Assembly: GCA_002256245.1 (NCBI GenBank) | Contig: NKIU01000002.1 | Coordinates: 310,001 to 374,000, forward strand | DNA length: 64,000 nt | DNA from: Pseudorhodobacter sp. PARRP1 | GTDB lineage: Bacteria > Pseudomonadota > Alphaproteobacteria > Rhodobacterales > Rhodobacteraceae | Direction: 5' to 3' | Shown here: positions 1 to 64,000 of the stretch, piece by piece | Numbering within the stretch: the first letter of the stretch is position 1 | Layout of the letters: each line of letters opens with the position of its first letter | Translations under genes and position numbers: made by a program | The notes under the pieces: model-generated | What the model was told of the DNA's origin: nothing | Seen by the model: the letters and a program-made list of their open reading frames with translations, nothing else | Databases searched by the model: none

Positions 1-106
1 GCATCTGCGTGCGGCTGTCCAGCTAGCTTGCGTGATTTAGCGGTTTCATCGCCCCGCAGGTGTCGCTATAGGTCGCACGGTTTTTCCAGAACGCGAAGGA
101 TATGCC

Positions 107-1399
107 GTGGCCAATGTTGTTGTCGTCGGGGCCCAGTGGGGCGACGAAGGTAAGGGGAAAATCGTCGATTGGCTCTCGGAGCGGGCCGATGTGATTGCGC
201 GCTTTCAGGGCGGGCATAATGCCGGGCACACGCTGGTCATTGACGGCAAGGTATATAAGCTAAGCCTGCTGCCCAGCGGCATTGTGCGTGGCGGCAAGCT
301 GAGCGTGATCGGCAATGGCGTGGTGCTGGACCCTTGGCATCTGGTGACAGAGATCGAAAAGCTGCGCGGGCAGGGCGTGGATATCAGCCCCGACAACCTG
401 ATGATCGCCGAGAACGCGCCGCTGATTCTGCCGATCCATGGCGAGTTGGACCGCGCCCGCGAAGGCGCTGTCGGTATCGCCAAGATCGGCACCACCGGGC
501 GCGGTATTGGCCCGGCTTATGAAGATAAAGTCGGGCGCAGGGCTATTCGGGTGGCCGATCTGGCCGACGAATCAACGCTGGAGACGCGGGTGGATCGTTT
601 GATGGGCCACCATGACGCGTTGCGTCGTGGTTTGGGGATCGAGCCGATTGACCGCGCGGCGCTGCTGGAGGCGTTGCGCGCGATTGCGCCGCAGGTGCTG
701 CCCTATGCCAAGCCGGTGTGGAAGGTGTTGACCGAGGCGCGCAAGGCCGGAAAGCGCATCTTGTTCGAGGGCGCGCAGGGGGCTTTGCTGGATATTGATT
801 TCGGGACATATCCGTTTGTGACGTCTTCGAATGTGATCGCGGGGCAGGCGGCGACGGGCACGGGGCTGGGGCCTACGGCGATCGATTTCGTGTTGGGGAT
901 CGTGAAAGCCTATACCACGCGCGTCGGCGAAGGCCCGTTCCCGGCCGAGTTGTTTGACGCCGATGGCGCGCGTCTGGGCGAGCGTGGGCACGAGTTTGGC
1001 ACCGTGACCGGGCGCAAGCGTCGCTGTGGTTGGTTTGATGCGGTGCTGGTGCGCCAGACTTGTGCGACCAGCGGTGTGTCGGGGATTGCGCTGACCAAAC
1101 TGGATGTGCTGGACGGCTTCCCGGTGCTGAAAATCTGCGTCGGCTATGATCTGGACGGCGTGCGGCTGGATTATCTGCCGACCGCTGCCGATCAGCAGGC
1201 GCGGTGCACGCCGATCTATGAGGAAATGGAAGGCTGGTCCGAAAACACCGCCGGCGCGCGGTCTTGGGCCGATCTGCCGGGGGCTGCGATCAAATATGTG
1301 CGCCGGATCGAGGAGTTGATCCAGTGCCCGGTGGCGCTTTTGTCCACCAGCCCCGAGCGGGATGACACGATTCTGGTGACCGATCCCTTTGCGGATTGA
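107..1399 (+). CDS. purA: Adenylosuccinate synthetase
   Basis: Cytosolic enzyme that joins IMP and aspartate, using GTP, to make adenylosuccinate, the first committed step from IMP to AMP. The N-terminal glycine-rich loop [11 protein letters not shown] covers residues 8-18 and contains the catalytic Asp13; His41 lies in GGHNAGHT, and the IMP-binding segment [14 protein letters not shown] follows near residue 130. The length of 430 aa is normal for the family. The start is a GTG at 107, because the nearby ATG at 102 is out of frame; a GAAGGA ribosome-binding site lies just upstream at about 95-100. It stands alone, followed on the same strand by a DUF2842 gene. Identification is secure. Confidence 0.98.
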
Positions 1400-1468
1400 T
1401 CTATCGGCTTAGCTTACACAGCGCCCCTTGCTGCGATGCAGGGGGCGTTTTGGTTTCAGGAGGGTGCG

Positions 1469-1726
1469 ATGGCGCTGAGTTACAAGGCCCGTAAGCGGTG
1501 GTCTTTGCTGATCCTGCTGGTGGGGATGCCGATTTATGTGGTGATTGCGGTCACTCTGATCGACAAAATTGATCGGTTGCCGATCTGGGCCGAGGTTCCG
1601 GCCTATCTGTTGCTGGGGGTGGCGTGGATATTGCCGTTCCGTTCGGTGTTTCTGGGCATCGGGCAGGTGGACCCTGATGCACCCGTTGAGCGGCCCGTTG
1701 ACCAGCTCGTTGATCGGCAAGACTGA
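1469..1726 (+). CDS. DUF2842 family small membrane protein
   Basis: Small inner-membrane protein of 85 aa with no known function. Two hydrophobic segments are visible, about residues 11-32 and 42-62, with a basic N-terminus (SYKARKRW) and an acidic tail. This pattern and the wording of the N-terminus match the DUF2842 family of alphaproteobacteria. An upstream in-frame ATG at 1436 exists, but the ATG at 1469 is preceded at good distance by CAGGAGGG and is chosen. It follows purA by about 70 bp and may be read from the same promoter. It ends just before a strong bidirectional hairpin. Confidence 0.85.
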   Translation: MALSYKARKRWSLLILLVGMPIYVVIAVTLIDKIDRLPIWAEVPAYLLLGVAWILPFRSVFLGIGQVDPDAPVERPVDQLVDRQD

Positions 1727-1736
1727 TCAGATACGA

Positions 1737-1772
1737 AAACAGCCGGAACGTTCCCCAACGTTCCGGCTGTTT
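1737..1772. terminator. Bidirectional intrinsic terminator
   Basis: A perfect 16-bp stem (AAACAGCCGGAACGTT and its complement) closes on a CCCC loop. A-rich on the left and T-rich on the right, it suits both strands. It lies between the convergent DUF2842 gene and the 897-residue acidic protein gene. Confidence 0.85.
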
Positions 1773-1812
1773 CATGGGGCGCGCGTGGCAGCCGCGGCCC
1801 TGTCGGGTTGGC

Positions 1813-4506
1813 TCAGGCGGTAAAGCGAAGTGCTTCAGCCAGCAAGGGCGAATGTTCGGTCATGGCAAATTGGCCACGCTTGACCTTGGCGATGCGGCCC
1901 TGACGCAGCAGAGAGCCGAAGGCGCGCAGGCGGTCTTCGCGGCTGTGATCGGGCTCGTCGATCAGGGTTTCCAACTGGCGCATCACCAGCGGACGGCTGA
2001 AGTTCGGGCGGCCCAGCACTTGCGCGCAATAGACCGCCGAAGCTTCCAGCAACTCGGGCAGGGTGTTGGCGCCCAGCTTTTCGGCGAAATCGGCGAAGTT
2101 CTGGCCGTCGGCAAAGAAATTGCCGTCGTCTTCGGCACTCAGCGTGTCTTCATCCTCGAAATCGTCGGCGTCGCCACCGATCAGGCTGTCTTCATCGGGC
2201 ATCGCCTGCATCGCGGCCATGCTGGCGGCACCGCTGACGCGGCGCGGGCGCACCGGCATCACCACGCGCGGCGCGGCAGGGGGGGCGACGGGCGCGATCA
2301 CGGCAGTTGCGGCGGCGGGCGCGGCTTTGGGGCGGTCGATGCGCTGTTCCGAGACCAGAACCAGCGGCGACAGGCGTTCGGCGTTGGCGGCGGCGCGGGT
2401 TTCGATGCTGTCGGCGGGCTTGGCGCGCACAACGCTTTCCAGATCGTGACGGTAGATGTCCTGACGGTCGGGTTGCGGGCGGCCGGGGTTGGCGGCCTTG
2501 ATCTGGCGCTCAGCCTCGGTTGCGGCGACGGCGGCTTTCAGATGCGAGATCGCAGCGTGACGACGGCGGTTGTCTTCATCGTCCATCACCGAATTTGTTG
2601 CGGCCATCAGGCGGGTGACGGCATCATCATCCGATTGGGTTTCCAGCAGTTTGCGGGCTTCGGCGTGCGGGTCGGCCTCGGCAGCCGCTTCGGGCGCGAC
2701 GCGTGCAGCGTCGGGCGCTTCCGCGTTCAGCAAGGCTGCGACAGCGTCGGCTTCGGGGTTGGCGTCGGCGGGCGCATCGGCGAGGGCCGCTGCAAGGCGG
2801 GCGTCGTCTTCAGCCGCGGTTTCAGCGGCGGCTGTGTCAACCGGGCGCGGCGTGATGGCGCGGACCGGGCGCGTCGGGCGCACCGGGGCGGGTGCGGCGG
2901 GGGCTTCGGCCTCGAGTGCGGCAAGTTCGGCTTGCAGTGCGGCCTCTGCCTCGGGCGAGAGCAGCGAGGTCGCGGCGGCCTGTGCCGGTTCGGCGGCCTC
3001 GGCGCTGGGGGTTTCGACGCTGAGGGCGTCGGGACGGGGGGCGTCGGCGCGACGGATTTTGATGACCCGGGCGCGGGCGCGCTGGATTTTTTCGCCCGGT
3101 TCGCGTGCGGGCTCTGCGTCTTCGGCGGGCGCTTCGGCAGCGGCTACCGGGATTTCGTTTTGCGCGACTTCGTCCTGCGCTTGCGGCGTGATGTCTGAGG
3201 CTGGGGCTGCGGCTGCGGCAGGTGCGGCTTCAAGCGCCGATGCCAGGATGCCGTCGTCGTCTTCGTCACCATAGGTGTCCGAGATGGCGCTGTCCGCAAC
3301 GCCGGTATCGTCGGAAGCAAAAACCTCGGTCTCGGCGATCAGCGGCTGTTCCTGCGGCTTGTCTTGAAGTTCGGCCTCGGCGGGCGCTGCCTGAACGTGA
3401 TCGTTCTCGGCGATCAGGGCGCTGAGGTTGGCCAGCATGTCTGCGTCGGCATCGCTGGCAGCCTCGGCCACCGGATCATGTTCGGGCAGCAGATCGTCAA
3501 GGATTTCGTCGTCATAGTCTTCGGCTGCAAGGTCGTCTTGGCCGAGGAGAGCGGTATCCTCGATCACCGAGTCTTCCTGGGCGATCAGGCTTTCGGGTTC
3601 GGGCAGATCGGCAGCGAAGGCGGCTTGAAGATCAGCGTCTGCTGCGGGCGGCAAGCTGGCGTCGTCGTCAAAGCTGGCGTCTGCGATCAACGGTGCGTCA
3701 AAGCCCGAGTCTGCGTCTGCGTCAAAGCCTGCGTCTGCGTCAAAGCCTGCATCCGCGATCAGCGGGGCATCGAGGGCTGCAAGGTCGGCCAGATCGGCGT
3801 CGTCTGTTTCGGGTTCTGATGCAAGGGCGTGATCAGCGAAGGGTTCGGCTGCGATCAGTGCGGGTTCGGGGGCGACGGGTTGCGCCACTTCCGGCTGAGC
3901 CTCGGCCTCTGCCTCTGGCGCGGTCAGGGCTGCGATATTGACGAGGATGTCGTCGGAATGTTGATCTTCGCTGTAGTCTTCATCGGCCAGCGCGGCGGCT
4001 TCAGCGACGTGATGGATCACCGGAGTGGCTGCGGCTGCATCGGCCACCAACGTGGCTGCGACGGGTGGCGCAGCATCTTGAACCGGAGTTTCTTGAACGG
4101 GTGCGGCCTGAACGGGTGCGGCAACGGGCGCAGCTTGGGCTGCACGCAGCCGCGACAGCCGTTCTGCCACGCTTTCACCATTGCCATCGACGCCTGCACT
4201 GACAGCGACCGATGGGGCCGGTGCGGGTGCGGCAAGTGCCGGGGCTTCGGCGTCACCTGCGCGCAGGATCACGCCGTTGTCTTGAATTTTCGCCTCAACC
4301 CGGCGCTGGATTTCACGCTCGGCAATGCGGTGCAGCATCGCGGCATCGGGGGTGGGGGGTTCGGCGCCAAAGTAGCGGTCTTCGGCGGCGAGATCGCGGA
4401 AGTATTCGGCAATGGCCTTCATGGTGTTGAAGGGCTCGTCGAAACCTTCCAGTGTGCAACTGAAAGTTCCGTAAGATACGGTAAGAATTTTACTTGCACC
4501 GATCAT
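1813..4506 (-). CDS. Large acidic Ala/Glu-rich protein, Rhodobacterales-type, function unknown
   Basis: A protein of 897 aa with three zones. Residues 1-75 ([20 protein letters not shown] onward) look like a folded, conserved head. Roughly residues 80-770 are low complexity, dominated by Ala, Glu, Asp and Pro, with short internal repeats such as [12 protein letters not shown] near residue 255. The last 100 residues are again ordered and end in a basic winged-helix-like stretch ([20 protein letters not shown]). No signal peptide or membrane segment is seen. Similar proteins in this family are sometimes labelled chemotaxis protein CheA by automated pipelines, but I see no histidine-kinase motif that supports that. 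It is divergent from the thiamine pyrophosphokinase gene. An AAAGGCGG ribosome-binding site supports the start. Confidence 0.8.
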
Positions 4507-4655
4507 CGGGATGCCGCCTTTACAAAGTTCACGTCGTCAACCTGAACTGCGCTTTGTTCAATTCCGTGGACAGAACAGGGTAATTTGAAGGATTGATTGT
4601 GTTCACGGCATGGGGTTTGTGCCGCAATTCGAAGAACAGTATCGGGAATATACGG

Positions 4656-5324
4656 GTGATTGTCGACTCAAAGCAGGGGGTAACTTTGGCGGGCGGCGGG
4701 CCTTTCGGCAAGGCAGCGCTTGCGCGCGCATTGCGGTTTGCGCCAAGGATTGTTGGGGCTGATGGCGGGGCGGACCGGCTTTTGGCGCTGGGGGCAGAGC
4801 CTGAGGCGGTGATCGGCGACATGGATTCGATCAGCGATCAGGCGCGCGCGCGGCTGGCGGGGCGGTTGTTTCCGATTGCAGAACAAGTCACCACCGACTT
4901 CGACAAGGCGTTGCGATCCATCCGCGCGCCCTTCGTGCTGGGAATCGGCTTTGCCGGGGCGCGGCTGGATCATGGCCTTGCGGTGCTGAACGCTTTGGTG
5001 CGTGCGCCCGAGCAGCGCTGTCTGGTGCTGTCGCCGCAGGATGTGATCTTTTTGGCCCCGCTTGCGCTGCGGCTCGACCTCCCACTGGGCAGCCGGTTTT
5101 CGCTGTTTCCGATGGCGGCGGTGACGGGGGAAAGCGCGGGCTTGCGCTGGCCGTTGCAAGGCTTGGATTTTGCGCCCGATGCGATGATCGGCACCTCGAA
5201 CGAGGTGTCGGGGCCGGTGGAGATGCGGTTTTCTGTCCGCAAGATGCTGGTGATCCTGCCGATCAGATCTCTGGCGGCAGCATTGCGCGGGCTTGGTGTT
5301 GCGCAGCCCGCTCGCGGTGGATGA
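4656..5324 (+). CDS. thiN: Thiamine pyrophosphokinase
   Basis: Cytosolic kinase that transfers pyrophosphate from ATP to thiamine, giving thiamine diphosphate. The family pattern is clear: LAGGG near the N-terminus, ADGGAD, then GDMDS for Mg-ATP binding, TDFDKAL, and LGIGFAGARLDHGLA in the middle. The start is uncertain. GTG at 4656 gives 222 aa and aligns with usual family N-termini (IVDSKQGVTLAGGG). GTG at 4599 has a better ribosome-binding site (GAAGGA) but adds about 19 unrelated residues. The last 62 bp overlap, tail to tail, the end of the DMT transporter gene on the other strand. No TPP riboswitch was recognised upstream. Confidence 0.9.
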   Translation: MIVDSKQGVTLAGGGPFGKAALARALRFAPRIVGADGGADRLLALGAEPEAVIGDMDSISDQARARLAGRLFPIAEQVTTDFDKALRSIRAPFVLGIGFAGARLDHGLAVLNALVRAPEQRCLVLSPQDVIFLAPLALRLDLPLGSRFSLFPMAAVTGESAGLRWPLQGLDFAPDAMIGTSNEVSGPVEMRFSVRKMLVILPIRSLAAALRGLGVAQPARGG

Positions 5325-6183
5325 CGTAGAGACCGGAGGCCACGATGATTGCGATGCCTGCCCAGGTGAGCGGGTTCGGGAAATCGCCGAACACAAGGTA
5401 GCCCAAAGTGACGGCGGTGACGATTTCGAGATAGTGCAGCGGCGCAAGGGTAGAGGCGGGCGCGTATTTCAGCGCGACGGTCATGCACATATGGCTGGCT
5501 GCCGCCCAGAAGCCGACGCCGAACAGCCAGAGCCAGTTCAGCCCCTGCGGGGTGACGGGGTCAAGCTCGGCAATGCCGGTGCCGTTGGCCCAAAGCATGA
5601 TCGGCAGGCAGATGACGCTTCCGGCGATGGAGGTGTGCAACTGCTGGGTGACCGGGTGCATGCCGGTGGCGATGGCGTGGGTGATCAGCATGTAGAAGGC
5701 AAAGCAGAACGCCGAGATCAGCGGGTAAAGGGCGGCGGTGCCGTAGTGGGTGAGCGAGGGTTGGATCACCAGCAAAGCCCCGGCAAAGCCTACGACCGAG
5801 GCCATGATGCGGCGCGGGCCGACGGGGTTGCCGAACAAGAGTTTGCCCAGGATCAGCAGGATGAACGGCTCGATGAACACGATGGCCAAAGCGTCGGCGA
5901 TGGGCATGACCTGCACGCCTGCGACAAAGCCGTAGGTCGAGGCGATCAGGAACAGCGCGCGCAGGGTGATCAGCGCGGCCGTTTTGCCGGGGATGCGCAA
6001 GGGCAGCCGCATCAGCAGCGCGATGGGCAGCATCAAAGCACCTTGGACCAGAAAGCGCGCGGTGGTGATCTGGCCGACCGGGATGGTTGCCGTTGCCAGC
6101 TTGGATGCGGTGTCAAGCAGCGGGGCCAGCACGCAGAAGGCGAGCATCAGCAGGATGCCGGGCAGGATACGGTCTTGGGTCAT
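5263..6183 (-). CDS. DMT family transporter, EamA domain pair
   Basis: Inner-membrane drug/metabolite transporter-superfamily protein of 306 aa, likely an exporter of amino acids or other small metabolites; the substrate cannot be told from sequence. The protein consists almost entirely of hydrophobic helices, compatible with ten membrane spans arranged as two EamA repeats (about residues 10-140 and 150-285). Each repeat ends in the glycine-rich pattern seen in this family, for example ASVVGFAGALLVI and AGIAIIVASGLYVI. The C-terminus is cytosolic and basic. It converges on the thiN gene with an overlap of 62 bp, so the two transcripts are antisense to each other at their 3' ends. Confidence 0.9.
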   Translation of the reverse strand: MTQDRILPGILLMLAFCVLAPLLDTASKLATATIPVGQITTARFLVQGALMLPIALLMRLPLRIPGKTAALITLRALFLIASTYGFVAGVQVMPIADALAIVFIEPFILLILGKLLFGNPVGPRRIMASVVGFAGALLVIQPSLTHYGTAALYPLISAFCFAFYMLITHAIATGMHPVTQQLHTSIAGSVICLPIMLWANGTGIAELDPVTPQGLNWLWLFGVGFWAAASHMCMTVALKYAPASTLAPLHYLEIVTAVTLGYLVFGDFPNPLTWAGIAIIVASGLYVIHRERAAQHQARAMLPPEI

Positions 6184-6248
6184 GCCCTATGGCTAGCGGG
6201 GCGGCGGGGGCGTGTCAGGTCTGAAAGCGACCTTGTGCGGTGGTGGTG

Positions 6249-6285
6249 GAGCCTCCGGCGGGGATATTTGGGCAGAGAGGATGAA
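6249..6285 (+). repeat. Intergenic repeat family 1, copy A
   Basis: Contains the core GCCTCCGGCGGGGATATTT at 6251-6269, followed by GGGCAGAGAGGATGAA. The same core occurs near 8613, 8652, 35555, 35594, 59497 and in decayed form near 61087. Here it is a single arm without an inverted partner. It lies in the 266-bp gap between the DMT transporter start and the sdaA terminator. Confidence 0.85.
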
Positions 6286-6401
6286 CCAAGGGCGGAAAGT
6301 TGCGGTTGGCCGCAGGAGTGGGGGGCTTTGGCGGGGATGATTGCGCGCAGAGGATGGAAGGGGGTGGGAAAAATTTTAGTAAAATTGACTTGGTTTGGTC
6401 G

Positions 6402-6431
6402 GCTGTGGCCCGGCGCAGGGCGGGCCACAGC
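6402..6431 (-). terminator. Probable sdaA terminator hairpin
   Basis: An 11-bp perfect stem (GCTGTGGCCCG and its complement) with an 8-nt loop, 18 bp beyond the sdaA stop codon on the minus strand. It is followed on that strand by an AT-rich stretch but not by an immediate T run, so termination strength is uncertain. Confidence 0.65.
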
Positions 6432-6449
6432 ATGAGGGTTTTGCGCGGA

Positions 6450-7829
6450 TCAGCAGTTCGGCACGTTGACGGCGAGGCCGCCGAGCGAGGTTTCCTTGTA
6501 TTTCTCGTGCATGTCATGGCCGGTCTGGCGCATGGTTTCGATGCAGACATCGAGGGACACCAGATGCTCGCCATCGCCGCGCAGCGCGAGGCTTGCGGCC
6601 GAGACGGCTTTGATCGCCCCCAGACCGTTACGCTCGATACAGGGCACCTGGACGAGGCCCGCGACCGGATCGCAGGTCATGCCAAGGTGGTGTTCAAGCG
6701 CGATTTCAGCGGCGTTTTCCACCTGCATCACCGTGCCGCCCAGCACGGCGGCCAAGGCTGCGGCGGACATCGCGGCGGCAGAGCCGACCTCGGCCTGACA
6801 GCCGCATTCCGCGCCCGAAATGCTGGCGTTGTGTTTGCACAAGCCGCCGATGGCCGAGGCGGTGAGCAGGAAATCGGCGATCTTTTGAGTGGACGCGCCG
6901 GGAACGTGATCAAGATAATAGCGCAAGACCGCGGGCAACACGCCCGCCGCGCCATTGGTGGGGGCGGTGACAACCTGCCCACCCGCGGCGTTTTCCTCGT
7001 TCACCGCCATCGCATAGAGCGACATCCAGTCGTTGATGGTGTGCGGCGCGGTCATGTTCAACCCGCGCTCGGCCAGCAGCGCGTCGTGGATGCCTTTGGC
7101 ACGGCGGCGCACTTTCAGGCCACCGGGCAGGATGCCGGTGCCTTCCATGCCGCGCGAGATGCAATCGTTCATCACCTGCCACAGCCGGGCGATGCCTTGG
7201 TCAATCTCGGCCTTGGTGCGGAATTTCAGCTCGTTTGCCAGCTTCATCTGCGCGATGGACAGGCCCGAGGTTTTCGCCATTGCCAGCATTTCATCAGCGG
7301 TCTCAAACGGATAGGGCACGTCGGCCTTGGCTTTGGATTTGCCCGCGCCCGCCTCGGTCAACTCTGCCGCCGTCAGCACAAAGCCGCCGCCGATCGAGTA
7401 ATAGGTTTCCTGCAAGATCACGTCGCCTTGCGCGTCGGTGGCGCGCAGGATCATGCCATTGGCGTGGCCGGGCAGGGCGGGGCCGTAGTCAAAGGTCAGA
7501 TCGGCTTTCGGGTTGAATTGCAACGGCGGCAGACCATCGGCGTGGATGGTGTGGGTGTCATGGATGGCGGCGAGGGTGGTTTCGGCCTTGGCCGCGTCAT
7601 AGGTGGCCGGGTGAAAGCCTGCGAGGCCAAGGATCGTGGCGCGGTCGGTGGCGTGGCCGATGCCGGTAAAGGCAAGGCTGCCGTGCAGCGAGGCTTTCAC
7701 CCCGCCGAATTTGAACGGCGAGGCCCGCATCAGATCCAGAAAGCGGGCGGCTGCGACCATCGGGCCCATGGTGTGCGACGAGGACGGGCCGACGCCGACC
7801 TTGAACATGTCGAAGACAGACAGAAACAT
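6450..7829 (-). CDS. sdaA: L-serine ammonia-lyase (L-serine dehydratase), single chain
   Basis: Iron-sulfur enzyme that deaminates L-serine to pyruvate and ammonia. At 459 aa it is the one-chain form, with the beta domain first and the alpha domain second. The beta domain carries SSSHTMGPM near residue 15. The alpha domain has the cysteine-bearing segments [18 protein letters not shown]-like and [12 protein letters not shown] expected to ligate the [4Fe-4S] cluster (in this protein [17 protein letters not shown] and [12 protein letters not shown]). It lies 12 bp behind a GST-like gene, so the two are probably co-transcribed. A strong hairpin follows the stop codon. There is no sign of damage. 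Confidence 0.96.
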
Positions 7830-7841
7830 GCGGGGGTCCGA

Positions 7842-8480
7842 TCAGTAGGGGTTGGAAAACAGCGTGAGGGCGAGGCCTTCGGCCTGCGCGCAGGCCTGCG
7901 CTGCCGGGCGCGCTTCAAGCGCCAGCAGGATCTTGTGCAGGAAAGGGTAGTTGGTTGCGGGGCAGGGCTCGGCCAGCCAGCGCATCAGCACGGCGACGTA
8001 GTAGCCAAGGATCGAGGGTTTGGTCGAAAGCCAGTCGGGGGCATCCAGCGCCACCATGTTTTCCAGCGTGGCCAGCAGCGCCTGCAGCTGTGCGGCGGCC
8101 ACGGCTTTGACGGCGGCGGCGTTCTCGGGGCCTGCCAAGCGTTCGGGATAGTAGTAATTCATCGCCACCGGATGCAGGTTGTTCGAGGTGAAGAACAACC
8201 ATGTCAGAAACGGCCCACGCTCGGGCGTGTTGGGGGCGGGGGCAAGTTGGCCGGTGATTTCGGACAGATGCAGCAGGATCGCTGCGGTTTCAAACAGCGT
8301 CGCATCGCCGGTTTGCAGGGCGGGGATTTTGCCCAACGGATGCAGTTTGCGGTAAGCCGGGCTGTCAAGCGCGCCGCCTGCGCGGTCGATGGCTGCGATC
8401 TGGTAGGGCAGGCCTAACTCCTCCAGCACCAGCCGGACGATCAGGGCAGCCGAGTCGGGGGTGTGGTGCAGGATATACAT
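7842..8480 (-). CDS. Glutathione S-transferase family protein
   Basis: Cytosolic protein of 212 aa with the two-domain GST layout. The N-terminal thioredoxin-like half runs from MYILHHTPDSAALIVRL to about residue 78 and includes LHPLGKIPAL, with the cis-Pro for glutathione binding, and the ETAAILLHL helix that supplies the Glu-Ser/Thr-type contact. The rest is the helical C-terminal domain. Substrate unknown. The start at 8480 is preferred over the longer ORF because GGAGAGCGCA precedes it at normal spacing and the protein then begins directly with the first beta strand. It is upstream of sdaA, with a 12-bp gap. Confidence 0.9.
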   Translation of the reverse strand: MYILHHTPDSAALIVRLVLEELGLPYQIAAIDRAGGALDSPAYRKLHPLGKIPALQTGDATLFETAAILLHLSEITGQLAPAPNTPERGPFLTWLFFTSNNLHPVAMNYYYPERLAGPENAAAVKAVAAAQLQALLATLENMVALDAPDWLSTKPSILGYYVAVLMRWLAEPCPATNYPFLHKILLALEARPAAQACAQAEGLALTLFSNPY

Positions 8481-8783
8481 TGCGCTCTCCATGTGTCGCG
8501 GCAGTATGGCGCAAGGTGGCGCGGATACCATGCGAAAACCGACACTATTTGGTGCGCAGCGGCGCTGCGTGTTGGCGGGCTGAGGGAAAATGCCGTGGTT
8601 TCACCTGTTCTCAAATATCCCCGCCGGAGGCTTCCGACATAGGCCGCAGGAGCCTCCGGCGGGGATATTTGAGAACAGGTGAAATTGCTGTCGGCGGCCA
8701 AGACCCGCCATGCTCAAAATGAGGGGCGACGCCGCCGGGGCGGGACGCAAATTTTAGTCTTGTTTGAGTGGTTTTTCTTGCCG
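8481..8783. other. Intergenic region without genes, 303 bp
   Basis: Between the mntH-like gene and the GST gene, both on the minus strand. It holds the large inverted repeat at 8599-8684 and, at 8749-8758, an AAATTTTAGT string that also occurs downstream of copy A at about 6371. No convincing ORF was seen. Confidence 0.7.
8599..8684. repeat. Intergenic repeat family 1, copies B and C as a 34-bp inverted repeat
   Basis: Two copies of the family-1 core face each other. Arms at 8599-8632 and 8651-8684 are perfectly complementary over 34 bp, with an 18-nt loop. The RNA of either strand could fold into one long hairpin. It lies about 100 bp after the stop codon of the Nramp transporter gene and may end or protect that transcript. 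Confidence 0.9.
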
Positions 8784-10112
8784 TCAGCCGATGAAATCCC
8801 AAAGCAGTTTCAGGTTCAGCGCGATGATCACCGCCGCAATCAGGACGGCCAGCGCCACCAGCCAGCGCGGGGCGGCGAGCGCGCCCATCTTGGCGCGGTT
8901 GGCGGTGAACATCACCAAGGGGACAACGGCGAAGGACAGTTGCAGCGACAGGACCACTTGGGTGAGGATCAGCAACCGACCGGTGCCGGCGCTGCCGTAG
9001 TAGAGGGTGACGCCTGCGGCGGGGATGATCGCGATGGCGCGGGTGATCAGGCGGCGCAGCCAGGGGGCCAGGCGGAATTGCAGGAAGCCTTCCATCACCG
9101 CCTGGCCCGCGAGGGTGGCGGTGACGGTGGAGTTCAAACCGCAAGCCAGCAGGGCGATGGCGAACAGCGAGGGGGCTATGCCAGAGCCGAGCAGGGGGCC
9201 GAGCAGTTGGTGGGCGTCGCCGAGTTCTGCGACCTCGGTCTGGCCGGTGGCATGGAACGAGGCGGCGGCAAGGATCAGGATGGAGGCGTTGATCAGCAGC
9301 GCGAAGGTCAGCGCCACGGTGCTGTCGATGGTGGCGAATTTCAACGCCTCGCGCTTTTCCGCGATGCTGTCGCCGTAGTCGCGGGTTTGCACGATGGCGG
9401 AGTGCAGGTAGAGGTTGTGCGGCATCACCGTTGCGCCAAGGATACCAAGAGCGAGGTAGAGCATTTCGGGGTTGCGCAGGATCTCGGTCGTTGGGGCGAA
9501 GCCTTTGATTACGCCTGCCCAATCGGGATCGGCCATGGCGATTTGCAGCCCGAAGCACAGCGCGATCACCCCCAGCAGGGTGATGATGAACGCCTCAAGC
9601 CAGCGAAAGCCCTTGGTTTGCAGCCACAGGATCAGGAACACATCCAGCGCGGTGATCAGCACGCCGAATTCCAGCGGGATGCCGAACAGCAGGTTCAGGC
9701 CGATGGCGGTGCCGATCACCTCGGCGATGTCGGTGGCGATGATGGCGATTTCGGCCGCCAGCCACAAAGGGATGCTGATGTAGCGCGGGTAGGCGTCGCG
9801 GCAGGCTTGCGCCAGATCGCGGCCCGAAGCGATGGCGAGGCGGGCGCAGAGCGATTGCAGCACAATCGCCATCAGGTTCGAGATCAGCGCCACCACCAGC
9901 AGCGTGTAGCCGAATTTCGAGCCTCCGGCCAATGAAGTCGCCCAGTTGCCGGGGTCCATATAGCCCACCGCCACCATATAGCCCGGCCCAAGGAAGGCGG
10001 CGAAGCGGCGCCATGTGCCCTTCGGCAGGCTGACAGAGCGATGCACATCGGCGAGGGCTGCGTCTCCGCGGGGTTGCTTCCAGTTGGTGGACAGATCGAA
10101 GGGCGAGGGCAT
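8784..10112 (-). CDS. mntH: Nramp family divalent metal transporter (Mn2+/Fe2+, MntH-like)
   Basis: Proton-coupled importer of Mn2+ and other divalent metals in the inner membrane. The protein of 442 aa has 11 hydrophobic helices in prospect. The two metal-binding unwound helices are intact: YMDPGNWAT (DPGN motif, helix 1) and MPHNLYLHS (MPH motif, helix 6). The longest ORF begins at 10157, but the ATG at 10112 is chosen because a Fur/Mur-type operator (10128-10144) would otherwise sit inside the coding region. It is divergent from rpiA. The name is by family; whether Mn or Fe is preferred cannot be read from the sequence. Confidence 0.92.
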
Positions 10113-10127
10113 GGTGGCTTTCTGATA

Positions 10128-10144
10128 TTGAGAATTATTCGCAA
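10128..10144. promoter_or_regulatory. Fur/Mur-type metal-responsive operator
   Basis: Near-perfect palindrome TTGAGAATTATTCGCAA, 15 bp before the chosen mntH start. The TTGNGAAT-N-ATTCNCAA form matches the known Fur-family box. In alphaproteobacteria the regulator of mntH genes is usually Mur, a manganese-responsive Fur homologue, so repression by Mn2+ is the expected behaviour. Confidence 0.75.
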
Positions 10145-10243
10145 TGTAGCTTTGCATCGGACTCTGTCAAGGGCGATGTGATTCCCCCCTCGCCCCATCG
10201 CTGTGCTTTGCCTATAAGGACGCAACAGTGTCAGGAGCCGCTT

Positions 10244-11032
10244 ATGCCAGCCGATCTTTCGCCCATCGACAAAGCCAAATTCGTCGCCGCCAAGCGGGCG
10301 GTGGATTTTATCGAAAACGGCATGAAGGTGGGTTTGGGCACCGGATCGACGGCGGCGTGGATGGTGCGCTGTCTGGGTGAGCGGGTGCGCGAGGAGGGCT
10401 TGAAGATTGTGGGCGTGCCGACCAGCACCCGCACCGCCGAGTTGGCGCGGCAATGCGGTATCCATGTGACCTCGCTGGATGAGGCGAAATGGCTGGATAT
10501 CACCATCGACGGCGCGGATGAGTTTGATCAGCAACTGGCGCTGATCAAGGGCGGCGGGGCGGCGTTGTTGCAGGAAAAGATCGTCGCGACCGCCAGCGAT
10601 CAGATGATCGTGATCGCCGATGCTGCCAAGGAAGTACAGCAGTTGGGCGCGTTTCCGCTGCCGATTGAGATCATTCCGTTCGGCTGGCAGACCTCGAAGG
10701 CTTTGGTCGAGGAAATGCTGGTGTCGATGGATGTGCTGGCGCGCGATGTGACGCTGCGGATGAACGGCGAGCGACCCTTGGTGACGGATGAGAGCAATTA
10801 CATTCTCGATCTGCATTTGAAGCGCATCGGAAATCCGCGTCAGTTGGCCTTGGTGTTGAACCAGATTCCGGGTGTGGTTGAGAACGGCTTGTTCATTGAT
10901 ATCTGTGACATTGTGATCATTGGCCACGGCGACGGGCGGGTGACGGTGCGCGATATCAATTCGGGGTCCGAGACGGACGACCAGATATTGTTCGCGCCGA
11001 CGGATAATATCTTCGCTGATCTGGGCGAGTAA
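10244..11032 (+). CDS. rpiA: Ribose-5-phosphate isomerase A
   Basis: Cytosolic isomerase interconverting ribose 5-phosphate and ribulose 5-phosphate in the pentose phosphate pathway. At 262 aa it has the full set of motifs: VGLGTGSTAAWM (phosphate loop), TIDGADEFD with the catalytic Asp pair, and KGGGAALLQEK with the catalytic Glu and Lys. The longer ORF from 10178 is rejected, since AGGAGC at about 10233 precedes the ATG at 10244. It is divergent from mntH across about 130 bp. A 10-bp stem-loop lies about 24 bp after the stop. Confidence 0.96.
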   Translation: MPADLSPIDKAKFVAAKRAVDFIENGMKVGLGTGSTAAWMVRCLGERVREEGLKIVGVPTSTRTAELARQCGIHVTSLDEAKWLDITIDGADEFDQQLALIKGGGAALLQEKIVATASDQMIVIADAAKEVQQLGAFPLPIEIIPFGWQTSKALVEEMLVSMDVLARDVTLRMNGERPLVTDESNYILDLHLKRIGNPRQLALVLNQIPGVVENGLFIDICDIVIIGHGDGRVTVRDINSGSETDDQILFAPTDNIFADLGE

Positions 11033-11055
11033 GCCATTGGCAATGGCAGGGATGA

Positions 11056-11080
11056 GCCGATCCTCGGGTGGAGGATCGGC
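11056..11080 (+). terminator. Possible rpiA terminator stem-loop
   Basis: Perfect 10-bp stem GCCGATCCTC with its complement and a GGGTG loop, starting about 24 bp after the rpiA stop. No T run follows, so it may be a Rho-assisted or mRNA-protecting structure. Confidence 0.55.
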
Positions 11081-11130
11081 CCCGGTCATGTGGGAACGTG
11101 GTTTGTAAACCGCTTCAAGCACCATTGTCA

Positions 11131-11211
11131 GAGGGCAGCGCCTGACCTGGCGGGCGAGAAGCGCCTGCCAGAGGCAGGGCAGGCGCTGCCCGGTGGCTTT
11201 GGGCCACCGGG
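11131..11211 (+). repeat. Two-hairpin repeat (family 3), copy 1
   Basis: About 80 bp that recur at 15022-15103. Each copy has a short lead (GAGGG..GCGCCTGAC..TGGCGGGCG) and two stem-loops. Here the first stem is AGCGCCTGCC with its complement (11160-11187) and the second is CCCGGTGGC with its complement (11189-11211). It follows a plus-strand gene, as does copy 2. Confidence 0.8.
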
Positions 11212-11273
11212 ACGCAGGTGGTTATTTGGTCGCGTGACAGGGGCGATGGCCCCTGCCACCCTAAGCCACGCCG

Positions 11274-11292
11274 CCCCGGACTTGATCCGGGG
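11274..11292. repeat. Intergenic palindrome family 2, single copy
   Basis: CCCCGGACTTGATCCGGGG followed by CCTC. The same unit occurs as a facing pair at 39359-39418 and in variant form at 17011-17029. It is a REP-like element of 7-bp stem and 5-nt loop. Confidence 0.85.
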
Positions 11293-11405
11293 CCTCTGGT
11301 TGGCCGCCAAAGCGAGGCCTCGCAAATCGCGCCGCCGATGCTTAGCTGCATATGGCAAAGCCCGTTGAAGCGTGGAATAGATGGGCCGGGCTTCTGGAGG
11401 GCGTG

Positions 11406-12767
11406 ATGGCTGGCTTTGACTACGATCTTTTCGTCATCGGTGGTGGCTCGGGCGGGGTGCGGGCGGCGCGGATTGCCAGTGCCGAGGGTGGCGCGAAGGT
11501 GGCGCTGGCCGAGGAAAGTCGGATGGGCGGCACCTGCGTGATCCGGGGCTGTGTGCCGAAAAAACTGATGGTGTTCGCGTCGGAATATCCCGAAGACGTG
11601 CAGGATGCGCGGGCTTACGGTTGGGATGTCACGCTGGGGGCGTTCGACTGGGGGCGGTTTCGCGGCACGCTGGATCGCGAACTGGACCGGCTTGAGGGCG
11701 CCTATCGCAGCACGTTGATGAATGCGGGGGTGACGATTTATGACACCCGCGCCGTGGTGGTGGACCCGCATCGGGTGCGGCTGGCCTCGGGTCAGGAGTT
11801 CAGCGTCAAGCATATTCTGATTGCCACCGGCGGGCGGCCTTTCGTGCCGGATGTGCCGGGGGCGGAAATGGCGGTGACCTCGAACGAGATGTTCCATCTG
11901 GACGCCTTGCCCAAGCGCGCGCTGGTGGTGGGCGGCGGTTATATCGCCAGCGAGTTTGCCTGCATCCTGCATGGCTTGGGCGTGAAGGTGACGATGATGT
12001 ATCGCGGCGCGTCGATCCTGCGCGGCTTTGATGACGAGGCGCGGGGGCTGGTTTCGGCGGCGATGGTGGCGCGGGGCATTGATATCCTTTGCGGTGTCGA
12101 TGTGGCGCGGCTGGAGCAGGGCGCGGACGGCATCCTTGCGCATGGCACCGATGGCATGGCGCGCGAGGTTGATCTGGTGATGTATGCCACGGGCCGCAAG
12201 CCCAACTCGGGCGGTCTGGGGCTGGAGGCTTTGGGCGTTGAGATCGGCGCGCGGGGCCAAGTGGTGGTGGACGCGTGGTCGCAGACGGCGGTGCCCTCGA
12301 TCTACGCCGTGGGCGATGTGACGGACCGGATCAACCTCACACCTGTGGCGATCCGCGAGGGCCATGCCTTTGCCGATACGGTATTCCGGGGTGTGCCGAC
12401 CAAGGCCGATCACGAATTGGTGGCCTCGGCGGTGTTTACGCAGCCGGAACTGGGCTCGGTCGGGCTGTCGGAAGAGGCCGCCAAGGGGAAAGGGCCGATC
12501 GAGATTTTCTCGGCCAGCTTCCGCCCGATGAAAAGCCTGTTTGCCGGGCGGCAGGATCGGGTGCTGATGAAGCTGGTGGTTGATCAGGCGACGCAGAAGG
12601 TTCTGGGCTGTCATATCGTGGGGCCAGGGGCGGGAGAGATGATCCAGCTTGCGGCGATTGCGGTGAAGATGGGCGCGACCAAGGCCGACTTTGACCGCAC
12701 CGTGGCGGTGCATCCGACGGTGTCGGAGGAGTTGGTGACGATGCGAAAGCCATCCCGCGTGGTGTGA
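11406..12767 (+). CDS. gor: Glutathione-disulfide reductase
   Basis: Cytosolic flavoenzyme that reduces glutathione disulfide with NADPH. The protein of 453 aa has the FAD loop VIGGGSGGVRAARIA at residues 8-22, the redox disulfide GGTCVIRGCVPKK near residue 40, the NADPH loop VVGGGYIASEFA near residue 172 with the following Arg residues (YRGASILRGFD) that prefer the 2'-phosphate of NADPH, and the C-terminal HPTVSEE with the catalytic His-Glu. The ATG at 11406 follows GGAGGG at good spacing; the longer frame from 11352 runs into repeat-like DNA. It is a single gene after a hairpin-rich gap. Confidence 0.95.
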   Translation: MAGFDYDLFVIGGGSGGVRAARIASAEGGAKVALAEESRMGGTCVIRGCVPKKLMVFASEYPEDVQDARAYGWDVTLGAFDWGRFRGTLDRELDRLEGAYRSTLMNAGVTIYDTRAVVVDPHRVRLASGQEFSVKHILIATGGRPFVPDVPGAEMAVTSNEMFHLDALPKRALVVGGGYIASEFACILHGLGVKVTMMYRGASILRGFDDEARGLVSAAMVARGIDILCGVDVARLEQGADGILAHGTDGMAREVDLVMYATGRKPNSGGLGLEALGVEIGARGQVVVDAWSQTAVPSIYAVGDVTDRINLTPVAIREGHAFADTVFRGVPTKADHELVASAVFTQPELGSVGLSEEAAKGKGPIEIFSASFRPMKSLFAGRQDRVLMKLVVDQATQKVLGCHIVGPGAGEMIQLAAIAVKMGATKADFDRTVAVHPTVSEELVTMRKPSRVV

Positions 12768-12854
12768 TGCGGCAATTTGCGCGGGGTATCTGCTTGATTT
12801 TCCGCGCCGCGTGCCCAATTCAGGGACAGTGTAGAAAAGAACGAAAGGTTGATC

Positions 12855-14024
12855 ATGGCGGGTAGCGGCGGCCCTTGGGGCGGAAATGGCGGTTCGGGCG
12901 GTGAAGACCGGAACGGCCAGCGGCCAGAGGACCGGAATGGTCAGCGCCCCGGCGGACGCAGGCCCGGGGATGGCCCGCAACTGCCGGAAATTGATGATCT
13001 GGTGAAAAAGGGTCAAGAGCGTCTGCGCGTGCTGATGGGCGGGCGCGGTGGCGGCAGCGGTCGCGGCACCGGTGGTCCGGGCGGCGCGGGGCCGATGTTC
13101 AGCAAGCAGGGTGTGGCGCTGGGCGTGCTGGTGGCGCTGGGTTTGTGGGTGTGGTCTTCGGCCTATTCGGTCAAGCCCGAAGAGCAGGCCGTGACGCTGA
13201 TGCTGGGCAAGTTCAGCGGTGTCACCGAAGAAGGTCTGCATTTCGCGCCATGGCCGGTGATGACGGCGGAAATCGTCGAGGCCCGCAAGCAGCGCACCAC
13301 CGATATCGGCAATGGTGCTGCGGGCGAGTTGGACAACGGCCTGATGCTGACCCGCGATCAGAACATCGTGGATATTGAATTCCAGGTGGTGTGGAACATC
13401 GCCGATCCGGCGAAATTCCTGTTCAACCTGGCCGACCCGGAAGACACCATCCGGGCGGTGTCGGAATCGGCGATGCGCGACATTATTGCGCGGTCGGAAC
13501 TTTCGCCGGTGCTGAACCGTGATCGTGGCGTGATTGCGTCCGAAGTTACCACGGCGATCCAGAACACGCTGAACAGCTATGACGCCGGGATCAACGTGAT
13601 CCGGGTGAACTTCGACAAGGCCGACCCGCCGCGCGAAGTGATCGACAGCTTCCGCAAGGTGCAGGCCGCCCAGCAAGAGCGGGATCGGTTGGAGAAAGAG
13701 GCTGACGCCTATGCCAACACCATCGGTGCTGCCTCGCGCGGTCAGGCCGCGCAGTTGCTGGAAGATGCGCGTGGTTATCAGGCTCAGGTTGTCAACAACG
13801 CCGAGGGTGAGGCCAGCCGGTTTAGCTCGATCTACGCCGAATATATCAAAGCCCCGGAAGTGACGCGCAAGCGGATGTATCTGGAAACCATGGAGAAAGT
13901 GCTGGGTGGGATGAACAAGGTGATCCTTGACGGTGTCTCGGGCAAAGACGGGCAGGGCGTGTTGCCCTATCTGCCGCTGGAGGGTCTGGCCAAACCTGCA
14001 ACCGCAACCGGAGGGTCGAACTGA
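12855..14024 (+). CDS. hflK: FtsH protease activity modulator HflK
   Basis: Membrane-anchored SPFH-domain protein that with HflC forms a large periplasmic cage around the FtsH protease. The protein of 389 aa has a glycine-rich cytosolic N-terminus (to about residue 78), one transmembrane segment (about 82-100, GVALGVLVALGLWVW) and then the SPFH domain, with a long helical region rich in Glu, Arg and Ala. The ATG at 12855 with GAAAGG upstream is preferred to a TTG two codons earlier. The stop overlaps the hflC start by one base (TGATG), showing translational coupling. The cluster continues to degP. Confidence 0.95.
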   Translation: MAGSGGPWGGNGGSGGEDRNGQRPEDRNGQRPGGRRPGDGPQLPEIDDLVKKGQERLRVLMGGRGGGSGRGTGGPGGAGPMFSKQGVALGVLVALGLWVWSSAYSVKPEEQAVTLMLGKFSGVTEEGLHFAPWPVMTAEIVEARKQRTTDIGNGAAGELDNGLMLTRDQNIVDIEFQVVWNIADPAKFLFNLADPEDTIRAVSESAMRDIIARSELSPVLNRDRGVIASEVTTAIQNTLNSYDAGINVIRVNFDKADPPREVIDSFRKVQAAQQERDRLEKEADAYANTIGAASRGQAAQLLEDARGYQAQVVNNAEGEASRFSSIYAEYIKAPEVTRKRMYLETMEKVLGGMNKVILDGVSGKDGQGVLPYLPLEGLAKPATATGGSN

Positions 14025-14920
14025 TGCGTGCGATCTATATTCTGCCCGGCCTGATCCTTGCAGGCGCCTTGCTGCTGTCGTCGGTGTTCATCGTGGACGA
14101 GCGTGAAAAAGTGCTGGTCTTGCAGTTTGGTGAAGTGAAACAAGTGGTGGACAAGCCCGGTCTGGGCTTCAAGCTGCCGCTTATTCAGGAAGTGTTCCGC
14201 TATGACGACCGCATCCTTGGCCTGCCGACGCAGCCCTTGGAAGTGACGCCACTGGATGACCGCCGCCTTGTGGTCGATGCCTTTGCGCGCTGGCGGATCG
14301 TTGATCTGGAAGCGTTCCGGCGCGCGGTGGGCTCGGGCGGGGTTGAGGCTGCGCGCAGCAACCTTGACAAGATCATCAACGCCGAAATCCGTGAGGTTCT
14401 GGGTGGGGTGAACAGCCAGAAGGTGCTGTCGGAAGACCGCACCTCGCTGATGAACCAGATCCGCGACAACAGCCGCGAAAAGGCGGCGGGCTTGGGCGTT
14501 GACGTGATCGACGTGCGGCTGACCCGCACCGATCTGCCGGAACAGAACCTTGAGGCGACGTTTGCGCGGATGCGGGCCGAGCGGGATCGTGAGGCGGCCG
14601 ACGAGATTGGCCGTGGTAACGAGGCCGCCCAGCGGGTGCGGGCAGCGGCGGAACGCTCGAAGGTTGAAATCGTGTCGCAGGCCAGCAAAGAGGCCGAAGT
14701 GATCCGCGGTGAGGCCGACGCCAAGCGCAACGCGATCTATGCCGAGGCTTTCGGCAAAGACCCCGAGTTTTTCGCCTTCACCCGGTCGCTTACATCCTAT
14801 GAGCGGGCGTTGCAGGCGGGCAATTCGTCGATGGTGATGCAGCCAGACAGCGAGTTCTTCGACTATCTGCGCAGCGAAAAGGCCCCGGTTGCGGCACCCG
14901 CCGCGCCTGCACAACCCTAA
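14024..14920 (+). CDS. hflC: Protease modulator HflC
   Basis: Partner of HflK in the FtsH-regulating complex. The protein of 298 aa has an N-terminal membrane anchor (about residues 4-24, YILPGLILAGALLLSSVFIV) and an SPFH domain beginning at VDEREKVLVLQFGEVKQVV. The later half is a charged helix with repeated Ala/Glu/Arg, and the tail is Ala/Pro-rich. Coupled to hflK by a one-base overlap. In related bacteria a small DUF2065 gene often lies between hflC and degP; none was found here, only a repeat-bearing gap. Confidence 0.95.
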   Translation: MRAIYILPGLILAGALLLSSVFIVDEREKVLVLQFGEVKQVVDKPGLGFKLPLIQEVFRYDDRILGLPTQPLEVTPLDDRRLVVDAFARWRIVDLEAFRRAVGSGGVEAARSNLDKIINAEIREVLGGVNSQKVLSEDRTSLMNQIRDNSREKAAGLGVDVIDVRLTRTDLPEQNLEATFARMRAERDREAADEIGRGNEAAQRVRAAAERSKVEIVSQASKEAEVIRGEADAKRNAIYAEAFGKDPEFFAFTRSLTSYERALQAGNSSMVMQPDSEFFDYLRSEKAPVAAPAAPAQP

Positions 14921-14953
14921 GAAGCTGTCGCAAGGTTTGCTCGGGCGGATAAT

Positions 14954-14972
14954 GGAAATGCACTGCATTTCC
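14954..14972 (+). terminator. Stem-loop after hflC
   Basis: GGAAATGCA and its complement with a single central C, flanked by a further pairing of CGGGCGG with CCGCCCG across an internal bulge. It starts 33 bp after the hflC stop. It lacks a T run. Confidence 0.5.
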
Positions 14973-15021
14973 CCGCCCGCGCCTAGACCTGTCACCATGA
15001 CCGTTTCAATCGGAGATGTGA

Positions 15022-15103
15022 GAGGGCCGCGCCTGACTGGCGGGCGCGGAACCGCGCCTGCCGGGGGCAGGCAGGCGCGGCCCGGTGGCTTGAGGCCACC
15101 GGG
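15022..15103 (+). repeat. Two-hairpin repeat (family 3), copy 2
   Basis: Closely matches 11131-11211. The first stem is CCGCGCCTGCC with its complement (15052-15080), the second CCCGGTGGC with its complement (15081-15103). Loop bases differ from copy 1 while stems keep pairing. Confidence 0.8.
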
Positions 15104-15367
15104 CTGGAAGGCCACGGATGTTGCGTTTGGCTTCGGCAATGGCCTTCGCCACTGTCAATAACATGCGGCGTTTGGCGCTTGCACAATGGCACTTGCACAA
15201 TCTGACTTGCGCTGGGCCTCACGTCGGTGACAACTTCATTCACGCAGGGTTGAGGCCGCGCGATCTGGTTTGCATTGCGTATTCTTGCGCCTAAATGATT
15301 ATGCGGATGTGATCCGATGGGGCGGGCGATGTGGATCGCGCCCCGCAATACGAAAAGGAGTTCGGAC

Positions 15368-16861
15368 GTGCTTCACCTATCCCCCGCGCGTGCGCTGACG
15401 GTTCCGGCCATGGTTGCACCCAAGCGTCCCCGGTTGCTGTTGGCCTTAGGTCTGGGCCTTTCGATGGCGCTGGCGGCTGGCCCGGCGCATCAGGCTATGG
15501 CTTTTGGTGCCCCTGACAGTTTTGCCGATCTTGCACAGCAGATCAGCCCTTCGGTGGTGAACATCACCACCTCGTCGATGGTGGCCGCGGCCACTGACGG
15601 TGCGCCGATGGTGCCGCCGGGCAGCCCGTTTGAAGATTTCTTCAAGGATTTCATGGACCCGAACGGCCAAGGCGGCAACGAGCCGCAACGCTCGGAAGCG
15701 TTGGGGTCGGGCTTTGTGATCTCGTCGGATGGCTATATCGTCACCAACAACCACGTCATCGAGGGCGCGGATGACATCGAGATCGAGTTCTTCTCGGGCA
15801 AAAAGCTGAAAGCCAAGCTGGTTGGCACCGACCTTAAGACCGATATCGCGCTGTTGAAGGTCGATAGCCCCGAGCCGCTGCCGTTCGTCGGCTTTGGCGA
15901 TTCCGACAAGATGCGGGTCGGCGATTGGGTGATGGCGATGGGCAACCCGCTTGGGCAGGGCTTTTCGGTGTCTGCCGGGATCGTGTCGGCGCGTGGGCGC
16001 GAGTTGAGCGGCGCTTATGACGACTTTATCCAGACCGATGCTGCGATCAACAAGGGCAACTCGGGTGGTCCGCTGTTCAACATGGATGGCGCTGTCATCG
16101 GGGTGAACACCGCGATCCTGTCGCCGACGGGTGGATCAATCGGGATTGGCTTCTCGATGGGATCAAACGTGGTATCGCATGTGGTTGATCAGTTGAAGCA
16201 ATACGGCGAAACCCGGCGCGGTTGGCTGGGCGTGCGGATTCAGGATGTGACGCCCGATGTGGCCGAAGCGATGGGTCTGACCGAGGCCAAGGGTGCGTTG
16301 ATCACCGATGTGCCGGATGGTCCGGCCAAGGCGGGCGGTTTGCTGGCGGGCGATGTGATCCAAAGCTTTAACGGCAAGGAGATCACCGATGTGCGCAGCC
16401 TGACCCGCACCGTTGCCGACAGCCCGATTGGCGAGGAAGTGCCCGCCGTGGTGTTGCGTGACGGCAAGCAGCAGACTTTGCAGATCAAGCTGGGCCGCCG
16501 CGAGACGGACGAGGCGGGCAAACCTGTGCCTGCGGCGCAAAAGGATACTCCGGTCGAGCCGAAGAAGGCCGAAGTTCTGGGGCTGACCTTGGTGCCGGTG
16601 GATGAGCAGGTGGCCAAGGATCTGAACCTGCAAGCCGGGGCCAGCGGGCTGGCGGTGACCCATGTCGATGCCACGTCCGAAGCGTCTGAAAAGGGCGTGA
16701 TGCCGGGCGATGTGATCGTGGAAGCGGGGCAGCAAAAGGTGCTGAGCATCAAGGATCTGCAAGACCGTTTGTCCGAAGCCAAGTCAACGGGCCGCAAGTC
16801 GATCCTGCTGCTGGTGCGGCGCGAGGGTGATCCGCGCTTCGTGGCGCTGAGCGTCGAGTAA
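15368..16861 (+). CDS. degP: Do family serine endopeptidase (DegP/HtrA-like)
   Basis: Periplasmic protease and chaperone that removes misfolded envelope proteins. The protein of 497 aa has a signal peptide (basic residues, then LLLALGLGLSMALAAG, cleavage probably after QAMA near residue 45). The trypsin-like domain shows the catalytic His in TNNHVIEGA, Asp in TDIALLKV and Ser in NKGNSGGPLFN. Two PDZ domains follow (about residues 280-370 and 405-490). Start chosen at the GTG 15368, preceded by AAGGAG; ATG at 15410 is an alternative that keeps the signal peptide. It sits behind hflKC, so the cluster handles membrane and periplasmic protein quality. A T-tailed hairpin follows. Confidence 0.95.
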   Translation: MLHLSPARALTVPAMVAPKRPRLLLALGLGLSMALAAGPAHQAMAFGAPDSFADLAQQISPSVVNITTSSMVAAATDGAPMVPPGSPFEDFFKDFMDPNGQGGNEPQRSEALGSGFVISSDGYIVTNNHVIEGADDIEIEFFSGKKLKAKLVGTDLKTDIALLKVDSPEPLPFVGFGDSDKMRVGDWVMAMGNPLGQGFSVSAGIVSARGRELSGAYDDFIQTDAAINKGNSGGPLFNMDGAVIGVNTAILSPTGGSIGIGFSMGSNVVSHVVDQLKQYGETRRGWLGVRIQDVTPDVAEAMGLTEAKGALITDVPDGPAKAGGLLAGDVIQSFNGKEITDVRSLTRTVADSPIGEEVPAVVLRDGKQQTLQIKLGRRETDEAGKPVPAAQKDTPVEPKKAEVLGLTLVPVDEQVAKDLNLQAGASGLAVTHVDATSEASEKGVMPGDVIVEAGQQKVLSIKDLQDRLSEAKSTGRKSILLLVRREGDPRFVALSVE

Positions 16862-16882
16862 GGTTCGCACCACACAGATTGG

Positions 16883-16910
16883 GGGCGGCGGGGAAACCTG
16901 CCGCCCTTTT
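16883..16910 (+). terminator. Intrinsic terminator of degP
   Basis: GGGCGGC stem with its complement GCCGCCC, a 10-nt loop and a TTTT tail, beginning 22 bp after the degP stop. Confidence 0.8.
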
Positions 16911-17010
16911 GCGTTCAGCGCGGCCATGCCAAGGGCGACTTCTGCTGCGCTGCCGGACCATCACGTTCGCGCAGGTGATCGGGGGGCGCCGCTTGGGCCG
17001 ATGGCGGAGG

Positions 17011-17029
17011 TCCCGGATCAAGTCCGGGA
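17011..17029. repeat. Intergenic palindrome family 2, variant copy
   Basis: TCCCGGATCAAGTCCGGGA, a variant of CCCCGGATCAAGTCCGGGG found at 11274 and 39359-39418. The change T..A at the outer pair is compensated on both sides, so pairing is kept. It lies between the convergent degP and ABZJ_00895-like genes. Confidence 0.8.
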
Positions 17030-17092
17030 CGGCGGGACGGCGGGGCGCTGGGGGCAGGCGTGGTTCTGGGTTCTGGGGCAGGCAGGCGACTT

Positions 17093-17545
17093 TTAGGCTG
17101 AGCGCTGCGGCAACAGGCGGGCTTGCGCGCGGGCACCCAAGGAAAAACCGCTGATGGTGATCAGGGCCGTGGTGGCATAGGCCAAGACGGCCAGGGCAAG
17201 CCCGGTGCCGGGGCGGCTGGCGAGCATCCTTGCGGGCTCGGTCACATCAAGGCCCAGCCAAAGGCGCAAGCCTGCGCCGTGCAGCAGCATGATCGCCAGT
17301 GCCAGCAGCGCAAACCACGCCCCATAGCGCAAGGCGGGGCGGGCACCGGCGCGGGTTTGATGCCGCGACACCCAAGCCGCGCCACAAGAGCGGGCGGCGA
17401 TCAGAAGCGGCATCACCACAGCAAGGGCCGTGCCAAAGCTGAGGGGCGCGCGGATGACGGCCTCGAACATGGTGACAAGGGCGATGGTGGCCGCCCCTGT
17501 CAGCAGCAGCACCAACACAAAGCGCAGCGACAGGCGGGCCAGCAT
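17093..17545 (-). CDS. Four-helix membrane protein, possibly ABZJ_00895 family
   Basis: Inner-membrane protein of 150 aa with four clear hydrophobic segments: about residues 6-28, 37-52, 74-92 and 113-137. Short basic and polar loops separate them (SRHQTRAGARPALRYG). Size and pattern resemble the ABZJ_00895 family of uncharacterised proteins, but this is a tentative match. It begins 3 bp after the HD phosphohydrolase stop, so it is the last gene of a three-gene minus-strand operon with a peptidoglycan-binding lipoprotein first. Confidence 0.7.
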   Translation of the reverse strand: MLARLSLRFVLVLLLTGAATIALVTMFEAVIRAPLSFGTALAVVMPLLIAARSCGAAWVSRHQTRAGARPALRYGAWFALLALAIMLLHGAGLRLWLGLDVTEPARMLASRPGTGLALAVLAYATTALITISGFSLGARAQARLLPQRSA

Positions 17546-17548
17546 GGC

Positions 17549-18190
17549 TTAGCCGATCTCGCGCAGAAGCCGGGTGCGGAACGACAGCATCCACTCGGCA
17601 CGCTCGGCTGCCATGGCGCGACCGGGGGCGGTTTGCATGGTCTGGACGATTTTCAGCAGCTTGGTTTCGATATGATCCAGCGCATAGGCGCGGTCGTCAT
17701 GCGGGCGATGCAGCGCCATCGGGTCATCGGCGTGAAACAGACCACCGCCCATAGCACCCGAGACATGAAACATCCGCGCGATGCCGATGGCACCCAAAGC
17801 CTCAAGCCGGTCGGCGTCTTGCAGCACGCGGGCTTCGGTGGTCATCGGGGTGATGCCCGCCGAAAAGCTGTGCGCCGCGATGGCGTGGCCCACCGCCGAG
17901 AGTTTGTCTACGGCAAAGCCATCGTGGCGCAGGAAATGGCAGGCGGCCTCGGCCGAAAGGGTAGAGGCGCGGGCGCGGTCGGGGTGGGATTTCGGCAGGT
18001 TGACCAGATCGTGAAACATGCAGGCGGCCAGCAGCACGGCCATATCGCAAGGCTCGTCCAGTGCGATCAGTTGCGCGCGCGTCCAGACCCGGCGCAGGTG
18101 GCCCAGATCATGCGCGCCGTCGGCGGGATGGGCGGACCATTGCCGGCTGACTTCGGCCTCATAGCGGGATTGGGCTGCGGCGAGGGTCAT
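17549..18190 (-). CDS. HD domain phosphohydrolase
   Basis: Cytosolic metal-dependent phosphohydrolase of 213 aa, of the small YedJ/YpgQ-like kind thought to act on nucleotides; the real substrate is unknown. Metal-binding residues are visible as H in GAHDLGHLRRV (residues 26-36), HD in ACMFHDLVN near residue 60, and the second Asp in LQDADRLEALGAIGIAR near residue 124. It overlaps the upstream lipoprotein gene by 4 bp (ATGA) and is followed after 3 bp by a membrane protein gene, so the three are translated from one message. Confidence 0.88.
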   Translation of the reverse strand: MTLAAAQSRYEAEVSRQWSAHPADGAHDLGHLRRVWTRAQLIALDEPCDMAVLLAACMFHDLVNLPKSHPDRARASTLSAEAACHFLRHDGFAVDKLSAVGHAIAAHSFSAGITPMTTEARVLQDADRLEALGAIGIARMFHVSGAMGGGLFHADDPMALHRPHDDRAYALDHIETKLLKIVQTMQTAPGRAMAAERAEWMLSFRTRLLREIG

Positions 18191-18723
18191 AGTTTTGAGA
18201 CATCCGTTGCGATGATGCCAAGTTCCTTGGCGGCAGAAAGCGACAGCGCCGGGCTGTCCAGCCCGCGTTCGGCCTGAAAGCGGCGGATCGCGTCGGCGGT
18301 GGTGGGGTCCATCACGCCGCTGACGGGCGCTGCGTAATAGCCCCGGGCCTTAAGCGCACGTTGCAGGGTGGCCACGAAGTTTACCGTCATATCCTGCGGG
18401 CACGGCGCGCGGAACCAGACCTCTTCGTGATCTTGCAGCAGGCGCTGGTGGGTTTTGGTCTGATAGGCGGCGGGCGTGGTGACGGTGCCTGCGGCGTCGC
18501 GCTGCTCGGGGGTGACGACGATCTGTTCGGTGGTGGTTTCAATCACCGCGGGCGTGGTGTCTTTGGCCCAGCAGGCACCATCGGTTTGGGGCGGCTGTTG
18601 GCCCTCTTTCAGGCGCAAAATGTCGATCGACAGATCGCCCATGGCGGGGGCCTGCACCGACACCTGCGGACCGCAGCCGCCAAGTGCCAGAACCGCGCAG
18701 CCCAAAATCAGACGAAAAATCAT
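18187..18723 (-). CDS. Lipoprotein with peptidoglycan-binding domain
   Basis: Envelope lipoprotein of 178 aa. The signal sequence ends in the lipobox LGGC with Cys17 as the lipidated residue. A Thr/Gln-rich middle follows, and residues about 108-170 form a PG_binding_1 domain (LQRALKARGYYAAPVSGVMD then TADAIRRFQAERGL), the fold that holds on to peptidoglycan. No catalytic domain is attached, so it probably anchors or senses the wall. First gene of the operon with the HD phosphohydrolase and the four-helix membrane protein; the link to the HD enzyme is unexplained. Confidence 0.88.
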   Translation of the reverse strand: MIFRLILGCAVLALGGCGPQVSVQAPAMGDLSIDILRLKEGQQPPQTDGACWAKDTTPAVIETTTEQIVVTPEQRDAAGTVTTPAAYQTKTHQRLLQDHEEVWFRAPCPQDMTVNFVATLQRALKARGYYAAPVSGVMDPTTADAIRRFQAERGLDSPALSLSAAKELGIIATDVSKL

Positions 18724-18922
18724 GCCATGCCCGTATTGCGCCCCGGTTGCGCCGGGCCATGTTGCACCCAGCTTAACCGCAAACCGGGGCTGTGCAAAGG
18801 TGGGTTTGCGGGGGCTGGCCGATGCGATCCGCCGGGCTTGCGAAATTGCGCTGCACTGTGACGGTGCTGCACTGGCAAATGCTGCGGCTTTGGCCTATGT
18901 CGGCGTCAGAGCCGCAGGGTAA

Positions 18923-19282
<360 letters not shown>

Positions 19283-19303
19283 AGCAGGGGGTCGGGTGGC
19301 CGT

Positions 19304-19942
19304 TCAGAACGGATGCGCCTGACCGTCCCATGTCTCGAAACACCCCGTGGTTGCCAGTGACAGGGCGGCAAAGCGCGCGGCAAGGCCTTGGGCTGACTGC
19401 GCTTCCGTGATGTCAGCGCCGCTGCCGCCCATGTCGGTTTGCACCCAGCCGGGGTGGTAGATGCCCACCGCGATGCCTTGGGATTTCAGGTCGGTGGCCA
19501 GATTGCGGCCAAGGTTCAGCGCGGCGGCCTTTGACGCGCGGTAGATATAGCTGCCACCGGGGGCCTTGGTGTCAGAGGCCATTTGCGACGAGATGATCGC
19601 GATCTTGCCCTTGGCGTGACGTAGCGCGGGCAGCAGCGCCTGTATGGTCAGGAACACCCCCACGACATTGGTGTTGAAGCCTTCGGCCCAAAGTGCGGGC
19701 GCGTAGCCATCGTCCAGCCGCTGGCCCCGATCGTGGTAAACCCCGGCGTTGCAGATCAGAAGATCAAGCGTATCAAGGGTTTGGCCCAAGGCGCGCTGGC
19801 CTGCGGCGTCGGTCACATCCAGCAGGCGCAAACCCGGCGTGGGCTTGCGGCTGGTGCCGATCACGGGCGCGCCTGCGGCCTGATAATGCGCAAACAGCGC
19901 ATGGCCAATGCCACGGTTGGCCCCGGTGATCAGCGTGGTCAT
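19304..19942 (-). CDS. SDR family NAD(P)-dependent oxidoreductase
   Basis: Short-chain dehydrogenase of 212 aa with the cofactor loop TLITGANRGIGHALF at residues 3-17, NAG in ICNAGVYHD near residue 65, and the catalytic Ser (IISSQMAS) and YxxxK (YRASK) near residues 118 and 132. It resembles the C-factor-like group of short SDRs, lacking the usual extended substrate loop. Substrate unknown. The start overlaps the DUF1178 stop by one base (TGATG), so the two are coupled. Confidence 0.9.
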   Translation of the reverse strand: MTTLITGANRGIGHALFAHYQAAGAPVIGTSRKPTPGLRLLDVTDAAGQRALGQTLDTLDLLICNAGVYHDRGQRLDDGYAPALWAEGFNTNVVGVFLTIQALLPALRHAKGKIAIISSQMASDTKAPGGSYIYRASKAAALNLGRNLATDLKSQGIAVGIYHPGWVQTDMGGSGADITEAQSAQGLAARFAALSLATTGCFETWDGQAHPF

Positions 19943-20376
19943 CAGTTGGCCTTTCTGCGCGGCATGAAGGGAAGGGGGGCGACCGGCACGCCGTCTTCGA
20001 TCAGCGCGCGGGCGTCTTCGGGCTTGGCCTCGCCATAGATCGCGCGCTGGTCGATGGTGCCCTCGTGCATCCGGCGGGCCTCGGCTGCGAAGTTGAGGCC
20101 AACATAATCCGAGTTCGCCTCAACCTGACGGCGCATCTCGGCCATGGCGGCCTCGATCTCTGAGGTTGGTTCGCTGAGCTTGGGTTTTGGCGCAGGATCA
20201 CCGGCCTTGCGCGCAGGGCGCACGGCGGGGGCCATCAGGGTTTTTTCGATGCTGCGGTCGCCACAGACCGGGCAGCCGATTTGGGCTGCGCCAAGCAAGC
20301 AATCGTAGGCTTCAGCGGACTGAAACCAGCTTTCAAAATCGTGGTCTTTGCTGCATCGAAGGGTATAGCGGATCAT
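19942..20376 (-). CDS. DUF1178 family protein with zinc-ribbon-like head
   Basis: Small protein of 144 aa of unknown function. Residues 1-50 contain a likely metal-binding knuckle: Cys8 in LRCSKDHDFESWF and CPVC in IGCPVCGDRSIEK. A basic linker and a helix follow, and the C-terminal part (EARRMHEGTIDQRAIYGEA near residue 100) is the conserved block of DUF1178. It is co-transcribed with the SDR gene, whose start overlaps its stop. No strong ribosome-binding site is seen before the start. Confidence 0.88.
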   Translation of the reverse strand: MIRYTLRCSKDHDFESWFQSAEAYDCLLGAAQIGCPVCGDRSIEKTLMAPAVRPARKAGDPAPKPKLSEPTSEIEAAMAEMRRQVEANSDYVGLNFAAEARRMHEGTIDQRAIYGEAKPEDARALIEDGVPVAPLPFMPRRKAN

Positions 20377-20426
20377 GCCTGTGCCAGCGCGAGGATAGCC
20401 TTTACCTAATCAGGCTGCGCCGTTTT

Positions 20427-20927
20427 TCAAGCCAGTGCAAGCGCTTGCTCGGGCGCGGGTGCCAGAAGTCCGGCGGCGAACTGGTCGTTCAGCGCCAGCA
20501 ACACCTGCCGCAGTTGCGGCTCGTTCACCTTGCGGGCGGCCTTTTCGGCGGTGAACCACTTGCGGCGGCGTTCCTTGCGTTCGGGGAATTTGTCGAGCAG
20601 TTCCGACACCCGCAGGGCAAACACCTCTACCGCGCATTCGCAACTGCGGGTGGGGCTGAGCAGTTTGACGTAGTTGAAGCCGCCGATCGCGGTTTCGGCA
20701 ATCTCGCCGCGCACGCCCGCCTCTTCCCACGCCTCTTGCCGCGCGGCTTGTGCGGGCGAGCGGTTGTCCATCGGCCAGCCTTTGGGGATCACCCAGCGCC
20801 CGGTGTCGCGGCTGGTGATCAGCAGCACTTCGACCTTTTTGCGGTGCATCCGCCAGCACACCGCACCGTATTGGCGCGGCACGTGCTGAAGCGCCGCATC
20901 GGGCGTCATCTTCAGGGTTTGATTCAT
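20427..20927 (-). CDS. Nudix hydrolase, DIPP-like
   Basis: Hydrolase of nucleoside-diphosphate-linked compounds, 166 aa. The Nudix helix lies at about residues 52-75: it starts with KGWPMDNRS and ends in QEAWEEAGV. Against the canonical G-x5-E-x7-REUxEExGU box, the first Glu is Arg and the Arg is Gln, while the catalytic EE pair is kept. The KGWPM form resembles the subgroup related to diphosphoinositol-polyphosphate phosphohydrolases. The start at 20927 is preferred to the ATG two codons upstream because AGAGG then has a usable spacing. Substrate not predictable. Confidence 0.88.
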   Translation of the reverse strand: MNQTLKMTPDAALQHVPRQYGAVCWRMHRKKVEVLLITSRDTGRWVIPKGWPMDNRSPAQAARQEAWEEAGVRGEIAETAIGGFNYVKLLSPTRSCECAVEVFALRVSELLDKFPERKERRRKWFTAEKAARKVNEPQLRQVLLALNDQFAAGLLAPAPEQALALA

Positions 20928-21102
20928 CTGCATCGGCCTCTAACTCGTACTTTGTGCACTGCGGTTCTTCAGAGCCGCATTTCATTTGGTCTATCGCATA
21001 TCATATCTTGGTTGCATAGCGGCGGCGTGCAAGGGCTGCTCAATTGCTGTTACAAAACCGTTACAATCGTGCTGCGGCGATCAAAAAGGGCGGAAATTGG
21101 CC

Positions 21103-22194
21103 ATGCGTGCCGCGTTGTTCATCGGATCAGAGATTTACCGAGGCTCCAGCTATGGGGCTGCGCATCCGCTGCGGGTGCCACGGGTGTCCACCGTGATGGA
21201 TCTCGGCCGCGCGATGGGCTGGCTGGAGGGGCGCTATCGCAGCAGCCCGCGCGCCAAGCCTGCCGCCCTGCGGGCGTTTCACAGCGACGCCTACATCGCG
21301 GCGTTGCAGGCGGCCGAGGCGGGCACGATCTCGGCCGAGGCGATGTCGCGGCATCACCTTGGCACGCTGTCCAATCCGGTGTTTGCGCAGATCTACAGCC
21401 GCCCCGCGACCGGGGCGGGCGGTGTGCTGTTGGCGGCCGAGTTGCTGGCTGCGGGCGGTGTCGTGCATGTGCCGGGGGGCGGCACGCATCACGGTTTGCC
21501 TGACCGTGCGAATGGCTTTTGCTATCTGAACGATCCGGTGCTGGCGATCATGGCCCTGCGGCGGATGGGGCTGCGGGTGGCTTACGTTGATCTGGACGCG
21601 CATCATTGCGACGGGGTCGAGTTTGCCTTTGCGGGCGTGCCCGAGGTGCTGCTGATCTCGGTGCACGAACAGGCGCGCTGGCCGTTTACCGGGGCGTTGG
21701 GGGTGGCGGCGGGCAATTGCGTCAATCTGCCGGTGCCCGCGCAGTATAACGATACCGAGGCGCGGGTGGTGCTGCATGAGATGATCCTGCCGCGCCTGCA
21801 AGCCTTTGCGCCGCAGGTGATCGTGCTGCAAGCCGGCGCGGATTCGCTGCTGGAAGACCCGCTGTCGCGGCTGGCGCTGTCGAACAACGCCTATGTCGAG
21901 GCATTGGGCGCGATCAGGGCAATGGCTCCGCGGCTGATGCTGCTGGGCGGTGGTGGCTATAATCCGTGGTCGGTGGGGCGGTGCTGGGCGCTGCTGTGGG
22001 CCGAATTGTCGGGGCAGGCGGTGCCCGATGTGCTGCCAGAGGCTGCGCAAGCGGTGTTGCGGGGGTTAAGTTGGGGCGGAGGCGGGCGGCCCCCGCCTGC
22101 GCCCGCCATGCTGAGCCGCTTGCGCGATGCCCCGCGCGAAGGCGCGATCCGGCCCGAGTTGCGCGACAGATTGGCGGTTTTGGCGCGGGCCTGA
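21103..22194 (+). CDS. Histone deacetylase family protein (AcuC/acetylpolyamine deacetylase-like)
   Basis: Zinc-dependent deacylase of 363 aa; bacterial members act on acetylated polyamines or on acetyl-lysine in enzymes such as acetyl-CoA synthetase. Active-site residues are intact: the His pair in GGTHHGLPDRANGFCYLND, the zinc ligands Asp and His in DLDAHHCDGVE, the further Asp in LQAGADSLLEDPL, and the transition-state Tyr in LGGGGYNPWS. The ATG at 21103 is chosen; upstream codons in the same frame run into the promoter region. Because polyamine transport genes lie about 4 kb away, an acetylpolyamine role is possible but unproven. Confidence 0.93.
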   Translation: MRAALFIGSEIYRGSSYGAAHPLRVPRVSTVMDLGRAMGWLEGRYRSSPRAKPAALRAFHSDAYIAALQAAEAGTISAEAMSRHHLGTLSNPVFAQIYSRPATGAGGVLLAAELLAAGGVVHVPGGGTHHGLPDRANGFCYLNDPVLAIMALRRMGLRVAYVDLDAHHCDGVEFAFAGVPEVLLISVHEQARWPFTGALGVAAGNCVNLPVPAQYNDTEARVVLHEMILPRLQAFAPQVIVLQAGADSLLEDPLSRLALSNNAYVEALGAIRAMAPRLMLLGGGGYNPWSVGRCWALLWAELSGQAVPDVLPEAAQAVLRGLSWGGGGRPPPAPAMLSRLRDAPREGAIRPELRDRLAVLARA

Positions 22195-22271
22195 GGCTGG
22201 CTTTGGCGGGTCGCGTTGCGGTTTGTGTGCCCTTGCGCTAAAGCCAAGCCAACCCCTAGCCGGAGAAGCCC

Positions 22272-23165
22272 GTGTCAGACCCCGCCGTATCCGCCCCGCG
22301 CATGAAGGTTGCCTGCATCACCACGGTGCGCAATGACCGGATATTCCTGCGCAAATGGATCGACTATTACGGCAGCAATTTCGGGCGGGCTGCGCTGTTT
22401 GTGATCATCGACGGCTTGGATGAAACCATCCCGCAGGGCTTTGACGGCGTGAACTTTCTGCACCTGCGCCACCGCGATTGGGCCGCCGAGGTCAGCAATG
22501 TGCCGCTGCGCCGGGTGGTGATGGAGCATAACCGCAGCCGCGCGATCTCTGATCTGGCGCGCACGCTGTGGCGCTATGACTACGATGCGGTGATCGCGAC
22601 GGATGTGGACGAATTTCTGGTGGCAGACCCGGCGCGCCATGCCAGCCTTGATGCCTTCCTTCAGGCGCATCAGGTGCGGACCGCGACTCTGTCTGGGCTG
22701 GGGCTGGATGTGGTGCAGGATTTGAAATCGGAACCGGCGATTGATCCGGGCCAACCGTTTCTGGCGCAGCGCCGGGTGGCGGTGGTGTCGAACGCCTATA
22801 CCAAGCCGGTGCTGGCGTTCAAACCGATCACATGGGGCGCAGGTTTGCACCGGGTGAAGCGGCGGAATTTCCACATCTCGCCCGATCTGTTCGTGTTCCA
22901 CTTCGGCATGATTGATTACGAGACCGCGATGGGCCGCGCCAATGACCCCAACCTGATCGCGGCAGGCTGGGGGCCGCATATGCAGCGCCGCGAAAGCCTG
23001 TTCCGCATGGTGGAAGCCGCCACCCCGGTAGAGGGCGCGCCGCTGTTTGACGGCTTTCGCAAGCGGCTGACCTGGCGGCGCAGGCTGCTTGCGTGGAACA
23101 AGCCCGCACCGTTGCCGGGGCCGCCGGTGGTGATCATCCCGGATCGGCTGAGGGCGGTGTTGTGA
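22272..23165 (+). CDS. Glycosyltransferase family 2-like protein
   Basis: Putative glycosyltransferase of 297 aa with a GT-A fold: it opens with VACITTVRNDRIFLRKWIDY at about residue 13, and the metal-binding DxD-type motif appears as ATDVDEFLV near residue 115. The middle HRVKRRNFHIS and HFGMIDYE patterns occur in the small Glyco_tranf_2_4 group that modifies surface polysaccharides. Start GTG 22272 with GGAG upstream. Its stop overlaps the GTG start of the Stealth gene (GTGA), so the pair is translated together and probably works on the same cell-surface glycan. Confidence 0.85.
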   Translation: MSDPAVSAPRMKVACITTVRNDRIFLRKWIDYYGSNFGRAALFVIIDGLDETIPQGFDGVNFLHLRHRDWAAEVSNVPLRRVVMEHNRSRAISDLARTLWRYDYDAVIATDVDEFLVADPARHASLDAFLQAHQVRTATLSGLGLDVVQDLKSEPAIDPGQPFLAQRRVAVVSNAYTKPVLAFKPITWGAGLHRVKRRNFHISPDLFVFHFGMIDYETAMGRANDPNLIAAGWGPHMQRRESLFRMVEAATPVEGAPLFDGFRKRLTWRRRLLAWNKPAPLPGPPVVIIPDRLRAVL

Positions 23166-24127
23166 GCCAGCCGATTGATGCGGTGCTGACTTGGGTCGAT
23201 GGTGAAGACCCGGCCCATGTCGCCAAGCGTCAAGCCTATGATCCGGGGTTTGGCGCGGCGGGGGTGGAGGCCACGCGCTTTGCCAGCCGCGATGAGATTC
23301 GCTTCAGCCTGCTGGCGCTGTTGAAGTTCGCGCCATGGCTGCGCCGGGTGCATATCGTGACGGATGGGCAAATTCCCAGCGTTGTGAGAGAGTTATGGGC
23401 TGATCCTGCGATGCAGGACCGGGTGCGCATCGTCGATCACCGGGTGATCTATGCAGGCCACGAGGATTTGCTGCCGATCTTTTCCGGGCGCACGATTGAA
23501 ACCGCGCTGTTCCGCATCCCTGATCTGGCCGAGCGCTATGTTTATCTCAACGACGATTTCTTCGTGATCCGCCCGCTGCAACCGACGGATTTCTTTACCG
23601 ACAAAGGCCCGGTGCTGCGCGGCCACTGGATGACGCGGGCTTACGGCCTTGTGCCGCTGTTGCAACTGGCGGTGGGGCGGATCAAACGCCGGGGCAAGAA
23701 TTGGCAGCCGGTGGGCTTCAAGCTGCAACAGTTGCGCGCGGCGCGGCTGGTGGGCTGGGGATGGCGGTTTTTCACCATCGGCCACACGCCGCATCCGCTG
23801 CGGCGCGCGACCTTCCAGCGGTTTCAGGCCAGCCGCCCCGGCGTGATCGAGGCGAACATGGCGCCGCGTTTCCGCCATGGCAGCCAGTTCAACCCGGCAA
23901 GTCTTGCCAACCATCTGGAGCTTGCAGCAGGCACCGCGACCATCGCGCCCTCGGACAACACCGTGTATTTCCGCGCCGATGTCGATAAACCGCAACGGAT
24001 CGCTGAAAAGATCGCCGAGGCCGAGGCGCGCGCGGATGCGCTGTTCATCTGCGTCAACAGTCTGGATCAGGCAAGTGCGCCGGTGCAGGCGGATATTCTG
24101 GCCTTCCTGACGCGCCTTATTCTATAG
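23162..24127 (+). CDS. Stealth family capsule/exopolysaccharide phosphotransferase
   Basis: Member of the Stealth family, 321 aa, which transfers sugar 1-phosphates to growing polysaccharides. All four conserved regions are visible: CR1 IDAVLTWVDGEDP at residues 5-17, CR2 RDEIRFSLLALLKFAPWLR with HIVTDGQIP near residue 45, CR3 YVYLNDDFFV near residue 120, and CR4 around HGSQFNPA near residue 240. The start is the GTG at 23162, four bases overlapping the glycosyltransferase stop. No other capsule or polysaccharide-export gene is in the window, so the acceptor glycan is unknown. Its stop overlaps that of the amidase gene on the opposite strand (CTATAG). Confidence 0.9.
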   Translation: MSQPIDAVLTWVDGEDPAHVAKRQAYDPGFGAAGVEATRFASRDEIRFSLLALLKFAPWLRRVHIVTDGQIPSVVRELWADPAMQDRVRIVDHRVIYAGHEDLLPIFSGRTIETALFRIPDLAERYVYLNDDFFVIRPLQPTDFFTDKGPVLRGHWMTRAYGLVPLLQLAVGRIKRRGKNWQPVGFKLQQLRAARLVGWGWRFFTIGHTPHPLRRATFQRFQASRPGVIEANMAPRFRHGSQFNPASLANHLELAAGTATIAPSDNTVYFRADVDKPQRIAEKIAEAEARADALFICVNSLDQASAPVQADILAFLTRLIL

Positions 24128-25534
24128 CGCGGGTGGGCGTTTGGCGGGCCAATCCGTCGCCAGATGATAGGCTTGGCCGATCGCGAGGATCTGCGCATCC
24201 GCGCCCACCTCCCCCGCAATCTGCATCCCCATCGGCAGGCCATTCGCGCCAAAGCCCACCGGCACGTTCAGCGCAGTCAGGCCAATCAGGCTGACCGGGA
24301 TCACCACCTCCATCCAGCGGTGGTAGGTGTCCATCGCGATGCCGTTGATGCTCTGCGGCCAGCGCCATTCCACCGGGAACGGCCAGACCTGCGCCGTGGG
24401 CAGCACAACGGCGTCATATTTGGTGAACAGCCGCGCCATATGGGCATAGTAGCGGCTGCGGATCACGCTGGCCTCATACACCGCTTGCGCGGTCAGATTG
24501 CGGCCCTGCTCGATCTCCCACTGGGTTTCGGGTTTCAGTTGCGCGCGCTTGGCGGGATCGTCGTAAAGCGCCTTCATGCCACCGGCGTTCAGCATGGCGC
24601 GCAGGGTGGTCCAGGCCTGCCACAGCTTTTCGGCGGGGAAGGGCGGGGCTATGGCCTCTACCTTGGCACCCTGATCGGTGAACACGCGCAGGGCGGTTTC
24701 GCATAGCTCAAGAATACCGGGCTCGAACGGGTAAGCACCGCCCCAATCGCCCGCCCAGGCGATGCGTTTGCCGCGCAGACCCGTGTCAAGCGCGCGGGCG
24801 AAATCGCGGCCTTCCCGGCAAAACGGCACTTCGGGGTTCACGCCCGCCTGCACGCTCAGCAGATTGGCGATGTCTTCCACCGTGCGCGCCATCGGACCTT
24901 CGGTGGCAAGGGTTGCCAGATGGGTGTCGCCCTCGGCATCGCCGGGCACCAGACCCCACGAGGGGCGGAAGCCATAGACGTTGCAAAACGCCGCAGGGTT
25001 GCGCAACGACCCCATCATATCCGAGCCATCCGCCACCGGCACCATCCGCGCCGCCAGCGCCGCCGCAGCCCCGCCAGATGATCCGCCTGCAGTTACGGCC
25101 AGATCATAGGGGTTGCGCGTGACGCCATGCACCGGGTTGAACGAATGGCTGCCGTGGCCCCATTCGGGCGTGTTGGTCTTGCCGATAAAGATCGCCCCCG
25201 CAGCGCGCATCCGGGCCGCCAGCAGATCATCCTTGGCCGGCACGAAATCGGCAAACAGCGGCGAGCCGTAGGTGGTGCGCAGGCCTTTGGTGGCGCACAG
25301 GTCTTTCACCGCCATAGGCAAGCCATGCAGCCAGCCTACAGGTTTGGCATCATCCGCCACCCGCGCCTCGGCCATCAGCGTATCGGGATCACGCAGCGAA
25401 ATCACCGCGTTGAGGGGGCCATTGGTCGCCGCGATCTGCGCCAGATGGTCGGCCATCACTTCGGACGGTGCGACTTTGCGCGCCGCAATCATCCGCGCCA
25501 GATCAGAGGCCGACATCTTGTGAAGCGCCATCAT
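24122..25534 (-). CDS. Amidase, amidase-signature family
   Basis: Hydrolase of carboxamides with the Ser-cisSer-Lys triad, 470 aa. The catalytic Lys is in MAVKDLCAT near residue 82, the bridging Ser in DGSDMMGSLR and the nucleophile in the signature AGGSSGGAAAALAARM near residue 155. The ATG at 25534 with AGAGG upstream is chosen; the longer ORF to 25648 has a Pro/Arg-rich N-terminus that looks like non-coding DNA. It lies about 135 bp downstream of the polyamine-type transporter genes on the same strand, suggesting that the operon takes up and hydrolyses an amide-bearing compound. True substrate unknown. Confidence 0.9.
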   Translation of the reverse strand: MMALHKMSASDLARMIAARKVAPSEVMADHLAQIAATNGPLNAVISLRDPDTLMAEARVADDAKPVGWLHGLPMAVKDLCATKGLRTTYGSPLFADFVPAKDDLLAARMRAAGAIFIGKTNTPEWGHGSHSFNPVHGVTRNPYDLAVTAGGSSGGAAAALAARMVPVADGSDMMGSLRNPAAFCNVYGFRPSWGLVPGDAEGDTHLATLATEGPMARTVEDIANLLSVQAGVNPEVPFCREGRDFARALDTGLRGKRIAWAGDWGGAYPFEPGILELCETALRVFTDQGAKVEAIAPPFPAEKLWQAWTTLRAMLNAGGMKALYDDPAKRAQLKPETQWEIEQGRNLTAQAVYEASVIRSRYYAHMARLFTKYDAVVLPTAQVWPFPVEWRWPQSINGIAMDTYHRWMEVVIPVSLIGLTALNVPVGFGANGLPMGMQIAGEVGADAQILAIGQAYHLATDWPAKRPPAL

Positions 25535-25670
25535 GGCCAACCTCTGTGCACATTTCAGGGGGGGGAGTGGGGGAGGATTGGAGGGGGCGGATGCCCTCTC
25601 CAAATTGGGCCGCGCGCGAACACGCGGGGGGCTAAGCACCCCCCGCACCCCCGCTGTCAGCGCAGCCTGT

Positions 25671-26696
25671 TTACTTCTGCAACTCGGTCCAGATCGCGGT
25701 CATGTATTCCTGCGCTTTCGGCGAGCAGGTTGGCAGGAAGTGACCCGAGGCTTTGAATTCCTCTGGCACCACCACTTCCGGCGCGGTTTTCATGTCTTCG
25801 GGCATGAACGCATCCGAGCCTGCAATGCCGTTGGCATAGCGCGCAAACGACGAGATCATCGCGGCGTTTTCCGGGATCATGATGAAATCGAGGAACTTAT
25901 AGGCTTCCTCGACGTTCTTTGCGTCTTTCAGCAGGGCGACCGAATCCATGAACAGCGGATAGCCCTCTTTCGGGTAGCCGTATTTCACATCCGGGTTGGC
26001 CAGACGCACCCGCATGCTCGAGCCGTTCCAGTTGACACTCGCCGCCCAGTCGTTGTTCGACAGCTTTTCGGTGGCGCCGTAATCCATCGACAGCCAGTCG
26101 GGCTTGGCCGCCAGCAGCGCATCGCGGGCTTTCTTCAGCACTTCGGTGTCTTCGGTGCAAGGCTCGCCGCCGACATACCAAAGTGCCAGGTTCACCACGT
26201 CGTTCATCTCGGGGACGACGTTGATCTTGCCTTTCAGCTCGTCCGGCACGTTCAGAAACACCGCCGAGGTATTGATATCGCCGCCGTAAACCTTGGTGTT
26301 CACCGCGATGCCGGTCGAGCCCCATTGCCACGGAATCGTATGGGTGCGGCCCTTGTCCCAAGCCACGTCCTGCCATTCCGGCGCGATATTGCCCTTGTGC
26401 GGCAGCTTGCTGTCATCCAAGGGCACGATCAGGTCTTTTGCCACCCAGATCGGCACATAGTTGGCCGAAGGCACCACCAGATCAAAGCCCGAACCGCCCG
26501 CCTCGACCTTGGCCAAAGCCGCGTCGTTGCTGTCATAATCGGTGACAGTCACCTTGATGCCGGTCTCTTTTTCAAACTTCGCAAGCAGTTCCGGGCTGGT
26601 GTAGTTGCCCCAGTTGAACAGTTGCAGCGTGCCTTCCGCGCTTGCCAGCGCGGTGCTGGCCAGCAGCACAAGCGTCGCCGAGAACAGGTTTTTCAT
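25671..26696 (-). CDS. potF: Polyamine-type ABC transporter substrate-binding protein (paralogue 1)
   Basis: Periplasmic binding protein of 341 aa, class of PotD/PotF. A signal peptide (MKNLFSATLVLLASTALASA) precedes the mature protein at EGTLQLFNWGNYTSPE. Family marks include FEKETGIKVTVTDYDSNDA, GFDLVVPSANY, PWQWGSTGIAVN and SMDYGATEKL. The ATG at 26696 is chosen over 26702, since AAGGGAG is then properly spaced. It shares about two thirds of its residues, by eye, with the next gene upstream, 26725-27747. Ligand is probably putrescine, spermidine or a related amine; the name is by family and not by proven substrate. Confidence 0.9.
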   Translation of the reverse strand: MKNLFSATLVLLASTALASAEGTLQLFNWGNYTSPELLAKFEKETGIKVTVTDYDSNDAALAKVEAGGSGFDLVVPSANYVPIWVAKDLIVPLDDSKLPHKGNIAPEWQDVAWDKGRTHTIPWQWGSTGIAVNTKVYGGDINTSAVFLNVPDELKGKINVVPEMNDVVNLALWYVGGEPCTEDTEVLKKARDALLAAKPDWLSMDYGATEKLSNNDWAASVNWNGSSMRVRLANPDVKYGYPKEGYPLFMDSVALLKDAKNVEEAYKFLDFIMIPENAAMISSFARYANGIAGSDAFMPEDMKTAPEVVVPEEFKASGHFLPTCSPKAQEYMTAIWTELQK

Positions 26697-26724
26697 TGTC
26701 ATCTCCCTTGGTTTCGTCTGGTTG

Positions 26725-27747
26725 TTATTTTTGCAGATCGGTCCAGATTGCCGTCATGTATTCCAGCGCCTTGCCCGAGCAGGCGGGCATGAAATGGCCA
26801 GCCGCCTTGAATTCCGCCGGGATGTTGACCTCGGGTGCGGTCGCCATATCGGCGGGCATGAATTCGGTCGAGCCGCTGATGCCGTTGGGGTAACGCGCGA
26901 AGGCCGAGATCAGTGCCGCATTTTCTGGCAGGCTGATGAAGTCGAGGAACTTATACGCCTCATCGACGTTTTTCGCATCGCTCAGCAGGGCCACCGAATC
27001 CATCCACAACGGATAGCCCTCTTTCGGATAACCATAGACCACGTTGGGGTTTTTCAGCCGCGAGCGGAAGGTTTCGCCCGACCAGTTGACGCTTGCCGCC
27101 CAATCACCGTTCGCCATCTTTTCGGTGGTGCCGTAGTCCATCGAGATCCAGTATTGCTTGCCGTTCATCAGCGCATCATGCGCCTTTTTCAGAATTTCGA
27201 CATCTTCGGTGCAGGGCTTTCCGCCCGCCCACATCACCGCAAGGCCAACTATTTCATTCATTTCTGGCACGACGTTGATCTTGCCCTTCAACTCCTCTGG
27301 CGGGTTGAGGAAGATCTCTGATGTGTTCGGATCGCCCTTGTAAACCGAGGTATCGACAGAAATGCCGGTTGTGCCCCATTGCCACGGGATCGTGTAGTTG
27401 CGCCCCTTGTCCCATTCCACATCCATCCATTCGGGTGCGATGTTGCTGTGGTGCGGCAGTTTGGACAGGTCCAGCTTCTGGATCAGGCCCTTTTCGACAT
27501 AAATCTGCACGAAATGCGCCGAAGGCACCACCAGATCAAAGCCCGATCCGCCGGCAGACACTTTGGCCAAGGCGGTGTCGTTGCTGTCGTAATCGGTGAC
27601 CGTCACCTTGATGCCGGTTTCTTTCTCAAACTTTTCCAGCAGTTCAGGCGAGGTGTAATCGCCCCAGTTGAACAGGTTCAACTGGCCTTCGGCAAGGGCG
27701 GGGCTGGCGGTGGTCAGCAACAGGGCGACAAGCAGGGGCTTTTTCAT
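26725..27747 (-). CDS. potF: Polyamine-type ABC transporter substrate-binding protein (paralogue 2)
   Basis: Second periplasmic binding protein of 340 aa, next to and clearly duplicated from or with the 25671-26696 gene. Signal peptide about residues 1-19 (KKPLLVALLLTTASPALA), mature start EGQLNLFNWGDYTSPE. The binding-site zone differs in places: paralogue 1 has SANYVPIWV and HTIPWQWGST where this one has SAHFVQIYV and YTIPWQWGTT. Such differences suggest that the two proteins feed one permease with distinct ligands. It lies 77 bp downstream of the inner permease gene, a gap filled by a 17-bp tandem repeat. Confidence 0.9.
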   Translation of the reverse strand: MKKPLLVALLLTTASPALAEGQLNLFNWGDYTSPELLEKFEKETGIKVTVTDYDSNDTALAKVSAGGSGFDLVVPSAHFVQIYVEKGLIQKLDLSKLPHHSNIAPEWMDVEWDKGRNYTIPWQWGTTGISVDTSVYKGDPNTSEIFLNPPEELKGKINVVPEMNEIVGLAVMWAGGKPCTEDVEILKKAHDALMNGKQYWISMDYGTTEKMANGDWAASVNWSGETFRSRLKNPNVVYGYPKEGYPLWMDSVALLSDAKNVDEAYKFLDFISLPENAALISAFARYPNGISGSTEFMPADMATAPEVNIPAEFKAAGHFMPACSGKALEYMTAIWTDLQK

Positions 27748-27787
27748 GCGGGGGAGGCTCCGATGTTGGGCGTTGATTTTTATCGTT

Positions 27788-27838
27788 GGGTTAGGCGTTT
27801 TTGCGGGTTAGGCGTTTTTGTGGGTCAGTCGTTTTTGC
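27788..27838. repeat. 17-bp tandem repeat, three units, at the potI 3' end
   Basis: Units GGGTTAGGCGTTTTTGC (27788-27804), GGGTTAGGCGTTTTTGT (27805-27821) and GGGTCAGTCGTTTTTGC (27822-27838). Unit 3 contains the stop codon and last codons of the permease gene; units 1 and 2 repeat that gene tail, each with another stop codon. Confidence 0.9.
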
Positions 27839-28628
27839 GGGTCAGCAGGAAGAACGCCGTCAGCAGCACGATGGTCAGCGCCAGCAGCATCGACGAGATG
27901 GCGTTGATCTCAGGCGTAAGCTGGCGGCGCATCTGGCCGAGCATATAGGTGGGCAGGGTGTCTTGGCCGCCGGATTTGGTGAACTCGGTAATCACCACGT
28001 CATCAAGGCTGATCACGAAGGCCAGCATCGCGCCCGCGATCACACCCGGCAGCAGGATCGGCAGGGTGACATGGCGGAAGGTTTGCCACGGGCTTGCGTA
28101 AAGATCGGCGGCGGCGGTTTCCAGCGTCAGATCCATGCCTTCCAGCCGGGCGCGGATCGGCAGATAGGCGAAGGGGATGCAGAAGGCCGCGTGCGCGAAG
28201 ATCACATAGCCGATGCCTTGGATGCCGGTGACTTGTTTCACCATGCCGAACAGGATCAGCAACGACACGGCGGTGACGATCTCGGGCACCATCAAGGGCT
28301 GGTTGATCATCACATAGATGAAGGTCTGGCCTTTGAACGCCTTGCGCCGGGTGGTGCCAAGGGCCGCCATGGTGGCAACAGCGGTCGAGATGACCGCCGC
28401 GCAGACGGCGATCAGCAGAGAGCGCACGGTGGCGTCTTTGACCGCGTCATTGTTCCACGCCTTGATATACCAATCCCACGAAAACCCGCCCCAGATCGCC
28501 ACCGATTGGCTGGCGTTGAATGAATAGGCCACCAGCGTGAGGATCGGCAGATAGAGGGCCACGAACACGATCACCGCCGTGGCGGTGAAGCCGGGCAGGG
28601 TTGAGACGGAGAAGGTTTTAATGGCCAT
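27825..28628 (-). CDS. potI: ABC transporter permease, PotI/PotC-like
   Basis: Inner-membrane permease subunit of the polyamine-type importer, 267 aa. Six hydrophobic helices are visible, with the cytosolic coupling loop EAA-like motif ETAAADLYASPWQTFRHVTL at about residue 165, which contacts the ATPase. The start at 28628 (MAIKTFSVS) follows closely on the end of the upstream permease gene and overlaps it by 11 bp, indicating coupling. The gene ends in a 17-bp tandem repeat that spans its stop. Confidence 0.92.
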   Translation of the reverse strand: MAIKTFSVSTLPGFTATAVIVFVALYLPILTLVAYSFNASQSVAIWGGFSWDWYIKAWNNDAVKDATVRSLLIAVCAAVISTAVATMAALGTTRRKAFKGQTFIYVMINQPLMVPEIVTAVSLLILFGMVKQVTGIQGIGYVIFAHAAFCIPFAYLPIRARLEGMDLTLETAAADLYASPWQTFRHVTLPILLPGVIAGAMLAFVISLDDVVITEFTKSGGQDTLPTYMLGQMRRQLTPEINAISSMLLALTIVLLTAFFLLTRKND

Positions 28629-29529
28629 TCGACACATCCCGGTTGGCGTATTTCACATAGATCAGCAGCGCTGCCGTCACGATGATCAGCAGCGTCAGCG
28701 AGAGTGCTGCCCCCAGGGGCCAGTTGCGACCCTGACCGAATTGCAGATCAATGAAGTTGCCGATCATCATCTGCTTGCCGCCGCCCAGCACGCGCGGGGT
28801 GACGTAAGCCCCCAGCGATGGCACGAACACAAGGATAGACCCCGCAATGATCCCCGGCTTTACAATCGGCAGGATCACCCGGCGCAGCACCTGCATCCGG
28901 CTGGCGTAAAGATCATAGGCGGCCTCAAGCAGGCGCATATCAAAGCGGTCGATGGCGGCAAACAGCGGCAGCACCATCAGCGGCAGATAGACGTAAGCCA
29001 TGCCGATAAACACCGCCGTATCGGTGTAGATGATGCGCAGGGGTTCGGAAATCAGACCCAGCTTGATCAGCACGGTGTTCAGCAAGCCTTCGTTGCGGAT
29101 CACCTCGTTGATCGCATAGGTGCGGATCAACAGGTTGGTCCAGAACGGAATCGTGATCAGAAACAACCAAAGCGCCCGCGATTTGGCGGGCCTTGTGGCG
29201 ATGAACCACGCGGTCGGAAAGCCCACGGCAAAGGTCAGCACCGTGGTCAGGATCGACAGTTTGATCGAGCGCCAGAAGATCGTCACATTGGCGTCGGCCA
29301 GACCATAAGTGTCGTCAAAGATATCCTTGGTCCACAAGATGCCGCGCCAGCCATCCAGCGACAGTTTCCATTCGACATTGCCGTATTGGCCGGGGGCAAG
29401 GAAGGAATAGACCACCACAATCAGCAAGGGCCCGACCGCAAACAGCGTCAGGATCACCAGCGCCGGGGTGGACAGCAGCCAGCCATTTCGGACAGATTGC
29501 GCGGCTTGGGCTTCTTCGGCAGCACTCAT
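28618..29529 (-). CDS. potH: ABC transporter permease, PotH/PotB-like
   Basis: First permease subunit of the importer, 303 aa, with six membrane helices and the coupling loop LLEAAYDLYASRMQVLRRVI near residue 205. The ATG at 29529 is chosen because GGAGG lies 9 bp upstream and the earlier in-frame codons overlap the end of potA. It starts only 4 bp after the potA stop and overlaps potI, so the set potA-potH-potI is a tight operon read on the minus strand. Confidence 0.93.
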   Translation of the reverse strand: MSAAEEAQAAQSVRNGWLLSTPALVILTLFAVGPLLIVVVYSFLAPGQYGNVEWKLSLDGWRGILWTKDIFDDTYGLADANVTIFWRSIKLSILTTVLTFAVGFPTAWFIATRPAKSRALWLFLITIPFWTNLLIRTYAINEVIRNEGLLNTVLIKLGLISEPLRIIYTDTAVFIGMAYVYLPLMVLPLFAAIDRFDMRLLEAAYDLYASRMQVLRRVILPIVKPGIIAGSILVFVPSLGAYVTPRVLGGGKQMMIGNFIDLQFGQGRNWPLGAALSLTLLIIVTAALLIYVKYANRDVSNGH

Positions 29530-29533
29530 GGCG

Positions 29534-30601
29534 TCAATCCTCCAGCACTTGCAAAGAGCCGGGGGTGAAGGTGACACCCACAGTTTGGCCTGCGGCCAAG
29601 GCGGCCTCGCCCGTCACATCCGATACCACGCAGGCCTCGATTTCGGTGCCATCGGCAAGGTGCAGCTGATAGTTCATGTCGGTGCCCATATAGACCACGC
29701 CGCGCACGGTGGCGGGCAGGGTGCCGGGCTCGGCCGTTGGGGTCAGCTTGACCTGTTCGGGGCGCACGGTGACGGTGACCGCCCCCGATTTTGTCGCCGC
29801 AGGGGCGGGCATCTGATAGCCGCCCGCCACAGTCAGCGTGCTGCCGTCCGAGGTGGCGGGCACGAAGTTGGTCTCACCGATGAAGCTTGCGACAAAGCGG
29901 TTCAGGGGCCGGGTGTAGATTTCGCGCGGGGTGCCGACCTGTTGCAGCTTGCCCGCCGACATCACGCCGATGCGGTCCGACATGGTCAGGGCTTCTTCCT
30001 GATCGTGGGTGACGAAGATAAAGGTGATGCCGGTTTCGGTTTGCAGGCGTTTCAATTCGCTTTGCATCTCGCGGCGCAGCTTCAGATCAAGCGCGGAAAG
30101 CGGCTCGTCCAGCAGCAGCACTTTCGGCGATGGTGCCAGCGCCCGGGCAAGCGCCACGCGCTGTTGCTGGCCGCCCGAAAGCTGGCTGGTCTTGCGGCCA
30201 GCCATGGCCTCCAGCTTCACCAGCGCCAGCATCCGGTCCACCGTCGCCTTGACCTCGGCTTTGGGGCGGCCCTGCATTTCCAGACCAAAGCCGATGTTCT
30301 GCGCCACGGTCAGATGCGGAAACAGCGCATAGCTTTGAAACACCGTGTTCACCGGGCGCTTGTTGGGCGGCAGATAGGTGATGTCGGCGCCTTCCAGCAG
30401 GATGGTGCCCGAGGTTGGCATCTCGAACCCGGCGATCAGGCGCAGCAGGGTGGTCTTGCCGCAGCCCGACGGGCCAAGCAGGGTAAAAAACTCGCCCTTG
30501 CGGATTTCGACCGAGACATCGTTCAGGGCGCGGACAGCGTTGTCGCCCTGCCCGAAGGCTTTGACAGCATGACGGGCCTCGACGGCGTTCAGTTGGCTCA
30601 A
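29534..30601 (-). CDS. potA: Polyamine-type ABC transporter ATP-binding protein
   Basis: Cytosolic ATPase subunit that powers the importer, about 355 aa. Walker [10 protein letters not shown] near residue 42, Q-loop in [11 protein letters not shown], signature [15 protein letters not shown], Walker [13 protein letters not shown] and the switch His in [11 protein letters not shown] are all present. Residues after about 240 form the TOBE-type C-terminal domain. The likely start is TTG 30601 ([13 protein letters not shown]), preceded by GGGAGCGAG; the longer ORF begins with unlikely coding sequence. First gene of the potA-H-I-F-F-amidase run. A TATGAT that could be a -10 box lies about 30 bp upstream. 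Confidence 0.93.
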
Positions 30602-30763
30602 GGTGACTCGCTCCCGTTGGTTTTGATCATATTGGTCCGCTGCAAAGCCTCGGCGCAACATAAACTTCACCCGATCTGCCGAAAGAACGGGCAGTTGCCG
30701 CTTAGGTTGTGCGAATGCCTAACAGGATGGCAGTTTGATAACGCCAGCAAAGGCTTAGACTTT

Positions 30764-32215
30764 TCAAGGCTTAGGCGGGGTGTAAGCCATCGGCGCGCGG
30801 CGGGTGTTCCAAGGGGTTGCCGATTCGATTTCGGCGCACAAAGCGATCAATTCTTCATCGCAGCCAAACGCAGCCGCCAGATGAATCCCGATCGGCAATC
30901 CGCTGGCAGATTGCCCCAACGGCAGCGAGGCTGCGGGTTGGCCGCTGGCGTTGAACACCGCGCAGAACGGCGAATAGGCGAAGATGCCGCCGGGGCCGAT
31001 GCGGTAGTTCACATAATCATCGCGGTTGTGGTGAAAGCGGCCAACGCGGGCGGGTGGCTCGGCCAGCGTGGCTGACAGCAAGATATCGGGGCCGCCCGCG
31101 AAATAGCCGGCCATCTGGCGACCAAAGCTGTGTATCTCGCCCACGGCTTCCAGATAGCGGGTGGGGGGCAGGGTGGCGGCATAGGCCACGGCAGAACGGC
31201 CAATGCCCTCGACCAGATCAGGCGTCAACGCCCGCCTGCCCAACGCCTTCTGGATCGACAGCGCGGTGCCGACGCCGACGATATCGGTCCAGGCCCGCAT
31301 CATCATCGCCACATCTGCGTTGGGGCGACCGGGTTCGACATGGTGGCCAAGGCTTTCCAGCACCGCTGCGGCGTCGCGCACGGCTCGCGCCACTTCCGCG
31401 TCAATCGCCTCGCCGGTGAAGGTGGTATCGCACATCGCCACGCGCAGGCGGCGCGGCGGGCGGCTGATCGCATCGGCATGGCTGCGCGCAAGCGGTGGTG
31501 CGACATAAGGCGCGCCAAGATCGGGGCCAGCGCAGGCGTCCAGCATGATGGCGGTGTCGCGCACCGACCGGGTCAGAAAGCCGTCAATCGCCATGCCAGC
31601 CCAGCCTTCGCCGGAATAGGGGCCATCGGGCAGCCGCGCGCGGGTGGATTTGAAGCCGAACAACCCGCAGCTTGCCGCAGGTATCCGCACCGAACCGCCC
31701 CCATCCGAGCCATGCGCAAACGCCACAATACCCGCCGCCACCGCAGCCCCCGCCCCCCCGGACGAGCCGCCCGAGGTGTGATCCAGATTCCACGGATTGC
31801 GCGTAGGGCCGCCATAAACCGCAGCCTCGGTCACCGCCCCCACACCGCCCTCGGGGCTGGTGGTGCGGCCAAAGTTGACGACGCCGGTGGCGCGTATCCG
31901 CTCCCAAATCGCGGAATCCTGCCGGTAAGTGGTGTTGGCAAGCAGGCGAGAGCCGTTGTGGCCGGGGAAATCCACCGCCTCGCAGCCCAGATCCTTCAGC
32001 AGAAACGGCACGCCGCGAAACGGGCCGCGCGGCAGACCAGCCGCAATCGCGCGGCGGGCGGCATCTTCTTGCAGCATAACCACGGCGTTAAGGGCGGGGT
32101 TGCGCAGCTTCACCGCCGCAAGCGCCGCATCAAGCAATTCGCCCGGCGATACCTCAGCCGATGCCACCAGTGCCGCCAAAGCCGTGGCATCTTGCGCGCC
32201 CAGATCACCGATCAT
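30764..32215 (-). CDS. Amidase, amidase-signature family (second)
   Basis: Amide hydrolase of 483 aa, unrelated in close sequence to the amidase at 24122 but of the same family. Triad residues: Lys in [10 protein letters not shown] near residue 78, Ser in [12 protein letters not shown] and the nucleophilic Ser in [16 protein letters not shown] near residue 155. Start at 32215 is supported by CAGGAGA upstream; the frame before it is Pro/Arg-rich and unlikely to be coding. It ends about 160 bp before the start of potA on the same strand, so it could be part of the same amide or amine utilisation locus, but it may have its own promoter. Confidence 0.9.
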
Positions 32216-32300
32216 CACGATTCTCCTGATTGTTTGGTCAAGTTGACGCGGGTTCTGCGCCGGTGTCGCGCCCATCGCGGCAGGCAATGTCGCGAACGGC

Positions 32301-34064
32301 CTATGCCGAAGGCGTGGCGGCACCGCCGGGCGGCAGGTGTCTCGCGATACCGCAGCGCAGCGATTCCACTGTCAGCGGTTTGGTCAGATAGCCGTCCACC
32401 CCCGCCGACAGGTAAAGCGCGCGCCCCGCCGCAGACACATCCGCCGTCATCGCCACCACCGGCAGATGCGGCCCCGGCAAGGCGCGGATTTGCGCCAGCG
32501 TTTCAATGCCGGAAAGGCCGGGCATGTGCAGATCAAGCAGCACCAGATCGGGGCGGCGGGCGACGATGGCCTGCAGCGCGGCCGCACCGCCGTCGGCCTC
32601 TTCGACGCTATGGCCCATGCCACGCAGGTAGGTGGCAGCCACCAACCGGTTGGTGGCGATATCATCAACCACCAGCACATGCTGCCCCGCAACGCTTACC
32701 CGCGGCGCGGGGTCGGGCAGGGCGACGCTGACGGGCCGGATGCACAGGGTTAAGCGGAACAAGGCGCCGATCCGGCTGGGCAAATGCTCCAGATCGCCCT
32801 GCATTTGCTGCGCTATCGCCCGGCTGATCGCCAGCCCAAGGCCCGAGCCCGCTTGCGCACCGGCACCGCGCTGAAACGGCTGGAAGACCAGATCGCGCTC
32901 GTGTTCAGGGATGCCTTGGCCTGTGTCCAAGACGTCAATCTGCAACTGGCCGCTGCCCGCCCCGGCATTCAGATACTGCGGATTGTCGCGATAGCTGACG
33001 GTCAGGGTCGCGCCACCGGTCCAGGTGAATTTCAAGGCGTTCGAGAGCAGGTTCGACAGGCATTGCCGCAAACGCTGAGGATCAAACAGCGCCGTTTCGG
33101 GAAGTTCGGGCGACAGGCGGCCATCGGGCAGGCGCGGGGTGCTAAACTCCAGCTTCAGCCAAAGCCCCGCCTTGGCAAAGACCGGCTGAAACAGCGCAAC
33201 CGTGGCCTCGATCACCTCTTTGGGATGTGCTGCAACCGGGCGCAGCGGCAGTTGATGTGCGTCAATCGCCGACATTTGCAGGATGTCGTCAAGGATCGCC
33301 GCAAGATCCATCGCCGAGTCGACCAGCGTTTGCATCCGCGCCTGTGTCTGCGGGCTTTTGGTGTGCATCAGTTCCACCTCGCCCATCCCGACGATGGCGG
33401 TCAGCGGCGTGCGCAACTCGTGGCTCATCTGCGCCAGAAACAGACCTTTGGCACGGTTGGCCGCATCGGCGCGCACGCCGCGACTGCTGATTTCAAGATG
33501 CAGCGCGTGGTTCGATCCCATGGCGCGCAACGCATAGGCAATCGCCGCCAGCAAGGCGATGCTCGAGGCCAGAAAGCCCAGGCCGTCCTGCCGTTCAAGC
33601 CAGTAAAACCCGTTTCCAAGCAGCGCGATCAGGGTCGCTGCGGCCACCCCGGCCACCCCGAACGGCATATGAATGGCGCGCACGGTGCTGAGTTGAAACA
33701 GCGTCATGCTCAGCAGACCTGCCGCCGCCGCCTTGGCAAACTCGGTGTCTTGCTGCCAGACCAGCACGCAGCACAGGGTATAGGATGCCTCGGTTAGAAA
33801 TACCGCGGCAATCGCGCTGTGGTAACGCTGCGGCTGGCTGACCGGATCAAGACCGCGCATCAACTGAAAGCCAAGCCCTTCCAAAGCGATATCTATGCCC
33901 AGTGCCGCCAGCACAAACCACGGCGGCAGAAACAACGCCATCAAGGCGAAGGCGATAGAGGTGCTGATCAGGCGCGCAGGTTCGACAGATGTAAGCATCT
34001 GCAACTGATTGTTGATCTGCGCTGCGGCATCGGCGCCCGGCATCCATTTCCGCAACATGCGCAT
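32301..34064 (-). CDS. Hybrid sensor histidine kinase/response regulator
   Basis: Membrane-bound kinase of 587 aa. The first about 185 residues are hydrophobic with five or six helices and no recognisable periplasmic sensor, so the input is likely membrane-borne. Next come the dimerisation helix with phosphorylated His in MSHELRTPLTAIVG near residue 214, an ATPase domain with N-box LSNLLSNALKFTW, D-box DTGQGIPE and G-box GSGLGLAIS, and a C-terminal receiver with phospho-Asp in LVLLDLHMPG near residue 508 and Lys in YLTKPL. No output regulator or HPt gene is adjacent. Signal and target unknown. Confidence 0.92.
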   Translation of the reverse strand: MRMLRKWMPGADAAAQINNQLQMLTSVEPARLISTSIAFALMALFLPPWFVLAALGIDIALEGLGFQLMRGLDPVSQPQRYHSAIAAVFLTEASYTLCCVLVWQQDTEFAKAAAAGLLSMTLFQLSTVRAIHMPFGVAGVAAATLIALLGNGFYWLERQDGLGFLASSIALLAAIAYALRAMGSNHALHLEISSRGVRADAANRAKGLFLAQMSHELRTPLTAIVGMGEVELMHTKSPQTQARMQTLVDSAMDLAAILDDILQMSAIDAHQLPLRPVAAHPKEVIEATVALFQPVFAKAGLWLKLEFSTPRLPDGRLSPELPETALFDPQRLRQCLSNLLSNALKFTWTGGATLTVSYRDNPQYLNAGAGSGQLQIDVLDTGQGIPEHERDLVFQPFQRGAGAQAGSGLGLAISRAIAQQMQGDLEHLPSRIGALFRLTLCIRPVSVALPDPAPRVSVAGQHVLVVDDIATNRLVAATYLRGMGHSVEEADGGAAALQAIVARRPDLVLLDLHMPGLSGIETLAQIRALPGPHLPVVAMTADVSAAGRALYLSAGVDGYLTKPLTVESLRCGIARHLPPGGAATPSA

Positions 34065-34135
34065 CGCGCCACATCCCTACACTCGTGTTGGCTTAGCAAA
34101 GATCACCGGCCGTTTGGGGTCAAGGCCAACTGTGC

Positions 34136-34453
34136 TCAGGGTGCGGGTAGCGGCGCGATGGTGATTTCCTGTTGCAGCACCCCCGCAGATGTGAAGACCA
34201 GCAGGCGATTGTCGGTGGTGACCACGCCGATCCAGCCTTTGCCCTGCGTGATCGCGGCGGCGGTGGCCCCGGCAGGCATTTGCAGGCTTGCGGGCAGCGC
34301 GCTCACCATGGCGTTTGCATTCGGCATACGGGTGACAAGCACGGCGACCACGGTTATGACACCGACGATCATGGTGATCATCAGCACGATCACCAAACCT
34401 TTCAGCAAGCGCAGCGAGGGCGGCAAGCCCGGCTCGATCGGAGTGTCAGACAT
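34136..34453 (-). CDS. DUF6476 family membrane protein
   Basis: Protein of 105 aa with one transmembrane segment (about residues 17-40, LVIVLMITMIVGVITVVAVL) and a small hydrophilic C-terminal domain. It matches in pattern the DUF6476 family of Rhodobacterales, whose function is not known. The start is the ATG at 34453, read from the longer frame by the Rhodobacterales-style MSDTPIEPGLPPS opening. The start codon overlaps the divergent pseudouridine synthase start within CATG. Both genes therefore carry their ribosome-binding sites inside each other's coding sequence if these starts are correct. Confidence 0.8.
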   Translation of the reverse strand: MSDTPIEPGLPPSLRLLKGLVIVLMITMIVGVITVVAVLVTRMPNANAMVSALPASLQMPAGATAAAITQGKGWIGVVTTDNRLLVFTSAGVLQQEITIAPLPAP

Positions 34454-35537
34454 GGCGAACCTTTTTGAAGACGAAGACGCTGTGGATGGCGACGAGATGG
34501 CGGGCGGTGCGGCGGGCAATCGTCTGGTTGTGGTGATCGGCGAAGACGCGGCCCCTCGTCTTGATAAGGCGCTTGCGGCGGCTGTGCCAGAGGATGCGGC
34601 ACTTTCCCGCTCGCGCCTGATGAAGATGATCGAAGACGGCGATGTGCTGGCGGGCGGCATCGCTGTGACAAACCCGAAAACCAAGGTGAAACCGGGCGAT
34701 ACCTACACGCTGATCCTCGCCCCCGCCGTGGATGTGGCGACGCTGCCCGAGGACATCGCGCTGAACGTGATCTGGGAAGACGGCGATCTGATCGTGATCG
34801 ACAAGCCTGCGGGCATGGTGGTGCATCCGGCCCCCGGCACGCCTTCGGGCACTTTGGTCAACGCCCTGCTGCATCATTGCGGCGACACGCTGTCGGGCAT
34901 CGGTGGCGAGCGTCGCCCCGGCATCGTGCACCGCATCGACAAAGACACCACGGGCCTGCTGGTGGTCGCCAAATCCGACCGCGCGCATCACGGATTGGCC
35001 GCGCAGTTTGAGGCCCATACCGTCAACCGCCGCTATCTGGCGGTGGTGAACGGGGTGCCGTCGGCCTATGATCCTCGCCTGCGCGGCTTGCAGGGCATCA
35101 GCTTTGAAGCCGGCGGCATCCTGAAAATCGCCACCCACCTAGAGCGTCACAAGACCGACCGCCAGCGTCAGGCCGTGGTCTGGCACTCGGGTCGCCATGC
35201 GGTGACGCGGGCGCGGGTGATGCAGGATTTCCGCGGCGGTGCCGCGCTGATGGAATGTTGGCTAGAAACCGGGCGCACGCACCAGATCCGGGTTCACATG
35301 GCCTATGCCGGGCATGGGCTGATCGGGGACCAGACTTATGGCGGCAAGAAAAAAGTCTCGCCCAAGCTGTTCGGCCCCGACGTGGCCGAGATGGGCAACA
35401 GCTTTCCCCGGCAGGCCCTGCATGCGGCGACACTTGGGTTCACGCATCCGGTGACGGGCGAGACGCTGGAATTCACCTCGCCCTTGCCAGACGACCTGCA
35501 GGCCTTGCTTGCGGCGCTGGGCAGCGGACAGGCTTAG
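34452..35537 (+). CDS. rluD: RluA family pseudouridine synthase (RluD-like)
   Basis: Enzyme that isomerises uridine to pseudouridine in 23S rRNA, 361 aa. An S4-like RNA-binding head spans about residues 25-90 (APRLDKALAAAVPE). The catalytic Asp lies in the signature HRIDKDTTGLLVVAK near residue 165, followed by RRYLAVV and the late motif GRTHQIRVHMA near residue 275. The start at 34452 shares bases with the divergent DUF6476 gene. ATG 34497 is an alternative that removes the overlap and still leaves a full enzyme. It is followed by family-1 repeats and then rpoH. The specific rRNA positions cannot be told. Confidence 0.9.
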   Translation: MANLFEDEDAVDGDEMAGGAAGNRLVVVIGEDAAPRLDKALAAAVPEDAALSRSRLMKMIEDGDVLAGGIAVTNPKTKVKPGDTYTLILAPAVDVATLPEDIALNVIWEDGDLIVIDKPAGMVVHPAPGTPSGTLVNALLHHCGDTLSGIGGERRPGIVHRIDKDTTGLLVVAKSDRAHHGLAAQFEAHTVNRRYLAVVNGVPSAYDPRLRGLQGISFEAGGILKIATHLERHKTDRQRQAVVWHSGRHAVTRARVMQDFRGGAALMECWLETGRTHQIRVHMAYAGHGLIGDQTYGGKKKVSPKLFGPDVAEMGNSFPRQALHAATLGFTHPVTGETLEFTSPLPDDLQALLAALGSGQA

Positions 35538-35626
35538 GGCTTTCACGCTGGCTTAAATATCCCCGCCGAAGGCTCTTGCTGGCAACCACAGAAGCCTCCG
35601 GCGGGGATATTTAGGCAGAGAGGATG
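35536..35626. repeat. Intergenic repeat family 1, copy D (facing pair)
   Basis: Left core AAATATCCCCGCCGAAGGC at 35555-35573 and right core GCCTCCGGCGGGGATATTT at 35594-35612 face each other. Stem arms of 21 bp (35554-35574, 35593-35613) pair with one mismatch. The left flank GGGCTTTCACGCTGGCTT also resembles the flank of decayed copy F at 61087-61118. The right flank GGCAGAGAGGATGA is shared with copy A. It starts at the rluD stop codon and may terminate that gene. Confidence 0.85.
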
Positions 35627-35687
35627 ACCAAAGCGGCTGTGATCTGACATTGCCGTGACCGCAATGTTACAAACCTTTTGCTGCGAT

Positions 35688-35715
35688 GGAACCGGAACCA
35701 TCTTTCGTTAACGAA
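35688..35715 (+). promoter_or_regulatory. Possible regulatory site upstream of rpoH
   Basis: Two direct GGAACC hexamers (35688-35699) precede a perfect palindrome TTCGTTAACGAA (35704-35715). GGAACC resembles the -35 part of ECF sigma promoters and CGTT their -10, but the spacing is shorter than the usual 16-17 bp. Function is inferred only. Confidence 0.35.
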
Positions 35716-35809
35716 GTTATGTTCAGGATGCTTGAAGTCGGCATTTGGCATACATAAATGCGCCTGTCCGGGGGCGAAACTGCACCGGATCAACGAGGGA
35801 GCGTCACAC

Positions 35810-36706
35810 ATGAGCACCTATGCAAATCTGCCAGCGCCAAGCCCGGAACAGGGACTGAACCGCTATATGCAGGAAATCCGCAAATTTCCGCTGCTGGAAC
35901 CCGAAGAAGAATACATGCTGGCCAAGCGTTGGGTCGATCATCAAGACAGCACCGCCGCGCACAAGATGGTGACAAGCCATCTGCGGCTGGCCGCCAAGAT
36001 CGCCATGGGCTACCGTGGCTATGGCCTGCCGCAGGCCGAGGTGATCTCTGAGGCCAATGTCGGTCTGATGCAGGCTGTGAAGCGGTTTGACCCGGAAAAA
36101 GGCTTCCGGCTGGCCACTTACGCGATGTGGTGGATCAGGGCGAGCATTCAGGAATACATCCTGCGCTCGTGGTCTTTGGTCAAGTTGGGCACCACCTCGG
36201 CACAGAAAAAGCTGTTCTTCAACCTGCGCAAGGCCAAAGCCAAGGTCGGCGCGTTGGAGGAAGGCGATCTGCGCCCCGAGAATGTCACCCGCATCGCCAC
36301 CGATCTGAACGTGTCGGAAACCGAAGTCATCGACATGAACCGGCGCTTGTCGGGGGGCGACGCATCGCTGAATGCGACGGTCGGCTCGGACGGTGAGGGC
36401 AGCACGCAATGGCAGGATTGGCTGGAAGATGAAGACAGCGATCAGGCCGGTGACTACGAGGCGCGCGATGAGTTTGACACCCGGATGAACCTGCTGCATC
36501 AGGCGATGTCTGCGCTGAACGACCGCGAAAAAGATGTGCTGATGAAGCGCCGCCTGGCCGAGACGCCGATCACGCTGGAAGAATTGTCCGAAAGCTACGG
36601 TGTCAGCCGCGAGCGTATTCGCCAGATCGAAGTGCGCGCCTTTGAAAAGTTGCAGGAACGCATGCGCACGCTGGCGCTGGGCAAGGGCATGGTGGTGCCC
36701 GCCTGA
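35810..36706 (+). CDS. rpoH: RNA polymerase heat-shock sigma factor RpoH
   Basis: Alternative sigma factor of 298 aa directing RNA polymerase to heat-shock and, in this family, oxidative-stress promoters. Region 2 (LAAKIAMGYRGYGLPQAEVI and the DPEKGFRLATYAMWWIRA segment) recognises -10 DNA. The RpoH-specific box QKKLFFNLRK near residue 133 is intact. Region 4 ends in SRERIRQIEVRAFEKLQ. ATG 35810 has GAGGGA upstream at 10 bp. A hairpin follows the stop. Rhodobacteraceae often carry two RpoH proteins; which one this is (RpoHI-like is my guess) needs comparison. Confidence 0.95.
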   Translation: MSTYANLPAPSPEQGLNRYMQEIRKFPLLEPEEEYMLAKRWVDHQDSTAAHKMVTSHLRLAAKIAMGYRGYGLPQAEVISEANVGLMQAVKRFDPEKGFRLATYAMWWIRASIQEYILRSWSLVKLGTTSAQKKLFFNLRKAKAKVGALEEGDLRPENVTRIATDLNVSETEVIDMNRRLSGGDASLNATVGSDGEGSTQWQDWLEDEDSDQAGDYEARDEFDTRMNLLHQAMSALNDREKDVLMKRRLAETPITLEELSESYGVSRERIRQIEVRAFEKLQERMRTLALGKGMVVPA

Positions 36707-36715
36707 GACGACAAG

Positions 36716-36746
36716 AACCTTTGGGCGTAAGCTGCGCCCAAAGGTT
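36716..36746 (+). terminator. Stem-loop after rpoH
   Basis: Perfect 12-bp stem AACCTTTGGGCG with its complement and a 7-nt loop, starting 9 bp after the rpoH stop. No T run follows. Confidence 0.6.
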
Positions 36747-36811
36747 GCGCCGCCCCTGCGCAGGGTTTAGACAGTCGGATCAACCTGCCAAGGCATAAAA
36801 GGGCGCATTCG

Positions 36812-37504
36812 ATGACCATGCTGGAAACCTTCCTGAAACCGATGCACCGCGAGGGCTATAAGTTTGTCGGCATTTTCGCCGTCATAACCCTTGTGCTGTT
36901 CTGGATATGGGACCCGCTGGGTTGGCTGGGCGTGGGTGCAACGGTTTGGTGTTATTACTTTTTCCGCGATCCGAAACGCTCGGTGCCGCAGGGGCGCGGC
37001 TTGATCGTCTCTCCCGCCGATGGCGTGGTCAGCCTGATCGAACGCGCGGTGCCGCCGCCGGAACTGGGCGCGGGCCATGATGCGCTGACGCGGGTTTCGG
37101 TGTTCATGTCGGTGTTCAACTGCCACGTAAATCGCGCGCCGATCGCGGGGCGCATTCTGAAAATGGCGTACCGGCCGGGAAAATTCTTCAACGCATCGCT
37201 CGACAAGGCGTCCGAGGATAACGAGCGCAACTCGCTGCTGCTGGAATTGCCCGATGGGCGCAAGCTGATCGTGGTGCAGATCGCGGGGCTGGTGGCGCGG
37301 CGCATCGTGCCGTTTGTCTCGGAAGGTCAGGCGTTGCGGACCGGAGAGCGGTTTGGCCTGATCCGGTTCGGCTCGCGCCTTGATGTGTATTTGCCCGATG
37401 GGGTGGAGCCTTTGGTGGCGCTGGGCCAGACGATGGTGGGCGGTGAGACCGTTTTGGCCGAGTTGGACCGCGACATGTTGCGCCGTTCGGCCGTGCGCGA
37501 ATGA
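36812..37504 (+). CDS. psd: Phosphatidylserine decarboxylase proenzyme
   Basis: Membrane-associated enzyme that makes phosphatidylethanolamine from phosphatidylserine. At 230 aa it is the short form of the family. A membrane-associating hydrophobic stretch lies at about residues 19-50. The processing site where the chain cuts itself is the Gly-Ser in [12 protein letters not shown] near residue 188; Ser becomes the pyruvoyl cofactor. [11 protein letters not shown] near residue 107 holds the conserved His. The stop overlaps the pssA start (ATGA), so synthase and decarboxylase are coupled and the gene order is psd then pssA. Confidence 0.95.
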
Positions 37505-38280
37505 CACTTCCGCTGGAACCTTCCGAAAAGGGCGCGCGGCGTCCGCGCAAGAAGCTGCATATCGTGCAGCTGATCCCCAATTTCATGACTGTGGCCGCGC
37601 TGTGTGCGGGGCTGACGGCGGTGCGCTTTGCCATTGAGGGGCGGTTTGGCCTTGCGGTGGCGCTGATCATCGTCGCAGCCGCCCTTGATGGTTTGGACGG
37701 ACGGCTGGCGCGCTTTCTCAAAAGCGAATCCGATATGGGCGCCGAGTTGGACAGCCTGTGCGATCTGGTGAACTTTGGCGTCGCACCTGCGCTGATCACC
37801 TATCTGTGGGCGTTGCAGGGGATGCGGGCCGAGGGCTGGATTGCCTGCCTGATCTATGCGGTGGCCTGCTTGTTGCGGCTGGCACGCTTCAACATTGGCA
37901 ACCGCCAACCTGATAACGATTCCAACAGCTTCCAAGGCGTGCCTTCGCCTGCGGGGGCTTTGCTGGTGATGTTGCCGATGTTTCTGTCCTTTGCGATTGA
38001 CGGTGGTCAGCCGCACGCAAATGGCCTTGTCGCGCTGTGGATGGCGATTGTCGGCGCGCTGATGGTGGGCCGGTTTCGCACGCCGTCGTTCAAGCGTGCC
38101 ACAATTTATGCCGAAAATGTCAGCTTTGTCTTGCTGGCCTTTGTTGGCCTTGTCGCCGCGCTGCTGACCTATCCGTGGACGACGCTGGCCTTGGTCGATT
38201 GTGCCTATCTGTGTGCGCTGGCCTATAGCTTTTTCAAAAAACCGCGCTCTACCAACGAACAGGCTGGCCCCGAGGCGTAA
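37501..38280 (+). CDS. pssA: CDP-diacylglycerol-serine O-phosphatidyltransferase
   Basis: Inner-membrane enzyme that makes phosphatidylserine from CDP-diacylglycerol and serine, 259 aa. The CDP-alcohol phosphotransferase signature is complete: [10 protein letters not shown], then G in DMGAELD and the last Asp in DSLCD, near residues 63-83. About eight hydrophobic helices are visible. The N-terminus ([20 protein letters not shown]) is basic. It overlaps psd by four bases, giving a two-gene phosphatidylethanolamine operon. Start choice is fixed by the overlap. Confidence 0.95.
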
Positions 38281-38339
38281 GTGATTGCGCTAACAGGTGC
38301 CTCGGTCTAACGTGGCGGCATCACATAAAGGGGATCGTC

Positions 38340-39329
38340 ATGAAGCCAGTGCGTTGGGGTATTTTGGGGGCTGCGAATTTCGCAAAAGAGCAGATGGCCC
38401 CGGCCATTCATGCCGCCAAAGGTGCCGAACTGGCGGCTTTGGCGACATCAAGCGCGGAAAAAGCCGCGGGATTTCAGGCGTTTTGCCCCAGCCTGACGCT
38501 GCATTCCACCTATGAGGCGCTGCTGGCTGATCCGTCGATTGACGCGGTTTACATCCCGCTGCCGAACCATATGCATGTGGAATGGTCGCTCAAGGCGCTG
38601 GCGGCGGGCAAGCATGTGCTGACCGAAAAGCCGATCTCGATGCAGGCATCCGAGATTGATCAGATCATCGCCGCCCGCGATGCCAGCGGCCTGCTGGCGG
38701 CAGAAGCCTATATGATCGTGCACCATCCCCAGTGGCAACTGGCCAAGAAATGGCTCGAGGCGGGCGAGATCGGCCAGCTTCGCCATGTGGATGCGGCGTT
38801 TTCGTTCTGCCTTGAAGATTTGACCAACATCCGCAACCGCCCCGATGCGGGGGGTGGGTCTTTGCGCGACATCGGGGTTTACACCTTTGGCTCGGCACGG
38901 TTTGTCACGGGGTCAGAGCCGGTGGATATCTCGGCCCGGCTGATTTTGGAAAACGGTGTCGATACATTCGCGCAAGTGGCGGGCATCATGGACGGCCCGC
39001 ATGGCCGCTTCACCTATAGCTCGATGACCTCAATGCGGCTTTACAACCGCCAGACGGTGGTTTTCCAGGGTGACAAGGGCATGATCCGGCTGGATGGCGG
39101 CCCGTTCAACGCCAACTACAACGACATCGCCGAAATCGAGTTGCATCAGAACGGCAACGAAGTGAAAACCGTGCGCTTTCCGACCTCGAACCACTATGTC
39201 TTGCAGGTAGAGGCGTTTGGCCGTGCGATCCGCGAAGGCGTGGCCTATCCTTGCCCGCTGGAATTTGTCAAAGGCACGCAGGCGATGATGGATACGGTTT
39301 ACAAGGTTGGCGTGAACATCAGCCTGTAA
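38340..39329 (+). CDS. Gfo/Idh/MocA family oxidoreductase
   Basis: NAD(P)-dependent dehydrogenase of 329 aa acting on a sugar or polyol; the substrate is unknown. The Rossmann loop WGILGAANFAKEQMAPAI begins at residue 5. The catalytic Lys is in the EKPIS motif near residue 100, and the C-terminal half is the alpha/beta domain. AAAGGGGATC precedes the start. It is separated from pssA by 59 bp and could be part of that transcript. It ends before the facing REP pair at 39359-39418. Confidence 0.9.
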   Translation: MKPVRWGILGAANFAKEQMAPAIHAAKGAELAALATSSAEKAAGFQAFCPSLTLHSTYEALLADPSIDAVYIPLPNHMHVEWSLKALAAGKHVLTEKPISMQASEIDQIIAARDASGLLAAEAYMIVHHPQWQLAKKWLEAGEIGQLRHVDAAFSFCLEDLTNIRNRPDAGGGSLRDIGVYTFGSARFVTGSEPVDISARLILENGVDTFAQVAGIMDGPHGRFTYSSMTSMRLYNRQTVVFQGDKGMIRLDGGPFNANYNDIAEIELHQNGNEVKTVRFPTSNHYVLQVEAFGRAIREGVAYPCPLEFVKGTQAMMDTVYKVGVNISL

Positions 39330-39358
39330 GCGGCTGATATTTCAACACAACCTGCGGT

Positions 39359-39418
39359 GCCCCGGACTTGATCCGGGGCCTCCTGCATCACCAAGAGGCC
39401 CCGGATCAAGTCCGGGGC
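39359..39418. terminator. Facing pair of family-2 palindromes, likely bidirectional terminator
   Basis: Perfect 24-bp inverted repeat. Each arm contains CCCCGGACTTGATCCGGGG or its complement; the loop is 12 nt (39383-39394). It lies between the convergent Gfo/Idh gene and pepF, 30 bp after one stop and 10 bp before the other. Confidence 0.75.
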
Positions 39419-39428
39419 GGCTTTCGGT

Positions 39429-41270
39429 TTAAGCTTCCATCGCTTCCAATTCGTCAATGAAGCCCGCGATCATCGACAGGCCTTTGTCCCAGAATTTCGG
39501 GTCAGAGGCATCCAGACCAAACGGGGCCAGCAGGTCTTTGTGGTGTTTGGAGCCACCGGCCTTCAGCATGTCGAAGTATTTTTCCTGAAAATCGGGCAGG
39601 CCATCGGCATAGGCCGCATACAAGGCGTTCACCAGACCGTCGCCAAAAGCATAGGCATAGACGTAGAACGGCGAGTGCACAAAATGCGGGATATAGGCCC
39701 AGAACGTCTCATACCCGTCGGCAAATTCGAAAGCATCGCCAAGGCTTTGCGCCTGAACGCTCATCCACAGGGCGTTGATGTCATCGGGGGTGAGTTCGCC
39801 CTCGGCGCGCGCCGCGTGCAGTTTGCACTCAAAGTCATAGAAGGCGATCTGGCGCACCACGGTGTTGATCATGTCTTCCACCTTGCCTGCCAGCAGGGTC
39901 TTGCGCTCGGCAGGCGTCTTGGCGGCGTCGAGCAGTTTGCGGAAGGTCAGCATCTCGCCAAAAACCGATGCCGTCTCGGCCAAGGTCAGCGGGGTAGAGG
40001 ACAAAAGCTCGCCTTGCCCTGCCGCCAGCACCTGATGCACGCCGTGGCCCAATTCATGCGCAAGGGTCATCACATCGCGCGGTTTGCCAAGGTAGTTCAG
40101 CATGACATATGGGTGCACCGTGGTGACGGTGGGATGCGCAAAGGCCCCCGGTGCCTTGCCGGGTTTCACGCCCGCGTCGATCCAGCCATCGGTGAAGAAC
40201 GGCTTTGCGATCTCGGCCATGCGCGGATCGAAGGCGGCGTAGGCGCTGAGAACCGTCTCGGTGGCCTCGGCCCAGTTCACCAGACGCGGGGTCTCGGTGG
40301 GCAGGGGGGCGTTGCGATCCCAGGTTTGCAGATGGTCAAGACCCATCCATTTCGCCTTCAGCTTGTAATAGCGGTGGCTGAGTTTGGGGTAGGCTGCCAC
40401 CACGGCATTGCGCAAAGCCTCGACCACCTCGGGTTCGACATGGTTGGCCAAGTGGCGCGAATACTGCGGGCTGGGCATCTTGCGCCAGCGGTCTTCGATC
40501 TCTTTTTCCTTCGCCAGCGTGTTATGAACCCGCGCGAACAGTTTGATATGTTTGTCAAATACGGCGGCAAGGGCACGGCTGGCAGCCTCGCGCTTGGTGC
40601 GGTCCGGGTCGGTCAGCAGGTTCAGCGTGGCTTCAAGGTTCAATGCGTCTTCTTCCCCCGCCACGGTGAACATCAGCCCCGCCATGGTTTCGTCGAACAG
40701 CTTGTTCCACGCCGAGGCACCGACCACGCTGGCGTCGTGCAGGTATTTCTCCATCTCATCGGACAACTGGTGCGGGCGCATCGCGCGCATACGCTCAAAC
40801 ACCGGGGTATAGCGGGCCAGCGCCGTGTTCGAGGCCGTCATGCCCGCCAGCGTGGCATCTTCCAGCCGGTTGAATTCAAGGCTGAAAAACACCAGGGGCG
40901 TGGTGAAGTTGGTGATGCTATCCTGCACATCGGCCATGAATTTGGCGCGATCCGAGTCCATCGTGTTCTGGTAATAGCGCAGGCCCGCGTAAGACCCGAT
41001 GCGCCCTGCGGTTACGTCAATCGCCTCATAGGCCTGCACACAGGCCAGCATCTGATCGGCGGTCAGGGTCGCCAGTTTGCCCTCATACGCAGCGGCGAAA
41101 TCGGCGCAGGCCTTCTCCAGCCACGCCATATCGCGCAGCAATTCCGCCGCGTCTGGGGCGGGGTAAAGATCGCTCAAATCCCAGTCTGGCAGATCGCCAA
41201 ATGTGTTCGAGCCGATGCGGGCGTCAAAAACCGGGGTTTTGTGGCCGGGGCGAAGCAGGGGATGCGACAT
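39429..41270 (-). CDS. pepF: Oligoendopeptidase F (M3 metallopeptidase)
   Basis: Cytosolic zinc peptidase of 613 aa cutting oligopeptides of roughly 7-17 residues. The zinc motif HELGHGVHQVL lies near residue 397, with the third ligand in ETASVFGEM about 25 residues later. The alpha-helical N-terminal lobe of the M3 family occupies residues about 100-330. Its length is normal. It is divergent from the Anbu operon, 222 bp apart. It could clear peptides released by the neighbouring proteasome-like system, but that is only suggested by position. Confidence 0.95.
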   Translation of the reverse strand: MSHPLLRPGHKTPVFDARIGSNTFGDLPDWDLSDLYPAPDAAELLRDMAWLEKACADFAAAYEGKLATLTADQMLACVQAYEAIDVTAGRIGSYAGLRYYQNTMDSDRAKFMADVQDSITNFTTPLVFFSLEFNRLEDATLAGMTASNTALARYTPVFERMRAMRPHQLSDEMEKYLHDASVVGASAWNKLFDETMAGLMFTVAGEEDALNLEATLNLLTDPDRTKREAASRALAAVFDKHIKLFARVHNTLAKEKEIEDRWRKMPSPQYSRHLANHVEPEVVEALRNAVVAAYPKLSHRYYKLKAKWMGLDHLQTWDRNAPLPTETPRLVNWAEATETVLSAYAAFDPRMAEIAKPFFTDGWIDAGVKPGKAPGAFAHPTVTTVHPYVMLNYLGKPRDVMTLAHELGHGVHQVLAAGQGELLSSTPLTLAETASVFGEMLTFRKLLDAAKTPAERKTLLAGKVEDMINTVVRQIAFYDFECKLHAARAEGELTPDDINALWMSVQAQSLGDAFEFADGYETFWAYIPHFVHSPFYVYAYAFGDGLVNALYAAYADGLPDFQEKYFDMLKAGGSKHHKDLLAPFGLDASDPKFWDKGLSMIAGFIDELEAMEA

Positions 41271-41492
41271 GGGAACCTCTTTTGTTGTTGGATGTATCTA
41301 GGCGGCAAAGCCGGGGTTCTGCAAGGCAGCGCGCGGAAAGGTGTTCAAAGCGGTTTGCCTAAAATTTGGGCGGCATTTTGCGGTGTTTTCGGGCGGATGC
41401 GTGAAATTCGAAGCGCTTTCAAGCTTCTGCCCTTTACGGCGCAGAGTCGGCAGACTTAACTGAGGTCAATCAGCGCAAAAAGGCGGCACGAC

Positions 41493-42905
41493 ATGACCCC
41501 TTGTTTCAACGAAATGTTTCAGGATAACGCGGTGCGGCCGCCTTATGCCGGGTTGCAGGGGTGGAGTGCGGATATGCCCGCCGATATCCGGCTGGCCAAA
41601 CAGGCCGAGGCCGAGGCCTTGTTCCGCCGCATCGGCATCACCTTCGCGGTGTATGGCGAGGGCGGCGACCCGGACCGTCTGATCCCGTTTGACATGTTTC
41701 CGCGGGTGTTCACCGCGAACGAATGGGCCAAGCTGGAACGTGGCATCAAGCAGCGCGCGCGGGCGCTGAATGCGTTTCTGGTCGATGTCTATGGCCGCGG
41801 CGAAATCGTGCGGGCGGGCCGCATTCCGGGCAAGCTGGTGTATCAGAACGACGCCTATGAGAAATCGGTCTGTGGCTTTATCCCGCCAAAAGGCGTGTAT
41901 TCTCATATCGTTGGCATCGACATCGTGCGCACCGGGCCGGGTGAGTTTTATGTGCTGGAGGACAACTGCCGCACACCGTCGGGCGTCAGCTATATGCTGG
42001 AAAGCCGCGAGATGATGATGCGGATGTTCCCCGATCTGTTCCGCGAAAACCGTATCGAGCCGATCGACAGCTATCCTGACAAGCTGCGCCGCACCTTGGC
42101 GAGCGTCGCCCCCGCCAAATGTGACCGCGATCCGACCGTGGTGATCCTGACGCCGGGGCATTTCAACTCGGCCTATTACGAGCACAGCTTTCTGGCCGAT
42201 CTGATGGGGGTGGAGCTGGTCGAGGGGCAGGATTTGTTCGTCGATGGCGCCTTTGTCTATATGCGCACAACCGAGGGCCCCAAGCGGGTGGATGTGATTT
42301 ACCGCCGCCTTGACGATGCCTTCATTGACCCTTTGTGCTTCCGGCCTGATTCCATGCTGGGCGTGCCGGGGCTGATGGATGTCTATCGCTCGGGCGGGGT
42401 GTCGATCTGCTCGGCACCGGGGGCAGGGGTCGCCGATGACAAGGCGGTTTACACCTATGTGCCCGAGATGATCCGGTTTTATCTGGGCGAAGAACCGATC
42501 CTGAAAAACGTGCCAACGTGGAAATGCGGCGATGCGTCGGATCTGAAATATGTCGCCGAAAATCTGGGCGATCTGGTGGTCAAGGAAGTCCACGGCTCGG
42601 GCGGCTATGGCATGCTGGTGGGGCCGAAATCGACCAAACAGCAGATTGAGGAGTTTCGCGCGCTGATCATGGCAGACCCCGGCAACTACATCGCCCAGCC
42701 GACGCTGGCACTTTCCACCACGCCGACCTTTGTCGAGGAAGGCATCGCCCCCCGTCACGTCGATTTGCGCCCCTATTGTCTGGTGGGCGAGCGGATTGAG
42801 TTGGTGCCCGGCGGGCTGACGCGGGTGGCTTTGCGCGAGGGCAGTCTGGTGGTGAACTCGTCGCAGGGCGGCGGGGTCAAGGATACTTGGGTTTTGGCGG
42901 AGTAG
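41493..42905 (+). CDS. Circularly permuted type 2 ATP-grasp protein of the Anbu operon
   Basis: Predicted ligase of 470 aa of the ATP-grasp superfamily in its circularly permuted form, where the nucleotide-binding halves are in reversed order. Visible conserved stretches are FDMFPRVFTANEWAKLERGI near residue 67, YVLEDNCRTPSGVSYMLESR near residue 150, and LVVKEVHGSGGYGMLVGP near residue 358 with the Lys and glycine-rich loop. Such enzymes join a carboxylate to an amine using ATP. AAGGCGG precedes the ATG. It starts an operon with alpha-E, transglutaminase and Anbu genes (3-bp gap to the next). The metabolite or peptide it makes is unknown. Confidence 0.9.
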   Translation: MTPCFNEMFQDNAVRPPYAGLQGWSADMPADIRLAKQAEAEALFRRIGITFAVYGEGGDPDRLIPFDMFPRVFTANEWAKLERGIKQRARALNAFLVDVYGRGEIVRAGRIPGKLVYQNDAYEKSVCGFIPPKGVYSHIVGIDIVRTGPGEFYVLEDNCRTPSGVSYMLESREMMMRMFPDLFRENRIEPIDSYPDKLRRTLASVAPAKCDRDPTVVILTPGHFNSAYYEHSFLADLMGVELVEGQDLFVDGAFVYMRTTEGPKRVDVIYRRLDDAFIDPLCFRPDSMLGVPGLMDVYRSGGVSICSAPGAGVADDKAVYTYVPEMIRFYLGEEPILKNVPTWKCGDASDLKYVAENLGDLVVKEVHGSGGYGMLVGPKSTKQQIEEFRALIMADPGNYIAQPTLALSTTPTFVEEGIAPRHVDLRPYCLVGERIELVPGGLTRVALREGSLVVNSSQGGGVKDTWVLAE

Positions 42906-42908
42906 ATC

Positions 42909-43856
42909 ATGCTTTCAAGAACCGCCGACAACCTCTACTGGATCGCCCGCAATATGGAGCGCGCCGAAACCGCCGCACGGCTGTTGGAAGTGGGCGCGCG
43001 GATTTCCCTGCTGCCATCCGCGCAAGGCTATCGCAACGACTGGGACAGCCTGCTGCGCGCCAGCGGCAATGCCAATGGCTACGTCGCCAAATATGGCGCA
43101 CCCGCGCAGGCGCAGATTGAATCCTATCTGTTTTTCGACCGCGACAACCCGAACTCGGTGGCGTCGTGCATCACCAACGCGCGCGAGAATGCGCGGATCA
43201 TCCGCACCGCTTTGACCACGCAAGTGTGGGATGCGCTGAACACCGCCTTTCAGGAATTGCGGCAGTTGTCGGCGCAGACCACACCGCATGAATTGTCGCG
43301 CCTGACCGATTGGGTGATGCGCCACACCGCCATGGTGCGCGGCGCGATTGATGCCACGCAGTTGCGCAACGACGGCTATAACGTGTTGAATATCGGCTAT
43401 TATCTGGAGCGTGGTGACAGCACCGCGCGCCTGATGGATGTGAAATACTACGTGCTGTTGCCGCGTGCCGATTACGTTGGCAGCGGTTTGGACAATGACC
43501 AATGGGCGATGCTGTTGCGTGCGATGTCGGCCAACCGGGCGTTTCATTGGGCTTACGGCGGCGAGATCACCTCGGCCAAGATCGCACATTTCCTGATCCT
43601 GAACCCGCAATGCCCGCGCAGCCTGATCACCTGTGTGGCGGGGATGAACAACCATCTGACCCGTCTTGCCAAGCTTTATGGCCGCGAAACCGAGGCCCAG
43701 AGCGTGGCCGCACGCCTGCTGCACGATCTGGAAAACCAGACCACCGATCAGATTTTTGACGAGGGTCTGCACGAATTCCTCACCCGCTTCATCGGCGAGG
43801 CGGCGGGTTTGGGCGCGATCATCCACAACTCTTACCTGTCGGGGGACATGCAATAA
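42909..43856 (+). CDS. Alpha-E domain protein of the Anbu operon
   Basis: All-helical protein of 315 aa of the alpha-E family. It opens with MLSRTADNLYWIARNMERAE, the family's defining first helix. Further conserved blocks are INARENARIIRTAL near residue 96 and YLERGDSTARLMDVKY near residue 160. No catalytic motif is recognised; members are thought to assist the ATP-grasp partner, and a metal or ATP role has not been shown to my knowledge. It begins 3 bp after the ATP-grasp gene, and its TAA overlaps the next start by one base (TAATG). Confidence 0.92.
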   Translation: MLSRTADNLYWIARNMERAETAARLLEVGARISLLPSAQGYRNDWDSLLRASGNANGYVAKYGAPAQAQIESYLFFDRDNPNSVASCITNARENARIIRTALTTQVWDALNTAFQELRQLSAQTTPHELSRLTDWVMRHTAMVRGAIDATQLRNDGYNVLNIGYYLERGDSTARLMDVKYYVLLPRADYVGSGLDNDQWAMLLRAMSANRAFHWAYGGEITSAKIAHFLILNPQCPRSLITCVAGMNNHLTRLAKLYGRETEAQSVAARLLHDLENQTTDQIFDEGLHEFLTRFIGEAAGLGAIIHNSYLSGDMQ

Positions 43857-44665
43857 TGCTGCTCAGCGTCGATCATGTCACCCATTACCGCTATGACCGC
43901 CCGGTGCGCGGCGTGGTGCAAAGTCATCGGCTTATGCCGTCACGGTTTGACGGGCAAAAGGTGCTGGATTGGTCAGTAACGATGACCGGCGGCACCATGG
44001 GCAGCGCATTTCGCGATGGTGCGGGCGATTGGGTGCAAGGCTGGACGGTCGCAGGCCCGGTCGATGAGATCGAAGTGCGGGTCAAGGGGTTGGTGCAAAC
44101 CACGGATCTGGCAGGCATTTTGCGCGGTCACCGTGAAGTCGTGCCGCCAGAGGCCTATCTGCGCGACACCGACGCCACCGCGCCCGATGCGGCGCTGACC
44201 GAACTGGGCCAACTGATCGCGGCGGCAGACTCGCCGCTGTCGGGCTGCCATGCGCTTTCCGAGGCGATTTCGGCGGCGATTGCATACACCCCCGGCACGA
44301 CCCGGGTGCAGACCACGGCGGCGCAGGCTTTGGCGCAGGGGCAGGGCGTGTGTCAGGATCACGCGCAGGCCTTGATTGCTGCGGCGCGCGTCGGCGGCAT
44401 ACCGGCGCGCTATGTCTCGGGCTATCTGCAATCGGGGCAAGACGGGATGGATCACGAAGCAGCCCACGCCTGGGCCGAGTTGTTCGTGGCCGGTATCGGC
44501 TGGATCGGATTCGATCCGGCAAACGAATGTTGCCCGGATGCGCGCTATATCCGGCTAGGCTCGGGTCTGGATGCACAAGATGCAGCGCCGATCCGGGGGA
44601 TTTCGCGTGGCTCGGGTGCCGAAATCCTGTCGGTGACGGTTGCGGTTCAGACGCAGGAGCAATAG
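43856..44665 (+). CDS. Transglutaminase-like peptidase of the Anbu operon
   Basis: Papain-fold protein of 269 aa with the Cys-His-Asp triad of transglutaminase-like enzymes: Cys in GQGVCQDHAQAL near residue 166, His in HAWAELFVAG near residue 205, and Asp in IGFDPAN near residue 220. The first 100 residues form the usual N-terminal beta domain of bacterial members (YRYDRPVRGVVQSHRLMP). Bacterial relatives mostly act as peptidases or amidases. It overlaps the alpha-E gene by one base. In this context it may remove or exchange what the ATP-grasp enzyme attaches. Confidence 0.93.
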   Translation: MLLSVDHVTHYRYDRPVRGVVQSHRLMPSRFDGQKVLDWSVTMTGGTMGSAFRDGAGDWVQGWTVAGPVDEIEVRVKGLVQTTDLAGILRGHREVVPPEAYLRDTDATAPDAALTELGQLIAAADSPLSGCHALSEAISAAIAYTPGTTRVQTTAAQALAQGQGVCQDHAQALIAAARVGGIPARYVSGYLQSGQDGMDHEAAHAWAELFVAGIGWIGFDPANECCPDARYIRLGSGLDAQDAAPIRGISRGSGAEILSVTVAVQTQEQ

Positions 44666-44692
44666 GGTTCCCGCGGAAATGCGGAGAATACC

Positions 44693-45418
44693 ATGACCTA
44701 TTGCGTCGGACTTTTGTTGAATGCGGGCATGGTGTTGCTGTCGGACACGCGCACCAACGCGGGCCTCGACAACATCGCGACCTACCGCAAGATGTTCCAT
44801 TTTGAAGACCCGGGCGAGCGGGTGATCTCGATCACCACAGCAGGCTCGCTTTCGGTGACGCAGACCACGCTGGCACGGCTGCGCGAAGCGATTGACGACC
44901 CGGACGCGTCCGAGACGACCTCGATTATGAAGGCGCCGACGATGCTGAAGGTCGCCTCGATCATCGGCGACATGCTTTCCAAGGTGCGCCAAGAGATCGA
45001 CGAGAAAATGGCCACGATGAATCAGGGCGCGTCGGCCAGCATGCTGGTGGCAGCACAGCGGCGTGGCGGCGCGATGCGGTTGTTTCTGATCTACCCCGAG
45101 GGCAATTTCATCGAAGCCACCGAAGACACGCCGTTCCTGCAAATCGGCGAGCACAAATACGGCAAGCCGATTCTAGACCGTGTGGTGAAGCCCGCAACGT
45201 CTTTGGCCGATGCCGAAAAGGCCGTGCTGTTGTCGATGGATTCGACGCTGCGTTCCAATCTTTCGGTGGGCATGCCGCTGGATCTGTGCGTGATCGAGCG
45301 CGACGCCTGCCGGGTCAGCCGCAAGCGCCGCATCGAAGCTGGCGACGAAAGTTTTCGCGCCATGTCCGAGGCTTGGTCCAAGGCTTTGCGTGACGGGTTT
45401 ACGCAGATCACGCTTTAG
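44693..45418 (+). CDS. anbu: Anbu, proteasome-like peptidase
   Basis: Ntn hydrolase of 241 aa related to proteasome beta subunits and HslV. Removal of the initiator Met would leave Thr1 as nucleophile (MTYCVGLLL); Asp17 in SDTRTNAG and Lys32 in YRKMFHF complete the expected catalytic set. Later GASASMLVAAQRRGGAM and the LGxxKYGKPILDR-like segment EHKYGKPILDR are typical of Anbu. Unlike HslV it has no ATPase gene beside it. It is the last gene of the four-gene operon after a 27-bp gap. The substrate is unknown. A set of palindromes follows its stop codon. Confidence 0.92.
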   Translation: MTYCVGLLLNAGMVLLSDTRTNAGLDNIATYRKMFHFEDPGERVISITTAGSLSVTQTTLARLREAIDDPDASETTSIMKAPTMLKVASIIGDMLSKVRQEIDEKMATMNQGASASMLVAAQRRGGAMRLFLIYPEGNFIEATEDTPFLQIGEHKYGKPILDRVVKPATSLADAEKAVLLSMDSTLRSNLSVGMPLDLCVIERDACRVSRKRRIEAGDESFRAMSEAWSKALRDGFTQITL

Positions 45419-45426
45419 GGCAAGGC

Positions 45427-45468
45427 GATTTCCGCGCGGAAATCGTGCACGGAATTCGCGCGAATTCC
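45427..45468. terminator. Two 18-bp palindromes joined by GTGCAC, probable bidirectional terminator
   Basis: GATTTCCGCGCGGAAATC (45427-45444) and GGAATTCGCGCGAATTCC (45451-45468) are perfect palindromes, and the six bases between them, GTGCAC, are a third. It lies between the convergent Anbu and hydrolase genes, 8 bp after one stop and 10 bp before the other. Confidence 0.55.
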
Positions 45469-45478
45469 GCCTGGCTGA

Positions 45479-46411
45479 TCAGCGGTGGTTTGAAAATAGC
45501 GCCGTGGTGCTTTCGAAAAACCGGCTGCGCGCGGCCAGACGTTCCATCAGCACTTCATGTTCCGCGCCCGGGTAAAGATCAAGGCTGCCATTTTTCCAAC
45601 CCGCCATGCGGGCGTGAATGGGGGCGGTATCGACAATCTTTTCCTGCGTGCCCAAAGCCGTCAGCGCCGGGATGCCGGGGGCGGGCAGCAGCGTCAGCGC
45701 GTGACATTCGCCAAGCGCTGCCTTCAGCCAGCCCAAAGTCGGGCCGCCCAGACCCAACTCGGGATGCGCCAAGGCTTGCTGGCGCATGTAGTCCCACATC
45801 TCGGGGTCCGATGTCAGGGTATTGCCGGTGAACGGCGCGGTCACCACGTATGATTTGGCACCCGTGCCCGGCGCATAGCGCCCGTCAAACTTGAACCAGC
45901 GCGAGGCCGTGCTCAGCGCCACCGCCATCGGCCGCATCCAGGCCGCGATCAAAATCCCCCACATCGGTGCCGAGAACGCCGCAGCCTTCACAGGGGCGCC
46001 GCGCATCAGCGCCCGCAGGCCAATGCAGCCGCCCATCGAATGTGCCATCATATAGTAAGGCTCCGGCAACCCTTGCGCGCGCGCAAAGCCGACCATCTCA
46101 TCGAAATCCATCTGATATTCAGCGAAATCAGTGACATGCCCGCTCATCGGGTCGTCTAACGCGCGGTCGGCGAGCCCCTGACCGCGCCAGTCGATCACCA
46201 GCGTGGCAAAGCCTCGGCTGCGCAGATCGGCTGCGGCGCGGCCATATTTCTCGACATATTCCGTCCGCCCCGGCAGCAAAAGCACGGTGCCTTGCGCGCC
46301 GGGATGGCTCCACAGGCCCACGCGCAGCCGCACGCCGTCAGCCGCCGTCAGCCAAAACCCGCGCCCGCCTTCCGGGCCCTCGGCGATGTCGTAAAGCGGC
46401 GCGTCGCTCAC
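45479..46411 (-). CDS. pldB: Alpha/beta hydrolase, lysophospholipase-like
   Basis: Serine hydrolase of 310 aa resembling lysophospholipase L2. The oxyanion segment LLLPGRTEYVEKYG is near residue 45, the nucleophile in MMAHSMGGCI near residue 122 and the catalytic His in YPGAEHEVLME near residue 285. No signal peptide. The start is a GTG at 46411 that overlaps the SCP2 gene stop (GTGA), so the pair is coupled. A lipid substrate is likely, both from the family and from the sterol-carrier-like partner. The gene symbol follows family resemblance only. Confidence 0.87.
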   Translation of the reverse strand: MSDAPLYDIAEGPEGGRGFWLTAADGVRLRVGLWSHPGAQGTVLLLPGRTEYVEKYGRAAADLRSRGFATLVIDWRGQGLADRALDDPMSGHVTDFAEYQMDFDEMVGFARAQGLPEPYYMMAHSMGGCIGLRALMRGAPVKAAAFSAPMWGILIAAWMRPMAVALSTASRWFKFDGRYAPGTGAKSYVVTAPFTGNTLTSDPEMWDYMRQQALAHPELGLGGPTLGWLKAALGECHALTLLPAPGIPALTALGTQEKIVDTAPIHARMAGWKNGSLDLYPGAEHEVLMERLAARSRFFESTTALFSNHR

Positions 46412-46695
46412 GACATTGCCGCGCCAAGCTGCATGGCAAGGCCCATGCTGCCCTCGACCTTCAGCTTGCCGGTCATAAAGGCGGTGGTCGGGTTCATCTC
46501 GCCCTCCAGCATCGCCTGAAACACCTCGGGTTCCGCGATCAGCGTCACATCCGAGTCGTCATCGCCCGCGCGCACGCCGTTTGGATCAACCATGATGCTG
46601 CCTTCGCCCTGCAGCACAAACTTTGCCACCCCGTCAAAACCGTCCGGCAGCTTCTTCGCCAGTGCGGCAACGGCGGTTGAGATCACATCGCTCAT
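46408..46695 (-). CDS. SCP2 sterol-binding domain protein
   Basis: Small lipid-carrier-like protein of 95 aa of the SCP2 fold. Marks are FDGVAKFVLQGEGSIMVD, DVTLIAEPEVFQAMLEGEM and the C-terminal KLKVEGSMGLAMQLG, all typical of bacterial SCP2 domains. ATG 46695 is supported by CAGGAGA upstream; the longer ORF is not. Such stand-alone SCP2 proteins are thought to carry fatty acids or similar hydrophobic molecules. It is coupled to the hydrolase gene by a 4-bp overlap. Confidence 0.92.
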   Translation of the reverse strand: MSDVISTAVAALAKKLPDGFDGVAKFVLQGEGSIMVDPNGVRAGDDDSDVTLIAEPEVFQAMLEGEMNPTTAFMTGKLKVEGSMGLAMQLGAAMS

Positions 46696-46758
46696 CACAT
46701 TCTCCTGTCTGAACCGGCAGGGCTGGAATTTTCCGCCCGTTGCGTTACCTATACCCTT

Positions 46759-47319
46759 ATGAAAGCGCATCCTTCGTTACACAATCGTATCGTTGCGGCA
46801 TTTATGCTGGTTTTGTGGTCATGCCTGCCGGTGGCCGCCCAAACCGACAAGCTCGACGATCTTTTCGCCCGTCTGCAAAAGGCGGATGAGGCCGAGGCCG
46901 CGCAGATCGAATCCGATATCTGGATGGAATGGTCGAAATCCGGCTCGCCTGCGATGGATCTGCTGTTGCAGCGCGGCAAGGATGCGATGGCGAACGGTCA
47001 GCCCGATATCGCGGTGCAGCATTTAACCGCCTTGGTCGATCACGCGCCCGATTTTGCGGAGGGCTGGAATGCGCGGGCAACGGCCTATTATCAGCTTGGG
47101 CAGTTTGGCCCGGCGATTGCCGATATCGGCCGCGTGCTGACGCTGAACCCACGGCATTTCGGGGCATTATCGGGCTTGGGCTCGATCTTTGAAGAACTGG
47201 GCAAGCCCGCGCAGGCGTTGGAGGTTTACAAGGCCACGCTGAAGATCGACCCCCACGCGCCGGGGGTGGTTGAGGCTGTTGGCCGGATTGAAACAGAGCT
47301 TCAGGGCAAAGACCTATAG
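46759..47319 (+). CDS. TPR-repeat periplasmic protein
   Basis: Exported protein of 186 aa. The signal peptide (NRIVAAFMLVLWSCLPVAAQ) is probably cut after VAAQ or VAA near residue 27. A short helical zone (KLDDLFARLQKADEAEAAQI) is followed by about three TPR units from residue 80 to 180, for example AEGWNARATAYYQLGQFGPA and FGALSGLGSIFEELGKPAQA. TPRs mediate protein contacts; the partner is unknown. It is divergent from the SCP2/hydrolase pair across 63 bp and 15 bp ahead of the helicase gene on the same strand. Confidence 0.88.
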   Translation: MKAHPSLHNRIVAAFMLVLWSCLPVAAQTDKLDDLFARLQKADEAEAAQIESDIWMEWSKSGSPAMDLLLQRGKDAMANGQPDIAVQHLTALVDHAPDFAEGWNARATAYYQLGQFGPAIADIGRVLTLNPRHFGALSGLGSIFEELGKPAQALEVYKATLKIDPHAPGVVEAVGRIETELQGKDL

Positions 47320-47334
47320 GGCAGGGCCACAGAT

Positions 47335-50229
47335 ATGACGGCTGCCGGACAGGTGACGGCGGTGCTTGGGCCGACCAACACCGGGAAAACTCATTACGCG
47401 ATTGAACGGATGCTGGGGCATCGCACCGGGGTGATCGGCCTGCCGTTGCGCCTGCTTGCGCGCGAGGTTTACGACCGTATCGTGGCCTCTCGCGGGCCAT
47501 CGGTGGTGGCGCTGGTCACGGGCGAGGAGCGCATCGTGCCCGACCGCGCGCAATATTGGGTCTGCACGGTTGAGGCGATGCCGCTGGACCTTGGCGCGGA
47601 TTTCGTCGCGGTGGATGAGATTCAGCTTTGTGCCGACCCCGAGCGCGGCCATGTCTTCACCGACCGACTTTTGCGCGCGCGTGGCCTGCATGAAACCCTG
47701 TTCATGGGGGCCGAGACCATGCGGCCCGCCATCGCGGGACTGGTGAAAAACGTGCAGTTCGTCAAGCGCGAGCGGTTTTCCGAATTAACCTACACAGGTT
47801 CGAAAAAGATAAGCCGGATGCCTGAAAGATCGGCAATTGTCGGGTTTTCTGTTGAAAATGTCTATGCGATTGCCGAGTTGATCCGCCGCACCAAGGGCGG
47901 TTGCGCTGTGGTCATGGGCGCTTTAAGCCCCCGCACCCGCAACGCGCAGGTCGCCCTCTATCAAAACGGCGATGTCGATTATCTGGTGGCGACCGACGCC
48001 ATCGGCATGGGGCTTAATCTGGATATCAAGCATATCGCCTTTGCCGCCACCTCGAAGTTTGACGGGAGGCGCATGCGCGCGCTGTATCCGCAGGAACTGG
48101 CGCAGATCGCAGGCCGCGCCGGGCGCTATCAGGAAAACGGCACTTTCGGGGTGACGGGCGAGGTCCGCCCGCTCGAGGATGAAACCGTCGAGGCGATACA
48201 GGAACACCGCTTTGACCCCGTGCGCAAACTGGAATGGCGCAATCACGCGCTGGAATTTGGCTCGGTAGATCGCCTGATCCGCAGCCTTGAAGCCCCCACC
48301 CAGAACAAATGGCTCGCCCGTGCCCGCGATGCGGATGATGTGCTGGCGCTGAAATACCTGTCCGAATTGCCCGAGGTGAAAGAAAAGCTGAACACCCCGC
48401 AGCGCATCAAACTGCTGTGGGAGGTCTGCCGCATCCCCGATTTCCGCAACGCGGCGGGCAATGAACATGTCACGCTTCTGGCCCGCATCTTCGATTTCCT
48501 GACGGGCAGGGGCCTTGCGCAAACCCGTATCCCGTCCGATTGGCTGGAAAAGGCCATCGCGCGGATAGATAAAGCCGGCGGCGACATTGATACCATCTCG
48601 AAACGGCTGGCCTATATCCGCACCTGGACCTATGTTGCGCAACGCAAGGGCTGGGTGGACAACGAAAGCCATTGGCGCGCCGAGACGCGTGCAGTAGAAG
48701 ACCGACTGTCAGATGCGCTGCATGCAGCCCTGACTCAACGATTTGTTGACCGGCGCACGTCCGTGCTGTTGCGGCGGTTGAAGCAGAAGGAGACCCTCGT
48801 GGCCGAGGTGAATGACAAAGGCGAAGTGACGGTAGCAGGCGAATTCGTCGGCCGTCTTGAGGGGTTCCGTTTCCGTCAGGATGCGACCACTTCCAACGAA
48901 GAGGCAGCAACCCTGCGGCAAGCAGCCTTCGCGGCGCTCAAGCCGGAATTCCATCTGCGGGCGGATCGTTTCTACAACGCCCCCGACACCGAGTTGGATT
49001 TCACCGAGCAGGGCGGCCTGATGTGGGGCACCCAAGCCATGGGCAAACTGGTCAAAGGCGCTGAACCCGCCCGCCCCGGTGTCGAGGCTTTCGTCGATGA
49101 CGAAGCAGGCCCCGATGTCGCCGACAAAGTGCGCCGCCGTTTGCAGCATTTCATTGATCGCAAAGTGGCCGCAAACTTTGAACCACTGCTGGCAATGGGC
49201 CGCGATGAAACCCTCACCGGTCTTGCCCGCGGTTTCGCGTTCCGCTTGGCCGAAGGTCTAGGCGTGATCCCGCGCGAGAATATCGCCAATGAAGTCAAAG
49301 AGCTGGATCAGGAAGCCCGTGGCGCGTTGCGCAAACATGGCGTGCGCTTTGGTCAGTTCACCGTCTTCCTGCCCGCTTTGCTGAAACCCGCGCCGACGCG
49401 GTTGCGCTTGGTGCTGTGGTCGCTGTGGAACGGTCTGGATGAATTCCCCGAAAGCCCGCCTCCGGGCCTCGTGACCATTCCGAACATCCCCGCCGTGCCG
49501 AAAATGCACTACACTCTGGCGGGCTACCACCCGGCAGGCGCGCGCGCGATCCGCATTGATATGCTGGAACGGCTGGCCGACATCCTGCGCACCAAAGACA
49601 GCCGCGCAGGTTTTGAAGCCACGCCCGACATGCTGTCGATCACCGGCATGACGCTAGAGCAGTTCAGCGACCTGATGGGCGGTTTGGGCTATAAGGGCGA
49701 GAAGGCCGAGCGTCCAAAGGTCAAAGCCGCCCCGGTTCCGGTCGCCGTTGATCCCGATGCGCCAATCCAGCCGATCCCCGAAGGCGAATCGGCCTTCGTG
49801 CAGCCCGATCCTGAGGCGGCGCCCGAGATGGAGTCGTTCTACACCTTCACATGGGCACCCAAACCGCGCCCGCGCCCCGAACGCCCCGCGCGGCCAGAAC
49901 GTGCGCCCCGCGCTGATGCTCCGGCAGCATCAGAACGTGGCCCACGCCCGGATCGTGGCCCCCGGCCAGATCGCGGCCCGAAGAAGGAAGGCGATGCGCC
50001 AGCCGCAGATCGTGGTCCACGCCCGGATCGTGGTCCGCGCCCCGAAGGCGATAAACCGCGCCGCGAAGGCAAGGGTGAAGGCTATAAGGGCAGCAAACCG
50101 CATGGCGGCAAGCCCAATGATCGTGACAACAAGCCGAAAACCTACGAACAACGCCCGCCGCGCGCCGAAAAGCCGATTGATCCCGACAACCCCTTCGCGG
50201 CCCTGATGGCGCTGAAAAGCAAGCTCTGA
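47335..50229 (+). CDS. SUV3-like superfamily II RNA helicase
   Basis: Large helicase of 964 aa of the Ski2-like/SUV3 group, mostly known from mitochondria and alphaproteobacteria. Walker A GPTNTGKT at residues 12-19, motif II as DEIQ near residue 98, motif VI QIAGRAGRYQ near residue 260. The C-terminal quarter after residue about 840 is disordered and very rich in Arg, Pro, Gly and Asp, with repeated RGPRPD units near residues 870-910, and ends in a short hydrophobic tag. This suggests RNA binding or degradosome contact. It is followed by S4-domain and ferredoxin genes. In mitochondria SUV3 works with PNPase; a similar role here is inference. Confidence 0.9.
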   Translation: MTAAGQVTAVLGPTNTGKTHYAIERMLGHRTGVIGLPLRLLAREVYDRIVASRGPSVVALVTGEERIVPDRAQYWVCTVEAMPLDLGADFVAVDEIQLCADPERGHVFTDRLLRARGLHETLFMGAETMRPAIAGLVKNVQFVKRERFSELTYTGSKKISRMPERSAIVGFSVENVYAIAELIRRTKGGCAVVMGALSPRTRNAQVALYQNGDVDYLVATDAIGMGLNLDIKHIAFAATSKFDGRRMRALYPQELAQIAGRAGRYQENGTFGVTGEVRPLEDETVEAIQEHRFDPVRKLEWRNHALEFGSVDRLIRSLEAPTQNKWLARARDADDVLALKYLSELPEVKEKLNTPQRIKLLWEVCRIPDFRNAAGNEHVTLLARIFDFLTGRGLAQTRIPSDWLEKAIARIDKAGGDIDTISKRLAYIRTWTYVAQRKGWVDNESHWRAETRAVEDRLSDALHAALTQRFVDRRTSVLLRRLKQKETLVAEVNDKGEVTVAGEFVGRLEGFRFRQDATTSNEEAATLRQAAFAALKPEFHLRADRFYNAPDTELDFTEQGGLMWGTQAMGKLVKGAEPARPGVEAFVDDEAGPDVADKVRRRLQHFIDRKVAANFEPLLAMGRDETLTGLARGFAFRLAEGLGVIPRENIANEVKELDQEARGALRKHGVRFGQFTVFLPALLKPAPTRLRLVLWSLWNGLDEFPESPPPGLVTIPNIPAVPKMHYTLAGYHPAGARAIRIDMLERLADILRTKDSRAGFEATPDMLSITGMTLEQFSDLMGGLGYKGEKAERPKVKAAPVPVAVDPDAPIQPIPEGESAFVQPDPEAAPEMESFYTFTWAPKPRPRPERPARPERAPRADAPAASERGPRPDRGPRPDRGPKKEGDAPAADRGPRPDRGPRPEGDKPRREGKGEGYKGSKPHGGKPNDRDNKPKTYEQRPPRAEKPIDPDNPFAALMALKSKL

Positions 50230-50242
50230 CGGGCGGTTAGGT

Positions 50243-50560
50243 TTGGCTGGTCCCGGTGCCAAACCCGCAAAAGATGTCCAGCCGAAATTGCGGCTGGACA
50301 AATGGCTGTTCGCGGCGCGTTTCTTCAAAAACCGCGAGCTTGCCTGCGAAGTCATCGAAAACGGCCATCTGCGCCTAAACGGTCAGCGCTGCAAAAAGCC
50401 CGGCCATGCGGTGATGGCAGGCGATACGCTGACCTTCCCGCAGGGTCGCGCGATCCGGGTGATCCGCGTGCTGGCCCTGTCAGATCGCCGTGGCCCGGCG
50501 GAAGAAGCGCAGCAGCTTTATCACGATCTTGCGCCAACCGCCGACGCACCGCTTGAATGA
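50243..50560 (+). CDS. RNA-binding S4 domain protein (HslR-like)
   Basis: Protein of 105 aa with an S4 RNA-binding domain at residues about 15-70: LRLDKWLFAARFFKNRELA, VIENGHLRLNGQRCKKPGH. It resembles HslR, which binds stalled 50S subunits after heat shock. The start is a TTG at 50243, weakly supported by GGGCGG; no better start exists in the frame. It is 13 bp behind the helicase gene, so the pair likely forms an RNA-handling operon. The last residues are acidic and poorly conserved. Confidence 0.87.
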   Translation: MAGPGAKPAKDVQPKLRLDKWLFAARFFKNRELACEVIENGHLRLNGQRCKKPGHAVMAGDTLTFPQGRAIRVIRVLALSDRRGPAEEAQQLYHDLAPTADAPLE

Positions 50561-50607
50561 TCCGTCTGGCTTTAGTAGTCAGACGACGCTGAGATAGGAG
50601 CCCGCCC

Positions 50608-50946
50608 ATGACCTACGTTGTGATCGACAACTGCATTGCGTGCAAATACACCGATTGCGTCGAAGTGTGCCCGGTGGATTGCTTCTACGAGGGCGAGAAT
50701 ATGCTCGTCATCCACCCCGACGAATGCATTGATTGTGGCGTCTGCGAACCCGAATGCCCCGCCGATGCGATCCGCCCGGATACTGAGCCGGACATGGATG
50801 CCTGGGTCACCTTCAACCGCAAATATTCCGAAATGTGGCCGGTGATCGTGACCAAGAAAGACCCGCTGCCGGGTTATGAAGAACGCGATGGCGAAACCGG
50901 CAAGCGCGAGAAGTATTTCTCGGAAGCGCCGGGGCAGGGCAACTAG
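50608..50946 (+). CDS. fdxA: 7Fe ferredoxin FdxA
   Basis: Soluble ferredoxin of 112 aa carrying [3Fe-4S] and [4Fe-4S] clusters. The first cysteine block is [20 protein letters not shown], the second [14 protein letters not shown], with the Cys-Pro ends that complete the cross-pattern of FdxA. A long acidic and aromatic C-terminal tail is normal for the family. AGGAG precedes the ATG. It is 47 bp after the S4 gene; whether it shares the message is not clear. The electron partner is unknown. Confidence 0.96.
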
Positions 50947-51013
50947 GCCGCTGCACTGTGCCTGATTCGGCATAGCTGCGTTGCCGATTCGGTGATGATG
51001 GCAAAAACACAGC

Positions 51014-51063
51014 GATTCCAATCGCTAATGCCAAGGAGTTGACCCTTCTCGGTGATTGGAATC
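51014..51063 (+). promoter_or_regulatory. Inverted repeat with candidate -35 box, carD leader
   Basis: GATTCCAATC (51014-51023) pairs with GATTGGAATC (51054-51063); the first arm is also part of the palindrome AGCGATTCCAATCGCT (51011-51026). The second arm includes TTGGAA (51056-51061), the -35 candidate of the carD promoter. Confidence 0.5.
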
Positions 51064-51084
51064 AGTGCATTTTTGTGTTATACA
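51056..51084 (+). promoter_or_regulatory. Candidate carD promoter
   Basis: TTGGAA (51056-51061), a 17-bp spacer and TATACA (51079-51084) form a plausible sigma-70 promoter. Transcription would begin near 51091, leaving a leader of about 145 nt before carD. The -35 box overlaps an inverted-repeat arm, so a regulator bound there could control it. Confidence 0.6.
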
Positions 51085-51236
51085 ATGGTTACAAATAAAC
51101 ACGGATGCCTGCACAAACCTCAAAGCTGCTCGCTTGGGGTGAAAATCTAGTCAAAAAACAAAGCCGTTTGCTCGGGGTGAATTCCCGGAACGGTGATCTT
51201 TTTTGCGGAACAGGTTCCTGCCGAGGAAGCGACTGA

Positions 51237-51746
51237 ATGACCAAATCGAAGAAGCCTGATTTTCGTCCGAATGAGTTCGTTGTGTATCCTGCCCATGGCG
51301 TCGGTCGTATTGTCTCGATCGAGGAACAGGAAGTTGCCGGCTTTGTGCTGGAACTGTTCGTGATCTCGTTTGAAAAAGACAAGATGACCCTGCGGGTGCC
51401 CACCCATAAGGCCACCGATGTCGGCATGCGCTCGCTGTCGTCGCCCGATCTGGTGACCAAGGCTTTGGACACGCTGAAGGGCAAGGCCCGCGTCAAGCGC
51501 GCGATGTGGTCGCGCCGCGCGCAGGAATATGAACAAAAGATCAACTCGGGCGATCTGATGGCGATTGCCGAAGTGGTGCGCGACCTGCACCGCAGCGACG
51601 ATCAGCGCGAGCAGTCGTATTCCGAGCGTCAACTGTATGAAGCCGCATTAGAGCGTCTGACCCGCGAAGTTGCCGCCGTTTCTGGCGTCGATGAAGCAGG
51701 CGCGCAGAAGAAAGTCGGCGATGTGCTGGTCGGTCGCGCCGCGTGA
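51237..51746 (+). CDS. carD: CarD family transcriptional regulator
   Basis: RNA-polymerase-binding regulator of 169 aa that stabilises open promoter complexes, including at rRNA promoters. The N-terminal RNAP-interaction (Tudor-like) domain covers about residues 8-65: NEFVVYPAHGVGRIVSIEEQ. The C-terminal helical domain binds DNA next to the -10 element; it includes SRRAQEYEQKINSGDLMAIAEV-type helices and a conserved Trp (AMWSRRAQ). It has a long leader with imperfect repeats GGGGTGAA. It is followed by a strong terminator and convergent with the Kef-type gene. Confidence 0.95.
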   Translation: MTKSKKPDFRPNEFVVYPAHGVGRIVSIEEQEVAGFVLELFVISFEKDKMTLRVPTHKATDVGMRSLSSPDLVTKALDTLKGKARVKRAMWSRRAQEYEQKINSGDLMAIAEVVRDLHRSDDQREQSYSERQLYEAALERLTREVAAVSGVDEAGAQKKVGDVLVGRAA

Positions 51747-51777
51747 TTGCGCCCCGCTGATTTGAAAACCTGATGCA

Positions 51778-51805
51778 AAAACGGCGGCCCGCGGGTCGCC
51801 GTTTT
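51778..51805 (+). terminator. Intrinsic terminator of carD
   Basis: AAAACGGCG pairs with CGCCGTTTT; the inner CCCGCGGG pairs with itself. It ends in GTTTTCGTTT, 31 bp after the carD stop. The A/T ends would allow it to work from both strands, although the Kef-type gene ends 100 bp away. Confidence 0.85.
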
Positions 51806-51906
51806 CGTTTGACCTGAACGGCGCTGCACACTCGATTGTGTGGTTAAAATTTCGTAAACCGCAAAATATGTAACTCTGTCCCCGCGGGGACAAAAAACGC
51901 CCCGAT

Positions 51907-53871
51907 TTACCGATCTGCCGGACGCTCGGCGTTGTCCTCCATATCGGGGAACAACATCGCTTGCAGCACCTCGGGCGGCTCTTCGGCGGCCATTGGTTTC
52001 ACCTCGTGCAACTCCTCCATCAGCGCGATTTCCAGATCGCGGTCCAACTGCTTGGCGCGCGCGATATAGGCCTCGTTCAGATGGGTGGGTTGGCCCGGCA
52101 CCCAGACTTCGGCCAGATCGCGCATCGCCCCCCGGTCCACCCGGAAATAGGCCTGAGAAACCTTGGCGGCCTCGTATTCCGAGAAGCCCATATTCTCCAG
52201 CACATAGCGCCCCGCCCGGATCGAGCTGTCAAAGGTCTCGCGCACGATGTCATTGGCACCTGCCTGATACAGTTCATACACATGCACCCGGTCGCGCGCG
52301 CGGGCTACGATATGGATGTCAGACCGGCGCGAGCGGGCATAGCGCACGATGCGCGTCGCGGTGTCGCCGTCGTCCACCGCAATCACGATCACCTGCGCAT
52401 CGGCCAGACCCGCCGCCTCCAGCAGTTCGGGGCGCGCAGGGTCGCCGAAAAACCCCTTGATGCCGAATTTGCGCATCGTCTCAATCGTGGTCATGTCGTT
52501 GTCCAACACCACCGTCGGGATGCCAGAGGTGCGGATCAACCGGTTCACCACCTGCCCAAACCGCCCGATCCCCGCGATGATCACCCGGCCTTTTTCGTCA
52601 ATCTCATCGGGGGCCTGATCCGGCGTGCGATGGGCAAAGCGGGCGCTCAGCCAATCATAGCCGATGAACAGCAAGGGCGTCAGCAGCATCGACAGGCTGA
52701 TCACCAGCAGCCCCATTTGCCCCGCAGCCAAGGGCAACGCACTTTCCGAGCGCGCAAAGCTGACGATCAGAAAGCCAAATTCGCCGCCCTGCGCCAAACT
52801 GAGCGAGAACAGCCAGCGGTCTTGCCGCTTCAGTTTGAACACGAAGGAAATCGCCACCAGAATCAGCGCCTTCAGCAGCATCAGGCCCAGCGTCAGCCCC
52901 AGCACCGTCAACGGCTCGCGTGCCAGCATCTTGAAGTTGATCCCCACCCCCACCGTCATGAAAAACAGCCCCAGCAGCAGGCCTTTGAACGGCTTCAGAT
53001 CGGCCTCAAGCTGGTGGCGGAATTCCGAGTTGGCCAGCACCACCCCCGCCACAAAGGTGCCCAAGGCGGGCGACAGGCCCACCAGCATCATCAGAAACGC
53101 GATGCCCATCACCATCAGCAGGCTGATAAACGTGCTCATCTCGGGCAGTTTGGCGGCATGGACAAAGCGGAAGATCGGGCGGCTAAGGTAATGGCCGGCC
53201 AGCACAATGCCCGCCACAATCGCCAAGGTCAGCAGCCCCGCACCCCATCCCGGAAGCGACTGCACCGTGCTGATCAGCGCCGATGTGGCCTCATGTTCAA
53301 CGGCATCCTGCGGGTTGCTGACCCCAAAGGCGCTGGCCGAGGGGCTGAAAAGATCGGGAAGCGCCAACAGCGGGATAACCGCCAGCATCGGGATCACCGC
53401 AATGTCTTGCGTCAGCAACACCGAAAACGCCGAGCGCCCGCCTTGCGTCCGCATCAGGTTCTTTTCCGACAAGGTCTGCAACACGATCGCGGTTGACGAC
53501 AATGAGGCCATCATCCCCAAAATCAGCGCCACGGCAGGCGGCAAACCGAACCAGATCAGGATGGTCGAGACACTTGCCGTGGTCAGCACCACCTGCGCGC
53601 CGCCCATGCCAAGCAGCTTGTGCCGCATCTCCCACAACGATCGCGGCTCCAACTCCAGCCCGATCAGAAACAGCATCAGCACCACGCCAAACTCGGCAAA
53701 ATGCTGCAAATCGGCCGTCTCGGTGCCCGCGATGCCCAGAATGGGCCCCAGCAAAATCCCCGCGGCCAGATAGCCCAGCACCGACCCCAGACCCAACCGC
53801 ACCGCCAAAGGCACCACGCAAACCGCGGTGCCAAGGTAGATCGAGGCTTGCAAAAGGAAACTTTCCATCAC
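51907..53871 (-). CDS. CPA2 family monovalent cation:proton antiporter, Kef-like
   Basis: Inner-membrane transporter of 654 aa that exchanges K+ or Na+ for H+. About 12 hydrophobic helices occupy residues 5-385, followed by a TrkA-N domain with NAD-binding loop VIIAGIGRFGQVVNRLI near residue 425 and an acidic tail. It resembles the glutathione-gated KefB/KefC. No ancillary KefF/KefG quinone oxidoreductase is adjacent, so glutathione gating is not shown. Start 53871 is one codon before a second Met and is chosen as the longer. It is the last minus gene before the Lrp gene, 53 bp upstream. Confidence 0.92.
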   Translation of the reverse strand: MMESFLLQASIYLGTAVCVVPLAVRLGLGSVLGYLAAGILLGPILGIAGTETADLQHFAEFGVVLMLFLIGLELEPRSLWEMRHKLLGMGGAQVVLTTASVSTILIWFGLPPAVALILGMMASLSSTAIVLQTLSEKNLMRTQGGRSAFSVLLTQDIAVIPMLAVIPLLALPDLFSPSASAFGVSNPQDAVEHEATSALISTVQSLPGWGAGLLTLAIVAGIVLAGHYLSRPIFRFVHAAKLPEMSTFISLLMVMGIAFLMMLVGLSPALGTFVAGVVLANSEFRHQLEADLKPFKGLLLGLFFMTVGVGINFKMLAREPLTVLGLTLGLMLLKALILVAISFVFKLKRQDRWLFSLSLAQGGEFGFLIVSFARSESALPLAAGQMGLLVISLSMLLTPLLFIGYDWLSARFAHRTPDQAPDEIDEKGRVIIAGIGRFGQVVNRLIRTSGIPTVVLDNDMTTIETMRKFGIKGFFGDPARPELLEAAGLADAQVIVIAVDDGDTATRIVRYARSRRSDIHIVARARDRVHVYELYQAGANDIVRETFDSSIRAGRYVLENMGFSEYEAAKVSQAYFRVDRGAMRDLAEVWVPGQPTHLNEAYIARAKQLDRDLEIALMEELHEVKPMAAEEPPEVLQAMLFPDMEDNAERPADR

Positions 53872-53923
53872 GCACTTTCAGCTGGGCAACAACAGGGGCA
53901 GAACTAATCGGGCGGCAAGGCTT

Positions 53924-54379
53924 TCAGGTGGGCAGGGGCGCGTCGGCCTTGAACTGATCCATCACGATCTGGCTTTGCACCCGCGCCACCGCCGGATGCG
54001 GCAGCAAAAGCTGGTGGATCACCCGGTTCAGATCGGGCAAATCGGCGCACCACACCCGCAGCAGATAATCGGCCTCGCCGGTCAGGGTCCAGGCTGACAC
54101 GATCTCGGGGCAGGTCGCCAGCAACGTGCCAAAACTGCGCGCGGCATCGGGCGCGTGGGTGGCCATCTGCACCTGCACGAAAGCCTGCACCGTCAGCCCA
54201 ACCTTTGCAGGCGACAGACGGGCGGCATAGCCCACCACAAAGCCCTCGGCCTCTAGCCGTTGGCGGCGGCGGGCGGCTTGGCTGGGCGACAGGTTCAACC
54301 GCTCGCCCAACTCTTGTGCCGTCAGCATCGCATTGGCCTGTATCTCGGCCAGCAGACGTGAGTCGGTAGCGTCCAGCAT
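53924..54379 (-). CDS. Lrp/AsnC family transcriptional regulator
   Basis: Cytosolic regulator of 151 aa. The helix-turn-helix is LTAQELGERLNLSPSQAARR followed by RQRLEAEGFVVGYAA at residues 19-50; the C-terminal RAM domain (residues about 70-140) binds small molecules such as amino acids. The ATG at 54379 is chosen; the long ORF to 55237 runs antisense through hppD and is not coding. It is divergent from hppD with a 132-bp gap containing repeated CGCAATAC sites, so control of hppD by tyrosine or a breakdown product is likely. Confidence 0.93.
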   Translation of the reverse strand: MLDATDSRLLAEIQANAMLTAQELGERLNLSPSQAARRRQRLEAEGFVVGYAARLSPAKVGLTVQAFVQVQMATHAPDAARSFGTLLATCPEIVSAWTLTGEADYLLRVWCADLPDLNRVIHQLLLPHPAVARVQSQIVMDQFKADAPLPT

Positions 54380-54432
54380 GCGGGTTTCTCGCGTCAAAAT
54401 TCGGTATGCTGCGTGTATCGCGCGCAGATCAT

Positions 54433-54460
54433 CGCAATACAATGCAACTACGCGCAATAC
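54433..54460. promoter_or_regulatory. Direct repeats in the lrp-hppD intergenic region
   Basis: CGCAATAC occurs at 54433-54440 and again at 54453-54460, exactly 20 bp apart, on one face of the DNA. TGCAAC lies between. A related GCGTTAT lies downstream near 54474. This is a plausible operator for the divergently encoded Lrp-type regulator. Confidence 0.5.
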
Positions 54461-54511
54461 CCGTGTCACTACTGCGTTATTATGACGAAACGCAGTCAAA
54501 AGAGGCACGCC

Positions 54512-55597
54512 ATGGGACCGTTTCCGCATTCCGCCGCCAAAGCCAGCATCAGCGCCGCCAATCCGGCGGGCACCGATGGCATGGCCTTTGTCGAATTCGC
54601 GCACCCCAACCCGCAAGAACTGCGCGATCTGTTTGCCCGCATGGGCTACAGCCTGACCGCTCGCCACAACACCAAAGCGATCGAGTTGTGGCAGCAGGGC
54701 GATATCACCTACATTCTGAACGACGAACCCGGCAGCCATGGCCGCAATTTCGTCGATCAGCACGGCCCCTGTGCGCCGTCGATGGGCTGGCGCGTGGTCG
54801 ATGCGCAGTACGCCTTTGCCCATGCCGTCGCCCATGGGGCTACGCCGTTTGAGGGCGCGAAAGCGCTGGAGGTTCCGGCGATTGTCGGCATTGGCGGCTC
54901 GTTGATCTACTTCGTCGATCAATATGGCGCGGCCAACCCCTACAAGGATTTCACCTTCACCGATCACCAGCCGAAAGGCGTCGGATTTTACTACCTCGAC
55001 CATCTCACCCACAACGTCCACAAGGGCAATATGGACAAATGGTTTGATTTCTATGGCCGCATCTTCGGCTTCAAGCAGATCCGGTTTTTTGATATCGAGG
55101 GCAAACACTCGGGTCTGTTCAGCCGTGCGCTGACCTCGGCCTGTGGGCGCATCCGCATCCCCATCAACGAAGATCGTGGCGAGACCGGGCAGATCGTCGA
55201 ATACCTCAAACGCTATAACGGCGAGGGGATTCAGCACATCGCGGTCGGCGCGCAGGATATCTACGCCGCCACCGATGAGATCGCCGCGCGCGGGCTGAAG
55301 TTCATGCCGAAACCGCCGCTGGCCTATTACGAGCTGTCAAAAACCCGCGTGGTCGGGCATCAGGAACCGCTGGATTTGATGGCCAAGCACGGCATCCTGA
55401 TCGACGGTGAGGGCGTGGTGGATGGCGGCGAGACGCGGATTTTGCTGCAAATCTTCTCAAAAACCGTGATTGGCCCGATCTTTTTCGAGTTCATCCAGCG
55501 CAAAGGCGATGACGGCTTTGGCGAGGGCAACTTCCGCGCGCTGTTCGAAAGCATCGAGCAAGATCAGATTGATCGCGGCGTGCTGACGGCGGGCTGA
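54512..55597 (+). CDS. hppD: 4-Hydroxyphenylpyruvate dioxygenase
   Basis: Iron enzyme of tyrosine degradation turning 4-hydroxyphenylpyruvate into homogentisate, 361 aa. It has two vicinal-oxygen-chelate domains. Iron ligands are His in DHLTHNVHKG near residue 168, His in IQHIAVGAQD near residue 246 and Glu in IFFEFIQRKGDDGFGEGNF near residue 330. ATG 54512 with AGAGG upstream is chosen. Its TGA abuts the TCA that ends the opposite-strand gene, leaving zero intergenic bases and a 14-bp palindrome across both stops. No hmgA or fahA follows in this window. Confidence 0.95.
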   Translation: MGPFPHSAAKASISAANPAGTDGMAFVEFAHPNPQELRDLFARMGYSLTARHNTKAIELWQQGDITYILNDEPGSHGRNFVDQHGPCAPSMGWRVVDAQYAFAHAVAHGATPFEGAKALEVPAIVGIGGSLIYFVDQYGAANPYKDFTFTDHQPKGVGFYYLDHLTHNVHKGNMDKWFDFYGRIFGFKQIRFFDIEGKHSGLFSRALTSACGRIRIPINEDRGETGQIVEYLKRYNGEGIQHIAVGAQDIYAATDEIAARGLKFMPKPPLAYYELSKTRVVGHQEPLDLMAKHGILIDGEGVVDGGETRILLQIFSKTVIGPIFFEFIQRKGDDGFGEGNFRALFESIEQDQIDRGVLTAG

Positions 55598-55604
55598 TCA
55601 GCCC
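55591..55604. other. 14-bp palindrome spanning two abutting stop codons
   Basis: GGGCTGATCAGCCC contains TGA (55595-55597) of hppD and TCA (55598-55600), the stop of the opposite-strand gene. The two coding sequences meet with no gap. Confidence 0.9.
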
Positions 55605-58600
55605 TTGGGCATCGCCAGCGCGACCAGACGGCCGCCTTTCTGGTAGCGCACTTCCGTGGCGGTGATGGCTGCGACGCGGCCCCCACCGTCAATGGTATCG
55701 CCCACCCGCACCTTCTTGTAGCGCCCACCAGCCGTGCGCACCAAAGCGTAACGTTTGGATTGCGTGCCATAAACGCCGATCAGGTTCAACTTGGACAGGT
55801 TGATCGCGTTCTTGAACGTTGCCTGTTTGGCCACCGTCGCCTTGGTGGGGATTTTGGGCGCCGCCGAGGCCACTTCGGGTTCGCCATCGGCTTCGGGGCT
55901 GGCTTCCTTGTCGGGGATTGCCGCCAGTTTGGGCTGCGGCGCGGCCACGGGTTCTGGGTCGGGCTGCGGTTCGCGCGCGACGGCTGCGACTGCGGCTTCA
56001 ACCGCGCGGCTTAGGTCACGCGGACGCGCGGCGGGCTTGCGGCTGATCGCGACGGCCAATTTCGATCCATTGCCAACCGCCGCCTGTTGGTTCGCCAGTT
56101 CAGCCTGTGCTGTCAATGACGCCGCAGCCGATGCCTGCTGCGCCTGACGTCCTGCAACAAGGATGCTTGCCGGGCGCGCGGCAGGACGCAAGCCTGCAAG
56201 GCGGCTATCGGTTTCAGGCGTCAGCGCGCCTTGATCCGCATCGACGGGCGGCTTCAGATCGGCGGGGCGGGTTTTGGGCTTTTTGCCAGCCAAAGCCGGG
56301 TCTGCGTAAACGCTGGGGCCAGCATCGGCGCTTGCCACCGCTTCGGCCACCGCCGCTGCAATCTCGGGACGCGCTGCTGCTGCGGCCGCAATGACGGCTG
56401 CGGTCCGCGCTGTGGGCACCCGCTCGGGCTTGCCCGCACGCAAAAACACGCCCTCGGGCGTGATGATGCCCTCGGGCGTTGGGGTGATCGTGCCGTTGGC
56501 GGCAAATTGATAGACCGTGCCGAAGGGGGGCGGGGCGGGTTGTGCCGCAGGCATCTGATCGCCTTGCGCCACGGGCTGCTCCAGCGTCAAGGGATCGGGC
56601 GAAACCGGGGCCGCATCCATCGAGGCCAGGAAAATCTCGTCATCGGTGCCAGCGGTGGGATTGGCCGGTGCCGCGGTTTCTGCCGCCAATTCGACCGTCG
56701 GCGCAGCTTCTGCCGGGGCCTCACCCAAATCTGCAGCCTCGGGCGAGTCGACGGCCTGCTCCGGCGTTGGATCGCTGGCAGCGGCGGTTTCGGATAAAGC
56801 GGCAGGGTCCTGCATATCCGCCAGCATTTCATCATTCGCATCCGGCAGATCAGCCGCCGTGATATCCGACCCTGCGGCACTGTCGGCACTAACCTGAACC
56901 GGGTCTGTCGTGCTGTCGTTCCACGCGCCCAACGAATACGACGACCACGCCGCAATCATCGCCAGCAGGAACAGCAAGACCACCGTCAACAGCAGGCCAA
57001 GATAGCGCGGTTTCCCGCGCACCGGCGCACGCGCCGCAAAGCCACCGTTTGGCCGGGCGGGCTGAGCCTTGGCCGTGCTTGTGCCTGCCGCATCGGCCGG
57101 TTTCATCGGTTGCAACGCCGAAGGGATCGCAACTTTGCTGCGCGGCTTGGCCGTGGCTGCACCAGCACCCGGAGCGGTGACCAAAGCCGACAGACCACGC
57201 AACGCCGATTTGCCGGGTTTCGCGACCTTCGCCGTCAGATCAGGCTTTGCCGACGCCGTGCGCGACGGCCCAAGGCTGGGCGCACCGCTGCCAGACACTG
57301 CGGCCAGCGGTTTGGCCCCCGCCGGACGCTGCACGCCGGGCTTTGCCGCCCCAAGCGCCGGAGCCTTCCCCGGCAGCGGGTCGTTGGCCTGTCTGCGGCT
57401 TGAAAAAGCACCCAGCGCGGCAGCAGGCGGCATCAGCGGCAGATCGTCCGGGATCGCAGGATCAATCACCCGCGCGGTTTTCGCAGAAATCGCCGCCCGG
57501 ATCACATCGGCCCCCTGAGGCTCGGCGGCATCCGCATCGGCGTCCGCATCGGCGGTATCGTCGCTGACATCCAACGCCATCGGCGCTTCTTCAACCTCGG
57601 CCATCGGCTTGCGCGGCGGCGCTGGCGCTGGCGGCGGTGCGGGCTGGACAATCGGCGATGACAGCGTGTCCGCCAGATCGGCGATCAGGGCGTTGTCGTC
57701 GTCCAACGCGGCAGGCTCGGCCCGCTCAAAGAACCCGCTGTTCGAGGTGGCTTCTGGCCGAAGCCAGGTTTCCTCGGCCACGCTTGCGGCTGCGGCTGGT
57801 GCGATATCAGCAGGCGCATCGTCGTAGGGCTGCGGCGCGACCGGGGGCGCTTGCGAAAAACCGTCCGGTTGACCAAGTTCGGGGGCGGAAATGATTTCGG
57901 AAACCACCTCGGGTTCGGAAACCACCTCAGGCTCGTAAGCCTGCTCAGCCACAGGCTCGGTCTCAACGCGCGGCTGTTCCTGGACGGGCTCAGGGGCGGG
58001 TTCAGGCTGGGCCGCGGGTTCAACGCTGGACACAACCGGCGCGTCAACCGGCGGTGGGGCGGCAGCGTAACTGCGCGCCGCGAATGCGACGGGGGTCTTG
58101 TCGCGCTCAACTTTCGCGCCTTCAGGTGTCAGCGACGGCGCGATGGATGTCAAACCAAACCACGGCTCGGCTGCGAAATGCTCGGGGCCGGGCGCTGCCA
58201 CAAAGGCAATCGGGTTCAGGCGATGTTCGACGGCAAAAGCCTCGGCTTCCGCCAAAGTTTCCTTGGTGATCACCGCGACCTGCACATCGGGGCCTGCGCC
58301 TGTGTAGTCAAACGCCAGTTCGGCCACGTCATAGGGGGTGCGGCCTTCCAGCGCCGCCGTAACCTGTGCAAGGCGTGCGGCGTCATCCGGCCCCGGCGCG
58401 TGGACGTTCAGATACAGGATCTGATCGTTCGGGATCACCAGTTTCGTGGTCATCCCGCGCGGTGACAGCCCAAGTGCTGTGGCGCGCAGATAGCCCAACG
58501 CCTCGGTCAGATCAGGGGTTTCAAGCGGAACGGCCCCGACCAATTGCCAACCACCGCCCGAGCGGTGCAGCAAACTGATGGTTTCATCCCGGAAGTCGAG

Positions 58601-58618
58601 TGCAAAAGCTGGTTTCAT
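55598..58618 (-). CDS. Large membrane protein with PilM/GspL-like head and PilP/GspC-like tail
   Basis: Protein of 1006 aa of unknown function. Residues 3-190 look like an actin-fold ATPase-type head as in PilM or GspL (FALDFRDETISLLHRSGGGW, KLVIPNDQILYLNV). A long Pro/Ala/Glu-rich linker follows. One transmembrane helix lies near residues 537-562 (YLGLLLTVVLLFLLAMIAAW), then a second disordered periplasmic linker, and the last 70 residues (NLSKLNLIGVYGTQSKRYAL, VRVGDTIDGGGRVAAITATE) resemble the PilP/GspC homology region. The head-anchor-tail order is that of type IV pilus or type II secretion inner-membrane parts, here in one chain. No pilus or secretion gene is near. The start at 58618 is chosen from the head alignment; 58627 is possible. 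Confidence 0.75.
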   Translation of the reverse strand: MKPAFALDFRDETISLLHRSGGGWQLVGAVPLETPDLTEALGYLRATALGLSPRGMTTKLVIPNDQILYLNVHAPGPDDAARLAQVTAALEGRTPYDVAELAFDYTGAGPDVQVAVITKETLAEAEAFAVEHRLNPIAFVAAPGPEHFAAEPWFGLTSIAPSLTPEGAKVERDKTPVAFAARSYAAAPPPVDAPVVSSVEPAAQPEPAPEPVQEQPRVETEPVAEQAYEPEVVSEPEVVSEIISAPELGQPDGFSQAPPVAPQPYDDAPADIAPAAAASVAEETWLRPEATSNSGFFERAEPAALDDDNALIADLADTLSSPIVQPAPPPAPAPPRKPMAEVEEAPMALDVSDDTADADADADAAEPQGADVIRAAISAKTARVIDPAIPDDLPLMPPAAALGAFSSRRQANDPLPGKAPALGAAKPGVQRPAGAKPLAAVSGSGAPSLGPSRTASAKPDLTAKVAKPGKSALRGLSALVTAPGAGAATAKPRSKVAIPSALQPMKPADAAGTSTAKAQPARPNGGFAARAPVRGKPRYLGLLLTVVLLFLLAMIAAWSSYSLGAWNDSTTDPVQVSADSAAGSDITAADLPDANDEMLADMQDPAALSETAAASDPTPEQAVDSPEAADLGEAPAEAAPTVELAAETAAPANPTAGTDDEIFLASMDAAPVSPDPLTLEQPVAQGDQMPAAQPAPPPFGTVYQFAANGTITPTPEGIITPEGVFLRAGKPERVPTARTAAVIAAAAAARPEIAAAVAEAVASADAGPSVYADPALAGKKPKTRPADLKPPVDADQGALTPETDSRLAGLRPAARPASILVAGRQAQQASAAASLTAQAELANQQAAVGNGSKLAVAISRKPAARPRDLSRAVEAAVAAVAREPQPDPEPVAAPQPKLAAIPDKEASPEADGEPEVASAAPKIPTKATVAKQATFKNAINLSKLNLIGVYGTQSKRYALVRTAGGRYKKVRVGDTIDGGGRVAAITATEVRYQKGGRLVALAMPKG

Positions 58619-58789
58619 TTCACGCATCTAGCACAAGGAGGGCACCGCAGGAAACGCGCGCCGCAAGGTTTGGCCCTTCCTATAGCAGCTTTTTGCCGAA
58701 GGAAAGAAAAACGCAAGCCAGCACCAAGGAATGCCTTGCGGCGCGCGTCACAGCATTACACCTAAGACGCATAACTTTTGGAGGTTCCC

Positions 58790-59476
58790 ATGCGTGTTCT
58801 CAATGCCCTGCTGTTGTCTGCTGCCCTTGCTCTGCCCATCGCCGCCCCGGCGCTTGCCGATAACGTGATCACCGTCACCGGCGAGGGCACCGTTCAGGTC
58901 ACGCCCGACATGGCGACGATCTCGCTGGGTGTCACCACCGATGGCGCATCGGCTGCCGAGGCGATGGCCGCCAATTCCAAAGCCCTGCAAGCGGTGATCG
59001 ACCGGCTGAAATCTGCCGGGATCGAAGAGCGTGATTTGCAAACCTCTAACCTGTCGCTGAACCCGAACTGGGTGGGCTATGATGCCGGACAGACGCCAAA
59101 GATCGCGGGCTATGTGGCGTCGAACATGCTCAGCGTCCGGGTGCGGGCTTTGGACACATTGGGCACCGTGCTGGATGCCAGCATCACCGATGGCGCCAAC
59201 ACCTTGAACGGCATCACTTTTGATCTGGCAGCCCCGCGCCCGGCGCAGGACGAGGCCCGCAAGGCCGCGGTGGCCGATGCCAAGGCGCGCGCAGAACTGC
59301 TGGCCGCCGCCGCTGGCGTGAAACTGGGCAAGATCGAAGCGATTTCCGAAGCCGCAGGCTATGGCGCGCCGATGCCGATGTTTCGCGATGAAAAGTCCGC
59401 AGCCGCCGTGCCCGTCGCCTCGGGCCAGATCGGCATGACGGCCTCGGTCACGATCACCTATCAGATCGCAGAGTGA
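58790..59476 (+). CDS. SIMPL domain periplasmic protein
   Basis: Exported protein of 228 aa with a SIMPL (DUF541) domain. The signal peptide (NALLLSAALALPIAAPALA) ends near residue 24. The domain starts with VTGEGTVQVTPDMATISLGV, includes LQTSNLSLNPNWV, and ends in VTITYQIAE. Members are thought to act in envelope stress or signalling; the exact job is not known. The ATG at 58790 is preceded by GGAGGTTCCC. It is divergent from the 1006-residue gene. A family-1 repeat and a T-tailed hairpin follow it. Confidence 0.9.
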   Translation: MRVLNALLLSAALALPIAAPALADNVITVTGEGTVQVTPDMATISLGVTTDGASAAEAMAANSKALQAVIDRLKSAGIEERDLQTSNLSLNPNWVGYDAGQTPKIAGYVASNMLSVRVRALDTLGTVLDASITDGANTLNGITFDLAAPRPAQDEARKAAVADAKARAELLAAAAGVKLGKIEAISEAAGYGAPMPMFRDEKSAAAVPVASGQIGMTASVTITYQIAE

Positions 59477-59496
59477 CCTGATTTTCATCCGTTCTG

Positions 59497-59540
59497 AAAT
59501 ATCCCCGCCGGAGGCATCCGACATCTGCCCCAAAACCATG
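59497..59540. repeat. Intergenic repeat family 1, copy E with decayed right arm
   Basis: AAATATCCCCGCCGGAGGC at 59497-59515 is intact, and its flanks GTTCTG and ATCCGACAT match copy B at 8607-8640, including part of the loop. The facing right arm is reduced to CGGCGGGGAT at 59531-59540. Confidence 0.8.
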
Positions 59541-59562
59541 CGGCGGGGATGTGACACCAGCA

Positions 59563-59592
59563 AAAAGCCCAGACCGTCAGGTCTGGGCTTTT
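59563..59592. terminator. Bidirectional intrinsic terminator
   Basis: AAAAGCCCAGAC pairs with GTCTGGGCTTTT over 12 bp with a 6-nt loop. It lies between the convergent SIMPL and O-acetylhomoserine sulfhydrylase genes, 4 bp beyond the latter's stop. Confidence 0.85.
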
Positions 59593-59596
59593 CCTT

Positions 59597-60883
59597 TCAC
59601 GCGGTCGCTGCTGCCAGCGCCTGATCCAGATCGGCGATGATATCGCGCACATCCTCGATCCCGATCGACAGGCGCACCACATTCGGCGCGGCCCCGGCCT
59701 TGATCTGCGCCGCCGCGTCCAACTGGCGGTGGGTGGTCGAGGCCGGATGGATGATCAGGCTGCGGGTGTCGCCCAGGTTGGCGACATGGCTGAACAGCTT
59801 TACACTGTCCACCAGCTTGACGCAGGCATCATAGCCGCCCTTTACCGCAAAGGTGAAAAGCGCCCCGGCCCCTTTCGGCGTGATCGATTCCGCGCGTTTG
59901 CGGTAGGGCGAGGACGCGAGGCCTGCGTAGGTGACGAATTCCACCCGCGGGTCTTGCTCCAGATACTCCGCGACGATCTTGGCGTTTTCCACGTGCCGCT
60001 GCATCCGCAGGCCAAGGGTCTCAATCCCCATCAGCGTGTAATGTGCGCCCTGCGGGTTCATCGTCATGCCCAGATCGCGCAGGCCTACCGCGATGGAGTG
60101 GAAGGTGAAGGCCATCGACCCCAGGGCCGCATGGAAGGTAAGGCCGTGATAGGCCGGTTCGGGCTGGCTGAGGCTGGGGAATTTGTCGTTCGCAGACCAG
60201 TCGAACTTGCCGCTATCCACCACCACGCCGCCGGTGACGGTGCCATTGCCGGTGAGGTATTTGGTGGCCGAGTGGACCACCAGCGTCGCGCCGTGCTCGA
60301 TGGGATTGCACAGATAGGGCGTGGCGGTGGTGTTATCGACGATCAGCGGAATCCCGGCGCGGTCGGCGATGCGGGCCAGCGCATCCAGATCGCTGACATA
60401 GCCGCCGGGGTTGGCGATGGTTTCACAGAAAATCGCGCGGGTGTTTTCGTCGATGGCATGCTCGACGGCCAGCAGATCATCGGTATCGACGAATTTCGCC
60501 GACCAGCCAAAGCGTTTGATGGTCTGGCTGAACTGGGTGATAGTGCCGCCGTAAAGCCGCGACGAGGCGACGATGTTCAGGCCCGGCCCCATCAGCGGAA
60601 ACAGCGCCATGATCTGCGCCGCATGCCCCGACGAGCAGCAGATCGCGCCCGCGCCGCCTTCGAGGGCGCAGACCCGGTTGGCCAGCGCCGACACGGTGGG
60701 GTTGGTCAGGCGGGAATAGATATAGCCGACCTCTTGCAGGTTAAACAGCTTGGCGGCGTGGTCGGCGTCTCGGAAAACGTAGGCCGTGGTTTGATAGATC
60801 GGCACCTGCCGCGCGCCGGTGGCGGGGTCGGGGGCGGAGCCTGCGTGGATCGCGAGCGTGTCAAAGCCGAGGGGTTGGGTCAT
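59597..60883 (-). CDS. metY: O-acetylhomoserine aminocarboxypropyltransferase (sulfhydrylase)
   Basis: PLP enzyme of 428 aa that makes homocysteine from O-acetylhomoserine and sulfide, or cysteine by a parallel reaction. The PLP Lys is in HSATKYLTGNG near residue 210. Other marks are YSRLTNPTVSALANRVCALE near residue 57, SSGHAAQIM, and the insertion around residue 240 (VVDSGKFDWSANDKFPSLS) typical of the MetY group as opposed to the shorter MetB/MetZ. The start follows GGGAGGATAGC. Upstream lies a CGGTCCC inverted repeat that may be a regulatory site. Confidence 0.93.
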   Translation of the reverse strand: MTQPLGFDTLAIHAGSAPDPATGARQVPIYQTTAYVFRDADHAAKLFNLQEVGYIYSRLTNPTVSALANRVCALEGGAGAICCSSGHAAQIMALFPLMGPGLNIVASSRLYGGTITQFSQTIKRFGWSAKFVDTDDLLAVEHAIDENTRAIFCETIANPGGYVSDLDALARIADRAGIPLIVDNTTATPYLCNPIEHGATLVVHSATKYLTGNGTVTGGVVVDSGKFDWSANDKFPSLSQPEPAYHGLTFHAALGSMAFTFHSIAVGLRDLGMTMNPQGAHYTLMGIETLGLRMQRHVENAKIVAEYLEQDPRVEFVTYAGLASSPYRKRAESITPKGAGALFTFAVKGGYDACVKLVDSVKLFSHVANLGDTRSLIIHPASTTHRQLDAAAQIKAGAAPNVVRLSIGIEDVRDIIADLDQALAAATA

Positions 60884-60953
60884 GCTATCCTCCCTGATTG
60901 GATGGGCGCAGGGTAGGCTGGCCCGCAGAGTCGGGCAACGGGAAAGAATCCAT

Positions 60954-60972
60954 CGGTCCCGCGTTGGGACCG
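60954..60972. promoter_or_regulatory. Inverted repeat upstream of metY
   Basis: CGGTCCC (60954-60960), five bases, GGGACCG (60966-60972), about 70-90 bp before the metY start on the minus strand. It could be an operator or an RNA hairpin in the leader. Not matched to a known SAM riboswitch. Confidence 0.45.
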
Positions 60973-61086
60973 TTTGGAAAATTGTTGTTTTTCAAGGGGG
61001 TGGTTTTAGGCGTTTAGGCTTTGTTAAGGGGTTGGTCGATGCAATTCATTTTGCGCCGGGGGCTTGGCGGCGCGGTTGAAGCGCGC

Positions 61087-61118
61087 CGCGCCGGGATATT
61101 TTAGCCAATGTGAAAGCC
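61087..61118. repeat. Intergenic repeat family 1, decayed copy F
   Basis: CGCCGGGATATTTTAGCC followed by AATGTGAAAGCCCT. It resembles, in opposite orientation, the left flank of copy D at 35536-35567. It ends exactly at the stop of the aminotransferase gene. Confidence 0.6.
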
Positions 61119-62243
61119 CTAGCGGCGCAGCAGTTTTGTCAGCGCTGCGATCAGGGTTTCGGTGCCTGCCATCGTGGTCAGATTGCCGGGTGAGAGACGC
61201 AGGGTCTGGCTGCGGGCGTCGGTGGTGATGCCTTGGGCGCGCAGTTTGTTGACCACTTCGGCTGCCGGATGGCTGTCGGGCAGGCGCAGCATCACCGAGC
61301 CGCCGCGTTTTTCGGGCGCGCGTGGCGTCAGCATCGTCAGGTTCAGCGCATCGGCGGCTTCGATCAGTTTCGCGGTCAGTGCGCGGTTGTGCGCGAGCAG
61401 CGCAGACTGATCTTGCGTGGCGTGCCAATCCAGCGCGGGCAGGCTGGCCAGCGCCGCCATGGTGCCGGGGGTGCCATTGTCAAAGCGGCGGATGTCGGGG
61501 GCGTATTGGAACGCGGTGATATCCCAGTTGAACGGATTGTCTTGGCTGAACCAGCCGCGCAGTTCAGGCTGGCAATGTGGCGTCAGGCGCGGGCTGACAT
61601 AAAGGATGCCTGCGCCGGGCGTGCCGCACATCCACTTGAGCGAGGTCGAGACGGTGAAATCCACCTCCGGGGCAATCACGTCATAGAGAATTAGCCCTGC
61701 CGCTTGGGTAATGTCGGTGCCAATCAGCGACCCCATGCGGCGGCCATGCGCGACCATGCGCTTGAGATCAATGCGGTGCGAGGTCAGCGACGACACCCAT
61801 GTCAGCAAGGCAAGGCCCACGTCGGGCGTCCACGCCTCGATAAAGTCGTCATCCTCGACATAGCCCATGCCTTGGCGCAGCGGCACGGTGTGCAGGGTGA
61901 AGCCGTATTTCTCGGCCATCCCGTTCAGCAAGAAGTGGTTCGACGGGAAGCAATCGGCCCCGACCAGCACGCGGCGCCCCCGCAGATGGCTTTCGGGCAG
62001 CGCGTTCAGCAGGGCGTGGAAGGCGGCGGTGACATTTTCGGTGGCGGTGATCGACTGCGCCGGGGCGTTCAGGATCGCGCGCCAGCGGTCGATGAAGCCT
62101 GCGCGTTTGCCCAAGGCATAGGCCCATTGGCTGTCATCGGGCTTGCCCCAGACGCTGGCAAATTCGGTCATCGCATGGGCGAGATCTTCGGTTTTGCCGG
62201 GATACATGCCGATGGAATGGTAGAGGAAATACGTGTCAGACAT
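61119..62243 (-). CDS. Aminotransferase class V-fold PLP enzyme, kynureninase-like
   Basis: PLP-dependent enzyme of 374 aa of the class V aminotransferase/kynureninase fold. The PLP Lys is in STSLKWMCGTPGAG near residue 217, with Asp in TDITQAAG near residue 190. The opening MSDTYFLYHSIGMYPG is unusual for kynureninase. It could be a kynureninase, a desulfurase or an uncharacterised lyase. ATG 62243 is chosen; a GTG at 62252 overlapping the upstream stop is an alternative. It is the last gene of an operon with 3-hydroxyacyl-CoA dehydrogenase and enoyl-CoA hydratase, so a catabolic role for an amino acid is likely. Confidence 0.82.
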   Translation of the reverse strand: MSDTYFLYHSIGMYPGKTEDLAHAMTEFASVWGKPDDSQWAYALGKRAGFIDRWRAILNAPAQSITATENVTAAFHALLNALPESHLRGRRVLVGADCFPSNHFLLNGMAEKYGFTLHTVPLRQGMGYVEDDDFIEAWTPDVGLALLTWVSSLTSHRIDLKRMVAHGRRMGSLIGTDITQAAGLILYDVIAPEVDFTVSTSLKWMCGTPGAGILYVSPRLTPHCQPELRGWFSQDNPFNWDITAFQYAPDIRRFDNGTPGTMAALASLPALDWHATQDQSALLAHNRALTAKLIEAADALNLTMLTPRAPEKRGGSVMLRLPDSHPAAEVVNKLRAQGITTDARSQTLRLSPGNLTTMAGTETLIAALTKLLRR

Positions 62244-62248
62244 GGGGT

Positions 62249-63358
62249 TCACCGGGTAAGATAGGGGGCAGGGGCGTAGCGGGGTTTCAAGGCCTCGGGG
62301 GCTTGCTGGGCGAGGGCTTGCAGGGTTTTCAGCACGGCTTCGTGGCCATGCTGCGCAAGCGCCTCAAACGGGCCGCGCGGGAAATTCAGGCCGAGTTTCA
62401 TTGCGGTATCAATGCCTTCGGGCGTGGTGCCGCCTTCGGCGAGCAGCCATGCGGCCTCGTTGATCAGGGTGGATTCGATGCGCAGGGCGATGTCTGGGTT
62501 GGGGTTGGCGGCCGTCTCGGCGGGATAGATAAAGCCGCGCCCGGTCTTGCGGCCAAGATCGCCCGAGGCGACTTGCGCGGTCAGGATCGGGAAAACATGG
62601 TAGCGCGGGTGTTTTTGCATCGCGGCATGCAGGCCTTGGGTGGCGGCAAGGTTGATGTCGGCGCCAATGAGGTCGATCAGCGCGAAGGGGCCAAGGCGGT
62701 AGCCCGCAGCGAGCATTGCGGCGTCAATCTCGGCGGCCTTGTGGCCTTCCGAGAGCAGGGCGAGCGCCTCGCCGTAATAGGGGCGCGCGCAGCGGTTGAC
62801 GATGAAACCGGGGCGGTCGGGGCATTGGATGGTGGTTTTGCCTGCGGTTTGGGTGATTTTTCCGGCGAGGGCGAGGGCGGCGGCCGAGGTGCCTGCGTGG
62901 GGCGCGAGTTCGACCAGTTTCATCGCGGTGGGCGGGTTGAAGAAATGCAGCGCAAGGATGCGGTCGGGGTGCGTGGCCGTGGCTGCGATGGCGGCGACCG
63001 GGATGGAGGAGGTGTTGGTGGCGAGGATCGTTGTGGCGGGGATGATGGCTTCGAGGCTGGCGAACAGGGCTTGTTTGGCGTCAAGGCGCTCGACAATCGC
63101 TTCGATGATCAGGGCGCAGGGGGCGAAATCTGACAGGGATTCGGCGATGTGCAGGTTGTTGAGGGTGGCGTCGCGGGCCTCTGGCGTCAGTTTGCCAGCG
63201 GTGACGCGGGCGTTTAGCGCCTGCTCCATCCGGTCGCGGGCATTGGCGCGGGCCGGGGCATGGGCGTCGGTGGCGATGGTGGGAAATCCCGCTGCCGCAA
63301 AGACTTGCGCGATCCCAAGGCCCATGGTGCCAAGGCCGATGATGCCGATGGTTTGCAT
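62249..63358 (-). CDS. 3-Hydroxyacyl-CoA dehydrogenase
   Basis: NAD-dependent dehydrogenase of 369 aa for 3-hydroxyacyl-CoA compounds. The NAD loop GIIGLGTMGLGIAQVFA is at residues 4-20. Catalytic His is in LALHFFNPPTAMKLVELA near residue 140, and CPDRPGFIVNR near residue 182 begins the first C-terminal domain. A second, partial 3HCDH domain occurs near residues 290-350 (INEAAWLLAEGGTTPEGIDTA). The length lies between the short Hbd type and the long PaaH type. It overlaps the next upstream gene by one base and is followed by the kynureninase-like gene. Confidence 0.92.
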   Translation of the reverse strand: MQTIGIIGLGTMGLGIAQVFAAAGFPTIATDAHAPARANARDRMEQALNARVTAGKLTPEARDATLNNLHIAESLSDFAPCALIIEAIVERLDAKQALFASLEAIIPATTILATNTSSIPVAAIAATATHPDRILALHFFNPPTAMKLVELAPHAGTSAAALALAGKITQTAGKTTIQCPDRPGFIVNRCARPYYGEALALLSEGHKAAEIDAAMLAAGYRLGPFALIDLIGADINLAATQGLHAAMQKHPRYHVFPILTAQVASGDLGRKTGRGFIYPAETAANPNPDIALRIESTLINEAAWLLAEGGTTPEGIDTAMKLGLNFPRGPFEALAQHGHEAVLKTLQALAQQAPEALKPRYAPAPYLTR

Positions 63359-64000
63359 TATGCGCCCCTGAAATCGGGTTTGCGTTTGGCGCGGAAGGCG
63401 GCGATGCCTTCGGCCTTGTCGGTGGTGTCCATCAGGGATTCGAAGGCGGCGCGTTCAAGGGTGAAGGCGCGGTGAGCCTCGTCGCCCGTCACAAGTGCTG
63501 CTTTGGCGGCTTGCAGGGCGAGGGGCGCGCGGAGGGCGATTTTGCTGGTCAGCGTGATGGCGTCTGTCAGGGCAGTGCCTTGCGCGCGGTAGGCGGCGAT
63601 GCCCCAAGCGTGGGCAGTTGCGGCGTCGATGATCTCACCCGTCAGAATCATCCGGCTGGCGCGGGCGCGGCCTGCCAGGGCCAGCAGGCGTTGCGTGCCG
63701 CCGGCACCGGGGATCATGCCAAGGTTGGTTTCGGGCAGGCCGAGTTTGGCGGTATCCCCTAGCACCATCAGGTCGGCCATCAGGGCGAGTTCCAGCCCGC
63801 CACCCAAGGCAAAGCCATCCACCGCTGCGATCAGCGGTTTGGGAAAGGCGCGGATGCTGGCCCAATGGGCTTTGCGCGGGTCAGCGGCGGCTTCAAGCGT
63901 GGTTTTGTGCTCGATTTCGCTGATGTCGGCACCTGCGGCGAAATTGCCCTCGGCGCCGTGGATCAGCGCCGCGCGGATGCTGGGATCGGCGCTCGCATCG
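63358..64000 (-). CDS. Enoyl-CoA hydratase/isomerase, 5' end beyond the window
   Basis: Partial gene: the frame runs open from the stop at 63358 to the window edge, giving the last 213 residues. The crotonase pattern is present: the oxyanion segment NFAAGADISEIE, then AAVDGFALGGGLELALMADL, and the later TNLGMIPGAGGTQRLLALAG-type block (here ETNLGMIPGAGGTQRLLAL). Hydration or isomerisation of an enoyl-CoA is expected. With the neighbouring dehydrogenase it makes a two-step beta-oxidation pair, perhaps for a breakdown product of an aromatic or amino acid. The missing N-terminus leaves the exact type open. Confidence 0.9.
   Translation of the reverse strand, partial: DASADPSIRAALIHGAEGNFAAGADISEIEHKTTLEAAADPRKAHWASIRAFPKPLIAAVDGFALGGGLELALMADLMVLGDTAKLGLPETNLGMIPGAGGTQRLLALAGRARASRMILTGEIIDAATAHAWGIAAYRAQGTALTDAITLTSKIALRAPLALQAAKAALVTGDEAHRAFTLERAAFESLMDTTDKAEGIAAFRAKRKPDFRGA

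Follow-up and report, generated by a model that had tools for sequence, protein, structure and literature searches.

The perfect inverted repeat at positions 8599-8684 of the window, by which we mean the whole 64,000-nt stretch of DNA analysed here, is one copy of a dispersed, untagged REPIN/BIME-like repeat that is typical of Rhodobacteraceae gene ends. By computation, we observe a repeat family, its inverted-pair form, its placement after genes, paired change in its outer arms and an all-or-none identity between arms. The explanation that we favour as a whole, with moderate confidence, is a REPIN/BIME-like repeat whose arms have been homogenised at the DNA level and which forms a putative transcript-end hairpin, with no specific tie to manganese. 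As a single locus the repeat is ordinary; as a family it is less so.

The hairpin and its repeat family

The two arms of the window pair are exact reverse complements (34/34 pairs) and enclose an 18-nt loop (TCCGACATAGGCCGCAGG), just as the original prediction, made by reading the sequence, had described them. Folding of the RNA from 8580 to 8710 gives -87.2 kcal/mol, compared with a mean of -43.7 for shuffled sequences (z -11.0; 0 of 200 shuffles as good). Among the 18 inverted repeats that a scan of the window up to a distance of 300 gave, this pair is the longest perfect one. The same prediction regarded the arms as two elements of one intergenic family, and this holds: both contain the 19-mer GCCTCCGGCGGGGATATTT, of which the window has six copies when up to three mismatches are allowed, against 0.05 expected. 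It also placed the repeat about 100 bp past a manganese transporter gene, and the outer arm indeed ends 99 nt from the mntH stop codon, which is farther than in most pairs of the family. The pair is flanked by mntH and a glutathione S-transferase (GST)-like gene, both on the minus strand, with mntH pointing towards it. The features of the window are listed below.

Features of the window that belong to, adjoin or resemble the repeat family
Feature	Position	Strand	Details
Left arm	8599..8632	-	Outer arm 8599-8612 (TTTCACCTGTTCTC) and minus-strand core half-unit 8613-8631 (plus 1 paired base)
Loop/spacer	8633..8650	.	18 nt, variable between copies
Right arm	8651..8684	+	Core half-unit 8652-8670 (GCCTCCGGCGGGGATATTT) and outer arm 8671-8684 (GAGAACAGGTGAAA)
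Second repeated module adjoining the pair (GGCCAAGACCC ... CGCAAATTTTA)	8691..8768	.	Motif GGCCAAGACCC at 8696-8706
mntH, Nramp Mn/metal transporter, upstream of the pair	8784..10157	-	PF01566, 439 bits
Downstream glutathione S-transferase-like gene	7842..8492	-	Start from the gene caller; alternative ORF start 8531
Single half-unit of the family, partner arm missing	6251..6269	+	
Another pair of the family	35551..35616	+	Arms 35551-35574 and 35593-35616, 92%
Half-unit of a decayed pair, then an ordinary T-tailed hairpin (seen in the sequence)	59497..59515	-	
Outer arm and AAAATATCCC fused with an unrelated GC hairpin, immediately past the end of a gene	61066..61118	-	By eye; extent approximate

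The genome from which the window comes (4.35 Mb, 28 contigs) holds 24 inverted pairs with exact cores. A 19-base half-unit together with an outer arm of about 14 bases is present twice, head to head, and each pair comprises two copies of GCCTCCGGCGGG(GA/AG)TATTT. Although spacers of 14-44 nt were allowed, all 24 have one of 18-20 nt, and all show the REPIN trait of a short conserved sequence doubled in inverted orientation around a fixed-length spacer. Half-units of the form GCCTCCGGCGGGRRTATTT number 118 in this genome (70 forward, 48 reverse; control 0). We distinguish three types of outer arm, namely A (GAACRGATGAAA), B (GCAGAGAGGATGA) and C (either GGCCAAGATGAAG or GGCCAATGTGAAG), and both like and unlike types combine within pairs; the window pair is of the A-like type, with perfect arms. 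In the 20 own-genome pairs with matching cores, perfect arm lengths are 37, 34, 34, 33, 32, 26, 26, 23, 23, 22 and 21, followed by 20 in five pairs and 19 in four; in the remaining four of the 24, the cores differ between arms. Long perfect arms (32-37 bp, the longest being 37 bp) are thus found in 5/24 pairs, the window copy among them. In 7/24, the motif GGCCAAGACCC of the adjoining module is found at 24-26 nt from the edge of the core.

The half-unit was searched for in 61 genomes, namely the own genome, 14 of the same genus, 22 of the same family and 24 of the same class. It is present in 28, all of them from the family of the window (28/37), and is found in none of the 24 genomes from other families of the class. 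Chance or a local duplication, with neither family nor function behind it, could account for the perfection of the arms and for nothing beyond it; the 24 pairs of the own genome and the spread of half-units over 28/61 genomes already refute it, and we assign it practically no probability. On GTDB contigs, the pair pattern was found in at least 109 stretches. The titles of the 109 listed stretches name Rhodobacterales, Rhodobacteraceae, Paracoccaceae or their genera, which we take to belong to Rhodobacterales, except for two that read ‘Alphaproteobacteria bacterium’ (L082, L115). The pattern requires near-exact cores, so the conservation of the core in the fetched loci is partly due to selection by the search itself. 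We also observed the pair pattern in six viral_contigs records (L184-L189); as to plasmid carriage, a 106-base query gave no match at E 1e-5.

Rfam returned no matches in the window at the gathering threshold. Its six matches below threshold at 8555-8691, five of them to microRNA families and the sixth to an sRNA, are of a kind that any long hairpin may give. Among the open-access papers listed, we recognised none describing this repeat family, and a search with core sequence strings returned 0 papers.

Placement after genes and the manganese question

Gene contexts come from a custom gene caller based on codon usage, for which 31 ORFs of the window served as training set; it was applied to other genera too, and its starts are rough. 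All 24 own pairs are intergenic; 13 lie between convergent genes, 11 between co-directional genes and 0 between divergent ones. For the GTDB set, removing duplicates and pairs less than 400 bp from an end left 100 pairs among the matches listed, of which 1 overlaps a called gene. The 99 intergenic pairs among these listed matches are divided into 42 convergent, 53 co-directional and 4 divergent, while the background gaps of at least 86 bp at the same loci include 71 convergent and 99 divergent of 370, giving a convergent excess (Fisher p 5e-6) and a divergent deficit (p 9e-8). Again among the matches listed, the outer arm lies a median of 7 nt from the nearest stop codon, and the upstream stop is the nearer one in 46/53 co-directional pairs. 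Going by gene names read from the proteins, a pair lies between pyrC and pyrE at L093, L155 and L169, and another, in the own genome, between kynU-like and kynA-like genes (L039).

This after-gene position fits a role at transcript ends. Judged by placement alone, we infer that a transcript-end hairpin would be the most likely use of the repeat. Once transcribed, the hairpin on either strand could serve as a transcript-end structure, either blocking 3'-exonucleases or acting as a weak bidirectional terminator, and such service would lead to copies being retained after genes and rarely between divergent ones.

Several findings count against our preferred explanation. The intrinsic-terminator scan returned 0 terminator-like sites, with no T-run and a loop of 18 nt. 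There are 51 single half-units in which the core is kept without a partner arm, and those between co-directional genes do not clearly favour either strand (18 sense, 13 antisense). The pairs between pyrC and pyrE lie inside an operon, where full termination would be costly. To these we add the 99-nt stop distance of the window copy and, as described below, the weak hairpin signal at some mntH 3' ends and the similar numbers of G-U and A-C cells on the sense strand.

A plain bidirectional intrinsic terminator, its sequence copied round the genome, would likewise explain why pairs are placed after genes, and a GC stem set between AAATAY and RTATTT would suit it, as would the same AT block on other GC hairpins at pyrC 3' ends (by eye). 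It is a distinctly improbable reading, given the 18-20 nt spacer, the absence of both T-run and terminator call, the ordinary T-tailed hairpins that exist in the window besides, and the intra-operon pyrC-pyrE sites.

The order of mntH and the GST-like gene is kept in most relatives examined. Among the 10 same-genus genomes with an MntH gene, including the own genome, only the latter and G007 have a pair beside it. At the same site in G009, G005 and G001, a different GC hairpin is attached to a similar outer arm and AAATAT block, with z-scan values of -3.7, -4.8 and -1.1, respectively, the last being no significant match; the remaining relatives have neither a pair nor the outer arm/AAATAT block with a GC hairpin there. 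Over 11 mntH 3' ends, the hairpin z-scan fell below -3 in 6 and was weak (above -3) in 5, so the notion of a hairpin always following mntH is borne out only partly. We considered a manganese-responsive element and rejected it, since other pairs lie beside unrelated genes and, among these 10 genomes, a pair at mntH is common only to the own genome and G007. The repeat has no specific tie to manganese.

At pyrC 3' ends, where 90 loci were examined from 98 genomes with a match, the core was found at up to four mismatches in 13/90 (both arms in 3, one arm in 10), some of which may be chance. By eye, several unrelated GC hairpins in the pyrC-pyrE gap (L289-L378) are accompanied by the AAATAY / RTATTT block and outer arm, either on the left only, on the right only or as a pair. 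This suggests that the block and outer arm make up a wider family than the 19-mer core. More generally, caution is needed with long hairpins that recur at Rhodobacteraceae gene ends, since they could be taken in error for regulatory RNAs of individual genes.

Origin of the arm perfection

We tested how well arms pair by swapping them between pairs. The longest Watson-Crick outer stem is 7.09 within pairs, compared with 3.96 (sd 0.22) for mixed arms. Of the 150 examined pairs, 22 have an unbroken match of 13 or more outer bases, whereas exchanging arms of the same type gave a mean of 1.4 and a maximum of 7 in 2000 draws. Zero mismatches are found in 17 of the 62 like-type pairs, against 1.3 expected, and the remainder resemble the control. 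Arm identity is therefore two-humped, all or none, as would result from rewriting an arm in one step rather than from slow compensation.

For co-directional genes, G-U cells on the sense strand do not exceed A-C cells (69 vs 62, p = 0.60), and an excess would be expected if RNA pairing were what is kept. Taken together, the all-or-none arms and the absence of sense-strand tolerance for G-U favour homogenisation at the DNA level over selection for RNA stability. The original prediction had offered both kinds of cause, i.e. duplication or gene conversion between arms and selection for a stable RNA. The first is supported by the excess of perfect runs and of mismatch-free like-type pairs, while the second gains no support from the G-U counts or the empty terminator scan.

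Arms were also compared in relatives, where the original prediction had suggested looking for compensatory changes. The G007 pair after mntH is perfect over 14 outer bases, yet its arm letters differ from those of the own genome. Similarly, L031 and L220 represent the same site with symmetrical arms in both, and the outer arms and core type are different.

On these sequence comparisons, the perfection of the arms is probably best read as DNA homogenisation, in which template switching or conversion would have produced perfect arms in a single step. As an alternative, whole new copies may have replaced old ones at a site. Template switching can create and restore perfect stems, according to the excerpted text of Monttinen & Loytynoja (2022, PMC8794818), and the hairpins described there resemble ours in that one event makes or restores perfect arms with many paired changes; those hairpins are described for RNA genes, whereas here the setting is a dispersed intergenic repeat. 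The approximately 150 examined inverted pairs offer a natural set for comparing perfect arms with imperfect ones, and thereby for deciding between template switching and RNA selection as the origin of perfect bacterial hairpins.

RAYT genes, GTAG REPs and related elements

The closest known kind of element is the REPIN/BIME, from which ours departs in having neither a GTAG nor a CGTC tag and in occurring also in genomes that lack RAYT. In the account of Bertels & Rainey (2011, PMC3116915), REPINs share with our repeat the form of inverted, hairpin-forming doublets of a short conserved GC-rich sequence, a variable spacer of nearly fixed length, compensatory changes, an extragenic position and the occurrence of singlets. 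Unlike these REPINs, the repeat lacks the GTAG tag, has its conserved 19-mer inside and its variable, covarying part outside, persists in RAYT-free genomes and has no half-unit beside the RAYT gene of its own genome. GTAG/CGTC REPs are similar in lying mostly in convergent or co-directional gaps, downstream of coding regions (excerpts of Di Nocera 2013, PMC3733652), and differ in their tags, neither of which the half-unit has; by eye, GTAG and CGTC are absent from both core and outer arms. None of the names Rhodobacter, Roseobacter and Dinoroseobacter appears in the text of that paper (PMC3733652).

Pfam Y1_Tnp proved too insensitive for RAYT here, being marginal in the own genome and missing G003 and G007, and a protein query and NF047646 were used instead. 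The own genome has one RAYT (NF047646, 132.9 bits against a cut-off of 80, at G000:C28), which sits between SDR-like and zinc-ribbon-like genes (read from the sequence), with no exact-core unit seen beside it. Among the 20 RAYT loci examined, an exact core lies within the flank shown only at L276 (G003).

The presence of this RAYT raises the alternative of a true REPIN that is mobilised by the RAYT of its genome, gene ends being where insertions are tolerated. The inverted pairs with a fixed-length spacer have the REPIN form (as excerpted from PMC3116915), and within the genus half-unit numbers split by RAYT, at 37-192 in 10 RAYT-bearing genomes and 0-16 in 5 without (p = 0.0026), while GTAG-type REP numbers do not follow RAYT (p = 1.0); this split may, however, be that of one clade, and the RAYT-less members are less complete. 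Outside the genus, half-unit number is unrelated to RAYT (9 genomes with, 13 without, p = 0.87). Seven RAYT-negative genomes that are at least 91% complete (G015, G016, G017, G019, G026, G030 and G033) hold 14-72 half-units, and G025 has a RAYT and 0 half-units. With the tag missing and no exact-core unit beside the own RAYT, we consider mobilisation by RAYT unlikely, although less so than a plain terminator.

In G003, a GTAG REP lies just outside 27/34 pairs (L381-L414) and points outward, with REPs on both sides in 17. Measured from the core, the REPs lie at 21-22 nt or 34-37 nt, and once at 29 nt; of the G003 REPs fetched away from exact pairs, 8/29 have a core upstream within 75 nt. These fixed distances recall the mosaics of alternating repeats in BIMEs (Nunvar 2010, PMC2817692, in excerpt), from which the repeat differs in that its core pair stands without REPs in the own genome. 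That GTAG REPs are part of the same element was rejected for the own genome on this ground, as 0/21 own-genome REPs have a core upstream within 75 nt. Returning to the untagged REPIN-like element of our preferred explanation, a more elaborate version of it is possible but doubtful: the core would be constrained throughout Rhodobacteraceae, the arms periodically rewritten by template switching and the arm ends used as fixed docking sites for RAYT REPs, so that composite palindromes would grow outward layer by layer. REPs have docked at the repeat in one lineage, and the repeat itself does not need them.

Two further repeats in the window are recorded here. Positions 39359-39418 hold another strong inverted repeat (GCCCCGGACTTGATCCGGGGC), with 27-bp arms at 96%, between convergent genes, and at 27787-27845 a 25-nt unit (GGGTTAGGCGTTTTTG) is present three times at 17-bp spacing, directly after a gene end.
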